Below are positions 1-41,201 of a stretch of 41,201 nt of DNA, piece by piece (position 1 is the stretch's first letter; every line of letters begins with the position of its first letter). The DNA is from Planctomycetaceae bacterium. GTDB lineage: Bacteria; Planctomycetota; Planctomycetia; Pirellulales; PALSA-1355. Location of the stretch: contig PLYM01000002.1 of assembly GCA_003153375.1 (NCBI GenBank), positions 1 through 41,201 of the forward strand, read 5' to 3'. The notes beneath the pieces were generated by a model. It was not told where the DNA came from and did not search any database. It was given only the letters and a program-made list of their open reading frames with translations. The position numbers and the translations under genes were made by a program.

Positions 1-691
1 ATCCGATCCAACCAGCACACATCGAGTGCTGGCAGTGCTTGCGCGATGCCCCCCCTCGGAGAGCACATTGCTGAACGGCAGATCTCCGTCTTGAAGAAAC
101 TGACGTCGCCTGTTGCTGTAACCGTCCGCGGTTAAAATATCGCATCCTTAGGGCCTCCTTGCCGGTGATGGATGTGTTGCCAAACACCATCTACGCAAGA
201 GAGGCCTTTTTTGCCTATGTCACCTCCCGCTACGGACTTGCGGGGGGATCTACGTGACATTCGAGTGACGAACTCAAGCGATTGCTTAGCGGCTGCCCCG
301 CCCATCTTCACCACCGCTTGCGAGAAGCTGCGAATGTCGTGCTCCTGTTTCAACGGATATGGCCGCACACAGCCCCGGTCGCCGCAGCGTCAGACCGAGA
401 TGTATCCTCGATCGCCAAGGTGGCTTCGCTCGACATTACTGTAGCGCGAACGCCGACTCGATTGCGCGCCCACGGTGACCAAGTCGGGGCCATCGCCGCC
501 CGGTTTAGGTTTCCGTAGAGAACGCGCTGAATTGCGGATGTATTTCTGCAATAGGAACGGCACGCGAACGGGCGAACACGCATCGTCACCTTGCTATTTG
601 CGTCCCAAATGGTAGGCTTACGTTCGTTTGCGGGGACGTTGTCAGCTTTGGACCGGCTCCGAGAGATCGTTTGGTTGGATGACTAACTGAA
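1..691. other. No recognisable gene
   Basis: About 690 bases in which I recognise no gene. The open frames present on both strands have low-complexity, Arg/Ser/Pro-rich translations typical of chance frames in GC-rich DNA, and none shows a convincing ribosome binding site or family motif. It could be decayed sequence or the far end of a gene that lies outside the window. Confidence 0.5.
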
Positions 692-719
692 GGGCAAACC
701 GGCTACCGCCGGATGGCCC
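692..719 (+). other. Nested GC-rich hairpin ahead of a terminator
   Basis: GGGC (692-695) pairs with GCCC (716-719), and inside it CCGGC (699-703) pairs with GCCGG (708-712) around a TACC loop. A terminator follows 12 bases later and a gene for a secreted protein begins at 876. Hairpin, terminator and gene in that order resemble an attenuator or riboswitch leader. It may equally be the 3' end of an unannotated small RNA or of an upstream gene. I cannot assign it to a known riboswitch class. Confidence 0.35.
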
Positions 720-730
720 GTTAAAGAGTA

Positions 731-779
731 AGCCGACGTGGTGGAAGACCTCCGGGTGTTCTGCCACGTCGGCTTTTTT
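731..779 (+). terminator. Intrinsic terminator
   Basis: Bases 731-741 (AGCCGACGTGG) pair perfectly with 764-774. The enclosed sequence extends the stem with one mismatch, and a run of six T follows at 774-779. This is a strong Rho-independent terminator for plus-strand transcription. It ends about 95 bases before the gene at 876. Confidence 0.8.
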
Positions 780-875
780 GTTTTCGGTGATTTGGCACGG
801 ACGCCAACGTAATGGATGTTCCCTTGATGCGATGCGTGTTTTACTCCAATGGTCCTTCTTAAAGAGGTTTGAACC

Positions 876-1379
876 ATGAAGACTTTAGTAGCATTCCTGA
901 CAGCCGGCGGCATGTTGCTGACCGCCCAGGCAACTTTCGCGCAGCGCGACGCCGGTTCCAAGATGAGTGGCCAAGCCTACGAAATTGGGTCGGCGGGCCT
1001 GTACCAGCAACATGCATATGAAAACGCCCAAGCAATCCAATACTATGCGGAGCAGGCCAAGGAGGTTCCAAAAGAAACGCTGAAAGAGCACGCCGAGCAA
1101 ATTCGCCACAATCTCACGTTGTCGAACAAGCGGTTGGCGTCCCTTGAAAAGCTCGCCAAGACCGACAAAATCGTTGCTCAGCATTTGACGGCGATCAAGG
1201 AACATAATGCCGAGGCAGTCGAAGCCTGCGGAATGCTCGAAGAATGCGCCGATTTGGGGGGCGACAGCGTCACCGTGTCTAAGTGCTGCATCGACATGGC
1301 CAACCACTTGAAGGCCGCAAAAGCCGAGCATGAGAAATTGGAGAAATACTTGAAATTATCGCCGGTAGTGAAGAAGTAG
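876..1379 (+). CDS. Small secreted helical protein, unknown function
   Basis: The start is ATG 876, preceded by AAAGAGG about 12 bases upstream. The 167-residue product opens with a signal peptide (Lys at position 2, hydrophobic stretch to about residue 22, likely cleavage after a Thr-Phe-Ala motif). The mature part is almost wholly predicted helix and rich in Glu, Lys, Ala and His. It has four cysteines in two groups near residues 113-141 (one Cys, then one Cys, then a Cys-Cys pair). It looks like an exported helical bundle that could bind metal or form disulfides. I do not recognise the family. It stands alone, downstream of a terminator, and probably has its own promoter in 780-860. Confidence 0.75.
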   Translation: MKTLVAFLTAGGMLLTAQATFAQRDAGSKMSGQAYEIGSAGLYQQHAYENAQAIQYYAEQAKEVPKETLKEHAEQIRHNLTLSNKRLASLEKLAKTDKIVAQHLTAIKEHNAEAVEACGMLEECADLGGDSVTVSKCCIDMANHLKAAKAEHEKLEKYLKLSPVVKK

Positions 1380-1871
1380 GCGGCCGAGTCTGTTGATCGG
1401 GGCGGTAGGTGGTCGGTGCCAAATCCAACTACCTGCCGCGCCCTTGCTTCTCGGATTCGCATTCTCGCCTTGCTGGCGACCCTCACGGCAATGTCGCAAT
1501 GCGGCAGACGAGCCGTTAGCCGATCAACGCGAGCATCGCCCGGCGAATGGGCTCGGGAAGTGACGGCCGCGCAACAAAGACCCGCTCCGACCCGGCGAAG
1601 GGTCAGAGCGGGCGAGCAGTCCATCAAGCCTTCTCGACCCGCCGCTGGATGTCGTCTGCGTCGTTGTTGAACGTCTCCTGGCCGCATCAATACCCTAATC
1701 TCCAACGGCACTACGTGGCAGGCGGGGGCTGGTCGCACCACCTCAGTCATTCTTACGATCGATTTCCCCGATCCATCCGCCGGTATCATTGAGGCCTGCG
1801 ACATCGTCATGTTCTTCACCGTCGTCGTTTATCAGGCATGCCGAGAGGTCGGACCAGTGTAGGATTGCTTT
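1380..1871. other. Gene-free stretch with one strong inverted repeat
   Basis: I see no supportable gene in these 490 bases. They hold a 13-bp inverted repeat with one mismatch (1581-1593 against 1600-1612, six-base loop). On the plus strand no T-run follows it. On the minus strand the sequence after it is TCTTTGTTGC, so it could be a weak minus-strand terminator. The right end leads into the IS630 transposase remnant, and the transposase's missing N-terminal HTH is not readable here. Confidence 0.45.
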
Positions 1872-2426
1872 GTGCGTCTGAGAATCGAGGGGAATATATC
1901 CCGGGACGTAGCCGCCATGGGACCTCAGGATCTCGCCCACGAATTCGGCGTCCTGCGATCGCTGGCTGGCATTTATCATCTGCTGCATCGCTTGGGCTAT
2001 TCATATCTGCGCCCGCGGCCCCGTCACCGCTTAGCGAATCCTCAAGCTCAGGAAGATTTTAAGCTCGCATTGCCGGCGCGACTGCTGGCCGTGCGCGACG
2101 CCCATCCTGGCAAGCAGTTGCGAGTGTATTTTCAAGACGAGTCGCGGTTCGGACAACAAGGCACGACGACCAATCTATGGGCCCTCCGCGGCTCACGACC
2201 GACGGCGGTTCGGCAGACCGAATACCAATACCTGTGGGTACTCGGCGCGGTGTGCCCGGAAACGGGACACGCGGAGGGTCTTTTGAGTCCGCAGTTGAAC
2301 ACGAAAATCGTCAATCTGTTTTTGCAGCAGTTCTCTCAAACGCTCGGCGCCGATGAACATGCTGCCATGATTTGGGACGGCGCCGGCTTCCACATCAGCA
2401 GAGAGTTGCGAGTTCCAACCAATATC
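1872..2426 (+). pseudogene. IS630-family transposase, N-terminal part (split and truncated)
   Basis: The frame contains the IS630/Tc1-type DDE transposase core. It shows a linker ending in LLHRLGYSYLRPRPRH, the first catalytic Asp region VYFQDESRFGQQG, and the second Asp region IWDGAGFH. Reading stops matching the family at the triplets for VPTN (about 2420). The rest of the core, including the third acidic residue, resumes at 5056. The usual N-terminal HTH of about 60 residues is also missing, so the copy was already shortened or mutated. The open frame runs on to 2729, but beyond 2426 it is read-through into the inserted cassette and is not transposase. Confidence 0.85.
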
Positions 2427-2867
2427 GTAAGCGGACATCAACTGTTTCCGGTGCGGACGATCCGATGCAAAGTGCTTCGCCAACTGCCGCTTTCGTTGCC
2501 AGATATCTTCGGTCTTGATGTACAGCACGCCAAGGCTTTTCCAATAGACGGCGTGGGAAAGTGTTTTGGCAAGCTTACCGAAAACAGCGAGGCGATACGG
2601 GGGTTCATGAAGAAGAACGTAGTCAAGCCAGCGTTCCTCGGCCAAGGCTTTCGCAGCCGCCTCTTCTGCGGTTTGAAGGAGATGATTGATCCATGCCGCC
2701 CCCTCCATCTTGACGCCGACCACATGTAACAGGGGATGTTGCAACATCAGACCATCCGATGTCCCAGTGTCGTGAGCCAGATACGCCCAAAGGTCGGAGC
2801 GTAGCGGCTCCTTCTTGCTCATGAGCGTGAGCATCAGCCCTGTGGCTGCTTCCACTTCGAAATTCAT
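2193..2867 (-). CDS. Hypothetical protein at the cassette's left edge, running off its end
   Basis: The start is ATG 2867, with an in-frame stop immediately upstream, and the 224-residue frame is open to 2193. Only the first 146 residues or so (2427-2867) lie in the cassette. The remaining 78 are antisense to the IS630 transposase and are an accident of insertion. The cassette part looks like a genuine soluble protein: a helical Ala/Glu/Leu-rich centre followed by a segment rich in Tyr, Trp and Lys (HAVYWKSLGVLYIKTED). I recognise no family. The natural C-terminus would have been supplied by the original flanking DNA or was lost. The ribosome binding site is weak. Confidence 0.5.
   Translation of the reverse strand: MNFEVEAATGLMLTLMSKKEPLRSDLWAYLAHDTGTSDGLMLQHPLLHVVGVKMEGAAWINHLLQTAEEAAAKALAEERWLDYVLLHEPPYRLAVFGKLAKTLSHAVYWKSLGVLYIKTEDIWQRKRQLAKHFASDRPHRKQLMSAYDIGWNSQLSADVEAGAVPNHGSMFIGAERLRELLQKQIDDFRVQLRTQKTLRVSRFRAHRAEYPQVLVFGLPNRRRS
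2419..2426. repeat. Target-site duplication, left copy (CCAATATC)
   Basis: CCAATATC occurs here and again at 5056-5063, exactly flanking the inserted cassette. Removing the cassette plus one copy rejoins the IS630 transposase in frame (VPTN followed by ITLVQLPPYSPELNP). This is strong evidence that it is a true 8-bp duplication made on insertion. Confidence 0.88.
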
Positions 2868-3064
2868 CGATCACCGTCTGTGATGGATGGTTTGGGGTTG
2901 GCCACTTCTCCTGTTGGCAAATCCGGGTGTCTCGGCCCTTTCGACTGCCAAGCTGGAGAGCCCAAGGCTTGTCTGAGGAACCGTAGCCAACCATCATAGG
3001 GGATGTTGGAAAACGATCAATCACCTGGACAATCTTCAAATCACCGCTCGAATCCAGCAGACGA

Positions 3065-3463
3065 ATGATGCACGCTGAACCTGAGAGAACGAATCGAAAA
3101 CGGAAGAATCCCGAGCCGACTCAGAAGAAATCAGCGAACTCAGAATTGCTGCGGCCGGTCAAAGCCGTGTATCGACTCCTCGGCAGGTATCTCGACATGA
3201 CGTTTGCAGAGTTCCAGGTCGGCGTCTTGCAAGATGTGCACCCAGAAACCGAAGTCGCAATTTGGTGCAGGATCGCAACGGTGTGGTACGACTACCACGA
3301 GAGGGTGCTCGAAAGTGAGCGTCTTTCTAAGGTCGAGGAGCAGAAGCTTCTTGTTGCGCTGATCGCCATTTTTGCAGGCGAGAAGAACGTGCGGAGACTG
3401 CCAGTGTCGGCCGAGGTCGGAACTCTGCTTTTGTTCTGCTACGATAGTGTGGCGAGGGCGTGA
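3065..3463 (+). CDS. Hypothetical cassette protein
   Basis: The 132-residue product has a highly basic, polar N-terminal 30 residues (Arg/Lys/Asn/Pro-rich) and then a compact helical domain rich in Leu, Val and Glu with a central Trp-Cys-Arg and Trp-Tyr-Asp-Tyr. Two adjacent ATG codons (3065 and 3068) could start it. No strong ribosome binding site precedes them. It ends one codon into the frame that leads to the next gene, and the two plus-strand genes probably form an operon ended by the hairpin at 3885-3930. The function is unknown. The basic tail could contact nucleic acid. Confidence 0.55.
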   Translation: MMHAEPERTNRKRKNPEPTQKKSANSELLRPVKAVYRLLGRYLDMTFAEFQVGVLQDVHPETEVAIWCRIATVWYDYHERVLESERLSKVEEQKLLVALIAIFAGEKNVRRLPVSAEVGTLLLFCYDSVARA

Positions 3464-3534
3464 TCTGCGCTCCTAGGCCACAGCCGTGGCACGCATCTCA
3501 AGCTGAGCCGCCACAACAAAGGGAGGTGATCGAG

Positions 3535-3867
3535 GTGAAATCGTCAACACATAAAAAGCGGGGACCACGAGCCGGCAGCAAATCGGAAAGGATCAGAGAA
3601 GCCTTGAAGGCGAATCCAGGTCAAACCCGTAAAGAAGTCGCAGAAAAGTTTGACGCTTCGTATGGACTAGCCGAGAAAATTGTCACCGAAGTCAGGGGCG
3701 TCAAAAAGCAGACGAAGAAAGCAGGCAAATCCAAGCAGAGTGGCGGCGGTGACACTGGCGACGACGGCGTTGCGGCCAAAGCGATTTCCTTCATCGAGGC
3801 TGCTGGCGGACTCCAGCAGGCAATCGACATCCTTCAAGTTGCACAGAAGATTTCCGTGACGATTTGA
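3535..3867 (+). CDS. Small HTH-containing DNA-binding protein of the cassette
   Basis: I choose GTG 3535 because a near-perfect Shine-Dalgarno sequence (AAAGGGAGGTGAT, 3518-3530) sits four bases upstream. The open frame itself could extend to 3460. The 110-residue product starts with a basic stretch, followed by SKSERIREALKANPGQTRKE and a second helix ending in SYGLAEKIVTEV. This helix-turn-helix pattern is seen in small phyletically restricted regulators of planctomycetes. A Lys/Gly-rich linker leads to a C-terminal amphipathic helix (about residues 85-110) suited to dimerisation. It is likely the cassette's own regulator. Target and role are unknown. Confidence 0.65.
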   Translation: MKSSTHKKRGPRAGSKSERIREALKANPGQTRKEVAEKFDASYGLAEKIVTEVRGVKKQTKKAGKSKQSGGGDTGDDGVAAKAISFIEAAGGLQQAIDILQVAQKISVTI

Positions 3868-3884
3868 ACGCCTGAATGCAGCCC

Positions 3885-3930
3885 AACGAAAAAGCCCCTT
3901 GCCGAGTTTGTGGGCGGGGGCTTTTTCGTT
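3885..3930. terminator. Bidirectional terminator of the cassette
   Basis: A perfect 14-bp stem (3885-3898 with 3917-3930, AACGAAAAAGCCCC arm) carries both an A-run on its left arm and a T-run on its right arm, so it can terminate transcription in both directions. It lies 17 bases after the stop of the plus-strand HTH gene and 2 bases after the stop of the minus-strand gene ending at 3933, exactly between convergent units. Confidence 0.9.
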
Positions 3931-3932
3931 GG

Positions 3933-4127
3933 TTAACGGTTGCTCGACCCCACGAAGTGGCGTTGCGTCTCTTTGTCACCGACCGTCTCGCCAGCTAATC
4001 GGCGTGCATATCGCCGCTGCACGAATCGCCTTCCGCTTTTCGATGTGGGCTCTTTGCCGCCTTTTTCCCGCAAGCTATTGACCCACTTGTAGTCAGTCAA
4101 TCGTTGAGGTTGTCCGGTGGTAATCAT
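3933..4127 (-). CDS. Small basic hypothetical protein of the cassette
   Basis: ATG 4127 opens a 64-residue frame that is very rich in Arg, Lys and Gly (RRFVQRRYARRLAG in the middle). The frame is open further upstream to 4187, but no better start is seen. It ends immediately before the bidirectional terminator, which supports real transcription from the right. The ribosome binding site is poor (AAGAGA). No family is recognised. Confidence is moderate at best, because composition of this kind also occurs in chance frames. Confidence 0.35.
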   Translation of the reverse strand: MITTGQPQRLTDYKWVNSLREKGGKEPTSKSGRRFVQRRYARRLAGETVGDKETQRHFVGSSNR

Positions 4128-4170
4128 TCTTGTCTCTTCTTGTAGTCCGACTCGTCGGCCACGACAACCG

Positions 4171-4350
4171 TCAGTTGCTGGCCCCACGGCTTGATGAGTG
4201 AGCAGCTAGTTCCTTCTTGGTCATTTCGTCGATTGCGTGAAGTACCTTGTCATAGGCGAGCACGGACCAGAGGTCCATGCAACTTGGACACCTTACAGTG
4301 TCCTCACACATCTGCTCAACTTGCCTCCTAAGAACCTTCAACTCGTCCAT
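4171..4350 (-). CDS. 59-residue Cys-pair protein of the cassette
   Basis: ATG 4350 is preceded by GGGGAG at a spacing of about 9 bases. The product opens with MDELKVLRRQVEQMCEDTV, then a CPSC motif (residues 21-24), then an amphipathic Lys/Glu helix. An early Cys plus CPSC could form a small metal-binding or redox site. It lies upstream of the 4127-3933 ORF and downstream of the 4745-4518 ORF on the same strand, so the three may form one short operon. The function is unknown. Confidence 0.5.
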   Translation of the reverse strand: MDELKVLRRQVEQMCEDTVRCPSCMDLWSVLAYDKVLHAIDEMTKKELAAHSSSRGASN

Positions 4351-4517
4351 GTTTTCAAACTCCCCAATCGAGAGAACTGCCCGACCAGATGTAGCCGCCC
4401 TCGACCTCAGCGGAATAGGTGTGGTTCTGATTGACCCACCAATAACGCATAAGGCGATTCGCCTCTAGAACGGATTAAACCAAATTGGGTGCGGGCCGGA
4501 AGGACCAGATTGGTGAA

Positions 4518-4745
4518 TTACCCCGTGTCGCCACTTGGTGGCAAGTCTTTGTCAGTTGCAAGCGGCTTTTTAGATTTCATCAGATGCTTGCCGTTTCCCA
4601 TGCCCCTTAGCTCATCGTAGGTAAACGACACGTCCTGCGTGCGAAAGACCCGACCTGGGTAAAGCTGTGACCAAGCCATGCTCGACTTTTGGTCTCGTAC
4701 CTGAAGTATCTCGCCCTGTATTTCAATTTCTAGCGTGATCGCCAT
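4518..4745 (-). CDS. Hypothetical cassette protein, 75 residues
   Basis: ATG 4745 begins a 75-residue frame whose N-terminal half has alternating hydrophobic residues (MAITLEIEIQGEILQVRDQ) suggesting beta strands, followed by a Lys-rich tail. It is the most upstream of the three minus-strand cassette genes. The ribosome binding site (GGAG) is about 12 bases from the ATG, which is loose. No family is recognised. The strand-like pattern and codon use are more gene-like than those of the surrounding frames. Confidence 0.45.
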   Translation of the reverse strand: MAITLEIEIQGEILQVRDQKSSMAWSQLYPGRVFRTQDVSFTYDELRGMGNGKHLMKSKKPLATDKDLPPSGDTG

Positions 4746-4950
4746 TACGTCAGTTTTCTCCGCTGGACATGAAGGGCAATTTAAAGGCGATCATTCTCGT
4801 GGTCTGTCATCATACCAGCCACGGGGACCGTTTCATTGGTGCAACCCCGGGACCTCTAGGATATATCCGTCATGCCATATTACTCAAGCATCTCCGAGTT
4901 TTGTTGTGAGTCTGATTGGGCGTCATAGTTGATGATTGTGTTTTTCCGAG

Positions 4951-4970
4951 CTAAACTTGCCGTTTAGTTT
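4951..4970 (+). terminator. Short hairpin with T-run near the cassette's right end
   Basis: CTAAAC (4951-4956) pairs with GTTTAG (4962-4967) around TTGCC and is followed by T bases. The stem is short and AT-rich, so it would be a weak terminator. It lies just before the ATG at 4998 that happens to read through the cassette end into the second half of the IS630 transposase. Confidence 0.35.
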
Positions 4971-5055
4971 TCAAATCACAACTGGGGAGTCAACAACATG
5001 GCAAAGAAAATGACCGTCGTCGTCGAAATCTCCAATGGCGGTGGAGCGCGCTTAC

Positions 5056-5063
5056 CCAATATC
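5056..5063. repeat. Target-site duplication, right copy (CCAATATC)
   Basis: This is the right-hand copy of the 8-bp repeat flanking the cassette. It belongs to the transposase coding sequence and matches 2419-2426 exactly. Confidence 0.88.
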
Positions 5064-5279
5064 ACGCTGGTGCAACTGCCGCCCTATAGTCCCGAACTGA
5101 ATCCGATCGAGAACCTCTGGCACTATCTAAAGAGCCATTTCTGGTCGAACCGAGCTTACGCCGACTACAACGAACTGGAACAAGCCGCGATCGATGCCTG
5201 GCGGCAAGCCGTCCTTGATGCCGACTTGATGAAAACCGTTTGCGCCTCTCCCTACGCAAATCGCGCTACTTCAGACTAG
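5056..5279 (+). pseudogene. IS630-family transposase, C-terminal part
   Basis: This is the second half of the transposase interrupted at 2426. It reads ITLVQLPPYSPELNPIENLW, the classic IS630/Tc1 third-acidic-residue block, followed by a Trp/Tyr-rich helix and the stop at 5277-5279. An ATG at 4998 inside the cassette gives an in-frame fusion of 93 residues, but the first 19 are cassette-encoded. Without the two N-terminal catalytic Asp residues the product cannot transpose. Confidence 0.85.
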
Positions 5280-5438
5280 ACGGCGTCTAAGAAGCATGCC
5301 AATAACGGCGACAAATAGAATCACCCCCCAGCAGCGCGTCGAAGATGGCAAACTGCTTGCCACTTCACGTATGTGGAACATGCGCCGCCACTTTGAAACG
5401 CCGTCAACATGAACGCCGCACATCGGTGTCTTGGTTGG

Positions 5439-6740
5439 TTAATGATCAAAAGTCGGTGGTCGCACGTAGGCTTGGTATCCGGCGTAACTGGCGGCATCGC
5501 CCAGTTGCTCCTCGATTCGTAACAGTTGGTTGTATTTCTCTACCCGTTCGCCGCGGGCGGGCGCACCGGACTTGAGGTGACCGGTGTCCATCGCAACTGT
5601 CAAGTCCGCGATGAAGCTGTCCACCGTTTCGCCGCTGCGATGAGAAACGAAAGCGCCCCAGCCGTGAAATTGAGCCAATCGTACAGCGGCGATAGTCTCC
5701 GTCACGGTGCCGATTTGATTGAGCTTGATGAGTACTGCATTGGCGATACTCTGGTCGATGCCGCGCGCGATCAGCTTCGGATTGGTACAGAATACATCAT
5801 CACCAACCAATTCGATTCGTTCGCCCAAGGCGGCGTTGAGCTGTTTCCATCCCGGCCAGTCGTCTTGGCCCATGCCATCCTCAAGCAATACGAGGGGGTA
5901 GGTTGTGGTCAGTGTTTCGTAATAGGCGACCATTTGTTCCGGTTCCAAATGGCGTTCTTCGCGACGTAAATGATAACGGCCGTTCTCGAAGAACTCGCTG
6001 GACGCGGGATCACAAGCAATACCCACGTCCTTGCCCGGTTTGAAACCGGCGTGCGTGATGGCTTCGACAATCAACTCGAACGGCTCTTCATTGGACTTTA
6101 CGTGAGGCGCGAAACCACCTTCGTCGCCGACTCCCACCGACATATTTCTTTCTTCCAACAAATCGAGCAGGGAATGATAAATCTCACTACCCCACTCAAG
6201 CGCCTGACAGAAACTTTCCGAACCGTAGGGAGCGATCATGTATTCCTGAAAATCAGCGCCCTGCCAATGGGCATGCACGCCGCCGTTCAGGATGTTCATA
6301 TGCGGGACCGGTAATCGCGTGGCGGAGGGGCCGCCGAGGTAATGGTACAGCGGCAGATTGCACGCTGCGGCGGCAGCTCGGGCCACAGCCATGGAGACCC
6401 CGAGGATCGCGTTAGCGCCCAGCCGAGATTTGTTCTCCGTGCCATCCAATTCAATCATCCGTCGGTCGATTTCTGCTTGATCGACCGCATCCAACCCGAT
6501 CACGGCCTTGGAAAGCGAGTCATTAACGGCCGCCACGGCTTTGGTCACGCCTTTGCCATGGTAGCGCCGCTGGTCACCGTCACGTAACTCGACCGCCTCG
6601 CGGCTGCCGGTCGAGGCGCCCGACGGAACCGCGGCTCTGACCGACACGCCGCAGGCCAGCGTACATTCCACTTCGACGGTCGGGTTGCCGCGCGAATCCA
6701 GAATCTCGCGGGCATGTAACGTGCGGATGGTGCTATCCAT
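5439..6740 (-). CDS. eno: Enolase
   Basis: Enolase (phosphopyruvate hydratase) interconverts 2-phosphoglycerate and phosphoenolpyruvate in the cytosol. The sequence keeps the landmarks: REILDSRGNPTVEVE near the N-terminus, a substrate-loop His in the NGGVHAH region, Mg ligands in CDPASSEF, LLEDGMGQDDW and VGDDVF, the catalytic Lys in LIKLNQIGTVTET, and VSHRSGET followed by KYNQLLRIEE. Length (433 residues from ATG 6740; GTG 6752 is an alternative) is normal. Neither start has a good Shine-Dalgarno. The HAHWQGAD insertion and the GMGQ variant differ from housekeeping enolases, suggesting a divergent, possibly transferred paralogue. With gpmA and ppsA nearby it supplies the PEP/3-phosphoglycerate branch. 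Confidence 0.95.
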   Translation of the reverse strand: MDSTIRTLHAREILDSRGNPTVEVECTLACGVSVRAAVPSGASTGSREAVELRDGDQRRYHGKGVTKAVAAVNDSLSKAVIGLDAVDQAEIDRRMIELDGTENKSRLGANAILGVSMAVARAAAAACNLPLYHYLGGPSATRLPVPHMNILNGGVHAHWQGADFQEYMIAPYGSESFCQALEWGSEIYHSLLDLLEERNMSVGVGDEGGFAPHVKSNEEPFELIVEAITHAGFKPGKDVGIACDPASSEFFENGRYHLRREERHLEPEQMVAYYETLTTTYPLVLLEDGMGQDDWPGWKQLNAALGERIELVGDDVFCTNPKLIARGIDQSIANAVLIKLNQIGTVTETIAAVRLAQFHGWGAFVSHRSGETVDSFIADLTVAMDTGHLKSGAPARGERVEKYNQLLRIEEQLGDAASYAGYQAYVRPPTFDH

Positions 6741-7014
6741 ATTGGTTTTCACTTTCGGTCAGGTGCAATCATGAAGTGTGGTCCAATCACCCACGGCGGC
6801 GGTATAATGCGCGTTCATCAGATGTTCATTCATTAGGACGACTGACACACGACAGGCGGCGCCGATCGCCGAAATGAAATTGCCTTGCCGTCGATTTCGC
6901 TTGGAATCGATCTGCACGGCGAAGGTACTCCAAGCTTTCGCAAAATTATTGCTCGCACCGAGTCCACGTGTTCCGGGCTTTGCCAGCAAACGGCGCGTTA
7001 CCGGGTAAGGTCGC

Positions 7015-7929
7015 TCATTCATCGAGGACTTCGGCCCAACGGTGATGCATGATCGACGCGATGGCCACCGACGCGAGCCGCGCGATCGGCGGGTCCGAAC
7101 GAGACGGCAGCACGATTGGGACTTTGGCGCCGACGACGACACCGGCCATCACACCCCCTGCAAAGTATTCCAGTCCTTTGACCAGGATGTTGTCAGCGTC
7201 CAATTCTGGAGCAAGTAGAATGTCGGCATCGCCTGCCACCTCACTCTCGATTTGCTTGGTCTTCACCGCTTCGGGTGAGATTGCGTTGTCGAACGCCAGC
7301 GGGCCATCGACCACCGCATGGCGAATCTGCCGCCGCTGGGCCATCTTGCTCAGGCAGGCGGCATCGACTGTGGAGCCGATGTCAGGGTTGACGAGCTCGA
7401 CTGCAGACAAGGCCGCGACCTTCGGCCGCTCGACCCCCAGTATACGGGCTAGGTCCACGGCGTTCTGCACGATCGAGCACTTCTGTGCGAGATCCGGTTG
7501 GACGTTGATTGCCGCGTCGGTGACGAACAACAGCTTGTGATAGGAAGGTAATTCGATGATGAAGACATGGCTCAACCGGCGCTCGGTGCGTAGTAGCGCC
7601 AGCGCCGCGTGCATCAATGTATCCGTGTGCAGCCAACCCTTGATCAAGCCGGTTACCTCACCCGTGACGGCTAGTTCTGTACCCCGCCGTGCGGCTTCTT
7701 CTTCGCTGATTGCCGCCACAACACGGTGGCCCTGCAGCGAAACCCCCGCCTCGGCCGCAGTCTTTTCGATCCGTCGCTGGACGCCGATGAACACCGGTTC
7801 GATTAGCCGATGCTCGAGCGCCTGAGCGACGCCTTCCATCACATGCCGCTCGCCGGCATCGACGACCGCCATTGTCAGCGGCGGATGCTGCGAGGCCCGT
7901 TCAATTAAGGCCTCAAGTTTCTTGCCCAT
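7015..7929 (-). CDS. Phosphate acetyl/butyryltransferase family enzyme
   Basis: This 304-residue protein belongs to the PTA_PTB family, which transfers acyl groups between CoA and phosphate (acetyl-CoA or butyryl-CoA to the acyl phosphate). Features include the N-terminal AVVDAGERHVMEGVAQALE segment, a central TGEVTGLIKGWLHTD substrate region, and the C-terminal PELDADNILVKGLEYFAGG block followed by GAKVPIVLPSRSD. The size fits the short Ptb/Pta type without extra domains. Beside pyruvate:ferredoxin oxidoreductase it probably converts acetyl-CoA to acetyl phosphate, or the reverse. No acetate kinase is in the window. Acyl-chain specificity cannot be read from the sequence. A 274-base gap separates it from eno. 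Confidence 0.88.
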   Translation of the reverse strand: MGKKLEALIERASQHPPLTMAVVDAGERHVMEGVAQALEHRLIEPVFIGVQRRIEKTAAEAGVSLQGHRVVAAISEEEAARRGTELAVTGEVTGLIKGWLHTDTLMHAALALLRTERRLSHVFIIELPSYHKLLFVTDAAINVQPDLAQKCSIVQNAVDLARILGVERPKVAALSAVELVNPDIGSTVDAACLSKMAQRRQIRHAVVDGPLAFDNAISPEAVKTKQIESEVAGDADILLAPELDADNILVKGLEYFAGGVMAGVVVGAKVPIVLPSRSDPPIARLASVAIASIMHHRWAEVLDE

Positions 7930-8237
7930 GACCGTGCCCCCATTGGGTTGAATGCCAGTGGTCCCCCCCAGTTCAAATGGCAGATTGGATCGTCCCGCGC
8001 GATACCGGGATACTTTAAATCAGCGCGCATCGCTATTCGGCAGGGATTTGAACGGTGGCGCTAGTTGGAATCATTGCCAAACGGGGACACTTTCCATTCC
8101 AGGTCGAAGGCATTTGGCCTGCCGGGAATCTCGCGCCCCTGCCTGTAACAGAAATTGGTGTGCCTCCGCTCTCCGAACAGGTCAGCCTATACGATCCTTC
8201 CGAATCGCCAAACACGCAGACACGGAGCAAAAGAACC
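7930..8237. other. Intergenic region without recognisable gene
   Basis: This 308-base gap lies between the phosphotransacylase gene and the flavoprotein gene, both on the minus strand. The frames seen here are not gene-like. It probably contains the promoter of the phosphotransacylase, but I found no convincing -24/-12 or -35/-10 pair. Confidence 0.4.
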
Positions 8238-9227
8238 TCAGCTTTCCCAACTTTGGAGGATCTTCAGGTAGTTGGCGCGTTCGTATGCCTTTGGATTCGC
8301 GCACCGTGACAAACTCATGCTGCCCTGCATCTGCCGCAACGATTGGTATTCGTGTTCCTCCAGCCACCGAGCCATGTCCTCGCGCACCTTTTTGAGATAG
8401 GCCGGTCCGGCTTCTAGCAGCGCCGAGACCATTTGCACGCCGTGCGCACCAGCCATCACAGCCTTGATGGCGTCGACGGCGGTATGGACGCCTCCCGTGA
8501 CTGCCAATGAGGCTCTGATTCTCCCCGACAGAATTGCCAGCCAACGTAGCCGTAAGCTCAGTTCGGAAGAAGTCGACAGTTGAATCCGCACGACCTCCAG
8601 TTGCTCGACGTCGATGTCGGGTTGGTAGAAGCGATTGAACAGCACCAGCGCGTCCACGCTGAGGTCATCCAGCTTCTTGCAGAGGTTCGCGATCGAGGAG
8701 TAGAAGGGCGAGAGCTTGACCGCCACGGGGATTGAGACCGACTGTTTGACGGTTTGGGCCACCTGCAACGCACGCCGCTCGACCTGTTCTCCTGGTTCCT
8801 CCAGATCGGTAGCCAGTTCATAGATGTTCAGCTCCAAACCGTCGGCCCCCGCCTGTTCGATGAGCTTGGCGTAGGCCAGCCATCCGCCATCGGTGACGCC
8901 ATTGAGCGAGCCGATCACGGGGACGGAAACCACGGACTTGATTCGGGCGATTTGCGAAAGGTACGCGTCGGGTCCAAGAGCAAAATCGGGCGGCCGGGGC
9001 AGGTAGCTCAGGGCTTCAGGATAGGATTCGTCGCCCACTTCCATCGAGCGGACGACGGCCAGTTGCTCGCCGACGATCTGCTCCTCAAAGAGCGAGTGCA
9101 TGATGATCATTGGCGCACCGGCATCCTCCAGGCGGCGGACAGTGTCCAGATCGTCCACCAGGGGCGAGGCACCCGGGATCAATGGGTGCGGCAGTTCAAA
9201 TCCCATGTACGTCGTGGAAAGGTCCAT
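8238..9227 (-). CDS. Dihydroorotate dehydrogenase-like flavoprotein
   Basis: This 329-residue TIM-barrel protein is of the dihydroorotate-dehydrogenase-like family (FMN-binding), not a canonical PyrD. It starts with STTYMGFELPHPLIPGASPL, has GADGLELNIYEL and VAVKLSPFYSS strands, and ends the barrel with SLAVTGGVHTAVDAIKAVMAGAHGVQ, which forms the phosphate-binding glycine site for FMN. Its ATG lies 11 bases past the nifJ stop with GGAGG overlapping that stop, so both are in one operon. Association of this family with pyruvate:ferredoxin oxidoreductase is known from cyanobacteria and other bacteria. The role may be electron transfer linked to ferredoxin. Pyrimidine synthesis is unlikely as the main job. 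Confidence 0.88.
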   Translation of the reverse strand: MDLSTTYMGFELPHPLIPGASPLVDDLDTVRRLEDAGAPMIIMHSLFEEQIVGEQLAVVRSMEVGDESYPEALSYLPRPPDFALGPDAYLSQIARIKSVVSVPVIGSLNGVTDGGWLAYAKLIEQAGADGLELNIYELATDLEEPGEQVERRALQVAQTVKQSVSIPVAVKLSPFYSSIANLCKKLDDLSVDALVLFNRFYQPDIDVEQLEVVRIQLSTSSELSLRLRWLAILSGRIRASLAVTGGVHTAVDAIKAVMAGAHGVQMVSALLEAGPAYLKKVREDMARWLEEHEYQSLRQMQGSMSLSRCANPKAYERANYLKILQSWES

Positions 9228-9238
9228 TCGCCATCCTC

Positions 9239-12200
9239 CTACTTCGGAGCATCGTCGTTGGGGGCCGGGTCGTGTGCTGCGGCTTGGGGTACGGTGATAT
9301 TCGCCAGTTGCTCATAGAGGGCAACGCGCTGCAAGGCCTGGTCCTGGGCGGCGCGTGCCAGCTGGCGAAAGCGCACGGGGTCGATTTTCTCGACCATGGC
9401 AAAGCGTGCCTCGTTCCGGCGGTACTCTTCGACGGTATTTCGGCCCGCTGGCGCATCGATCACCAAAGGGGGCTCGCCGCGATGGATGCGCCGCGGATCG
9501 AAACGATAAAGGGGCCAGATGCCGGAATTCACTGCTAGCTTTTGCTGCTCGGCCCCGAACCTCAAATCATAGCCGTGGGCGATGCAGTGGCTGTAGGCAA
9601 TGATGAGCGCAGGCCCATCGAAGCTCTCGGCTTCCAGGAAGGCCTTTACCGTGTGGCTGTCCTTGGCACCGAAGGCGACGGAAGCGACGTAGACGTGGCC
9701 GTAGCTCATAGCCATCAGGCCGAGATCTTTCTTGTGGACGGCTTTGCCCGAGGCAGCGAACTTGGCAGCGGCGCCCAGAGGCGTGCTCTTGGACGCTTGG
9801 CCACCGGTGTTGGAGTAGACCTCCGTGTCGAGTACCAGCACATTGAGCTTGTGGCGCATGGACAGGACATGATCCAGACCGCCAAATCCGATGTCGTATG
9901 CCCAGCCATCCCCACCCACGAGCCAGACGGATTTGGTTACGAGGTGGTCGGTCACCTGCTCCAGCTGATTCGCGATTGTCGCATCGATCGTGCGCAGTTT
10001 TTCACGAAGGGCAGCGATACGCCGGCGCTGCGCTGCAATGCCGGCTTCGCTGGACTGGTCCGCTTCCAGGATTTCCTTGACCAGGTCGTCCCCGATTTGC
10101 GGAGCCAGACGCTGGAGCAACTGTTGGGCTTGGCGGCTCAGATTGTCGATGCTCAGCCGCATTCCCAAGCCAAACTCGGCGTTGTCCTCGAACAGCGAGT
10201 TCGACCAGGCCGGTCCGCGGCCGTCCTTGTCCACGGTGTAGGGAGTGGCCGGCAGGTTGCCTCCGTAGATCGATGAGCAGCCGGTCGCGTTGGCGATGAG
10301 CAGGCGATCGCCAAACAGCTGCGTCAGCAGTTTGATATAGGGCGTTTCCCCGCAGCCGGCGCAGGCGCCGGAATATTCAAACAAGGGCAAGAAGAACTGA
10401 GAACTTTTGACGTCAATGTGGCTGACCCGATCACGCGGCGGATCGGGAATGCCAAGGAAGAAGTCGTAGTTGTTTTTCTCCTCTTCCAGCAGCGGCGCCA
10501 GCGGCGCCATATTGATGGCCTTGTGCCGCGGAGCCGACTTGTCCTTGGCAGGGCAGACCATGACACAGAGGTTGCAGCCCGTGCAGTCCTGCGGTGCGAC
10601 TTGGATGGTGTACTTCCAACCTTTGAAGTCCGCTGCTTTGTAGTCGGTAGACTGGAAGTGAGAAGGTGCGCCCTGCAAATGATCCGGTTCGTAGACCTTA
10701 GTGCGGATGGCAGCATGTGGGCAGACCATGGCGCACTTGTTGCACTGAATGCAGACTCCAGGGTCCCAGATTGGCACCTCAGTGGCGATACCCCTCTTCT
10801 CCCAGCGGGACGTGGCGGTCGGCCAGGTGCCGTCCACGGGAAAGGCGGAAACCGGTAACAGATCGCCCTTGCCCGCCATCAAGACGGCCGTCACGCGCTT
10901 GACAAAATCCGGCGCTGCATCCGCCACGAGGGGAGCCCGCTCGAAAGCCGCGGAGACGCGCTCCGGCACCTGCACCTCGTACAGATGCGTCAGGGTATGA
11001 TCGACCGCGGCGAAATTGCGCTGCACGACTTCCTGCCCCTTTTTGGCATAGCTCTTCTCGATCGCTTTCTTGATGTGGGTGATCGCGTCCTCCCGGGGCA
11101 AGACTCCTGAAACAGCAAAGAAGCAAGTCTGCATGATGGTATTGATGCGGCCGCCCAGGCCCATGTCGCGGGCTACGCTCTGCGCATCGATCACGTAAAA
11201 CCGCAATTTCTTAGCCAGGATCTGCTCCTGCGCGTCACGGGGCAAATGATCCCACACTTCAGCCGCGCTGTAGGGAGCGTTCAACAGGAACACCGCATCC
11301 GGCCGGGCGTACTCCAGAACATCGAGTTTTTCCAGGAACTGGAACTGGTGACAGGCGACAAAGTGTGCCGAGCGGATCAAGTACTGCGAACGAATCGGGC
11401 GAGGGCCGAAACGCAAGTGTGAAATCGTTCTTGCGCCCGATTTCTTCGAGTCGTAGACGAAATACCCCTGCACATGCGCCGGCGTCTCCTCGCCGATGAT
11501 CTTGATGGAGTTCTTGTTCGCGCCCACCGTGCCATCGGAACCTAGACCAAAGAACACTGCACGAATTACGTCATCGGCCTCGATGGTGAACTCCGGGTCG
11601 AACGGCAACGAAGTGTGCGTGATATCGTCCACGATACCGAGTGTAAAATGGTTCTTGAGTTGCGGTTTTGCCAATTCGTCGAAGACGGCCTTTAGCATCG
11701 CCGGCGTCAACTCTTTCGAGGACAGCCCGTAGCGCCCGCCGATTACCCGTGGTTCCTGTAGAAGGTGAGAATTTCCTTGCGCCGAAGCCTCCCGCAAGGC
11801 TGCGACCACATCCAAATAGAGCGGCTCGCCGACTGCGCCGGGCTCTTTCGTGCGGTCCAGCACCGCAATCGCGCGCGTAGTGGACGGCAAGACTGCGATG
11901 AAGTCTTTGATGGAAAACGGCCGATATAGCCGAATCTTGAGCACGCCGACTTTTTCGCCGCACCGGTTCAGATGCTCCACGGTTTCATGGGCCGTCTCCG
12001 CCGCGGAACCCATCAGAACCAGCACCCGCTCGGCCTGCGGGTCGCCGACGTAATCGAACAATTGGTAATGTCTGCCGGTCTGGCCGGCAAACCGATCCAT
12101 CACCTGTTGCACGATCTCCGGCAGAGTGTCGTAATAAGAGTTCCCAGCTTCGCGAGCCTGGAAGAAAGCGTCGGGGTTTTGCGCGGTTCCGCGTAAAACG

Positions 12201-12841
12201 GGGTGGTCGGGCGAAAGACCACGGCGGCGATGGGCGACAATCAACTGGTCGTTCAACAGAGAGCGTAGGTCGTCGTCAGTAAGCTCCTCGATCTTGGTTA
12301 CCTCGTGGGAGGTGCGGAAGCCGTCGAAGAAATGCAGGAATGGGACACGGCCCTGGAGCGTGGCGGCCTGGCCGATGCAGGCAAAATCGTGAGCCTCTTG
12401 GACGGAGCTTGCACAAAAGAGGGCGAAACCGGTCTGGCGACATGCCATGACGTCAGAGTGGTCACAAAAAATGGAAAGAGCATGCGTGGCCACGGTGCGG
12501 GTCGCCACGTGCATGCAGAAGCAGGTCAACTCCCCAGCGATTTTGTACATGTTGGGGATCATGAGCAGCAGTCCCTGCGAGGCCGTAAAGGTCGTGGTGA
12601 GGCTCCCGGCCTGCAACGCGCCGTGGACAGCGCCGATGGCGCCGGCCTCGGACTGCATTTCGATGACCTCGGGTAAATGCCCCCAGATGTTGTGGCGGCC
12701 ATGGGCTGTCCATTCGTCGCACCACTCCCCGATCGGCGAGGCCGGCGTGATTGGATAGAGGGCAATGACCTCATTGGTGCGATGCGCGACCGACGCGACA
12801 GCCTCATTGCCGTCGAGCGTGATCCGACATGGCGGTTTCAT
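9239..12841 (-). CDS. nifJ: Pyruvate:ferredoxin (flavodoxin) oxidoreductase
   Basis: The single-chain, 1200-residue homodimeric enzyme decarboxylates pyruvate with CoA to acetyl-CoA and CO2, reducing ferredoxin or flavodoxin. It can run in reverse. Domain order is canonical. It has the N-terminal pyrimidine-binding domain (YPITPASPIGEWCDEW, then SEAGAIGAVHGALQAGS with TFTASQG), the CoA-binding middle, and two 4Fe-4S motifs (CIQCNKCAMVC near residue 697 and CTGCNLCVMVC near 762). The C-terminal TPP domain follows, with GACAGCGETPY near 825 and GGDGWAYDIGFGG near 980. The C-terminal extension typical of oxygen-resistant enzymes may be partial. The gene leads an operon with the flavoprotein, and a 112-base gap separates it from the reductase gene. 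Confidence 0.96.
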   Translation of the reverse strand: MKPPCRITLDGNEAVASVAHRTNEVIALYPITPASPIGEWCDEWTAHGRHNIWGHLPEVIEMQSEAGAIGAVHGALQAGSLTTTFTASQGLLLMIPNMYKIAGELTCFCMHVATRTVATHALSIFCDHSDVMACRQTGFALFCASSVQEAHDFACIGQAATLQGRVPFLHFFDGFRTSHEVTKIEELTDDDLRSLLNDQLIVAHRRRGLSPDHPVLRGTAQNPDAFFQAREAGNSYYDTLPEIVQQVMDRFAGQTGRHYQLFDYVGDPQAERVLVLMGSAAETAHETVEHLNRCGEKVGVLKIRLYRPFSIKDFIAVLPSTTRAIAVLDRTKEPGAVGEPLYLDVVAALREASAQGNSHLLQEPRVIGGRYGLSSKELTPAMLKAVFDELAKPQLKNHFTLGIVDDITHTSLPFDPEFTIEADDVIRAVFFGLGSDGTVGANKNSIKIIGEETPAHVQGYFVYDSKKSGARTISHLRFGPRPIRSQYLIRSAHFVACHQFQFLEKLDVLEYARPDAVFLLNAPYSAAEVWDHLPRDAQEQILAKKLRFYVIDAQSVARDMGLGGRINTIMQTCFFAVSGVLPREDAITHIKKAIEKSYAKKGQEVVQRNFAAVDHTLTHLYEVQVPERVSAAFERAPLVADAAPDFVKRVTAVLMAGKGDLLPVSAFPVDGTWPTATSRWEKRGIATEVPIWDPGVCIQCNKCAMVCPHAAIRTKVYEPDHLQGAPSHFQSTDYKAADFKGWKYTIQVAPQDCTGCNLCVMVCPAKDKSAPRHKAINMAPLAPLLEEEKNNYDFFLGIPDPPRDRVSHIDVKSSQFFLPLFEYSGACAGCGETPYIKLLTQLFGDRLLIANATGCSSIYGGNLPATPYTVDKDGRGPAWSNSLFEDNAEFGLGMRLSIDNLSRQAQQLLQRLAPQIGDDLVKEILEADQSSEAGIAAQRRRIAALREKLRTIDATIANQLEQVTDHLVTKSVWLVGGDGWAYDIGFGGLDHVLSMRHKLNVLVLDTEVYSNTGGQASKSTPLGAAAKFAASGKAVHKKDLGLMAMSYGHVYVASVAFGAKDSHTVKAFLEAESFDGPALIIAYSHCIAHGYDLRFGAEQQKLAVNSGIWPLYRFDPRRIHRGEPPLVIDAPAGRNTVEEYRRNEARFAMVEKIDPVRFRQLARAAQDQALQRVALYEQLANITVPQAAAHDPAPNDDAPK

Positions 12842-12953
12842 GGTTCGCCCTCACGATTTAAGCAGGTCGATTTTGGTTACGAATTGCAGGGCCAACTAAT
12901 GCCAAGGATTTCTCTTTCGGCGTGACAAATCCCGATCGCGATCCAAAGGGGTC

Positions 12954-14039
12954 CTATTTGCGCGATATATTGTTCGTTTGATTGTCAGTTGCGGAGACCC
13001 GGGCGAGCTTCTCGCGCAGCATCTCAGTCTTCTGGTCATGGAGACGTTTCTCATTCAGCCAGTGGGGGCTACTGATCTCCCTGAACGCATATAGTGCTGC
13101 CTGGATTCCTTCGGCCCACGCTACCGGGATCAGCTTGATATCCCCATGCACATCGCCAGCGGCAAAGATCCCGGAGCGGCTCGTCTCGTAGTACGGATCG
13201 ATGGCGACACTTCCGTCATCTTTCAGGCGTATCGCCAGCCGTTGGAAAGTCTCCTTCCCCGCCACAAAGCCAATCTGGACGATCACGTGGGGGATCGAGA
13301 GTTGCTTCCCATTGCTGAGCGACACACGAATCTGCTCACCTGTCAGTTCCGCTTCCATGACTTCCGTGGAGGTGTAGACTATGCCGCCCGCCGCGCGCAC
13401 CCTGGCTAGCGCGTCGGCCCTCCCGGCAAGAGTTTGTCCACGTACAACCAGTTCCACCTGACCGCCACGTGCCAGTATCATGAGAGCGGCGTCGAGAGCG
13501 GAATCGCCGCCGCCGACCACAAGAATCCGGCTGCCGTGATAGTCGTCGATCCTCGGGATTCGATAGTGCACCCTGGGAGAATCAAGGCGGTCGAGTACAG
13601 GGAGTCTGCGCGGGTAGTGAAGCAAGCCGCAGGCAAGAATCACTTTCCTGCAGAGGTAGCTGCTTCTGTTGGTTACGACTCTTTTCAACGGATCCTCCTC
13701 AACCCGCTCCGTGTCCTCAATCGTTACGAGTTCCTCCGCAAATCGAAATTGAACGAGGGCCTCGTCGGCTTGGCGCAACGTCCGAGCTGATAACTCTTCT
13801 CCGGTTATGCCATCCGGGAAAGCCGGTATATCGACAATTTGTTTGTCCGGGTACAGGAAGTGGGGTTGGCCCCCTGGCTGGTCCTTGGCCTCGATGACAA
13901 GAGTCGTCAAGCCGCGATGAGCGGTCGTCATGCTGGCTGCGAGCCCGGCTGGGCCGGCTCCGATGATTACCACATCCCAGTACGGGAGGTGATCAACATC
14001 GGGGACCGCATCTAGTTTGGTCACTTTGTAATCGGTCAT
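12954..14039 (-). CDS. Thioredoxin-reductase-like ferredoxin/flavodoxin-NADP reductase
   Basis: This two-dinucleotide-domain flavoprotein has the FAD site VVIIGAGPAGLAASMT near residue 25, the NAD(P) site ILVVGGGDSALDAALMI near 170, and the C-terminal GIFAAGDVHGD FAD contact. It lacks the CxxC redox pair of true thioredoxin reductases (the expected site in the NADPH domain has no cysteines). That places it with type-2 ferredoxin/flavodoxin-NADP reductases or related YumC-like proteins. Next to PFOR it plausibly couples reduced ferredoxin to NADP(H). The gpmA stop and this ATG share TGATG, so translation is coupled. A GTG three bases upstream is an alternative start. About 30 extra C-terminal residues are Lys/Asn-rich. 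Confidence 0.85.
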   Translation of the reverse strand: MTDYKVTKLDAVPDVDHLPYWDVVIIGAGPAGLAASMTTAHRGLTTLVIEAKDQPGGQPHFLYPDKQIVDIPAFPDGITGEELSARTLRQADEALVQFRFAEELVTIEDTERVEEDPLKRVVTNRSSYLCRKVILACGLLHYPRRLPVLDRLDSPRVHYRIPRIDDYHGSRILVVGGGDSALDAALMILARGGQVELVVRGQTLAGRADALARVRAAGGIVYTSTEVMEAELTGEQIRVSLSNGKQLSIPHVIVQIGFVAGKETFQRLAIRLKDDGSVAIDPYYETSRSGIFAAGDVHGDIKLIPVAWAEGIQAALYAFREISSPHWLNEKRLHDQKTEMLREKLARVSATDNQTNNISRK

Positions 14040-14791
14040 CACAACGCCTTCGCCTCGGCTTGGCCGGCCCCCCGCTGAACGGCATGTGCAATCTCATCCG
14101 GCTCTCCGACGTAGTAATGTCGCAGCGGCCGCAGTTCGGCGTCCAACTCGTACACCAACGGGATCCCGGTCGGAATATTGAGCCGGACGATCTCTTCGTC
14201 GGAGATGTTGTCGAGGTACTTGACCATGGCGCGTATGCTGTTGCCGTGGGCGACGACCAGAACGCGCTGGCCAGACCGCACAGCGGGTGCGAGGTCGTGG
14301 TGCCAGCACGGCAGAAACCGGGCCACCGTATCCTGCAAAGATTCGGTCATCGGCAGCTCTTCGGGTTTTAGTGCGGCGTACCGTCGATCATGGCCCGGAT
14401 AGCGTGGATCACTCTTTTCGAGGGGAGGTGGGGCCGTCGCATAGGAACGGCGCCAAATCTGAACCTGCTGCTCACCGAGCTTGGTTGCCAATTCTGCCTT
14501 GTTGAGCCCTTGAAGAGAGCCGTAATGGCGTTCGTTGAGTCGCCAGGATTTCTGCACCGGCAGCCACATCAAGTCCAGTTCTTCGAGGATAATCCATAAG
14601 GTTCGGATCGCCCGTTTGAGTACCGATACCCAGGCCACATCAAAGTTCGCCGCTGAGGCCTTAAGATTCTGCCCTGCATTGCGCGCTTCCTCCAGTCCTT
14701 TTTGGGAGAGGTCTACGTCGGTCCACCCGGTAAACCGATTCTGCTGATTCCAGACGCTTTCACCATGGCGGACGAGAGTCAGTTGGAACAT
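14039..14791 (-). CDS. gpmA: 2,3-bisphosphoglycerate-dependent phosphoglycerate mutase
   Basis: This cytosolic enzyme interconverts 3- and 2-phosphoglycerate through a phosphohistidine. The active-site motif [18 protein letters not shown] is at residues 6-23. [19 protein letters not shown] near 86 carries the catalytic Glu, and [18 protein letters not shown] near 180 carries the second His. The length of 250 residues matches the dPGM type. Around residue 100 [22 protein letters not shown] is as in the family. It overlaps the downstream reductase gene by the TGATG junction. No good ribosome binding site precedes ATG 14791. Together with eno it connects PEP to 3-phosphoglycerate. Confidence 0.94.
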
Positions 14792-15065
14792 TACAAGGCC
14801 TCGGACGGGATCCCTCGTTGAACGGCGGCACGCCAGTGCCGGCAGGCTTTCTCAACGAATTTACGTATGGCAATCACGCGTTCTCCGCGAGGGCGGCTCG
14901 TTCCGATTTGCCCCGAATGTCACGGTTTGCATTCCGAGCGATGACGATGTCGGGGAAAAAGGACAGAGCAGTCTTCCACCATTGATCGTCTTTTGTCTTT
15001 TCTGAAAAGTCGCCGAGAAAAAAGTCGTGCGGATCGTGTTCCTCTCATGCTCGTGTTATCTGCCA

Positions 15066-17522
15066 TCATGTTTTTCCGGGAACTCCTCCAGCTGAGGCCA
15101 GTGCCGGGGCCGAATGCTCACGTAACTGCTTTTCCATGTCCAAAATCTCGCGTGTGGTCTTTAGAACCGAATCAGGATTGAGCGAAATGCTGTCGATGCC
15201 ACACGAAACCAGGAAGCGGGCGAACTCTGGATAGTCGCTTGGCGCCTGGCCGCAGATGCCGATTTTGCGACCGCAGGCCCGCGTCCTGCGAATGACTTCC
15301 TCAATAGAGCACATGACGGCCGGGTTCCGCTCATCAAACAGGTGCGCGACGATCTCAGAATCGCGGTCCAGGCCCAGTGTGAGCTGCGTGAGGTCATTCG
15401 AGCCGATGGAAAAGCCGTCGAAAATCTGGGCAAAATCCTCCGCCAGGATCACATTGGCCGGTATCTCGCACATCATGTAAACTTCCAGCCCGTTTTCCCC
15501 GCGATCGAGCCCTGCCTGGCTCATGACCGCCAGCACCTGCTTTCCCTCGTCAACCGTGCGGCAGAAAGGAACCATCAACTTGACGTTGGTCAGCGCCATC
15601 TCCTCGCGGACTCTCTTCATAGCTCGACATTCCAGCATAAAGGCCTCTCGATAACGGTCGTCGTAGTAGCGCGACGCCCCCCGGAAGCCGATCATGGGAT
15701 TTTCTTCCTTCGGTTCGAACGACTCGCCGCCCAGGAGGCCGGCGTATTCGTTGGTCTTGAAATCCGAGAGGCGGACAATCACATCCTTTGGATAAAAGGC
15801 GGCCGCGATCTGCCCCACGCCCTCCGCCAGGCGCTGGACGAAGTAATCCGTCTTATTCAGGAACGCACCAGTGAGATGCGCAATCTTCTCTTTGACTGGC
15901 CCTGCCGGAAGGGTGTCGTAATGAAGCAACGCGAGAGGATGGACCTGGATCGCGCTGGAGATGATGAATTCTTCGCGGGCCAAGCCGACACCGTCATTGG
16001 GTAGAAATGACAGAGCGAAAGCCTGGTCTGGATTGCCCACATTCATCATCACATGCGTTTGCGGCCGTGGCAGATTGCCCAGATCGAGCACTTCCCGGCC
16101 GAACTTGAGCGCTCCGTCATAAACGCGGCCCCCCTCACCTTGGGCGCAGGAAACCGTGATCTTCTGACCATCATGTAACAAAGCCGTAGCCTTCTCGGTC
16201 CCTACTACGCAGGCGACGCCGAGTTCCCGGCTGACAATGGCGGCGTGGCACGTGCGCCCGCCACGATTGGTGACAATGGCCGATGCCATTTTCATGGCCG
16301 GCTCCCAGTCCGGGTCGGTCATGTCGGCGACCAGAATCTCTCCCGGTCGGAAATCCTGCAGTTGGTCAACGTTCTTGACCACGCGCGCCGGGCCGACACC
16401 GATCTTCTCTCCAACACTTCTCCCCTCCAACAGCAGCGGTCCGGTCTCTTCGAGGCGATAGATCTCCAGAGACGTTTTCTTGTGGGCCAAGGCATGGATA
16501 GTCTCCGGGCGGGCCTGCAAGATGAAGAGTTCTCCAGTCTTGCCGTCCTTGCCCCACTCGATGTCCATCGGCACGGGGCGTTCTGCCTTGGCTGAGTAAT
16601 GGTCCTCAATGAGGCACCCCCAGCGAGCCAAAGTCAGCACATCATCGTCATTAATGCTCAGGCGGTGACGGTCTTCGAGTGCTACTGGTACGATGCGGGT
16701 GCTGTGGCCGCCGCGTGTCGCGTAGATTAGTTTCTCTTGCTTGGAGCCAACGTTGTGTTTGAGAATGGCGCGATGACCTTGTTTGAGCGCCGGTTTGAAC
16801 ACCAGGAACTCGTCCGGATCGACGCGCCCCTTCACGACGCTCTCTCCCAACCCGTAGGCGCTATTGATGAGCACCACGTCGGGGAAGCCGCTCTCGGTTT
16901 CGAGCGTGAACAAAACTCCTGCGGCGCCCAGGTCGGAGCGAACCATTTTTTGTACGCCGATCGACAGAGCGACGGCCGCATGGTCGAACCCCTTGTCGAC
17001 CCGATAAGAAATGGCCCGGTCCGTAAACAGAGACGCGATGCACTGCCGACAGGCTTCGAGCAACACCCGCTCGCCACGGACGTTGAGGTACGATTCTTGC
17101 TGTCCAGCGAAACTCGCATCGGGCAGGTCCTCGGCCGTGGCGCTGGAGCGCACCGCCGTGTCGGTTTCCGGACCATACTCCTGGCACAGCGTGCCGTACG
17201 CGTCGACGATTTCTTGCTGCAAATCCGCAGGTAACGAGGTGGCGAGAATCTCATCCCTCGCTTTGCGTCCCCGCTCGGCAAGGCCCATTAGGTCGCCGGT
17301 ATCCAAGCCTCGAAGAATCGTGGCGATTTTCTCATCCAGACCACTTGCTTTCAGGAAATATCGATAACCTTCGGCCGTGACGGCAAAACCATTGGGAATG
17401 CGGATGCCTTTTGACGCCAGCTCACGATACATCTCGCCCAACGAGGCATTCTTACCTCCGACCAGTCCCACGTCGCCAATGCCGATCTCTTTGAACCAGC
17501 GGATAAAAGGAAGTGGATTCAT
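15066..17522 (-). CDS. ppsA: Phosphoenolpyruvate synthase
   Basis: This 818-residue enzyme makes PEP, AMP and phosphate from pyruvate and ATP. The N-terminal ATP-grasp part has VGLVGGKNASLGEMYREL, then RSSATAEDLPDASFAGQQES and a MDIEWGKDG metal region. The swivelling domain carries the phosphohistidine motif TNRGGRTCHAAIVSREL at about residue 420. The C-terminal PEP/pyruvate barrel includes GFRGASRYY, MVPFCRT and the IGSNDLTQLTLGLDRDS motif, with the Cys-containing GKIGICGQAPSD loop. Its ATG overlaps the stop of the upstream GAPDH-domain ORF by four bases (ATGA), so the two are translationally coupled. The PFOR neighbourhood suggests pyruvate made from acetyl-CoA is pulled toward gluconeogenesis. 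Operation in the glycolytic direction is also possible. Confidence 0.96.
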   Translation of the reverse strand: MNPLPFIRWFKEIGIGDVGLVGGKNASLGEMYRELASKGIRIPNGFAVTAEGYRYFLKASGLDEKIATILRGLDTGDLMGLAERGRKARDEILATSLPADLQQEIVDAYGTLCQEYGPETDTAVRSSATAEDLPDASFAGQQESYLNVRGERVLLEACRQCIASLFTDRAISYRVDKGFDHAAVALSIGVQKMVRSDLGAAGVLFTLETESGFPDVVLINSAYGLGESVVKGRVDPDEFLVFKPALKQGHRAILKHNVGSKQEKLIYATRGGHSTRIVPVALEDRHRLSINDDDVLTLARWGCLIEDHYSAKAERPVPMDIEWGKDGKTGELFILQARPETIHALAHKKTSLEIYRLEETGPLLLEGRSVGEKIGVGPARVVKNVDQLQDFRPGEILVADMTDPDWEPAMKMASAIVTNRGGRTCHAAIVSRELGVACVVGTEKATALLHDGQKITVSCAQGEGGRVYDGALKFGREVLDLGNLPRPQTHVMMNVGNPDQAFALSFLPNDGVGLAREEFIISSAIQVHPLALLHYDTLPAGPVKEKIAHLTGAFLNKTDYFVQRLAEGVGQIAAAFYPKDVIVRLSDFKTNEYAGLLGGESFEPKEENPMIGFRGASRYYDDRYREAFMLECRAMKRVREEMALTNVKLMVPFCRTVDEGKQVLAVMSQAGLDRGENGLEVYMMCEIPANVILAEDFAQIFDGFSIGSNDLTQLTLGLDRDSEIVAHLFDERNPAVMCSIEEVIRRTRACGRKIGICGQAPSDYPEFARFLVSCGIDSISLNPDSVLKTTREILDMEKQLREHSAPALASAGGVPGKT

Positions 17523-17995
17523 GGATCACCTGTTGTTTTGCATTGTTTCAAAGTCGCCATGAGCCTCAGTGCATCGGCGTTGCGAACGGAATAGGCCCAT
17601 TCATTGTCGTACCAGCCAAGAACTTTCACCATCTTTCCGCTCACTTGGGTCAGGCTCGCATCGAAGATGCAGGAGTGTGGATTGCGGAGGGTGTCGGAGG
17701 AGAATAGCGGTTCCTCGGTATACTGAAGGATCTCCTTCAATTTATCTTGCGCAGCTTCCTGAAAGGCCGCGTTGACGTCCTCCCTCTTGGCGGAATGATT
17801 CAGCGTGACCGTCAGATCCGTAAGGCTGCCGCAGGCCACGGGTACTCGCACGGCGAAGGCCCGCGAAGCCTGGGACGAGTGGTCTCCCTGAACGGCGCCA
17901 GGCTGCCGCAGCGCTGTCCAGTGCTGGCGGGCGCTCTCGACCAACTGCGGCAAAGAAGTTTCGTGCGAGCCAGCCGACGAGCTTGTATTGTTCAT
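17519..17995 (-). CDS. GAPDH C-terminal-domain-only protein
   Basis: This 158-residue ORF starts at ATG 17995 behind a strong AGGGAGG. After a non-homologous, polar 48-residue N-terminus comes a well-kept piece of glyceraldehyde-3-phosphate dehydrogenase: FAVRVPVACGSLTDLTVTL, an EEVNAAF-like helix (REDVNAAFQEAAQDKLK), ILQYTEEPLFSSD, PHSCIFDASLT and KVLGWYDNEWAYSVR. The NAD-binding domain and the catalytic Cys loop are absent, so it cannot be a dehydrogenase by itself. Good sequence preservation, a strong start signal and a four-base overlap with ppsA argue against simple decay. It could be a structural, regulatory or moonlighting fragment, or a recent deletion product. No N-terminal GAPDH half is seen upstream. 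Confidence 0.8.
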   Translation of the reverse strand: MNNTSSSAGSHETSLPQLVESARQHWTALRQPGAVQGDHSSQASRAFAVRVPVACGSLTDLTVTLNHSAKREDVNAAFQEAAQDKLKEILQYTEEPLFSSDTLRNPHSCIFDASLTQVSGKMVKVLGWYDNEWAYSVRNADALRLMATLKQCKTTGDP

Positions 17996-18362
17996 ATCAA
18001 CCGCCTCCCTATCTTTCAGACCTTGAATGCAGAAGTTCGCATGGCTGCGGCGATGGTCGTTGATCCGGAGATTTCGTTGATTGATGTGCTTGGCAAATTG
18101 CCATTAAGGTGCACCGAATCCAGTTGCTGGTCCAGGCGTTGCCTGAGGAGTCGACGAATTGTGGTCCCTTGCCCATCATCGCAAACCAAGTCCCCCATCT
18201 GCGTTTTTCTCCCTCGGCCCCACGTAGGGCTTGTTCCACCATCAGGCCGACTATTTCCAGGTGGCCGAGAAATAGTCCTCAAAAGAACAGTGAAGAATAA
18301 ACCATGTCTCCTCAAGACCCGTGTTCTATAAACGGCGTGGGGGCAACAGTCGCGGACCACCG
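17996..18362. other. Gap between the GAPDH-domain ORF and the ferritin-like gene
   Basis: This 367-base gap lies upstream of the GAPDH-domain ORF. Minus-strand frames exist but have no recognisable content and no good start. I looked specifically for the missing NAD-binding half of GAPDH and did not find it. A weak GG-N10-GC match on the minus strand at 18181-18196 has a perfect -12 TTTGC but a poor -24, and is not counted as a promoter. Confidence 0.45.
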
Positions 18363-18869
18363 CTACAAATGCTCGCGCCAACCAGCCAACGTGCGTTCAA
18401 TCTCCTCCATGTGCCGCGTTTCGTCGGCAACCTGGTTTTCAAGGTTCACCTTGAGGCCCACATCGCCGAACAGGCCGGCCTGACGAATGCGCTTGTCGTA
18501 ATCGGTGATCGCTTGCTTTTCCGCCGCTAGTAACAACTCCAACATTTCCCTCGGCTCGTCAGCATTCGGTACCGCGCGTGGCTTGGTCGTCGGTTCGCCT
18601 CCCAGTGTGGCAATCTTGTCCGCCAAGAATTGGGCGTGACCCAGTTCGTCGGCGATTTCCAATTGAAACAAAGCCCGCAGTTCTCTCCGATACGGTCCGG
18701 TCATTTTGGCCGAGTAATGGGTATACATCACAATCGCCTGGTATTCGCCGGCCAAGTCGTGGTTAAGGCCGTCCAGCAAGGCCTGCCGATTGGCGTCTTC
18801 TGAGGATGGGGTGTTACCTCTTCCAACCTCGCTTTTAGACCGGCTCGCTTTCTGCGTTTGCACTGTCAC
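18363..18869 (-). CDS. Ferritin-like diiron protein
   Basis: This 168-residue four-helix bundle has the ferritin/bacterioferritin ligand pattern: Glu in LAGEYQAIVMYTHYS, the Glu-x-x-His of LEIADELGHAQFLADK, Glu in LLAAEKQAITDYDKRI, and the second Glu-x-x-His in NQVADETRHMEEIE. An approximately 30-residue polar N-terminal tail precedes the bundle. It probably stores iron or uses H2O2 or O2 to oxidise it, protecting iron-sulfur enzymes such as PFOR. The GTG start overlaps the stop of the site-2 protease gene by four bases, so the two are co-translated. It could be Dps-like or bacterioferritin-like. No heme-ligand Met is evident. Confidence 0.86.
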   Translation of the reverse strand: MTVQTQKASRSKSEVGRGNTPSSEDANRQALLDGLNHDLAGEYQAIVMYTHYSAKMTGPYRRELRALFQLEIADELGHAQFLADKIATLGGEPTTKPRAVPNADEPREMLELLLAAEKQAITDYDKRIRQAGLFGDVGLKVNLENQVADETRHMEEIERTLAGWREHL

Positions 18870-20128
18870 GATCGTGACCTCCCAGGATTGCCTGTGTCAC
18901 CGTTACTTTGATACTGATGATGTCTCTCTTTGCCGTGATTCAGCGATCGATCTGTCGGGCTTGAGAAGTCGGTCTGCTCCGAGCCCTCCAACTCAATCTT
19001 CACGCTCAGAAAACGCAGCAGGTCGCTGAGGCTAATGATTCCGACCAGTCGATCTCCCTCGGAGACCAGCAGCCGCGTGGCCCCACTGCGTTGCATTTTG
19101 CCCAGCGCCTCCAGAGCATCGGCATCGGGCGGAATGGTGACCGCCTTGAGGTCGTGCTCCATTACTTCGCCGACCGTGTGCTGCTCCCATTCGCCGCGAG
19201 GTATCTTAGATAGAGCTTGCGTGCTGATGAGTCCTTCCAAGTGCCCGTCGGATGCCACCGGGAACGCCTTGTGATGGAGGTGATAGACGTAGTCCTCCAC
19301 CCAACCACGCAGGTCGAGGGACGGCGCCACGGTGATGGGTTGCGGATTCATGAAACGCCGCACCGGCTCTCCCTGGAGGGCCTTGCGAATCAGTACCTGT
19401 TGGTAACTGCCTTGTGCCGCCGTGTTCAGGAACAAACCAATCAGGCCCGACCAAATGCCTCCCAGCCAGTTGCCCGTGAAGAACTGCACCACGCCCCAGG
19501 CGATCAAGAACCAGGCAAAGGCCTGGCCGCCGCGCGATGCCCAGTAGGTTGCCCGCCGCAAGTTGCCGGTTGCGCCCCAAAGAATCGAGCGAAATACCCG
19601 ACCACCATCCAGCGGAAACGCGGGGATCAAATTGAACGCCAACACCAGCAGATTGATAAAGGAAAGGTAACCGAGAACCAGCACGACCGACGGCGGCCAG
19701 TTGCCCTCGTAGCCGAGCCAGGTCAGGACTGCAAAAGCAATTCCCAGGATGAAACTGACAATGGGACCGGCAATGGCCATCATAAACTCCGAACCCGCCG
19801 AACCCGGCTCCTCCTGGAGTTCGGAGACGCCGCCGAACAGGAAGAGAGTGATGCCGCCGATCGGAATGCCAAGAGAGCGACCCACGATGGCGTGTCCCAA
19901 CTCATGGAGCAAGATGCAGGCGAAGAATGTCAAAGCCGCGACCAGCCCCATGATCCAATATTCATAGGGTGGCAATGTCGGGGCTGCCTCGCCGAAGTAC
20001 TCGTGCATGAGGTCGGGGAACGTGCTGGCGGTGGTAAGAGTGACTAGGGCGAGAATGATCAGCCAACTGGCATCCACGGAGACCGGGATGCCGTACAAGC
20101 GGAAGAGTTGCCATCGGTTGCCAAACAT
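18866..20128 (-). CDS. Site-2-type membrane metalloprotease with CBS domains
   Basis: This 420-residue polytopic membrane protease is of the S2P/M50 class. The zinc motif HELGH is at residues 75-79 in the second membrane segment, and the third ligand is in NLIPAFPLDGGRVFRSIL near residue 175. Membrane segments cover roughly residues 18-240. Two CBS domains follow (about 250-380, with FPVASDGHLEGLIS and TRLLVSEGDRLVGIISLSDLLRFL), then a polar tail. Such Rip3-like proteases cut membrane-bound anti-sigma factors or similar substrates, with CBS domains sensing adenosine nucleotides. The start ATG 20128 has AAGGTG upstream. Overlap with the ferritin gene implies a shared stress role. The substrate is unknown. 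Confidence 0.92.
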   Translation of the reverse strand: MFGNRWQLFRLYGIPVSVDASWLIILALVTLTTASTFPDLMHEYFGEAAPTLPPYEYWIMGLVAALTFFACILLHELGHAIVGRSLGIPIGGITLFLFGGVSELQEEPGSAGSEFMMAIAGPIVSFILGIAFAVLTWLGYEGNWPPSVVLVLGYLSFINLLVLAFNLIPAFPLDGGRVFRSILWGATGNLRRATYWASRGGQAFAWFLIAWGVVQFFTGNWLGGIWSGLIGLFLNTAAQGSYQQVLIRKALQGEPVRRFMNPQPITVAPSLDLRGWVEDYVYHLHHKAFPVASDGHLEGLISTQALSKIPRGEWEQHTVGEVMEHDLKAVTIPPDADALEALGKMQRSGATRLLVSEGDRLVGIISLSDLLRFLSVKIELEGSEQTDFSSPTDRSLNHGKERHHQYQSNGDTGNPGRSRS

Positions 20129-20219
20129 GACACACCTTTTTGCCTTTCGCGCGAACGTTCAATGATTCAATCGGCCGCCGCAGACGCTTGATTGCGAACG
20201 TCGGCAGAACCGGCCGCGG

Positions 20220-20585
20220 TCAGGAACCGCGTGCCCAGTCCAGCGCGGCCTGTCGTTCATCTTCAGGAAAGTGCTTCACTTGGGCTGCGACGAAATGTGC
20301 CACAAGATGAGGCGCAATCGACAGCAACTTACTGTCGCTGATCACTGCCACACGCTTGATCTTTCGGTGATGGTCATGCACGAACCGGAGGTGGGAGATG
20401 AGCCCCCCAAAATCCTGCCAACCTGGAAATGACCTCGCCTCGATCACCAGCGCAGTGAGCGTACCCCTCCGTTGGATGTACGGATCGACTTCACGCGCCA
20501 GCTCTTTGAAGTCGTCTGATGCAAGCGGTGCCTCCGGCGTCACGATCAGCATTCCTTCGTCCTCAAGCAACTGGTGACGCAACAC
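20220..20585 (-). CDS. SpoIIAA-like (STAS-fold) protein
   Basis: This 121-residue protein matches the SpoIIAA-like family (formerly DUF3478). It has an N-terminal strand (GMLIVTPEAPLASDDFKEL), a central LVIEARSFPGWQDFGGLISHLRFVHDHH block and KRVAVISDSKLLSIAPHLVAHFV, then a short helix ending in ALDWARG. The start is GTG 20585 with AAGGAAGG upstream. The family shares the STAS fold of anti-anti-sigma factors but usually lacks the phosphorylated Ser, and it may bind lipophilic ligands or membranes. It lies 91 bases upstream of the site-2 protease on the same strand, and joint transcription is likely. Confidence 0.88.
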   Translation of the reverse strand: MLRHQLLEDEGMLIVTPEAPLASDDFKELAREVDPYIQRRGTLTALVIEARSFPGWQDFGGLISHLRFVHDHHRKIKRVAVISDSKLLSIAPHLVAHFVAAQVKHFPEDERQAALDWARGS

Positions 20586-20887
20586 GACGCGGCCTTCCTT
20601 TATTTTGCAAACCTACAGACGCGTCTTATGCTCAATTGCATTTCGGGCAAAAGCGCGGTCCTTCCTGACAGTCGTTCATCGGGTCGCTGCCCTCAGTCTT
20701 CGCGGTGTTCTCCAACACTTCCACTCCGTGAGCCGCGACTTCTCGGAGCTGTGGTGCCCAGAGGCACAGTTGGTGGAGCATTCCACGATCGTGATTACGA
20801 TATCTACGTGGACCAATCGGACCTTGCGCAGAGCCGTACTTTCACTCCAAACCAGCACCTTGGCCTCCAAGCTTCCCTCGTCTATCA
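20586..20887. other. Gap with one doubtful small minus-strand frame
   Basis: This approximately 300-base gap lies between the HdeD-like gene and the SpoIIAA-like gene. One 70-residue minus-strand frame (20888-20676) begins with a GTG that overlaps the HdeD stop codon. Its first half has strand-like alternation, but it lacks a family match and its second half is Arg/Ser-rich. I do not call it a gene. Confidence 0.35.
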
Positions 20888-21544
20888 CTAACGGCCTAGA
20901 ATGTGCATCATGCGACGCGCAATCTCCGTGCTCATCAGCACCACAGCGGCACCAACGACTAGTAGCGCTACGAGACTTAGGGTGAAGTTGTCGGTTTCTC
21001 GATCGAGCAGCGCGATGATACCTAAAACGGCCGCCGCGAGACCGACGAGCGCTTGCGCCCCGGACGCCGCGAACGTCAGCTCCGGCAGCGGAACGAACTG
21101 AGGGCCGTCGTCGGAAGAACCGGCGGCAGTATGCAAGCTGTGAAATCGGTTAGAAGCAATGCTGCCGACGATCAAAGAAGCGCCAAAGACGATCACCGCC
21201 ACGGCCACCAAAATGCTTGGAGCAATTCCCAGAATTGCCAGAATACCGAGGATCACACCGGCGATACCACCGAGGAATTCTGTCGATATAACGGCGTGGG
21301 ACTCGTGTGGCGCACTCATTCGAGCCGCGGCCAATGCCCCTTCGAAGACCAACGCCGCTCCGACAACAATCGTGGCAATCGAAGCCAGCCTGATCCAATC
21401 AGGATGGGCCAGCCCGATGATTGCCAAGACGATAGCGCACATGCCGCACGCTGCTTCTCCCATCGCTCCGTTGGCGGCAAATCTGAGTCCGTGGCGTTCA
21501 TGTTCGCCTAGACCCGCGCCGTGACCCGCTTGCGTTGTGGCCAT
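20888..21544 (-). CDS. HdeD-like (DUF308) membrane protein
   Basis: This protein of about 218 residues has six hydrophobic segments rich in Ala, Gly, Val and Ile. Two DUF308-type repeats are visible, including GMCAIVLAIIGLAHPDWIRLASIATIVVG and GIAGVILGILAILGIAPSILV. I start it at ATG 21544 because GGGAGG lies eight bases upstream. The open frame extends to 21880, but its first 110 residues are not gene-like. HdeD relatives are inner-membrane proteins linked to acid or other stress tolerance in enterobacteria. Mechanism is unknown. A 60-residue polar loop between the repeats (after the fourth segment) is specific to this copy. A possible sigma-54 promoter lies at 21651-21666. Confidence 0.82.
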   Translation of the reverse strand: MATTQAGHGAGLGEHERHGLRFAANGAMGEAACGMCAIVLAIIGLAHPDWIRLASIATIVVGAALVFEGALAAARMSAPHESHAVISTEFLGGIAGVILGILAILGIAPSILVAVAVIVFGASLIVGSIASNRFHSLHTAAGSSDDGPQFVPLPELTFAASGAQALVGLAAAVLGIIALLDRETDNFTLSLVALLVVGAAVVLMSTEIARRMMHILGR

Positions 21545-21650
21545 CGTCATGTCCTCCCAGAGTATGTATGCGGAAAAGCCGTAAAGAGATGAGCGACAGG
21601 ATCCTCCCGGACCGATGCAATCCTCCTGCACGAGAGGGGCGGCCGTGGCC

Positions 21651-21666
21651 AGCAACCTGCCGGCCG
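21651..21666 (-). promoter_or_regulatory. Possible sigma-54 promoter (weak)
   Basis: CGGCCGGCAGGTTGCT on the minus strand has the correct GG-N10-GC spacing and a perfect -12 TTGCT, but the -24 part deviates (CGGCCG for TGGCAC). It lies about 107 bases upstream of the HdeD-like start. It is listed as a candidate only. Confidence 0.4.
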
Positions 21667-21791
21667 CCGAGCGGGCTTGGCGGTTTAAGCCATTCGAGTG
21701 GTCCCTCAAAGTTGCCTGAGAGGCCTCGGCAACCGCATTCAGCGTGGCCCGTCGAAAGCGCTGGCAACATGCCGTTTCCCTCTTCGTGTAC

Positions 21792-22121
21792 TCAACCGGC
21801 GGTTTGTCGCGACATCCGGTCGCTGAGAGCCAGAAATATCGAGAAGATCTTACTTGCCAGCGCGGACGCCTCGTCTTCATTCATGTGCTGTAACTTCTTT
21901 GCAGCGCGTTCGCCATTTCCATACGGCATGTCCGCATCGCTCAGGACATTGCGGAGCGTGTAATAGTCATTCAGCAGTTCAGGCGGCAAATCCTCCTTTG
22001 CGTTGACCAAGCTCAATTGGCTTGCGTAAGCGATTAGCAGCCGTTCCTTAATCCTGTCCTTTTCATCCGCCAAAATTCCAACAGCTCGCGTAAATCGTTG
22101 ACGGCCGTCATCGAGTGCCAT
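21792..22121 (-). CDS. Hypothetical helical protein, 109 residues
   Basis: ATG 22121 is preceded by TAGGAG at a spacing of 9. The product is a soluble, helix-rich protein (DEKDRIKERLLIAYASQLS, then a NDYYTLRNVLSDADMPYG linker, then a Lys/Glu helix). It is Leu, Asp, Glu and Arg-rich and has no membrane segment or cysteine. I do not recognise a named family. It sits between general-stress genes on the same strand and is probably part of the same stress group. No convincing sigma-54 site lies upstream. One GG-N10-GC match at 22164-22177 has a poor -12. Confidence 0.7.
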   Translation of the reverse strand: MALDDGRQRFTRAVGILADEKDRIKERLLIAYASQLSLVNAKEDLPPELLNDYYTLRNVLSDADMPYGNGERAAKKLQHMNEDEASALASKIFSIFLALSDRMSRQTAG

Positions 22122-22221
22122 GATGCAGGGCTCCTATCGATCAAGTTTAGGTTTCTTTATTTGCTTGTCGTCCGCCTGGCACACCGCCACTTGCGCTAGC
22201 CCACGCCAATCCCCCGAACGG

Positions 22222-22743
22222 TCAATCCTCAAGGATTTCGGAGGAATCGGCACTGGTTCTGGCATGCAGGTTGACCTCGGCAGCATCGGTCTCTCGGAGA
22301 ATTCGCTCAGCATTGTCCATTTGCAGGGGCTTGCCGTGAGCAATCACCAGGACGCTCCCATCGCTGATGCATTGTTCGTAATGTCGGATTCGTTCCTGAT
22401 GCACGCCCCAGCCTCCGAGGCTACCCAGGAACGCGCCCATCATCGCGCCAAACAGGCCGCCACCAATTGGACCGGCAAGGAACACAACTCCCAATCCAGA
22501 AACAACCATTGCCCCGATCCCGGCTACCACTCCCATAACTCCACCCAGGCCGGCGCCGATCGCCGCGTCTCGAATCGAGTCGTCACCCATCTTGAGTTGT
22601 TCGACTAGTTCGGGAGTGATTTCGGACTCCGCCGCGACGAGCGAAATCTGGTCCGTGGGAAAATCGGCTCGGCGCAGGATATGCACCGCCTGTTCCGCCT
22701 TCTTCAGTGACTCGTACACGGCAACAACGCATTCGTTGTCCAT
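22222..22743 (-). CDS. General stress protein of the YflT/DUF1269-like type
   Basis: This 173-residue protein opens with ECVVAVYESLKKAEQAVHIL, a beta-alpha motif of heat-induced stress proteins of the YflT/general stress protein 17M type. It then has a long Gly/Ala/Val hydrophobic hairpin (about residues 65-125, GAGLGGVMGVVAGIGAMVV) likely to insert in or lie on the membrane. A C-terminal ferredoxin-like strand follows (GSVLVIAHGKPLQMDNAERIL). The ATG has AGGAG nine bases upstream. A sigma-54-type promoter at 22778-22793 would give a leader of about 24 bases. The role is probably membrane-associated stress protection. The mechanism is unknown. Confidence 0.8.
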   Translation of the reverse strand: MDNECVVAVYESLKKAEQAVHILRRADFPTDQISLVAAESEITPELVEQLKMGDDSIRDAAIGAGLGGVMGVVAGIGAMVVSGLGVVFLAGPIGGGLFGAMMGAFLGSLGGWGVHQERIRHYEQCISDGSVLVIAHGKPLQMDNAERILRETDAAEVNLHARTSADSSEILED

Positions 22744-22777
22744 CGATTCTTTCTCCTGATTATCTAAGCCCCCCCCC

Positions 22778-22793
22778 TGCAGAAAGCATGCCG
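22778..22793 (-). promoter_or_regulatory. Predicted sigma-54 promoter of the general stress gene
   Basis: The minus-strand sequence CGGCATGCTTTCTGCA has GG and GC in the obligatory -24/-12 register. Compared with TGGCAC-N5-TTGCW it differs at three positions. The variant -24 element CGGCATG is shared with the promoter at 31097. The start site would fall near 22767, 24 bases before the ATG at 22743. Confidence 0.6.
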
Positions 22794-23025
22794 GATCAGG
22801 AAGTCTTGCTTAGGGTCGAATCCGAGTTGCTGCGAAGCCAATAGCGCCACGCTGGGCACACTGCGCTGTGCGAATGAGCGCGCCGGCATCTCACGCGTAA
22901 CTCCTCGGGCATGCAGCCGCAACGACAACGCTCTTTGAAGTAATCGATCATGTCTTTGACGGGCCTGATGATCACAACTTACGAAGATTAGAACCCTCTG
23001 CGATATGAACCTCTTTGGTAACCCC

Positions 23026-23238
23026 TCACTTGGCCTTCTTGCGACGTTCGTTGTACGGTGCGGCAGATTTGGAGTGGTTGCCAGTATCGCCCTTCCCAAC
23101 GTCGCCTTCGCCGATCATTTGCGTGCAGGCATTGATCATCGTGTGTCCACAGCATTGGGGCAGCGTTGCCTCCAGCTCGGCATGCACGATGCGGCCGCAG
23201 GAAATGCAGTGGTAGATATTGGCGTTGTGAGTTTTCAT
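23026..23238 (-). CDS. Small desulforedoxin-like metal-binding protein
   Basis: This 70-residue protein has the motif IYHCISCGRIVHAEL followed by PQCCGHTM. The Cys-x-x-Cys plus Cys-Cys arrangement is the iron site of desulforedoxin and of the N-terminal domain of desulfoferrodoxin. The spacing fits. The rest is a polar Lys/Asn-rich tail. It probably binds iron or zinc in a Cys4 site and may act in electron transfer or oxidative-stress defence. The gene starts 10 bases after the DUF2294 gene on the same strand and must be co-transcribed with it. Confidence 0.78.
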   Translation of the reverse strand: MKTHNANIYHCISCGRIVHAELEATLPQCCGHTMINACTQMIGEGDVGKGDTGNHSKSAAPYNERRKKAK

Positions 23239-23248
23239 GTTCAGTCTT

Positions 23249-23716
23249 TCAATTCCATTTCTTCGTTGCTTCGCGGCAACCAGGCGTCGTGGCGAGGGTG
23301 AAGAGCACGACCTCCTCTCCGGTCACAGTGCTGATGTCGTGGTGCAGACTCAACACTTTGACGCCGGTGACCTCAAAAACCATCGCTTCCAAGAGCGGCC
23401 GCGCCGTTTCGATCAATTGCGTGCGGACTTGTTTGAGCAGTTTTCTTCCTTTCTCAGCCGGGAGCGTCTTGACCAGTTGCTTTTCCGGCTCGGTCAGCAC
23501 GCTCTGCAGACGCACGAGCAGCAGATCGCCGATCAAGTGGGTATGAATGTGCTTGGGTCCCCGCCCCATGTAGGTCTGTTCAAAGCGAGTGGTCCCGTCG
23601 CAGATGGCGGCCTCGATCTCGCCTTGGGTTTTCATAGGGACTTCAGAAATGTTCCAACGCGGACTCAAAGGCCTGCGTGAGCAATAGCCGCCACGTTCCG
23701 ACACAACCTGTGTCAT
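23249..23716 (-). CDS. DUF2294-domain protein
   Basis: From residue 28 on, the protein matches the DUF2294 pattern. It shows KTQGEIEAAICDGTTRFEQTYMGRGPKHIHTHLIGDLLLVRL, then VLTEPEKQLVKT, LLKQVRTQLIETARPLLE and TGVKVLSLHHDISTVTGEEVVLFTL. I choose ATG 23716 because AAAGGAG lies seven bases upstream. The Met at residue 28 (23635) is the usual start of the domain but has no ribosome binding site, so a short leader may be real. The family is found in stress and membrane-associated contexts, with unknown biochemistry. It forms an operon with the desulforedoxin-like gene. Confidence 0.82.
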   Translation of the reverse strand: MTQVVSERGGYCSRRPLSPRWNISEVPMKTQGEIEAAICDGTTRFEQTYMGRGPKHIHTHLIGDLLLVRLQSVLTEPEKQLVKTLPAEKGRKLLKQVRTQLIETARPLLEAMVFEVTGVKVLSLHHDISTVTGEEVVLFTLATTPGCREATKKWN

Positions 23717-23836
23717 CAGTCACTCCTTTCGGTAACACGTCCAGAGGGAGGGTCGTTTTTTCATCAGGCGGATAGCGTTACCTTTTTCTGATTCGCTTTT
23801 TGTGCTGTGGCACTGGGCAGACTCCCTTTTGAAGCT

Positions 23837-24037
23837 TCATTCCGTGCGCACCTGTCCGGCTCTCCCAGAGTGATCATCAACATCTTCCAAGGTGGACCGA
23901 GAATCGGCTTTCGTCGCCTTGGATGAGGTGAAACATCTGCATCGACAGGCCTGGCAGACGCCGTGGGTCACTTGCAAGTCTTCTCGGCGCTCAGGCTGGT
24001 CCAGAACTCGGCCGCACCACGCACACACGCGTTTCAT
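23837..24037 (-). CDS. Small Cys4 zinc-ribbon protein
   Basis: The 66-residue product starts MKRVCAWCGRVLDQ and continues to THGVCQACRCRC. This gives a CxxC...HGxCxxC zinc knuckle common in small bacterial proteins associated with two-component and stress genes. The C-terminal half is polar. GAGAGGTAAGG sits just before the ATG. A textbook sigma-54 promoter lies at 24068-24084, about 20 bases of leader. The next gene downstream (DUF2294, 120 bases on) may be read from the same promoter. Confidence 0.78.
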   Translation of the reverse strand: MKRVCAWCGRVLDQPERREDLQVTHGVCQACRCRCFTSSKATKADSRSTLEDVDDHSGRAGQVRTE

Positions 24038-24067
24038 TGCCTTACCTCTCTTCCGGATGGGTGGGAT

Positions 24068-24084
24068 CGCAAGTTTAGTGCCAA
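24068..24084 (-). promoter_or_regulatory. Predicted sigma-54 promoter of the zinc-ribbon gene
   Basis: The minus-strand sequence TTGGCACTAAACTTGCG matches TTGGCAC-N5-TTGC at every conserved position with exact -24/-12 spacing. The predicted start is near 24057, 20 bases before the ATG at 24037. It is one of the best matches in the window. Confidence 0.82.
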
Positions 24085-24263
24085 TGCAGCATTGTTGGAA
24101 AAGAGACTCGTCACAACTTGTTTAACACGCTAGAATTAGACATCTATTTTTGTGCAGCGAGAAGGTCGACACACCCGTTTCTTCCTCCCGCTGGGCAGGA
24201 TGACCCTGTGCGGTATCGTACAGACGTCCACCTGCTGAAGTTACGAACCGCACAGCGGTCGTT

Positions 24264-24494
24264 TTGGTGAAACGGTCACAAGATACGCAGGCCCGGCTGA
24301 TGCTGTGGCTTGAACGGGAGCCAGACGCAATGACAGCCGATACCTCAAGGGACATCGATGGCGGCCGCATGGAGGTCCAGAACGCGCTGGCGTCCAGCGA
24401 GGCTCGGTTGCGCGCACTGCTGGAAGCTGCGGTCGATGGCATCATCAGCATTGCGATGGTCCAGGAATGGCGGATTCTGGCGGGGGCGAGATAA
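24264..24494 (+). pseudogene. Truncated PAS-domain sensor fragment
   Basis: The frame contains NALASSEARLRALLEAAVDGIISI, the usual opening of a PAS domain in sensor kinases of the FixL type. It then switches to unrelated residues after about 24453 and stops. The rest of the PAS fold and any kinase domain are missing. The break lies just upstream of an IS3 orfA remnant, so insertion or deletion by that element probably destroyed the gene. Confidence 0.6.
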
Positions 24495-24517
24495 TAGGCC
24501 TCTGAAAGGAGTTCACC

Positions 24518-24640
24518 ATGAGCAAGAAGCAGACCTCTTTGTCTGGCGCTGGCGGCACAGGCCGCTCTTCGTCTAGCCGGTATGCGGATGAGTTCAAGCG
24601 GGATGCCGTCCGCTTGGTTAGCCACGAGAAATACTCTTCA
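24518..24640 (+). pseudogene. IS3-family orfA remnant
   Basis: Behind a good AAAGGAG, the frame starts MSKKQTSLSG and includes RYADEFKRDAVRLVSHEKYS, the conserved N-terminal HTH start of IS3-family orfA transposase. After about 40 residues the homology ends abruptly. The following frame is antisense to the bicarbonate transporter gene, whose stop lies at 24659. It marks a deletion junction about 20 bases from that stop. Confidence 0.72.
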
Positions 24641-24658
24641 GGGCGGCTACCTCCGCTA

Positions 24659-26116
24659 TCAACCCGCGGCAGCGATCACGGGGTAGTACGTGGTCAGCGC
24701 GGTGGCAATCATCAGGTAGACCGGGATACCCACGGTCACGTTGTAGGAAAATGTCAATCCCAGCGACGCCGCCAGGGGCAACGTGGGGCTGGCTTCGGGA
24801 ATGGCAATGCGTTGCACGGCCGGCACGGCGATGTAGGAAGCAGCGCCACAGAGGACCGCGAACAAGACATAGGTTCCCAAGCCGAACGGCTGGCCTAGCC
24901 ACAAGGAGTACAAGTGGGCAATGGCGATGCCGCAGGAGGCAAACACGTTGGGAGCAATCAGTGCGAAGGCCACGAATTGCCAGCCGGCCTTTCTGAGATC
25001 TTTGAGTCGGTTGGCGGCGGTCATGCCCATCTCGAGCAGGAACAAACAGAGAAGGCCCTGGAAGAGGTTCACGAACACCGTGTCGTTCTTGGCCACCACC
25101 GCCTCGCCCTGCAGGCGGCTGATGAAACCAATGGCCAAGCCGGCGAACAGCAGGAAAATGCCCGGATTTAGGAAGACTTCGTGAAGAATCCTCCCCACCG
25201 AAGCGTTGTGCTTGGGCTCCTGCATTTCGGGTTGCAGCGATTCCTCGGTCGCCTTCACCATGGTGAGATCCACGGGCTCGCCCTGGCCTACTTCCACCAT
25301 GTCGACCGTCAGTTCCCCCGCACCATTGCGTCCCTCTTCGTATTCGGGCAGGGACTCTTCATATTCGGGCAGAGAGCCCCCCGAACCCGACTTGCTGAAC
25401 GGGCGACGACCGTTTTTGCCGTTGCCGCTCCCGCCGAAGCCACTGTGACGAACTGTTGTCTCGACGGCACCGCCAGCGGTAACCAATTCGGCCATTTCGG
25501 CCGGCGCATCCAGCCGCGAGGCGCGGCGCAGCGGTCGATCCACGGCGATATCGCACACTTCGGCCACAGCCGTTTCGACTGCCCCAGCATATCCCGCTTC
25601 GTCAGGCATATTGCCGGCGACGTCCATGCCGTTGCGGCGCAGTCGCGCGACCAGGACAAGCGCGACTATGCAGCCGGGAATTTCCATGACCGCAAGCATC
25701 ACGGGCATGTAAGGAGCAAATGCGATCTGCGCGGCAGTCAACATCCCGAGGGCGGTGACGAACGTGCCGGCCGAGTCGGAGGCGTAATAGCCCGAGACCG
25801 TGGCGGCATCGATATTGCGCAGTTTGGTGGCTTTGCGCAGGATGAGATAGGTGGCAAGTCCGACCATCAGGTTGGTGATAAAGCCGACTAGCATGAATCC
25901 TGTGGCTTGGCCGATCATGCCGGGGTCAAGTCCCGCCAGCTCTTCGCCGCCCTTCCAGCCGATGGCCAGCAGGAGGTAGATGGTAAGCCCTTGGTAGAGG
26001 ACTTTCGGGAACTCGAAGCCGATTCCCAATAGCGGAATCGAAAAGCCCGCGTAGAAGAACAACAGCAGGGGTTTGAACAAATTGTGGCTGAAATTGTCGA
26101 ACAGCGTGTAGAGCAT
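24659..26116 (-). CDS. sbtA: Sodium-dependent bicarbonate transporter, SbtA family
   Basis: This 485-residue membrane protein has the SbtA (DUF897) signatures: GLTIYLLLAIGWKGGEELA, SGYYASDSAGTFVTALGML, and in the second half GAASYIAVPAVQRIAIPEA followed by ASLGLTFSYNVTVGIPVYL. Two five-helix halves flank an unusually long cytosolic loop (about residues 165-300) that is Gly/Glu-rich and contains a tandem repeat of SLPEYEE. The family imports HCO3- with Na+ in cyanobacteria, often regulated by the PII-like SbtB, which is not seen here. Bicarbonate supply would suit carboxylating reactions of PFOR and malic enzyme run in reverse. No sigma-54 site was found upstream. Confidence 0.88.
   Translation of the reverse strand: MLYTLFDNFSHNLFKPLLLFFYAGFSIPLLGIGFEFPKVLYQGLTIYLLLAIGWKGGEELAGLDPGMIGQATGFMLVGFITNLMVGLATYLILRKATKLRNIDAATVSGYYASDSAGTFVTALGMLTAAQIAFAPYMPVMLAVMEIPGCIVALVLVARLRRNGMDVAGNMPDEAGYAGAVETAVAEVCDIAVDRPLRRASRLDAPAEMAELVTAGGAVETTVRHSGFGGSGNGKNGRRPFSKSGSGGSLPEYEESLPEYEEGRNGAGELTVDMVEVGQGEPVDLTMVKATEESLQPEMQEPKHNASVGRILHEVFLNPGIFLLFAGLAIGFISRLQGEAVVAKNDTVFVNLFQGLLCLFLLEMGMTAANRLKDLRKAGWQFVAFALIAPNVFASCGIAIAHLYSLWLGQPFGLGTYVLFAVLCGAASYIAVPAVQRIAIPEASPTLPLAASLGLTFSYNVTVGIPVYLMIATALTTYYPVIAAAG
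25334..25375 (-). repeat. 21-bp tandem repeat in the transporter loop
   Basis: Two 21-base units (25334-25354 and 25355-25375) differ at two positions and encode consecutive SLPEYEE heptads within the central hydrophilic loop. The repeat keeps the frame, so it changes only loop length. Confidence 0.8.
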
Positions 26117-26211
26117 ACCTGGTTATCCGGTCCTTTCGCTATAACGGTTCGCCCGATTGCATTGCACAAGAATCGAGCCGACCGGCAGACTGAGCATCTT
26201 CTTGGCCGAAA

Positions 26212-26505
26212 CTAGGAGCGCATGGCCCGAATGACGGTGCATTGAAAGGCCTGCCGGATGCTACCTGTGAGAGAAACAAGTTCATAGGTCCTTGAAGTGC
26301 CTTGGGAATGTTGTGTACGCAGTTTTGTGCATGGGTGTTCTACGCTTGCACGGAGCGCAACCATCGCCTGATGCCCGTAGGCTTGCCGACTGACAAGGCG
26401 GGCTAGGCGATCCATTAGAGAGGCTATCCCCTGTTTGTCGGCGCGAACCACGGCATTCGTACAGACCTGCATTCGATCTCTTCGGTTGGCGCCACAAGAC
26501 GGCAT
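26212..26505 (-). pseudogene. Decayed copy of the RsbW-like module gene
   Basis: The first 53 residues closely match the intact protein at 29861-29409 (shared blocks VCTNAVV, QGIASLMDRLARLV and RQAYGHQAMVA). After VALRASVEH the reading frame diverges, so the C-terminal two thirds are lost. The start context, GA-rich leader and sigma-54 promoter are conserved at identical distances in both copies (promoter GG to ATG is 70 bases in each). It is still likely transcribed, but encodes a truncated product. Confidence 0.75.
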
Positions 26506-26560
26506 ATCAAAACTCTTGGGTAGCGAATTTGGGGGGAAAGTTTCCCGTCACGATCGTCGA

Positions 26561-26576
26561 CGCAAAGACTGTGCCA
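26561..26576 (-). promoter_or_regulatory. Predicted sigma-54 promoter of the decayed module gene
   Basis: The minus-strand sequence TGGCACAGTCTTTGCG is a perfect TGGCAC-N5-TTGC. Its -24 GG is 70 bases upstream of the ATG at 26505, exactly as in the intact copy. Confidence 0.82.
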
Positions 26577-26672
26577 TGGCAGGCCAGACCTGGTCCTTTA
26601 GGCAGCGTGTGCATTTTTTCCGGAACGGCTCTGTCACTAAAGGCGGGTCCGGATCTTGGATCGCGGTGCAAT

Positions 26673-26709
26673 CTGCAATGCGATGCAGTGCATCTGCAGC
26701 TAGTTGCAG
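26673..26709 (-). promoter_or_regulatory. Paired dyads, probable activator enhancer (decayed copy)
   Basis: Two imperfect palindromes start 21 bases apart: CTGCAATGCGATGCAG at 26673 and CTGCAGCTAGTTGCAG at 26694. Each departs at one position from CTGCAA-N4-TTGCAG. They lie about 100-135 bases upstream of the sigma-54 promoter at 26561-26576, the usual place of an NtrC-type enhancer, and occupy the same relative place as the pair at 30027-30063. Confidence 0.7.
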
Positions 26710-27263
26710 CTGTTTGAGTCAGCGGCAGCCCGCAGGTCGTCGACAGGCCGCGATTCTCGCTCCTGAGACCCTAGTAGCCATACCAATAGCCCTTTTTGAA
26801 CGTGGAGCCGATTGGCGATTTGAGCCGAAACCAGGCTCTTTCGATGATCAAAAACCTCGCCGCTCAGCGCCGGATGATGATCGAGGAGCAAGGAATGCAT
26901 TCGCAATGCCTTTGCTGGTGCTTGTTCGAGAAGACTCGCGGTCACTCGGTAGTCTATTGCATCCCCACTTTTGTCCGTCACCAACTTCGGCAAAACCCGG
27001 TCACCCGCATAGACAACTGCAGCGTCGCGCACGGCTTCACGAGCGTCGGTCGTGATCGTAATTTCAGCCCCCGGGACATCGCGACGTATTGTTTGGACAA
27101 AGTTGGAGCGGGAGGCCGTCACTTCGACCAGAGGCAATTCCTGCTGCCGGGCCGAACCCTTCAAGTGATACGATTTGACGAACGCCAGACGGTCGCCGTT
27201 GAACATGAAGCGGATATTGACGAAGAAAACCCCGTCGCTTGGGCTACGATAGAGAAATTCCAT
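26700..27263 (-). pseudogene. Half-length carbamoyltransferase-like paralogue
   Basis: The 187-residue ORF matches only the C-terminal half of the protein at 31019-30054 (shared NFVQTIRRD and KSLVSAQI, and NRLHVQKGLLVWLLGSQ near the end). The carbamoyl-phosphate-binding half is gone. The first 20 residues are unrelated. AGGAGG lies 11 bases before ATG 27263, so translation is possible. Divergence from the intact copy is substantial (about two thirds identity by eye over the shared part), indicating an old duplication or relaxed constraint. The near GG/GC match upstream at 27315-27332 has wrong spacing. Confidence 0.75.
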
Positions 27264-27445
27264 CGTTGGAAATGCCTCCTAACGGGTTCCATCTTCGGAC
27301 TGCTCCAAATCCCCGCGCAAACGACTTTGCCGTTCGTGAGGTGACCGCTCGAGGACGTCAACCTGCGAGTTTGGGTCGTGATGGCCGCCTTGCTGACGAT
27401 GCTCGCGGCAACGTTTGCGATGTTGATGCACTTCGCGTCGAATCC

Positions 27446-28822
<1,377 letters not shown>

Positions 28823-28927
28823 TTACCCACGCTGAAATCGCTCGCGGGGGCGACCTCGTTAAATCGCCTCAACGCCTCTCAGCGTATGGGCGTCAACAAT
28901 CGGTAACTTTCTGCGAATAGCAAGCGA

Positions 28928-28969
28928 ACAGGCGTGACCTTGGCGGAGTGAGTCCGAGGCCACGCCTGT
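28928..28969. repeat. Long hairpin upstream of thiC
   Basis: ACAGGCGTG (28928-28936) pairs with CACGCCTGT (28961-28969), and further pairs inside (CCT/AGG, CGGA/TCCG) leave a small loop. No T-run follows on either strand, so it is not a standard terminator. It lies 157 bases upstream of the thiC start and could be an RNA structure in its leader or a protein site. Its role is unknown. Confidence 0.5.
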
Positions 28970-29072
28970 CGCCAGGAGGGAACCGTGCCTTACGGCGGCC
29001 TAGCCATCCGCGGCAGTTTTCATTCAGTGGCAATGTTCAACAGTGCCACCCTCGCTGCGCCGTTGCATTTTG

Positions 29073-29315
29073 TCAAATCTTCCTTCCGGCTCGCATTTCC
29101 GCTTTAATATCTGCTTCTGCATCGAACCAGTCCTTCAGCGACGAATTCGCTGGCCGACCACGTTTGAGCCATTTCTCGTACGCCCGTTGGCAGATTAAAT
29201 CATGCACCGGACCGACCTGCGCGGGCGACGTCGGTAGCGTAACACCACCACGGGCGACGGTTGTAGTTGCCGTCGCGGGACTACGGTGTTTTGCGTCTTG
29301 TGCGGAATTAGCCAT
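29073..29315 (-). CDS. DUF2934 protein
   Basis: This 80-residue product carries the DUF2934 pattern in its second half: HDLICQRAYEKWLKRGRPAN followed by LKDWFDAEADIKAEM. The first 40 residues are Ala/Thr/Ser-rich and probably disordered. I choose ATG 29315 because GGAGG lies eight bases upstream. A TTG at 29339 would overlap the Shine-Dalgarno. DUF2934 proteins are small, often linked with stress operons, and of unknown function. No sigma-54 promoter was found upstream. Confidence 0.8.
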   Translation of the reverse strand: MANSAQDAKHRSPATATTTVARGGVTLPTSPAQVGPVHDLICQRAYEKWLKRGRPANSSLKDWFDAEADIKAEMRAGRKI

Positions 29316-29408
29316 TACCATGCCCTCCGAAAGTCTCAATGCTTTCAGTTCCCATTATTAGCACTTCGATCATTGTCGCCGTCCGGGCTGCATTTCAGCA
29401 CATGTTCG

Positions 29409-29861
29409 TCATTCGAGCGACAGATCATCGTGTTCCGACGGAATACGACGCCACGACATCGAAACTGACCAATTGTCAGCCCGGTACTGAATTAACCTCA
29501 ACGCGCACGCCGCCGCGCACGCCGCCAACTCAGGCGGAACCACCTGCAAAGTTGGCATGCTAGCTGGCACCTTTTGGCAAGTTGTAACGTCATTTTCCAG
29601 ACGAACTGAAATCTCGCGCGACCCAATCGTAAACCAAGCATGAATCTCCGTTGCTTTGCCGTCGGACGACTGCGACAAGTCGCGAATCGCCTGTTCGACG
29701 CTTTCATGGACTGCAACCATGGCCTGATGACCGTAGGCTTGGCGACGGACGAGGCGAGCCAGCCGATCCATGAGAGAGGCTATCCCCTGATTGTCAGCAG
29801 AAACCACGGCATTCGTGCAAACTCGCGTTAGATCTCTTCGGCTGGCGCGAGAAGTCGACAT
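29409..29861 (-). CDS. RsbW-like protein lacking the kinase N-box
   Basis: Residues 20-95 align by pattern with the first half of an RsbW/SpoIIAB histidine-kinase-type ATPase (compare the intact RsbW gene at 39494). It has SADNQGIASLMDRLARLVRR, then AYGHQAMVAVHESVEQAI, where the ATP-binding Asn of the usual EALVNA box is replaced (EQAIRD), then a strand pair (TEIHAWFTIGSREISVRLEN). The DxGxGF and GRGL boxes are absent, so ATP binding is unlikely. The last 50 residues are low-complexity. A perfect sigma-54 promoter lies 70 bases upstream. It may be a regulatory decoy or binding partner. Its neighbour upstream is the carbamoyltransferase-like gene. Confidence 0.65.
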   Translation of the reverse strand: MSTSRASRRDLTRVCTNAVVSADNQGIASLMDRLARLVRRQAYGHQAMVAVHESVEQAIRDLSQSSDGKATEIHAWFTIGSREISVRLENDVTTCQKVPASMPTLQVVPPELAACAAACALRLIQYRADNWSVSMSWRRIPSEHDDLSLE

Positions 29862-29916
29862 ATCGACGCTCTTGGAATCCGAGGTCTTGGGAAATTTCGG
29901 CGGCCTTCAATGTCTC

Positions 29917-29932
29917 AGCAAAGCCTGTGCCA
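29917..29932 (-). promoter_or_regulatory. Predicted sigma-54 promoter of the RsbW-like gene
   Basis: The minus-strand sequence TGGCACAGGCTTTGCT is a perfect TGGCAC-N5-TTGCT. The predicted start near 29906 leaves a leader of about 45 bases before ATG 29861. It matches the promoter of the decayed copy in sequence and position. Confidence 0.88.
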
Positions 29933-30026
29933 TGTCATGCAGTACCCGTCCCTGAAAGGATCGATGCCATTTTTCCGGACATCCCGTGCCACCGCAGCAA
30001 CGCCGTGGTTTTATTCGCAATGCCGT

Positions 30027-30063
30027 CTGCAACACATTGCAGTATGCCTGCAACTAATTGCGA
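30027..30063 (-). promoter_or_regulatory. Paired dyads, probable activator enhancer (intact copy)
   Basis: CTGCAACACATTGCAG (30027-30042) is a perfect CTGCAA-N4-TTGCAG palindrome. CTGCAACTAATTGCGA (30048-30063) is a second, near-perfect one. Their starts are 21 bases apart, two helical turns. They lie about 95-130 bases upstream of the sigma-54 promoter at 29917-29932 and overlap the last codons of the carbamoyltransferase-like gene. This fits a two-dimer NtrC-type binding site. Confidence 0.75.
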
Positions 30064-31019
30064 CTGTCAGCGTGGATGGCAGCTCGCTCGCGTTCGCCAG
30101 CCCGCGAGTCTGGCCCCTGTGACCCCAATAGCCACAGTAGCAGTCCTTTTTGGACGTGCAGCCGATTGGAGATTTGAGCCGAAACGAGGCTCTTTCGATG
30201 ATCAAAAACGGCGCCGTTCAGTGCCGGATGATAATCGAGGCGTAAGCAGTGCATGCGAAATGCCTTCGCTGGTGCTCGCTCGAGAAGATTCGCGGTCACC
30301 TGAAAGTCCGTCACGTTGTCACATTCATTTACGACCGGCTTCGCCGGAAACCAGTCGCCCGCGTAGACAACTGCGGCGCCATGCACGGCTTCAAGAGCAT
30401 CGGCCGTGATCGTAATTTCAGCCGCCGGGAAATCGCGACGTATCGTCTCGACAAACCCTGCGCCGAGTTGACGGCACTTGGGCGCCGCCAACACAAACGG
30501 CATTCCGAGTCGCGCGCATCCTTGCGCCAAGCTGCGGGCCAAGCCATCAGGTTGGCCCAAATACGCCAATTTCCTCCCCCGCAAAGAACCAAGGACCTCT
30601 GCCGCCGTGAACAAGTCGGCGAGAGCCTGACAGGGGTGTCCGATTGTGGTACGACCATTGATGACAGGACATCGGCTCAGCGAGGCGACTTTTGCGAGTG
30701 ACTCATGATGGATCGTGCGCATAACGACCACATCTACAAGCTCGCTCAAGACGCGACAAAAATCCGCTAAATTCTCGCGAGTACGGAAGCCTACGTCGCT
30801 ACCCAAAACGACTGCCCGTCCGCCGAGTTGCGAGATCGCTGATTCAAAGCTGACTCGCGTTCTAAAGGATATGCTTTCTAACAGCAGCGCGAGCACGCGC
30901 CCAGGCAGCAACGGCTCGCGAATTCCTTCAATCCATTTTGTTTTTAGATCGCGAGTGAGACAGAACACCACTTCGATGTCCAAAGCGGTCAGGTCACTTA
31001 GTTCGAGTACATGCCGCAT
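30054..31019 (-). CDS. Ornithine/aspartate carbamoyltransferase-like protein with altered active site
   Basis: This 321-residue protein has the two-domain carbamoyltransferase fold. The phosphate-binding motif, normally STRT, is SFRTR (residues 51-55). The carbamoyl motif HPCQ (128-131) and Arg-Thr at 101-102 are kept, as is the second-domain NRLHVQKGLLLWLLG. The ornithine-binding DxxxSMG is replaced by AGDWFPA and the catalytic HCLP by HCLR (237-240). It may therefore bind carbamoyl phosphate but use another substrate, or be regulatory. I choose ATG 31019 (GGAG eight bases upstream); TTG 31025 is possible. A sigma-54-like promoter lies at 31097-31112. No other arginine or pyrimidine genes are near. 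Confidence 0.82.
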   Translation of the reverse strand: MRHVLELSDLTALDIEVVFCLTRDLKTKWIEGIREPLLPGRVLALLLESISFRTRVSFESAISQLGGRAVVLGSDVGFRTRENLADFCRVLSELVDVVVMRTIHHESLAKVASLSRCPVINGRTTIGHPCQALADLFTAAEVLGSLRGRKLAYLGQPDGLARSLAQGCARLGMPFVLAAPKCRQLGAGFVETIRRDFPAAEITITADALEAVHGAAVVYAGDWFPAKPVVNECDNVTDFQVTANLLERAPAKAFRMHCLRLDYHPALNGAVFDHRKSLVSAQISNRLHVQKGLLLWLLGSQGPDSRAGERERAAIHADSRN

Positions 31020-31096
31020 CCGCAAATCTCCAAGAGCGTCTTTCCCTTTTCTTCCGTCTACCGGGTTGCGCCGGTCCCGAATTAGTACCCAAAAAT

Positions 31097-31112
31097 AGCA
31101 CTTTTCATGCCG
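31097..31112 (-). promoter_or_regulatory. Predicted sigma-54 promoter of the carbamoyltransferase-like gene
   Basis: The minus-strand sequence CGGCATGAAAAGTGCT has GG-N10-GC in register and CGGCATG at -24, like the promoter at 22778, but GTGC rather than TTGC at -12. The start site would be near 31086, about 67 bases before the ATG. Confidence 0.6.
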
Positions 31113-31153
31113 CGGACGTGCGCGATGAAGAGATGCTTGACCAACTTCGACGT

Positions 31154-31169
31154 CTGCAACGACTTGCCA
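31154..31169 (-). promoter_or_regulatory. Single activator-type dyad
   Basis: CTGCAACGACTTGCCA matches CTGCAA-N4-TTGCAG at ten of twelve positions. It lies about 45 bases upstream of the sigma-54 promoter at 31097-31112. No second copy 20-21 bases away is present, so it is weaker evidence than the paired sites. Confidence 0.5.
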
Positions 31170-31307
31170 ATGAATGCCAGCTTGCGCACCCGCTGGCTAG
31201 CGCCCGAAGAGGGGGCTTCAATGACGTTATAATGCGAGCGAACCTAGCGCAAGGTACCGCATGCGGGATACGCAGATCTTCGGGTACGGTAAAGGCTCGA
31301 AGATCAT

Positions 31308-31907
31308 TCACCGGGCGACTCTTCCGTCCGGCATCACCGCGCCCGATAGCTTGGCGCCTGTTAGATCAGTGCCAACCAATGACGCGTTGCGCAAGTTCGC
31401 GCGTTTGAGATTCGCGCCCATCAAATTTGCGCCGCTGAGGTCCGCCTGGCACAAATTGGCATCCACCAAATTCGCCCCCATCAACTGCGCGCCGATGAGA
31501 ATCGAGCGGGACAGATCCGCGCCCACTAAGCTTGCTTCGACCAAATCAGCCCTCGCAAATCGCGCGCAGCGTAAATCTGCCCCATGCAAATCCGCGCCGG
31601 TTAAAACCGCACCGAACAGGTCGGCATCTTGCAAACTAGCACCGCTCAAGTTCGCTTCGGTCAGGTCGATGCGGCGAAGATTTGCCTTGAAAAGACATGC
31701 TTTTCGGAAATCCGCCCATTTGGCACGGACCCTGCATAACTTGGAGCCGCTCAATTGGGCCCCTCTTAGGTCAGCGCCTGTGAGGTCGGCCAAAGTAAGG
31801 TCCACCAAGCACAAATCAGCGCTCCTGAGATTGGCCTCGTGTAAATTTGCATTACAAAAGCTGCGTGCGCCCGTTTTGTATCGTCGCAGCAGCTCGCTGG
31901 TCGTCAT
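31308..31907 (-). CDS. Pentapeptide-repeat protein
   Basis: This protein of about 199 residues has roughly thirty tandem pentapeptides of the A(D/N)Lxx type (for example SGANLMGANLKRANLRNASL), which fold into a right-handed quadrilateral beta helix. It starts with MTTSELLRRYKTGARSF, a common N-terminus in such proteins. The open frame extends to a TTG at 31991 that I consider less likely. No signal peptide or membrane segment is seen, so it is probably cytosolic. Functions of the fold range from DNA mimicry (MfpA/Qnr) to scaffolding and cannot be read from sequence. A sigma-54 promoter lies at 32122-32137 with a leader of about 200 bases. Confidence 0.9.
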   Translation of the reverse strand: MTTSELLRRYKTGARSFCNANLHEANLRSADLCLVDLTLADLTGADLRGAQLSGSKLCRVRAKWADFRKACLFKANLRRIDLTEANLSGASLQDADLFGAVLTGADLHGADLRCARFARADLVEASLVGADLSRSILIGAQLMGANLVDANLCQADLSGANLMGANLKRANLRNASLVGTDLTGAKLSGAVMPDGRVAR

Positions 31908-32121
31908 TGTCTTGAAGTCCTCAATCTGGCGCCGTCGTCCAACCCGCCAACGGTCGACGCCCTCCAACGCGGCGAAGTTTGACCCTTTCAAAACACGCCA
32001 ACCCCAGATTTACGACCGCACTAGCCCCCTGCGCAACACTGGACATCTCTTCGCGCAGCCTTTCCGTTCAATATCCGTCCGCTCGTGATCGAGAAGCGAG
32101 TTGTAACTGAGTCCAGGTAGA

Positions 32122-32137
32122 AGCAAGTGCCGTGCCT
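32122..32137 (-). promoter_or_regulatory. Predicted sigma-54 promoter of the pentapeptide-repeat gene
   Basis: The minus-strand sequence AGGCACGGCACTTGCT matches at all conserved positions except the first T. The predicted start is near 32111. It points away from the histidine kinase gene. Confidence 0.78.
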
Positions 32138-32243
32138 AATGTCACTTGAGACCAATGTCTCTGGAATTGCCCGCGGATATAGCGGATATAATTGATTTTT
32201 TGCGAGGTGGCCGAAATCCATTGCCTTTTGGGCACGTCTGTGG

Positions 32244-32259
32244 GTGCAGAATATTGCAG
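32244..32259. promoter_or_regulatory. Single activator-type dyad in the divergent region
   Basis: GTGCAGAATATTGCAG differs from CTGCAA-N4-TTGCAG at two positions. It lies about 107 bases upstream of the pentapeptide promoter and 190 bases before the kinase start, so it could serve either gene. The same 32140-32448 region has a TATAAT at 32187-32192 that might be a -10 box for the kinase. No clear -35 was found. Confidence 0.45.
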
Positions 32260-32448
32260 GTGTCCCGTGTTTCAGGCCCCAGAACCTCCAATCGCCAGTG
32301 GCCGCGTCAGTGCCGAGGAATCCTTGCGGATTTGCACTTGATCGCGGCAGCGCCGGCTTTGATCATCGCTCGCGTAATCATTTTGAGCAGCGCATGGCAG
32401 CAAGCCCAGGCATCGGGGAGTAGTTAGACTGAATAAGAGGTCACGAAG

Positions 32449-33807
32449 ATGTTTCGCGTCAAGCAATCTGACATAGACAGCGGCGACTCGTTCCTGCAGC
32501 GGGCCATTCAAGCGGCCCTTGTTCTGGCACTGGTGGTCAATTGCGCCTCCGCGATTCTGATTCTCTCTGAGTACTATCGGTTGCGCGCCCGGCTTGATTT
32601 GGCCAGTCCGATTTCGCCCGACGTATTGGCGTCGCTCCGTAGCGAGTTTGGCATCCAGTCCATTTTGAGCATCGCCGTTTCGGCCATCTTGTTGTTAAGC
32701 ACCGGAGCCATCTGGTGGTTGCGGCGCCGCTATTTGTCGAGCCAGAAATCATTGCAACAGATCAAGATGATGGCCCACGACATCTTGGCGAGCATGGACC
32801 GAGGAGTCGTCACCACGAATTGGAGCGGCATCATCACGAGTATCAATTCGGCCGCCATTAGGCTACTGGGCGTCGACTTCGAATGTGTCGGTCGGCCACT
32901 TGGCTGCGTTGCTTCGGACTGTGGAAATCTGATACATATGTACGGCGACCTGATCGAAGGTCGTGCCCCGGTCCGGGATCAGGATTTTTCAATCGAGCGA
33001 GACAATCGGCGCATCTGTGTGCGCACAGACGGCCACCTTTTGACGGACAATGAGGGCAATGCTCTGGGCTGCGTCATTCACTTGCTCGACATAACGGATC
33101 GGACCTTGATGGAGGAACGGATGCGTCGCATGGAACGATTCCTCAGCCTCGCCACCTTGGCCTCTGGATTACACCACGAAATCAAGAATCCTTTGACAGC
33201 GTTGAGCATTCACGTCCAGCTCTTGGAGGAGACGCTCTTGAATGGCCAGTCTCTGGAGTCGGCTGGCGAGCTCGTCGGTATTCTCAAGACGGAAGTCTAT
33301 CGCTTGAACGGAGTCTTGGAAACATTCAAGAGTTTCGCGAATTTGCAGCGCCTTACAATTCAGCCGACCGATGTTCTGGCTGTCGTCAACGACGTGATCC
33401 GGCTGATTAAACCGCAGGCGGCCGAGCACAAAGTGGAAATAACCCTCGTTGCGCCGTCAACGCAAATCCCTCCGGTGCCGCTGGATCCTGAAAAGTTCGA
33501 ACAGGCGTTGCTAAATCTCGTGATCAACGGGCTTGAAGCGATGCCCGAGGGAGGCGAGCTTATAATCCGTGCATCGGCTGCCAATGGGGAAGTCCGCGTG
33601 TCGGTTGAGGACGGCGGTCCTGGAATACCATTGGACGTGCAGCAGAACTTGTTCCAACCGTACTTCTCGACGAAGGCCACCGGCACCGGCATTGGCCTGG
33701 CGTTGAGCGAAAAACTGATCAGCCAGCACGGCGGTCGAATTGACTACAGCACAGGCCCCGTCGGATCGATCTTTCACATCATAGTACCCCTTCAGCAAAC
33801 CAATTGA
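32449..33807 (+). CDS. NtrB-like membrane sensor histidine kinase
   Basis: This 452-residue sensor has two membrane segments (about residues 18-42 and 70-92) enclosing a short outer loop of under 30 residues. A PAS domain follows (about 105-220), then HisKA with the phosphoacceptor His243 in LHHEIKNPL, and a HATPase domain with NLVINGLEAM (N-box), VEDGGPGIPLD (G1), FSTKATGTGIGLAL (F/G2). GAGG lies eight bases before the ATG. The tiny outer loop suggests the signal is sensed in the membrane or by the PAS domain. It is followed after five bases by the sigma-54 activator gene, its obvious partner. Confidence 0.94.
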   Translation: MFRVKQSDIDSGDSFLQRAIQAALVLALVVNCASAILILSEYYRLRARLDLASPISPDVLASLRSEFGIQSILSIAVSAILLLSTGAIWWLRRRYLSSQKSLQQIKMMAHDILASMDRGVVTTNWSGIITSINSAAIRLLGVDFECVGRPLGCVASDCGNLIHMYGDLIEGRAPVRDQDFSIERDNRRICVRTDGHLLTDNEGNALGCVIHLLDITDRTLMEERMRRMERFLSLATLASGLHHEIKNPLTALSIHVQLLEETLLNGQSLESAGELVGILKTEVYRLNGVLETFKSFANLQRLTIQPTDVLAVVNDVIRLIKPQAAEHKVEITLVAPSTQIPPVPLDPEKFEQALLNLVINGLEAMPEGGELIIRASAANGEVRVSVEDGGPGIPLDVQQNLFQPYFSTKATGTGIGLALSEKLISQHGGRIDYSTGPVGSIFHIIVPLQQTN

Positions 33808-33812
33808 CTTCC

Positions 33813-35165
33813 ATGAGCGACGGGAAATATCAAATTCTGATTGTCGACGACGAGGTCAATATCCGTTCCGGCCTGGCCAAAGCTCTTGGCGGAGAGGCAG
33901 ACGAGATCGCAACCGCGAAAGACGGGGCGGAAGCCTTGTCGCTCTTTCGCCGAGCTCACCACCAGTTGGTCATCACGGACCTGAAAATGCCCGGATCGCT
34001 GCCGGGTCTGGAGCTGATCAAAGAAATAAAACATGAGCGACCGGAAACTCTCCTTCTGGTGATGACGGCCTACGGCACCGTCGAGACGGCCGTTGAGGCG
34101 ATGCGCCACGGGGCCTATGACTATGTGAGCAAGCCGGTTGACCTCAATATGCTGCGTCTACTCGTGCGGAAAGTGCGCGAACACTACCGACTGATGCAAG
34201 AGAATCGCAAGCTCAGAAGTCGCTTGGCGGCAGCGGGTGAGTTTCCCGAGATGGTTGGCCAGAGCCGGGCGATCCAAACAGTGCTTGGTCTGATCCGGCA
34301 AGTTGCGGAAACGGACGTAACTGTTTTGATCCAAGGCGAGAGCGGCACTGGCAAGGAACTTGTTGCGCGTGCAATTCACAGTCTCAGTCCTCGCAAAGAC
34401 GGCCCATTCATAGCCGCCAACGTGGGCGCGTCACCTGAATCGCTCATCGAGAGCGAACTTTTTGGCCATGAGAAGGGGGCATTCACCGGAGCCAGCCGCG
34501 AGAAGCCTGGATGGTTCGAGATGGCGCAAGCTGGGACTCTCTTCCTGGATGAAATCGCGGACATGCCTTCCAAGACGCAACTTAACTTGCTGCGCCTGCT
34601 CGAGCAGCGGGAAGTGCGGCGGTTGGGCGGCGAGGAGCTGATCCCCCTCGACGTGCGGCTCGTTGCGGCAACGCACCGTGAGATCGACGGCCTTGTAGCC
34701 GAGGGCAGGTTTCGAGAAGACCTGTACTATCGCTTGAATGTCGTACCTCTCCGGGTGCCACCATTGCGTGAACGCAGAGACGATATTCCTCTCTTGGTCG
34801 CGCATTTTATGGAGCGAGCACGGGACCGCTACGGGAGAGAACCAACGCATATCGCCCCGGCCGCCATGCGGGCAATGTGTGATTATGCCTGGCCCGGAAA
34901 TGTCCGCCAGTTACGCAATTGCATGGAGCGGCTTGTCGTGACGGTCGAACGTCCCACAATCCACGCTGACGATTTGCCGGAGGAAATACGCGTTATGCCG
35001 CGACAAGGTCTAATGACCGTCGAGGAGGCGGTACAGCAAGCCGAAAAAACGGCTATTCTCGCTGCACTTTCTCAGTGCAATCAACATCGGGAACGCGCCG
35101 CTCATTTGCTCGGCATCAGCGTGCGGACTCTCCATTACAAGATGAACCGGCACGCCCTTTCGTAA
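33813..35165 (+). CDS. NtrC-family sigma-54-dependent response regulator
   Basis: This 450-residue protein has a receiver domain (Asp13, Asp14 and the phosphoacceptor Asp56 in LVITDLKMPG), an AAA+ domain with Walker A GESGTGKE (about residue 176), the sigma-54-contacting loop GAFTGA (about 222), LFLDEIADM Walker B, and FREDLYYRLNV. A Fis-type HTH closes it (RERAAHLLGISVRTLHYKM). All parts needed to activate sigma-54 promoters are intact. I use ATG 33813 rather than the TTG overlapping the kinase stop. It is the natural activator for the cluster of sigma-54 promoters and dyads in this window. Confidence 0.96.
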   Translation: MSDGKYQILIVDDEVNIRSGLAKALGGEADEIATAKDGAEALSLFRRAHHQLVITDLKMPGSLPGLELIKEIKHERPETLLLVMTAYGTVETAVEAMRHGAYDYVSKPVDLNMLRLLVRKVREHYRLMQENRKLRSRLAAAGEFPEMVGQSRAIQTVLGLIRQVAETDVTVLIQGESGTGKELVARAIHSLSPRKDGPFIAANVGASPESLIESELFGHEKGAFTGASREKPGWFEMAQAGTLFLDEIADMPSKTQLNLLRLLEQREVRRLGGEELIPLDVRLVAATHREIDGLVAEGRFREDLYYRLNVVPLRVPPLRERRDDIPLLVAHFMERARDRYGREPTHIAPAAMRAMCDYAWPGNVRQLRNCMERLVVTVERPTIHADDLPEEIRVMPRQGLMTVEEAVQQAEKTAILAALSQCNQHRERAAHLLGISVRTLHYKMNRHALS

Positions 35166-35188
35166 CGGCCAGTGCCACAGTCGTTGGT

Positions 35189-35224
35189 CTGCAAGTCCTT
35201 GCTTCAGGCTGCAATGATTTGCAG
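35189..35224 (+). promoter_or_regulatory. Paired dyads upstream of ptsN, probable enhancer
   Basis: CTGCAAGTCCTTGCTT (35189-35204) and the perfect palindrome CTGCAATGATTTGCAG (35209-35224) start 20 bases apart. They lie about 108-143 bases upstream of the sigma-54 promoter at 35331-35346. They directly follow the gene for the presumed activator. Confidence 0.75.
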
Positions 35225-35330
35225 GCGATCCGCCATCTTATCTGCACGGGTTTGGATTGGTGAAGGGGCGAAAAGCACTCACCGCCGAACTTCTTGGCGT
35301 GGATCGTAGTCAACGACACTATGTCGTATT

Positions 35331-35346
35331 CGGCACAGCCTTTGCT
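35331..35346 (+). promoter_or_regulatory. Predicted sigma-54 promoter of the ptsN-like gene
   Basis: CGGCACAGCCTTTGCT matches TGGCAC-N5-TTGCT at all but the first base. The predicted start near 35357 gives a leader of about 120 bases to ATG 35480. Confidence 0.82.
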
Positions 35347-35479
35347 GATGAAGTTGCAAAACGATTTGTGTGCCAACTCAAGGCGGCTTGAAGGGCGGTT
35401 GAGCAGTGATGCATTGGTGGTTTTTGAATCATTGCCACCGCTGCACACGATTGCAACATCTCGCAATACTGGAGTCCCA

Positions 35480-35968
35480 ATGGGAGCAACGACTGCCGTC
35501 AAGGCTCAGGTGAAACTGGCGGAAATTTTCTCGCCAGCGGCAATACGCCTCAGCCTTGAAAATCGTACGAAGCTAGGAGTTATTGAAGAGCTCGTCGCTC
35601 ACTTAATCGAAATCGGTAGTCTCAAGGCCGAAGGCAAGGCAGCCCTGGTCACGTCGATTATGGCCAGGGAGAAATTGGGGACGACCGCATTGGGAAATGG
35701 AATTGCGTTTCCGCATTGTCACTCAGGCTTTGCCGAGAGGTTTGTGGGCGCTCTTGCGGTTGACAAACGTGGCGTGTTGTTCAATGCGGTCGACGGTGCA
35801 CCTGTCTTCGCCGTCTTTCTCCTGGTCGTTCCCCTTGAGGAACGAGAGCAGCAGTATGAGTTGTTGGGAAAGATAACCGCCATAGGAAGAGACAAGGGCC
35901 AGCGATTGCAACTTCGGGGATGTCGCACTCCTGAGGCCGTACACGACCTTCTGCGGGATTTGGATTAG
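35480..35968 (+). CDS. ptsN: PTS EIIA (nitrogen-type, PtsN-like) protein
   Basis: This 162-residue protein of the PTS EIIA type 2 fold has its phosphorylatable His79 in GIAFPHCH (the family motif is PHG or PHA followed by Arg). It also has LGTTALGNGIAFPH before it and FLLVVPLEEREQQYELLGKI after it. I start it at ATG 35480 with GGAG upstream; the open frame reaches 35294, which is not family-like. No sugar-specific EIIB or EIIC is near, so it is regulatory, as in the PTS-Ntr system. Placement beside a sigma-54 activator and under a sigma-54 promoter recalls the rpoN-ptsN linkage in proteobacteria. Partners EI-Ntr and NPr are not in the window. Confidence 0.88.
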   Translation: MGATTAVKAQVKLAEIFSPAAIRLSLENRTKLGVIEELVAHLIEIGSLKAEGKAALVTSIMAREKLGTTALGNGIAFPHCHSGFAERFVGALAVDKRGVLFNAVDGAPVFAVFLLVVPLEEREQQYELLGKITAIGRDKGQRLQLRGCRTPEAVHDLLRDLD

Positions 35969-36011
35969 CGTCCACGATGTAATCCGCGACCCTAGTCCGT
36001 CGAAGATCGGG

Positions 36012-36218
36012 ATGCCTATGGAACTGATGGCGAAAGATGCGTGCATGTATCTCAACGTGTCATTATCGACTCTGACTCGTTGGATCACTGATCGTGATTT
36101 GCCGGCCCATCTCGTCGACGGCCGCTACTGGGTTAACCGAACCGAGCTCTTGGAATGGGCGATCCTCAACAATGTCGAGGTCTATCCAGAGTCGGTCGAT
36201 CTCCGGACGGCCAAATAG
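36012..36218 (+). CDS. Excisionase-type HTH protein
   Basis: The 68-residue product matches the MerR/excisionase helix-turn-helix fold: MELMAKDACMYLNVSLSTLTRWITDRDLP, then a wing strand AHLVDGRYWVNRTELLEWA, ending in a short tail. ATG 36018 is a good alternative to ATG 36012. Such domains are often fused to a PTS EIIA domain in one chain. Here the two lie side by side, 43 bases apart on the same strand, as if a fused gene were split. It probably binds DNA and may respond to the phosphorylation state of PtsN. Confidence 0.8.
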   Translation: MPMELMAKDACMYLNVSLSTLTRWITDRDLPAHLVDGRYWVNRTELLEWAILNNVEVYPESVDLRTAK

Positions 36219-36404
36219 ACTTTGGCGGCACATCCATCGTGGATGCGCGCCTAATAAAACAGTGCTCTATTTGATCCAGGCAGATCCTCATGGACTGTGA
36301 TAGTCAAGAGGTTCGCAACGTCGAACACAGCATTGCGCGCTTGGCAAGGAAATACGGGGCTGGTCGCACTTGAGCATTCATCAATGGCACCTTGACCGGT
36401 CGAT

Positions 36405-36584
36405 ATGTCGACCCTCTCGCCACGCCAACATGACGCGATAATTGCCCGGCTGATGGAAGTTAGGGCCAAACTGACAATGATGGAAGAGACTTTCGCATTC
36501 CCAATCTCTGTCTGGACGGCGTTGTACCAGGAAAAGCTCTCGCTAGAGCACCAGCTGAACGATGTGGGACTGAAAACAAAATAG
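36405..36584 (+). CDS. Hypothetical 59-residue helical protein
   Basis: ATG 36405 starts an amphipathic, Met/Leu/Glu-rich product (MSTLSPRQHDAIIARLMEVR, then a WTALYQEKLSLEHQLNDV helix) that looks like a genuine coiled or helical protein rather than a chance frame. The ribosome binding site is poor. No sigma-54 site with correct spacing was found upstream. No family is recognised. Confidence 0.5.
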   Translation: MSTLSPRQHDAIIARLMEVRAKLTMMEETFAFPISVWTALYQEKLSLEHQLNDVGLKTK

Positions 36585-36641
36585 TCTTCCAGGACTGTTT
36601 CATTCAACTGAATACCGGGGCACATCGACAATTCGATGATT

Positions 36642-36657
36642 CGGCACGACGATTGCC
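36642..36657 (+). promoter_or_regulatory. Predicted sigma-54 promoter of the small membrane protein gene
   Basis: CGGCACGACGATTGCC keeps GGCACG and TTGC in exact register. The predicted start is near 36668, 66 bases before ATG 36734. No paired dyad was found upstream of this one. Confidence 0.8.
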
Positions 36658-36733
36658 CGGCGAATTGGTCATGCCGTTTAAAAGCATCTGAAGTCGTAAT
36701 CTAGTTGCTCGATCACCGTCGCGAGGCGCAGCT

Positions 36734-36961
36734 ATGGCAATGGAAACTCTGGTTGAACAGGCCGCCGTGAGCCGCTTGGACATGTCGTTGGAAAACGATG
36801 AATGCACCGTTTGGGATTCGTTAAGCGCCCATGAGCAAATAACGCTGATCAACGATGACCTACTGGCAGGGCGAAGCGTTTCAATCGTGTTTGTCGCGTC
36901 AATAGTGATTGGATTGCTGCTCACCATTGTCGCCGATGTGTTCGTGCTATTTTCAGTTTGA
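36734..36961 (+). CDS. Small single-span membrane protein
   Basis: This 75-residue product has an acidic, soluble N-terminal half (residues 1-45) and a strongly hydrophobic C-terminal helix (SIVFVASIVIGLLLTIVADVFVLF, residues 48-74). GAGG lies seven bases before the ATG. The topology suggests a tail-anchored or single-pass protein. Its sigma-54 promoter and place in the regulon imply a stress or signalling role. The family is unknown. Confidence 0.68.
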   Translation: MAMETLVEQAAVSRLDMSLENDECTVWDSLSAHEQITLINDDLLAGRSVSIVFVASIVIGLLLTIVADVFVLFSV

Positions 36962-37141
36962 AGAGGCGCAATCTACGATGGGTCGGCGCGCGGGCCTCTG
37001 CGCTCCTGGAAGCGCTGCACGGGTATGAAACGGAATTGCATCGCCGGACCGGCCGACCTGTAAATCGTTCTGACCGCTGTGCTCCTCCTTGCTTGGCTTG
37101 ACCCGTCCTAAGCCCTTGGGGTCAAAAGCAACCTGCCGGCG

Positions 37142-37157
37142 TGGGATTCTCGCTGCT
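37142..37157 (+). promoter_or_regulatory. Weak sigma-54-like site before the malic enzyme gene
   Basis: TGGGATTCTCGCTGCT has GG-N10-GC in register, with an imperfect -24 (TGGGAT) and -12 (CTGCT). The start would fall near 37168, 16 bases before ATG 37184. It is the only candidate promoter I see here and is not secure. Confidence 0.35.
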
Positions 37158-37183
37158 GCAAGAGACCGGGTAGAAGGACAAGC

Positions 37184-38617
37184 ATGTCCGATCAGGGGCC
37201 CTATTGCGAATACCGTATGACTGTGCGGGTCGAGTTGCCCAATCAACCGGGCCATTTTGCCCGTTTGGCGACGATAATCGCCGAGGAAGGCGCTAACCTT
37301 GGAGCCATCGACCTCGCGGATGCTCGGTCCGACAAGACCGTCCGTGACATTACATTCGATGCCCAAAGCGAGTGCCACGCGCAACGAGTGGTCGCCCGAC
37401 TACGGACTCTCCAATATGTTCGGGTCCTGTCCGCTTCGGATCGTATCTTTCTGCTTCACCTGGGTGGCAAGATCAACACTCGCAGCAAGGTGCATTTGCG
37501 GACTCGGAACGCCTTGTCGATGGCCTACACACCAGGCGTTGCGCGGGTTTCGTTGGCTATCGCGAAGGATACTAGCAAGGCCTACGCCTTTACAAGCAAG
37601 GGCAACAGCGTAGCCGTCGTAACAGACGGCTCCGCGATCCTTGGTCTGGGTGACCTCGGCCCAGAGGCCGCTCTGCCAGTGATGGAGGGCAAGGTAATGC
37701 TTTTGAAAGAGTTTGCCGACATCGATGGCTGGCCCCTGTGTCTCGGGACCCACGATGTCGAAACGATTGTCCGCGTCGTCGAGGCGATTGCCCCCACCTT
37801 CGGGGGAATAAACTTGGAAGACATTAGTGCGCCGCGCTGCTTCGAGATCGAAGAACGCCTCAAGAAGTTGCTCGACATTCCGGTCATGCACGACGACCAG
37901 CATGGAACTGCCATTGTCGTGTTGGCGGCACTGCTGAATGCTCTCAAGGTAGTCGGGAAGGAGCTCGGCCGAGTCAAGATTGTGGTCAACGGACTCGGTG
38001 CCGCCGGCACCGCCTGCTGCCGAATTCTTCTGGCAGCCGGTGTTCGCAGCTTAATCGGCTGTGATCGCCAAGGAGCTGTTTTGCGGGTTATCGATGATAA
38101 TCTCAACGAGGCTCAGCGCGACTTGCGAAGTTGCATTCATTTCGATGAGCCAATTCTTACGCTTCGGGATGCATTGGAAAGCGCGGACGTGTTAATCGGG
38201 CTTTCGGCAGCCAACGTTTTGACGTCAGAAGACCTTCGAGTCATGGTCGAAGACCGAATTGTCTTCGCCATGGCTAACCCGGACCCCGAGATCCCCGCCG
38301 ACGTGGCCGCGCCGCTCTGTCGCATTTTGGCGACGGGACGTTCCGATTACCCTAACCAAGTCAATAACCTTCTTGCCTTTCTCGGTATTTTTCGTGGAGC
38401 CCTGGATGTGCGCGCTCGCGAGATAAATGAGCCGATGAAACTAGCCGCCGCCCATGCTATAGCCTCCCTAGTCCAGGACGAGCACCTGTCCGAAGAACTC
38501 ATTGTCCCAAGTGTGTTCGACAAGCGTGTCGTGCGAACGGTTGCACAAGCTGTTGCAAGCGCTGCGCATGAAAGCGGGGTTGCAAGGTGCCGGACACGAA
38601 ACGGCAGCGGGCCATAG
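37184..38617 (+). CDS. NAD(P)-dependent malic enzyme with N-terminal ACT domain
   Basis: This 477-residue enzyme oxidatively decarboxylates malate to pyruvate and CO2. An ACT-type domain (residues 8-85, TVRVELPNQPGHFARLATII) is followed by the malic enzyme core: AYTPGVARVSLAIA, LEDISAPRCFEIE, MHDDQHGTAIVVLAALLNAL and the Rossmann site IVVNGLGAAGTACCRILL, then MANPDPEIP. The ACT domain suggests control by an amino acid or similar small ligand. Length and order match the bacterial ACT-malic group. With PFOR, PEP synthase and a bicarbonate transporter it forms a second entry to pyruvate. AAGGAC precedes the ATG. Confidence 0.93.
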   Translation: MSDQGPYCEYRMTVRVELPNQPGHFARLATIIAEEGANLGAIDLADARSDKTVRDITFDAQSECHAQRVVARLRTLQYVRVLSASDRIFLLHLGGKINTRSKVHLRTRNALSMAYTPGVARVSLAIAKDTSKAYAFTSKGNSVAVVTDGSAILGLGDLGPEAALPVMEGKVMLLKEFADIDGWPLCLGTHDVETIVRVVEAIAPTFGGINLEDISAPRCFEIEERLKKLLDIPVMHDDQHGTAIVVLAALLNALKVVGKELGRVKIVVNGLGAAGTACCRILLAAGVRSLIGCDRQGAVLRVIDDNLNEAQRDLRSCIHFDEPILTLRDALESADVLIGLSAANVLTSEDLRVMVEDRIVFAMANPDPEIPADVAAPLCRILATGRSDYPNQVNNLLAFLGIFRGALDVRAREINEPMKLAAAHAIASLVQDEHLSEELIVPSVFDKRVVRTVAQAVASAAHESGVARCRTRNGSGP

Positions 38618-38659
38618 TCCAATGCTTAGGCCGGATTGACACCAAGGGAGAATTTTTCC

Positions 38660-38884
38660 ATGGGATCTCAGGCAAAGGAGTCAACCATAGGCCGGACTCC
38701 AGAAGACCACCCAACCAAGCGATCGCCAGTTGCGACCACAATTAGGTCCGCGTTACTGGGTGCCGTCGCAGGAGCGGCGCTCTACCACTTCGTTAATGGC
38801 CCATGGGATTCTCAAGGGTGGCTCGCCGTTTTATTAATGGCCGTGATCTTTGTGATGGGCTCGAGAAGGAATCGGCTCGACTGA
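38660..38884 (+). CDS. Small hypothetical membrane protein
   Basis: ATG 38660 has GGGAGA eight bases upstream. The 74-residue product has a polar 30-residue start, then two hydrophobic segments (TIRSALLGAVAGAALYHFV and WLAVLLMAVIFVMG) separated by a Gly/Pro/Asp turn, and a basic end. This is consistent with a helical hairpin in the membrane. It is 42 bases after the malic enzyme gene and probably co-transcribed. The family is unknown. Confidence 0.6.
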   Translation: MGSQAKESTIGRTPEDHPTKRSPVATTIRSALLGAVAGAALYHFVNGPWDSQGWLAVLLMAVIFVMGSRRNRLD

Positions 38885-38897
38885 ATGCCCGCTGCGT

Positions 38898-39113
38898 TTG
38901 CCGACCGCACCAGCACCTCAGCTGCTCGGTGGACTGGGTACGCGACACGCGGCTGCCGCCGCGATCACCATGTCTACGGCTGCGGTTGCCATCACTGTTT
39001 CTCGGTCCACCGGTACAGTCAGCGTGTTCAATTCGGGCGAAATGGTTACCGAGATCCAAAAGCCGACCAACGGTGCCCCGTCTTCCCGGCTAGCCGCTCC
39101 TCGCGCCGCATAG
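38898..39113 (+). pseudogene. Diadenylate cyclase (DisA_N/DacA) C-terminal remnant
   Basis: The 71-codon frame reads LLGGLGTRHAAAAAITMST then VAITVSRSTGTVSVF, the end of the c-di-AMP synthase domain. There, GTRHRAA and a VSEETG-type strand normally follow the DGA motif. The upstream half with DGA is absent, and the RHR of the catalytic motif is RHA. The tail is low-complexity up to the stop at 39111. It is a fragment rather than an active enzyme. It begins 13 bases after the small membrane gene, suggesting a deletion junction. Confidence 0.6.
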
Positions 39114-39159
39114 TCCTTGCAAGGCTGTAAGAATCAGCGGTTCCATCTGGTCATGCTGT

Positions 39160-39195
39160 CTGCAAAACTCTGCAAAGCGACGCAATATTCTGCAG
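39160..39195 (+). promoter_or_regulatory. Paired dyad-like sites upstream of the anti-sigma kinase gene
   Basis: CTGCAAAACTCTGCAA (39160-39175) and ACGCAATATTCTGCAG (39180-39195) resemble CTGCAA-N4-TTGCAG, with two and three mismatches, and start 20 bases apart. They are about 230-265 bases upstream of the sigma-54 promoter at 39422-39437. That is farther than in the other cases but within the range of enhancers. Confidence 0.5.
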
Positions 39196-39421
39196 CCCGA
39201 CGGTTGAGGCCCTATTCGCTTTCGTGCCTTTACGAATCGCTTCGGCGCGGACCCAGGTGGGCTACCGTCCTGTTTTTACAATCAGGCTGTTCCGGTTGGA
39301 GGTAGGTAAATGCTGATTTTTAACGATGTGTTCGTCGGTTCAGGCAGCGCGGTCAGCCATAGCGTCCCATCCTCAACCAGTCGCGGGTGAAGTCTCCAAT
39401 TGGCTGAAGCCGTCAGTGTTG

Positions 39422-39437
39422 TGGCACAACCTTTGCT
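39422..39437 (+). promoter_or_regulatory. Predicted sigma-54 promoter of the RsbW-like kinase gene
   Basis: TGGCACAACCTTTGCT is a perfect TGGCAC-N5-TTGCT. The predicted start near 39448 leaves about 46 bases of leader before GTG 39494. Confidence 0.88.
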
Positions 39438-39493
39438 AGGTTTTTCATTCAAATCGCGAGACAAAAGTAAGAATACCCGAAAAGGCCGAAGCA

Positions 39494-39940
39494 GTGGACT
39501 CAACCTCACTTTCCGCTCCTGATGCTTCGTCGAAGCTGTGTTCGACGGCAATAATCAAGTCGAAACCTTCTGAACTCGCCTGCTTTCAAGAACATTTGGT
39601 GAAGATGCTGGAACGGCATAGGTTTCGGCCGGAGGATCGCTTTGCAATTCGTTTGGCGGTGCGTGAAGCCCTAGTCAACGCCGCCAACCACGGCAACAAA
39701 CGTTCTTCGTCGAAGAAAATTCGCATCGCGTTTAGCCTGACCGAAAAGGGCTTCCGCATCCGGATCAGAGACGAAGGAGAGGGATTCGATCCTGGTGGCG
39801 TTCTCGATTCGACATTGGCCGAGGACTTAACGAAGTCGACGGGGCGGGGACTATTGCTTATGCGGCAATTCATGAACGACGTCCGCTTTAGCCGCAAGGG
39901 AAACGCCGTGAGTATGGCCAGGTGTCGCACTGGTGCGTAG
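39494..39940 (+). CDS. RsbW-type anti-sigma factor / serine kinase
   Basis: This 148-residue GHKL ATPase is of the RsbW/SpoIIAB type. It has a helix then RFAIRLAVREALVNAANHGN (N-box with Asn), IRIRDEGEGFDP (G1 box) and STGRGLLLMRQFMNDV (G2). The GTG start has AAGG eight bases upstream. Such proteins sequester an alternative sigma factor or phosphorylate an anti-anti-sigma (STAS) partner. No sigma factor or STAS partner gene lies adjacent; the SpoIIAA-like gene at 20220 is far away and usually lacks the Ser. Expression from sigma-54 would link the two-component system to partner-switching control. Confidence 0.9.
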   Translation: MDSTSLSAPDASSKLCSTAIIKSKPSELACFQEHLVKMLERHRFRPEDRFAIRLAVREALVNAANHGNKRSSSKKIRIAFSLTEKGFRIRIRDEGEGFDPGGVLDSTLAEDLTKSTGRGLLLMRQFMNDVRFSRKGNAVSMARCRTGA

Positions 39941-39944
39941 CTGG

Positions 39945-40142
39945 ATGGATTTGACGGTTGCAATTTTCGCAGCCTTTGGCGTAGCCAAAGCACCATCGTT
40001 CGGTCAACGACTGCTAGCCGGTCGCAACGCTTCGGATTCAGGGCTGCTTCAAGGACATGGCACCAATCACGACTGCATCGTCTCTCTTGCTCGATTGGAT
40101 GAACATGTCTGGCTAGCCTGCATGGCCAGTCCGAGCCAATGA
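39945..40142 (+). CDS. Small hypothetical protein, repeat copy 1
   Basis: From ATG 39945 the first 27 residues (MDLTVAIFAAFGVAKAPSFG, then QRLLAGR) are near-identical to residues 22-48 of the ORF at 40302. The remainder is unrelated. The hydrophobic start could be a membrane segment. It follows the anti-sigma gene by four bases. The downstream part is low-complexity, so the gene may be a truncated duplicate. Confidence 0.4.
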   Translation: MDLTVAIFAAFGVAKAPSFGQRLLAGRNASDSGLLQGHGTNHDCIVSLARLDEHVWLACMASPSQ

Positions 40143-40301
40143 ATCCGTAATCGAATTCCTTTGGTTCACAGAAGCACTTTTGCCGATCCAATAATTGGCC
40201 AGAACGAACGGCAAGATTTCACAGATCACTTTTGACCGAGTCTGACAACAGCTTTATTCCGGTCCGACAGACGATCCGGAGACTAAAAGGAGCCTGCCTC
40301 G

Positions 40302-40571
40302 ATGAGCGTCTATTCTTTCGCTTCCATAATTCTCTTCTTTTTATTCTTCTTCGCAGGTCTTTCGATGGATCTAGCAGTCGCGCTGTTCGCAGCCTGTGGC
40401 GTAGCCGAAATACTGTCGTTCGGTCAACGATTTGTGACCAGTCCCAAGGCTTCCGTCGTGAGAGATAGGCCTAGCGCATCAACTCCGTCCCCCGCCGATT
40501 CAGAGGCGGCTTCCGACCGGCACGTTGCTATTCGACGTGCCTACGGGGCTCGTGCGCATTCTAGATCGTGA
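40302..40571 (+). CDS. Small membrane protein, repeat copy 2
   Basis: AAAGGAG precedes ATG 40302 by nine bases. The product begins with a very hydrophobic double segment (SFASIILFFLFFFAGLSMDL, then AVALFAACGVAEILSF). The second is shared with the ORF at 39945. The C-terminal 40 residues are Ser/Ala/Arg-rich and overlap an integrase remnant in another frame, so the natural C-terminus may have been lost. The function is unknown. Confidence 0.5.
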   Translation: MSVYSFASIILFFLFFFAGLSMDLAVALFAACGVAEILSFGQRFVTSPKASVVRDRPSASTPSPADSEAASDRHVAIRRAYGARAHSRS

Positions 40572-40662
40572 CTTGGCTGCGGCCGGCGTTCCCAAGAAGG
40601 ACGAACGCGGGCGAACGGTTGATGTTCACGCCATGAGGCATTCGTTCGGCACGCGCCGCTAG
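40501..40662 (+). pseudogene. Tyrosine recombinase (integrase) C-terminal remnant
   Basis: The frame from about 40501 reads PTGLVRILDRDLAAAGVPKK, then DERGRTVDVHAMRHSFGTRR, ending at TAG 40660. DVHAMRHSFGT carries the His-x-x-Arg of the tyrosine recombinase active site, and the preceding DRDLAAAG helix is typical of integrases. The N-terminal part, the catalytic Tyr and the following helix are absent. It is a non-functional scar that may mark one end of the island. Confidence 0.65.
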
Positions 40663-40670
40663 TCTCTGGC

Positions 40671-40847
40671 TCAAGTCCCGAGCGAATTTGCCGCGTTGGT
40701 GAATGTGGTCTTGGTGTTGGATCCGAGTGTTTTAATCGACCCGAGACAGACCATTACGATGAGCGCCAGCATCACCGCGTATTCCACGGCGGTGGGGCCA
40801 TCTTCGGATCCTGAAAGCCGGCAGATTATTTTGCAGAGCGTTCGCAT
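40671..40847 (-). CDS. Flp/Fap-type (type IVb) pilin
   Basis: This 58-residue protein has a short basic leader (MRTLCKIICRLSGSEDGPTA) and the class-defining VEYAVMLALIVMVCLGSIK helix with Glu at position 5 of the mature pilin (G-P-T-A-V-E-Y), then a NTKTTFTNAANSLGT end. Cleavage by a prepilin peptidase after the Gly is expected. It lies convergent with the integrase remnant, whose stop is nine bases away. No tad assembly genes are in the window. It is probably the chromosomal side of an island boundary. Confidence 0.85.
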   Translation of the reverse strand: MRTLCKIICRLSGSEDGPTAVEYAVMLALIVMVCLGSIKTLGSNTKTTFTNAANSLGT

Positions 40848-40889
40848 GGCTGTTTATTGTCTCGGATTCTGTAATGTCGTCTCTTGCGG

Positions 40890-41111
40890 CTAAGCGCGCT
40901 GGCTCATAACCGCCAAAAACACGATCCCGATTGCGACAAGAACGGCGGTAGTGCCAAGCAGGATCTCCGTACATACCTTGCCGACGCGGCGATTGTCGTT
41001 TTTTCCACAACGTGGGCAGCGCACTTTCATGGGCGATAGAGCCTGGAAACATGCTCCGCAGTGGCTCCACTGCGCAAAGGATGAGGGTTCGTCGAATTCA
41101 GAACTGGACAT
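40890..41111 (-). CDS. Zinc-ribbon membrane protein
   Basis: This 73-residue product begins with an acidic Ser/Glu stretch. A four-Cys zinc ribbon follows (HCGACFQALSPMKVRCPRCGKN, that is CxxC with a second CxxC), then one C-terminal membrane helix (ILLGTTAVLVAIGIVFLAVM). It is just upstream of the pilin gene on the same strand. Proteins of this layout are common in planctomycetes and unassigned. Confidence 0.7.
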   Translation of the reverse strand: MSSSEFDEPSSFAQWSHCGACFQALSPMKVRCPRCGKNDNRRVGKVCTEILLGTTAVLVAIGIVFLAVMSQRA

Positions 41112-41201
41112 TTGCCGCCGATCGTAAAAGAGCCAGCAATGAACTGCCGCCGGGGGAACGCCGAAGTATAGGCCGAGACACTCCGACGAGCGTGGGAATA
41201 T

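Follow-up and report, generated by a model that had tools for sequence, protein, structure and literature searches.

The closest described systems include the mobile insertion cassette MIC231, an IS231-related unit in which two matching IS ends surround the cargo, and IS801, an IS91-family element that is not known to make a target duplication. Mobile insertion cassettes appear in an excerpt of PMC3281130, which mentions MIC231 of Bacillus cereus; the one-ended products of IS801 have a true end on one side, their other limit being a short motif that resembles the missing end (excerpt of PMC3189936). ISPa75 is a tIS66 (an IS66 with passenger genes) that carries fosZ, a gene supposed to have been 'entrapped' by IS66s (excerpt of PMC12888890). 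In ISEc9/ISEcp1, an imperfect IRR located inside a gene matches the true IRR at 4 of 14 bp; it marks the limit of a transposed segment of 36 kb that has a direct repeat (excerpt of PMC12116815).

These systems are compared here with a segment in the window, i.e., the whole stretch of 41,201 nucleotides analysed from contig PLYM01000002.1 of a Planctomycetaceae bacterium. As far as the excerpt describes ISPa75, tIS66 elements and the segment both have IS66 tips, and in both the cargo is enclosed by the IRL side and, opposite it, a second end unlike IRL; ISPa75, however, has retained its tnpA and tnpB together with the DDE transposase, the set that with passengers defines a tIS66, whereas the segment has no recognised transposase, and the second end of ISPa75 is a recognisable IS66 end, whereas that of the segment is a heptamer inside a gene. 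The excerpted ISEcp1/ISEc9 case shares with the segment a true end paired with a weak in-gene end, a target duplication at both edges, and mobilised adjacent DNA, but it involves another IS family, 5-bp rather than 8-bp repeats, and an IS that itself travels. MIC231 is likewise transposase-free, the transposase for its movement being provided in trans by an IS; its two IS ends match, whereas the ends of the segment differ. The one-ended IS801 products, as excerpted, resemble the segment in having a true end on one side and a look-alike motif on the other, although IS801 is an IS91-family element and the segment is IS66-related.

Insertion into an IS630 transposase gene

The element proper spans positions 2427-5055 (2,629 bp, GTAAGCG...CGCTTAC, read directly); the left tip GTAAGCG (2427-2433, plus strand) falls within codons of orfA and is the proposed surrogate end, and the CGCTTAC tip is at 5049-5055. 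The termini and the exact 8-bp duplication claimed in a sequence-only reading of this DNA are directly legible, with CCAATATC at 2419-2426 and an identical copy at 5056-5063. On either side lies an IS630-family transposase gene: the 5' part (1854..2426, plus strand), with HTH_33 and DDE_3 Pfam matches, is missing its start and ends with the first target-site copy included, and the 3' part (5064..5279, plus strand) is given by a tblastn piece and the joined frame. Joining the flanks without the segment yields an open IS630 frame through ...RELRVPTNITLVQLPPYSPELNP..., in agreement with the frame restoration claimed earlier.

This gene does occur uninterrupted elsewhere, so that a refuting condition set for the sequence-only reading does not apply: a homologue in the relative G043 (locus L127) aligns with the IS630 copy over a single stretch of 717 bp (79.5% nucleotide and 83% amino acid identity), in which the only gap, of 1 base, is at the far 5' edge and the insertion site is gap-free. 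The claim of an IS630 host gene thus holds in that the gene is interrupted and its frame closes, but the copy is not complete: its alignment to the 375-residue open frame of L127 (first Met at residue 26) covers residues 108-375 alone, and, with an in-frame stop at 1860-1862, the restored frame is open only from 1863 to 5279. The beginning of the gene had already been lost before the segment arrived. The insertion of the 2,629-bp segment is real. An IS630 gene split near the same codon in genome G026 was rejected as an IS66 insertion; its edges belong to another element, which has a transposase frame that is IS3-type by eye and an IS66 nested inside it.

The right end

At the right end (5006..5055, minus strand, tip CGCTTAC), the tnpA-side end of an IS66-family element survives as a remnant. 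These 50 bp are 82% identical to L172:625-674 (E=5.8e-7), an end that is then followed by an IS66 TnpA frame (NF047593, E=3.2e-11). L172 was found via the first 22 bp of the window's right end, so the independent part of the match is bases 23-50, in which 21 of 28 positions agree. The end at L088:974 of genome G046, found independently through a transposase search, agrees with the right end at 19 of 22 positions. When scored with a matrix of nine ends, none found through the window's own end, the right end is matched by 1 of 107 background sites; an earlier 11-end matrix was partly circular, in that seven of these ends are at sites also retrieved with the right end of the window itself, and the contrast between left and right ends is weaker with the nine-end matrix. 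Judged by these alignments, the right end is homologous to a known IS66 end. At L088, a frame resembling TnpA by eye is located 87 bp inside the end.

The left end and orfA

Past the heptamer, the left end shares little with IS66 ends. The two tips form a perfect inverted repeat of 7 bp, short of the 20-30 bp that characterize the IS66 family, and 12 positions agree over 22 bp; in five IS66 end pairs, one of which (G028) combines ends from two contigs, 15-21 of 22 positions agree, the lowest value being that of the G222 pair. Over positions 8-22, the left end has the score of a chance GTAANCG site, 48 of 107 background sites being as high in the nine-end matrix. Among genuine IS66 ends, too, there are some with background-like scores (G040b, 32/107; G092b, 27/107), and a low score alone therefore does not make the left end non-IS66. 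A search of 397 genomes for the left-end 23-mer with up to three mismatches returned the segment itself and one site in G043, compared with four sites in the backward control; the G043 site was rejected as a related end and attributed to chance because it is without a matching repeat.

The left end lies within a truncated gene, orfA (2427..2867, minus strand), the product of which is, by profile match, a C-terminally truncated relative of phrog_4776 (E=3.9e-25, profile positions 11-145 of 237). Homologues of this family occur in mycobacteriophages and scattered bacteria, with relatives in 101 of 50,697 phage records; no occurrence was confirmed in viral contigs, and plasmids gave one weak match (30%). 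Homologue alignments in three genomes reach residues 144, 145, and 146 of the 147 in orfA, phage homologues reach residue 145 among the best 20 of the 101 records, and homologues extend about 90 residues further. The open frame of orfA itself continues antisense into IS630, to position 2193. Coding sequence for its conserved RPxRxx[LI]M motif begins some 10 bases inside the tip, so that an IS end could occupy no more than about 9 bp; the outermost 6-9 bp could be IS-derived. No donor locus with orfA continuing through the left-end site was found. We infer, short of proof, that the left end is a surrogate. The description of the element as IS66-like is borne out by its IS66-type tips, its 8-bp duplication, and its right end, but not by the left end beyond the heptamer.

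Other cargo and the search for a transposase

Six cargo genes had been claimed, which is too many, given that orfA is cut by the left end and that orfD and orfE have no significant family-library match. The 132-aa product of orfB (3065..3463, plus strand), without an assigned function, belongs to a sporadic family found in 12 of 397 genomes including its own, with 20 invariant columns across nine sequences and no confirmed member in the genome_contigs set. A putative DNA-binding protein of about 110 aa, with an uncertain start codon, is predicted for orfC (3535..3867, plus strand) from a weak DNA-binding profile (E=0.01); matches, mostly with weak E-values, occur in 14 of 397 genomes including its own, and HTH_Tnp_IS630 (E=0.15) and the TnsA C-terminus (E=0.24) fall below threshold. 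Between orfC and orfD a terminator-like hairpin, AACGAAAAAGCCCC...GGGGCTTTTTCGTT, can be read directly at 3885..3930; it was rejected as an integron attC because it does not fit the consensus motif. The unsupported open frames orfD (84 aa; 3933..4187, minus strand) and orfE (59 aa; 4171..4350, minus strand) gave, respectively, no significant match and no match in four family libraries. The 75-aa frame orfF (4518..4745, minus strand) is found elsewhere only in a block on contig C150 of its own genome (93% nucleotide identity over 165 bp, 87% amino acid identity over 55 residues) and matches TrmI-like_N at E=0.00069, under Pfam's cut-off.

No matches to orfB, orfC, or orfF were found in plasmids, and no defence families were matched. 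The possibility that the cargo is part of a longer conserved region was checked at 12 orfB loci from 11 other genomes, and no such region was found: apart from orfB, none of the six cargo ORFs had a match there, and among window ORFs of at least 50 aa starting before position 9000, relatives within 6 kb of orfB exist for orfB and the frame antisense to it but for no other.

As claimed, the segment has no recognised transposase: in profile searches no transposase family was over cut-off in the six cargo ORFs, no IS66 gene was found inside the segment, and IS66 loci match it at the right end only, apart from two weak tblastx pieces. Further full copies, for which a search had been suggested, were not found by DNA search of its own genome or of 97 genomes including its own, so that the segment is a single copy and its movement is deduced from one event. 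The IS66 end pattern had no occurrence in genome_contigs. Of six IS66 hits in the segment's own genome, four are less than about 650 bp away from where their contig stops, and a search of this genome yielded no IS66 end pair; the assembly is fragmented into 291 contigs.

Origin of the segment

The 8-bp duplication, the GTAAGCG tips, the uninterrupted homologue, and the right end homologous to an IS66 end directly support entry of the segment into IS630 through an IS66-family transposase event. We favour, as the probable course of that event, movement by an IS66 transposase using one true and one surrogate end, with the IS66 body lost before or afterwards. The transposase would have paired the genuine tnpA-side end, now reduced to about 50 bp at the right, with a chance GTAAGCG in orfA, whose conserved coding comes to within about 10 bases of the tip; neighbouring DNA that is not part of an IS, with its small genes, would thereby have been moved and orfA cut off. 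Loss of the IS66 genes behind the true end would have followed the jump or preceded it, the transposase in the latter case having acted in trans. Seen from its right end, the segment would be laid out as IRL, lost tnpABC, cargo, and a makeshift second end, i.e., a tIS66-like capture product without transposase. Direct repeats, one true end, and a cut gene are seen, at one locus and from the recipient side only. No surrogate-end event is described for IS66 in the literature searched, and the mechanism is accordingly proposed for this family by analogy with ISEcp1; at five delimited IS66 end pairs in relatives (L075, L089-L092), no exact 8-bp repeat is present.

The results do not support the view that the segment is an ordinary mobile insertion cassette, with complete genes between two IS66 ends that match: only its right end is clearly IS66 beyond the heptamer, and orfA is cut. 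A looser version, a non-autonomous IS66 cassette (a MIC or a stripped tIS66) with two genuine but diverged ends, abutting an orfA that had been truncated earlier, is rather unlikely, even though GTAAGCG is the IS66-family tip (excerpt of PMC11946415), a tIS66 with unlike ends is known in ISPa75 (excerpt of PMC12888890), end pairs may agree in just 15 of 22 positions (G222), and some real ends score at background level; the orfA motif leaves room for at most about 9 bp of IS end, whereas in the five pairs the two ends agree at 15-21 of 22 positions. That another transposon family with 8-bp duplications and short tips was responsible, the IS66 resemblance of the right end being incidental, would fit the lack of IS66 genes in the segment and a pattern search in which right-end look-alikes in relatives (15 besides its own) barely exceed the backward control (11). 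The 50-bp, 82% match to an IS66 end followed by TnpA, and the combination of GTAAGCG and 8-bp repeats, a published IS66 signature (excerpt of PMC11946415), make this explanation very improbable. Assembly chimerism or a chance pattern, which the fragmentation of the assembly and the single copy might suggest, is hardly credible given that a single place combines an exact 8-bp repeat with tips that match and a frame that is restored, and that the uninterrupted homologue shows the site.

Implications for gene capture by IS66 elements

If the surrogate-end explanation is true, the tnpC-side end of the parent IS66 is expected to be like GTAAGCGCGC.CCACCGCCAT and not GTAAGCGGACATCAAC; a tnpC-side end of the form GTAAGCGGACATCAACTG... 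in the parent IS66 or in a second copy would be contrary to it. Surrogate-end capture is what a product with one true end, and with a heptamer in a cut gene as the other, points to, and the segment suggests how IS66 elements pick up new genes. Tentatively, and with some doubt, IS66 transposases may pair a true end with any nearby GTAAGCG and so recruit flanking DNA, such captures, with or without loss of the IS genes, being the source of tIS66 passengers and of transposase-free cassettes such as this one; if this is general, passenger capture in the IS66 family would need a mere 7-bp match.

Insertion into an IS630 gene

The segment of 2,629 bp at 2427-5055, with its six cargo open reading frames (orfA-orfF), is inserted in an IS630 gene. 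As the sequence-only reading had claimed, its tips are GTAAGCG and CGCTTAC and are bounded by an exact 8-bp duplication: one copy of the target site, CCAATATC, precedes the left tip (2419-2433) and the other follows the right tip (5049-5063). A scan of the whole window for GTAA/TTAC pairs spaced 1.2-6 kb, requiring an exact flanking 8-mer, returned this pair only. The proposed restoration of the IS630 frame is also borne out, since a single open frame results once 2427-5063 (the segment and one repeat copy) is omitted. Furthermore, the gene exists uninterrupted elsewhere: with the homologue in genome G043 (83% at the amino acid level), a single DNA alignment (717 bp, 79.5%) spans the insertion site, and its sole gap, of 1 base, falls well clear of that site at the extreme 5' edge. 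Of the homologue's open frame, 375 residues long, the window copy covers only residues 108-375, and it carries a stop codon in frame at 1860; the target gene was therefore already broken when hit. The bacterium's own genome has two matches to this IS630, both within the window.

The insertion created a chimeric open frame (2193-2867, minus strand) in which truncated orfA continues antisense into IS630. Another IS630 copy, in genome G026 (L126:2010-7951), is split near the same codon; its interrupter carries transposase frames of another type, with an IS66 nested inside.

IS66 elements in this and related genomes

In the text available, IS66 elements are described as having terminal repeats of 20-30 bp that begin GTAAGCG and direct repeats of 8 bp (PMC11946415). 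Of the genomes of the order that were searched, 146 in all, 65 carry an IS66 transposase; the bacterium's own assembly has six matches, four of them at most 650 bp from a contig end. When the two best end pairs were listed for each of 20 fetched IS66 loci, GTAA-tipped pairs agreeing at 15 or more of 22 positions were found at L075 and L089-L093; the L076 pair (16/22), which lacks a GTAA[GC]CG tip, was left out. An exact 8-bp repeat was present at none of the five pairs with outer flanks (L075, L089-L092), which are possibly old insertions. The elements at L089-L091, from genome G251, have perfect 21-bp ends, GTAAGCGTACACCGGCACCAT, and no evident 8-bp target duplication. In genome G028, an end adjoining the stop of an IS66 transposase (L171:623) agrees at 21 of 22 positions with an end on a different contig (L162), taken for a tnpA-side end by resemblance to other ends; the two ends of such elements are thus probably alike.

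The two ends of the segment

The right end, GTAAGCGCGCTCCACCGCCATT (at 5055), resembles IS66. It matches 19 of 22 positions of an end in genome G046 (L088:974) that came from a transposase search independent of the window, and a TnpA-like frame, recognized by eye, begins 87 bp inside that end. Allowing up to three mismatches, a search of 195 other genomes for the right-end pattern found 15 further sites, spread over 10 genomes; a backward control gave 11 matches, so this count alone carries little meaning. At a site in genome G018 (L172) the similarity runs to 50 bp (82%, E = 5.8e-7); bases 23-50, which had no role in finding the site, agree at 21 of 28 positions, and beyond the end lies an IS66 TnpA frame (NF047593, E = 3.2e-11, above the family cut-off). 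Because of this extended match, its independent part and the adjoining frame, the right end most likely represents what was once the tnpA-side end of an IS66 element now lost.

The earlier description of the whole segment as IS66-like stands for this end; it fares less well at the left end, GTAAGCGGACATCAACTGTTTC (at 2427), which agrees with the right at 12 of 22 positions, seven of them the heptamer itself, and lies in a cut gene. On a matrix of nine ends not obtained via the window's own end, 48 of 107 background GTAANCG sites (from loci not fetched for IS66) score equal to or better than the left end, versus one of 107 for the right. When each of the nine real ends is scored with its own source genome left out of the matrix, two of them also fall at background (27/107 and 32/107), so the score alone cannot decide the left end's nature. 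The coding evidence from orfA (2427-2867, minus strand) is the stronger point. This gene is truncated at the left tip, stopping where the segment stops, and matches positions 11-145 of 237 of the profile phrog_4776; relatives are found in 3 of 296 other genomes and, as proteins of mycobacteriophages, in 101 of 50,697 phage records, Faith1 gp123 (L154) being one example. The alignments pass through SDRPHRKQLMSA, reaching residues 144, 145 and 146 of 147, and the homologues extend about 90 residues further, so the bases just inside the left tip are native gene sequence. In Mycobacterium phage Faith1, the gene for gp123 immediately precedes one for tRNA-Lys, in a stretch with many tRNA genes.

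Cargo and its relatives

The segment has a GC content of 53%, versus 57-59% for its flanks. orfB is found in 12 of 397 genomes, own included, and is the sole one of the six cargo ORFs to match any of the 12 orfB loci (11 other genomes). On contig C150 of the bacterium's own genome (L004:3872-5253), an orfB-like block (89% at the nucleotide level, with an in-frame stop) and an orfF-like block (93%) have the order and orientation seen in the segment, with different intervening DNA; an IS4/5-type transposon with 25-nt ends lies directly to the left, and the similarity breaks abruptly on the right. A mosaic region that has a relative on C150 thus seems to be the source of the cargo, which is possibly phage or plasmid DNA. 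orfC is found in 14 of 397 genomes, own included, mostly as weak matches. Eight orfC-like matches are dispersed in genome G114 (C1), with open frames of about 115-153 amino acids among those listed, and may represent a multiplying small family of putative DNA-binding proteins.

Origin of the segment

The left tip would be a chance heptamer, which one IS66 transposase would have joined with the right end; the IS66 body would have been lost either before or after the jump. According to the text available, ISPa75, an IS66 with passenger genes (tIS66), retains its transposase and has a second end like that of another IS66 (PMC12888890), whereas the segment lacks tnp genes and its second end is a heptamer in a cut gene. 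In the latter respect it is like ISEcp1/ISEc9, for which the available account indicates that a weak end within a gene can function (PMC12116815). Surrogate ends (look-alike tips standing in for true ends) were not recognized as the subject of any IS66 paper in a literature search covering mainly titles and abstract openings and few subscription papers. The segment joins ISPa75-like and ISEcp1/ISEc9-like traits in combining a remnant of the tnpA-side end (IRL), cargo without tnp genes, and a heptamer in a cut gene.
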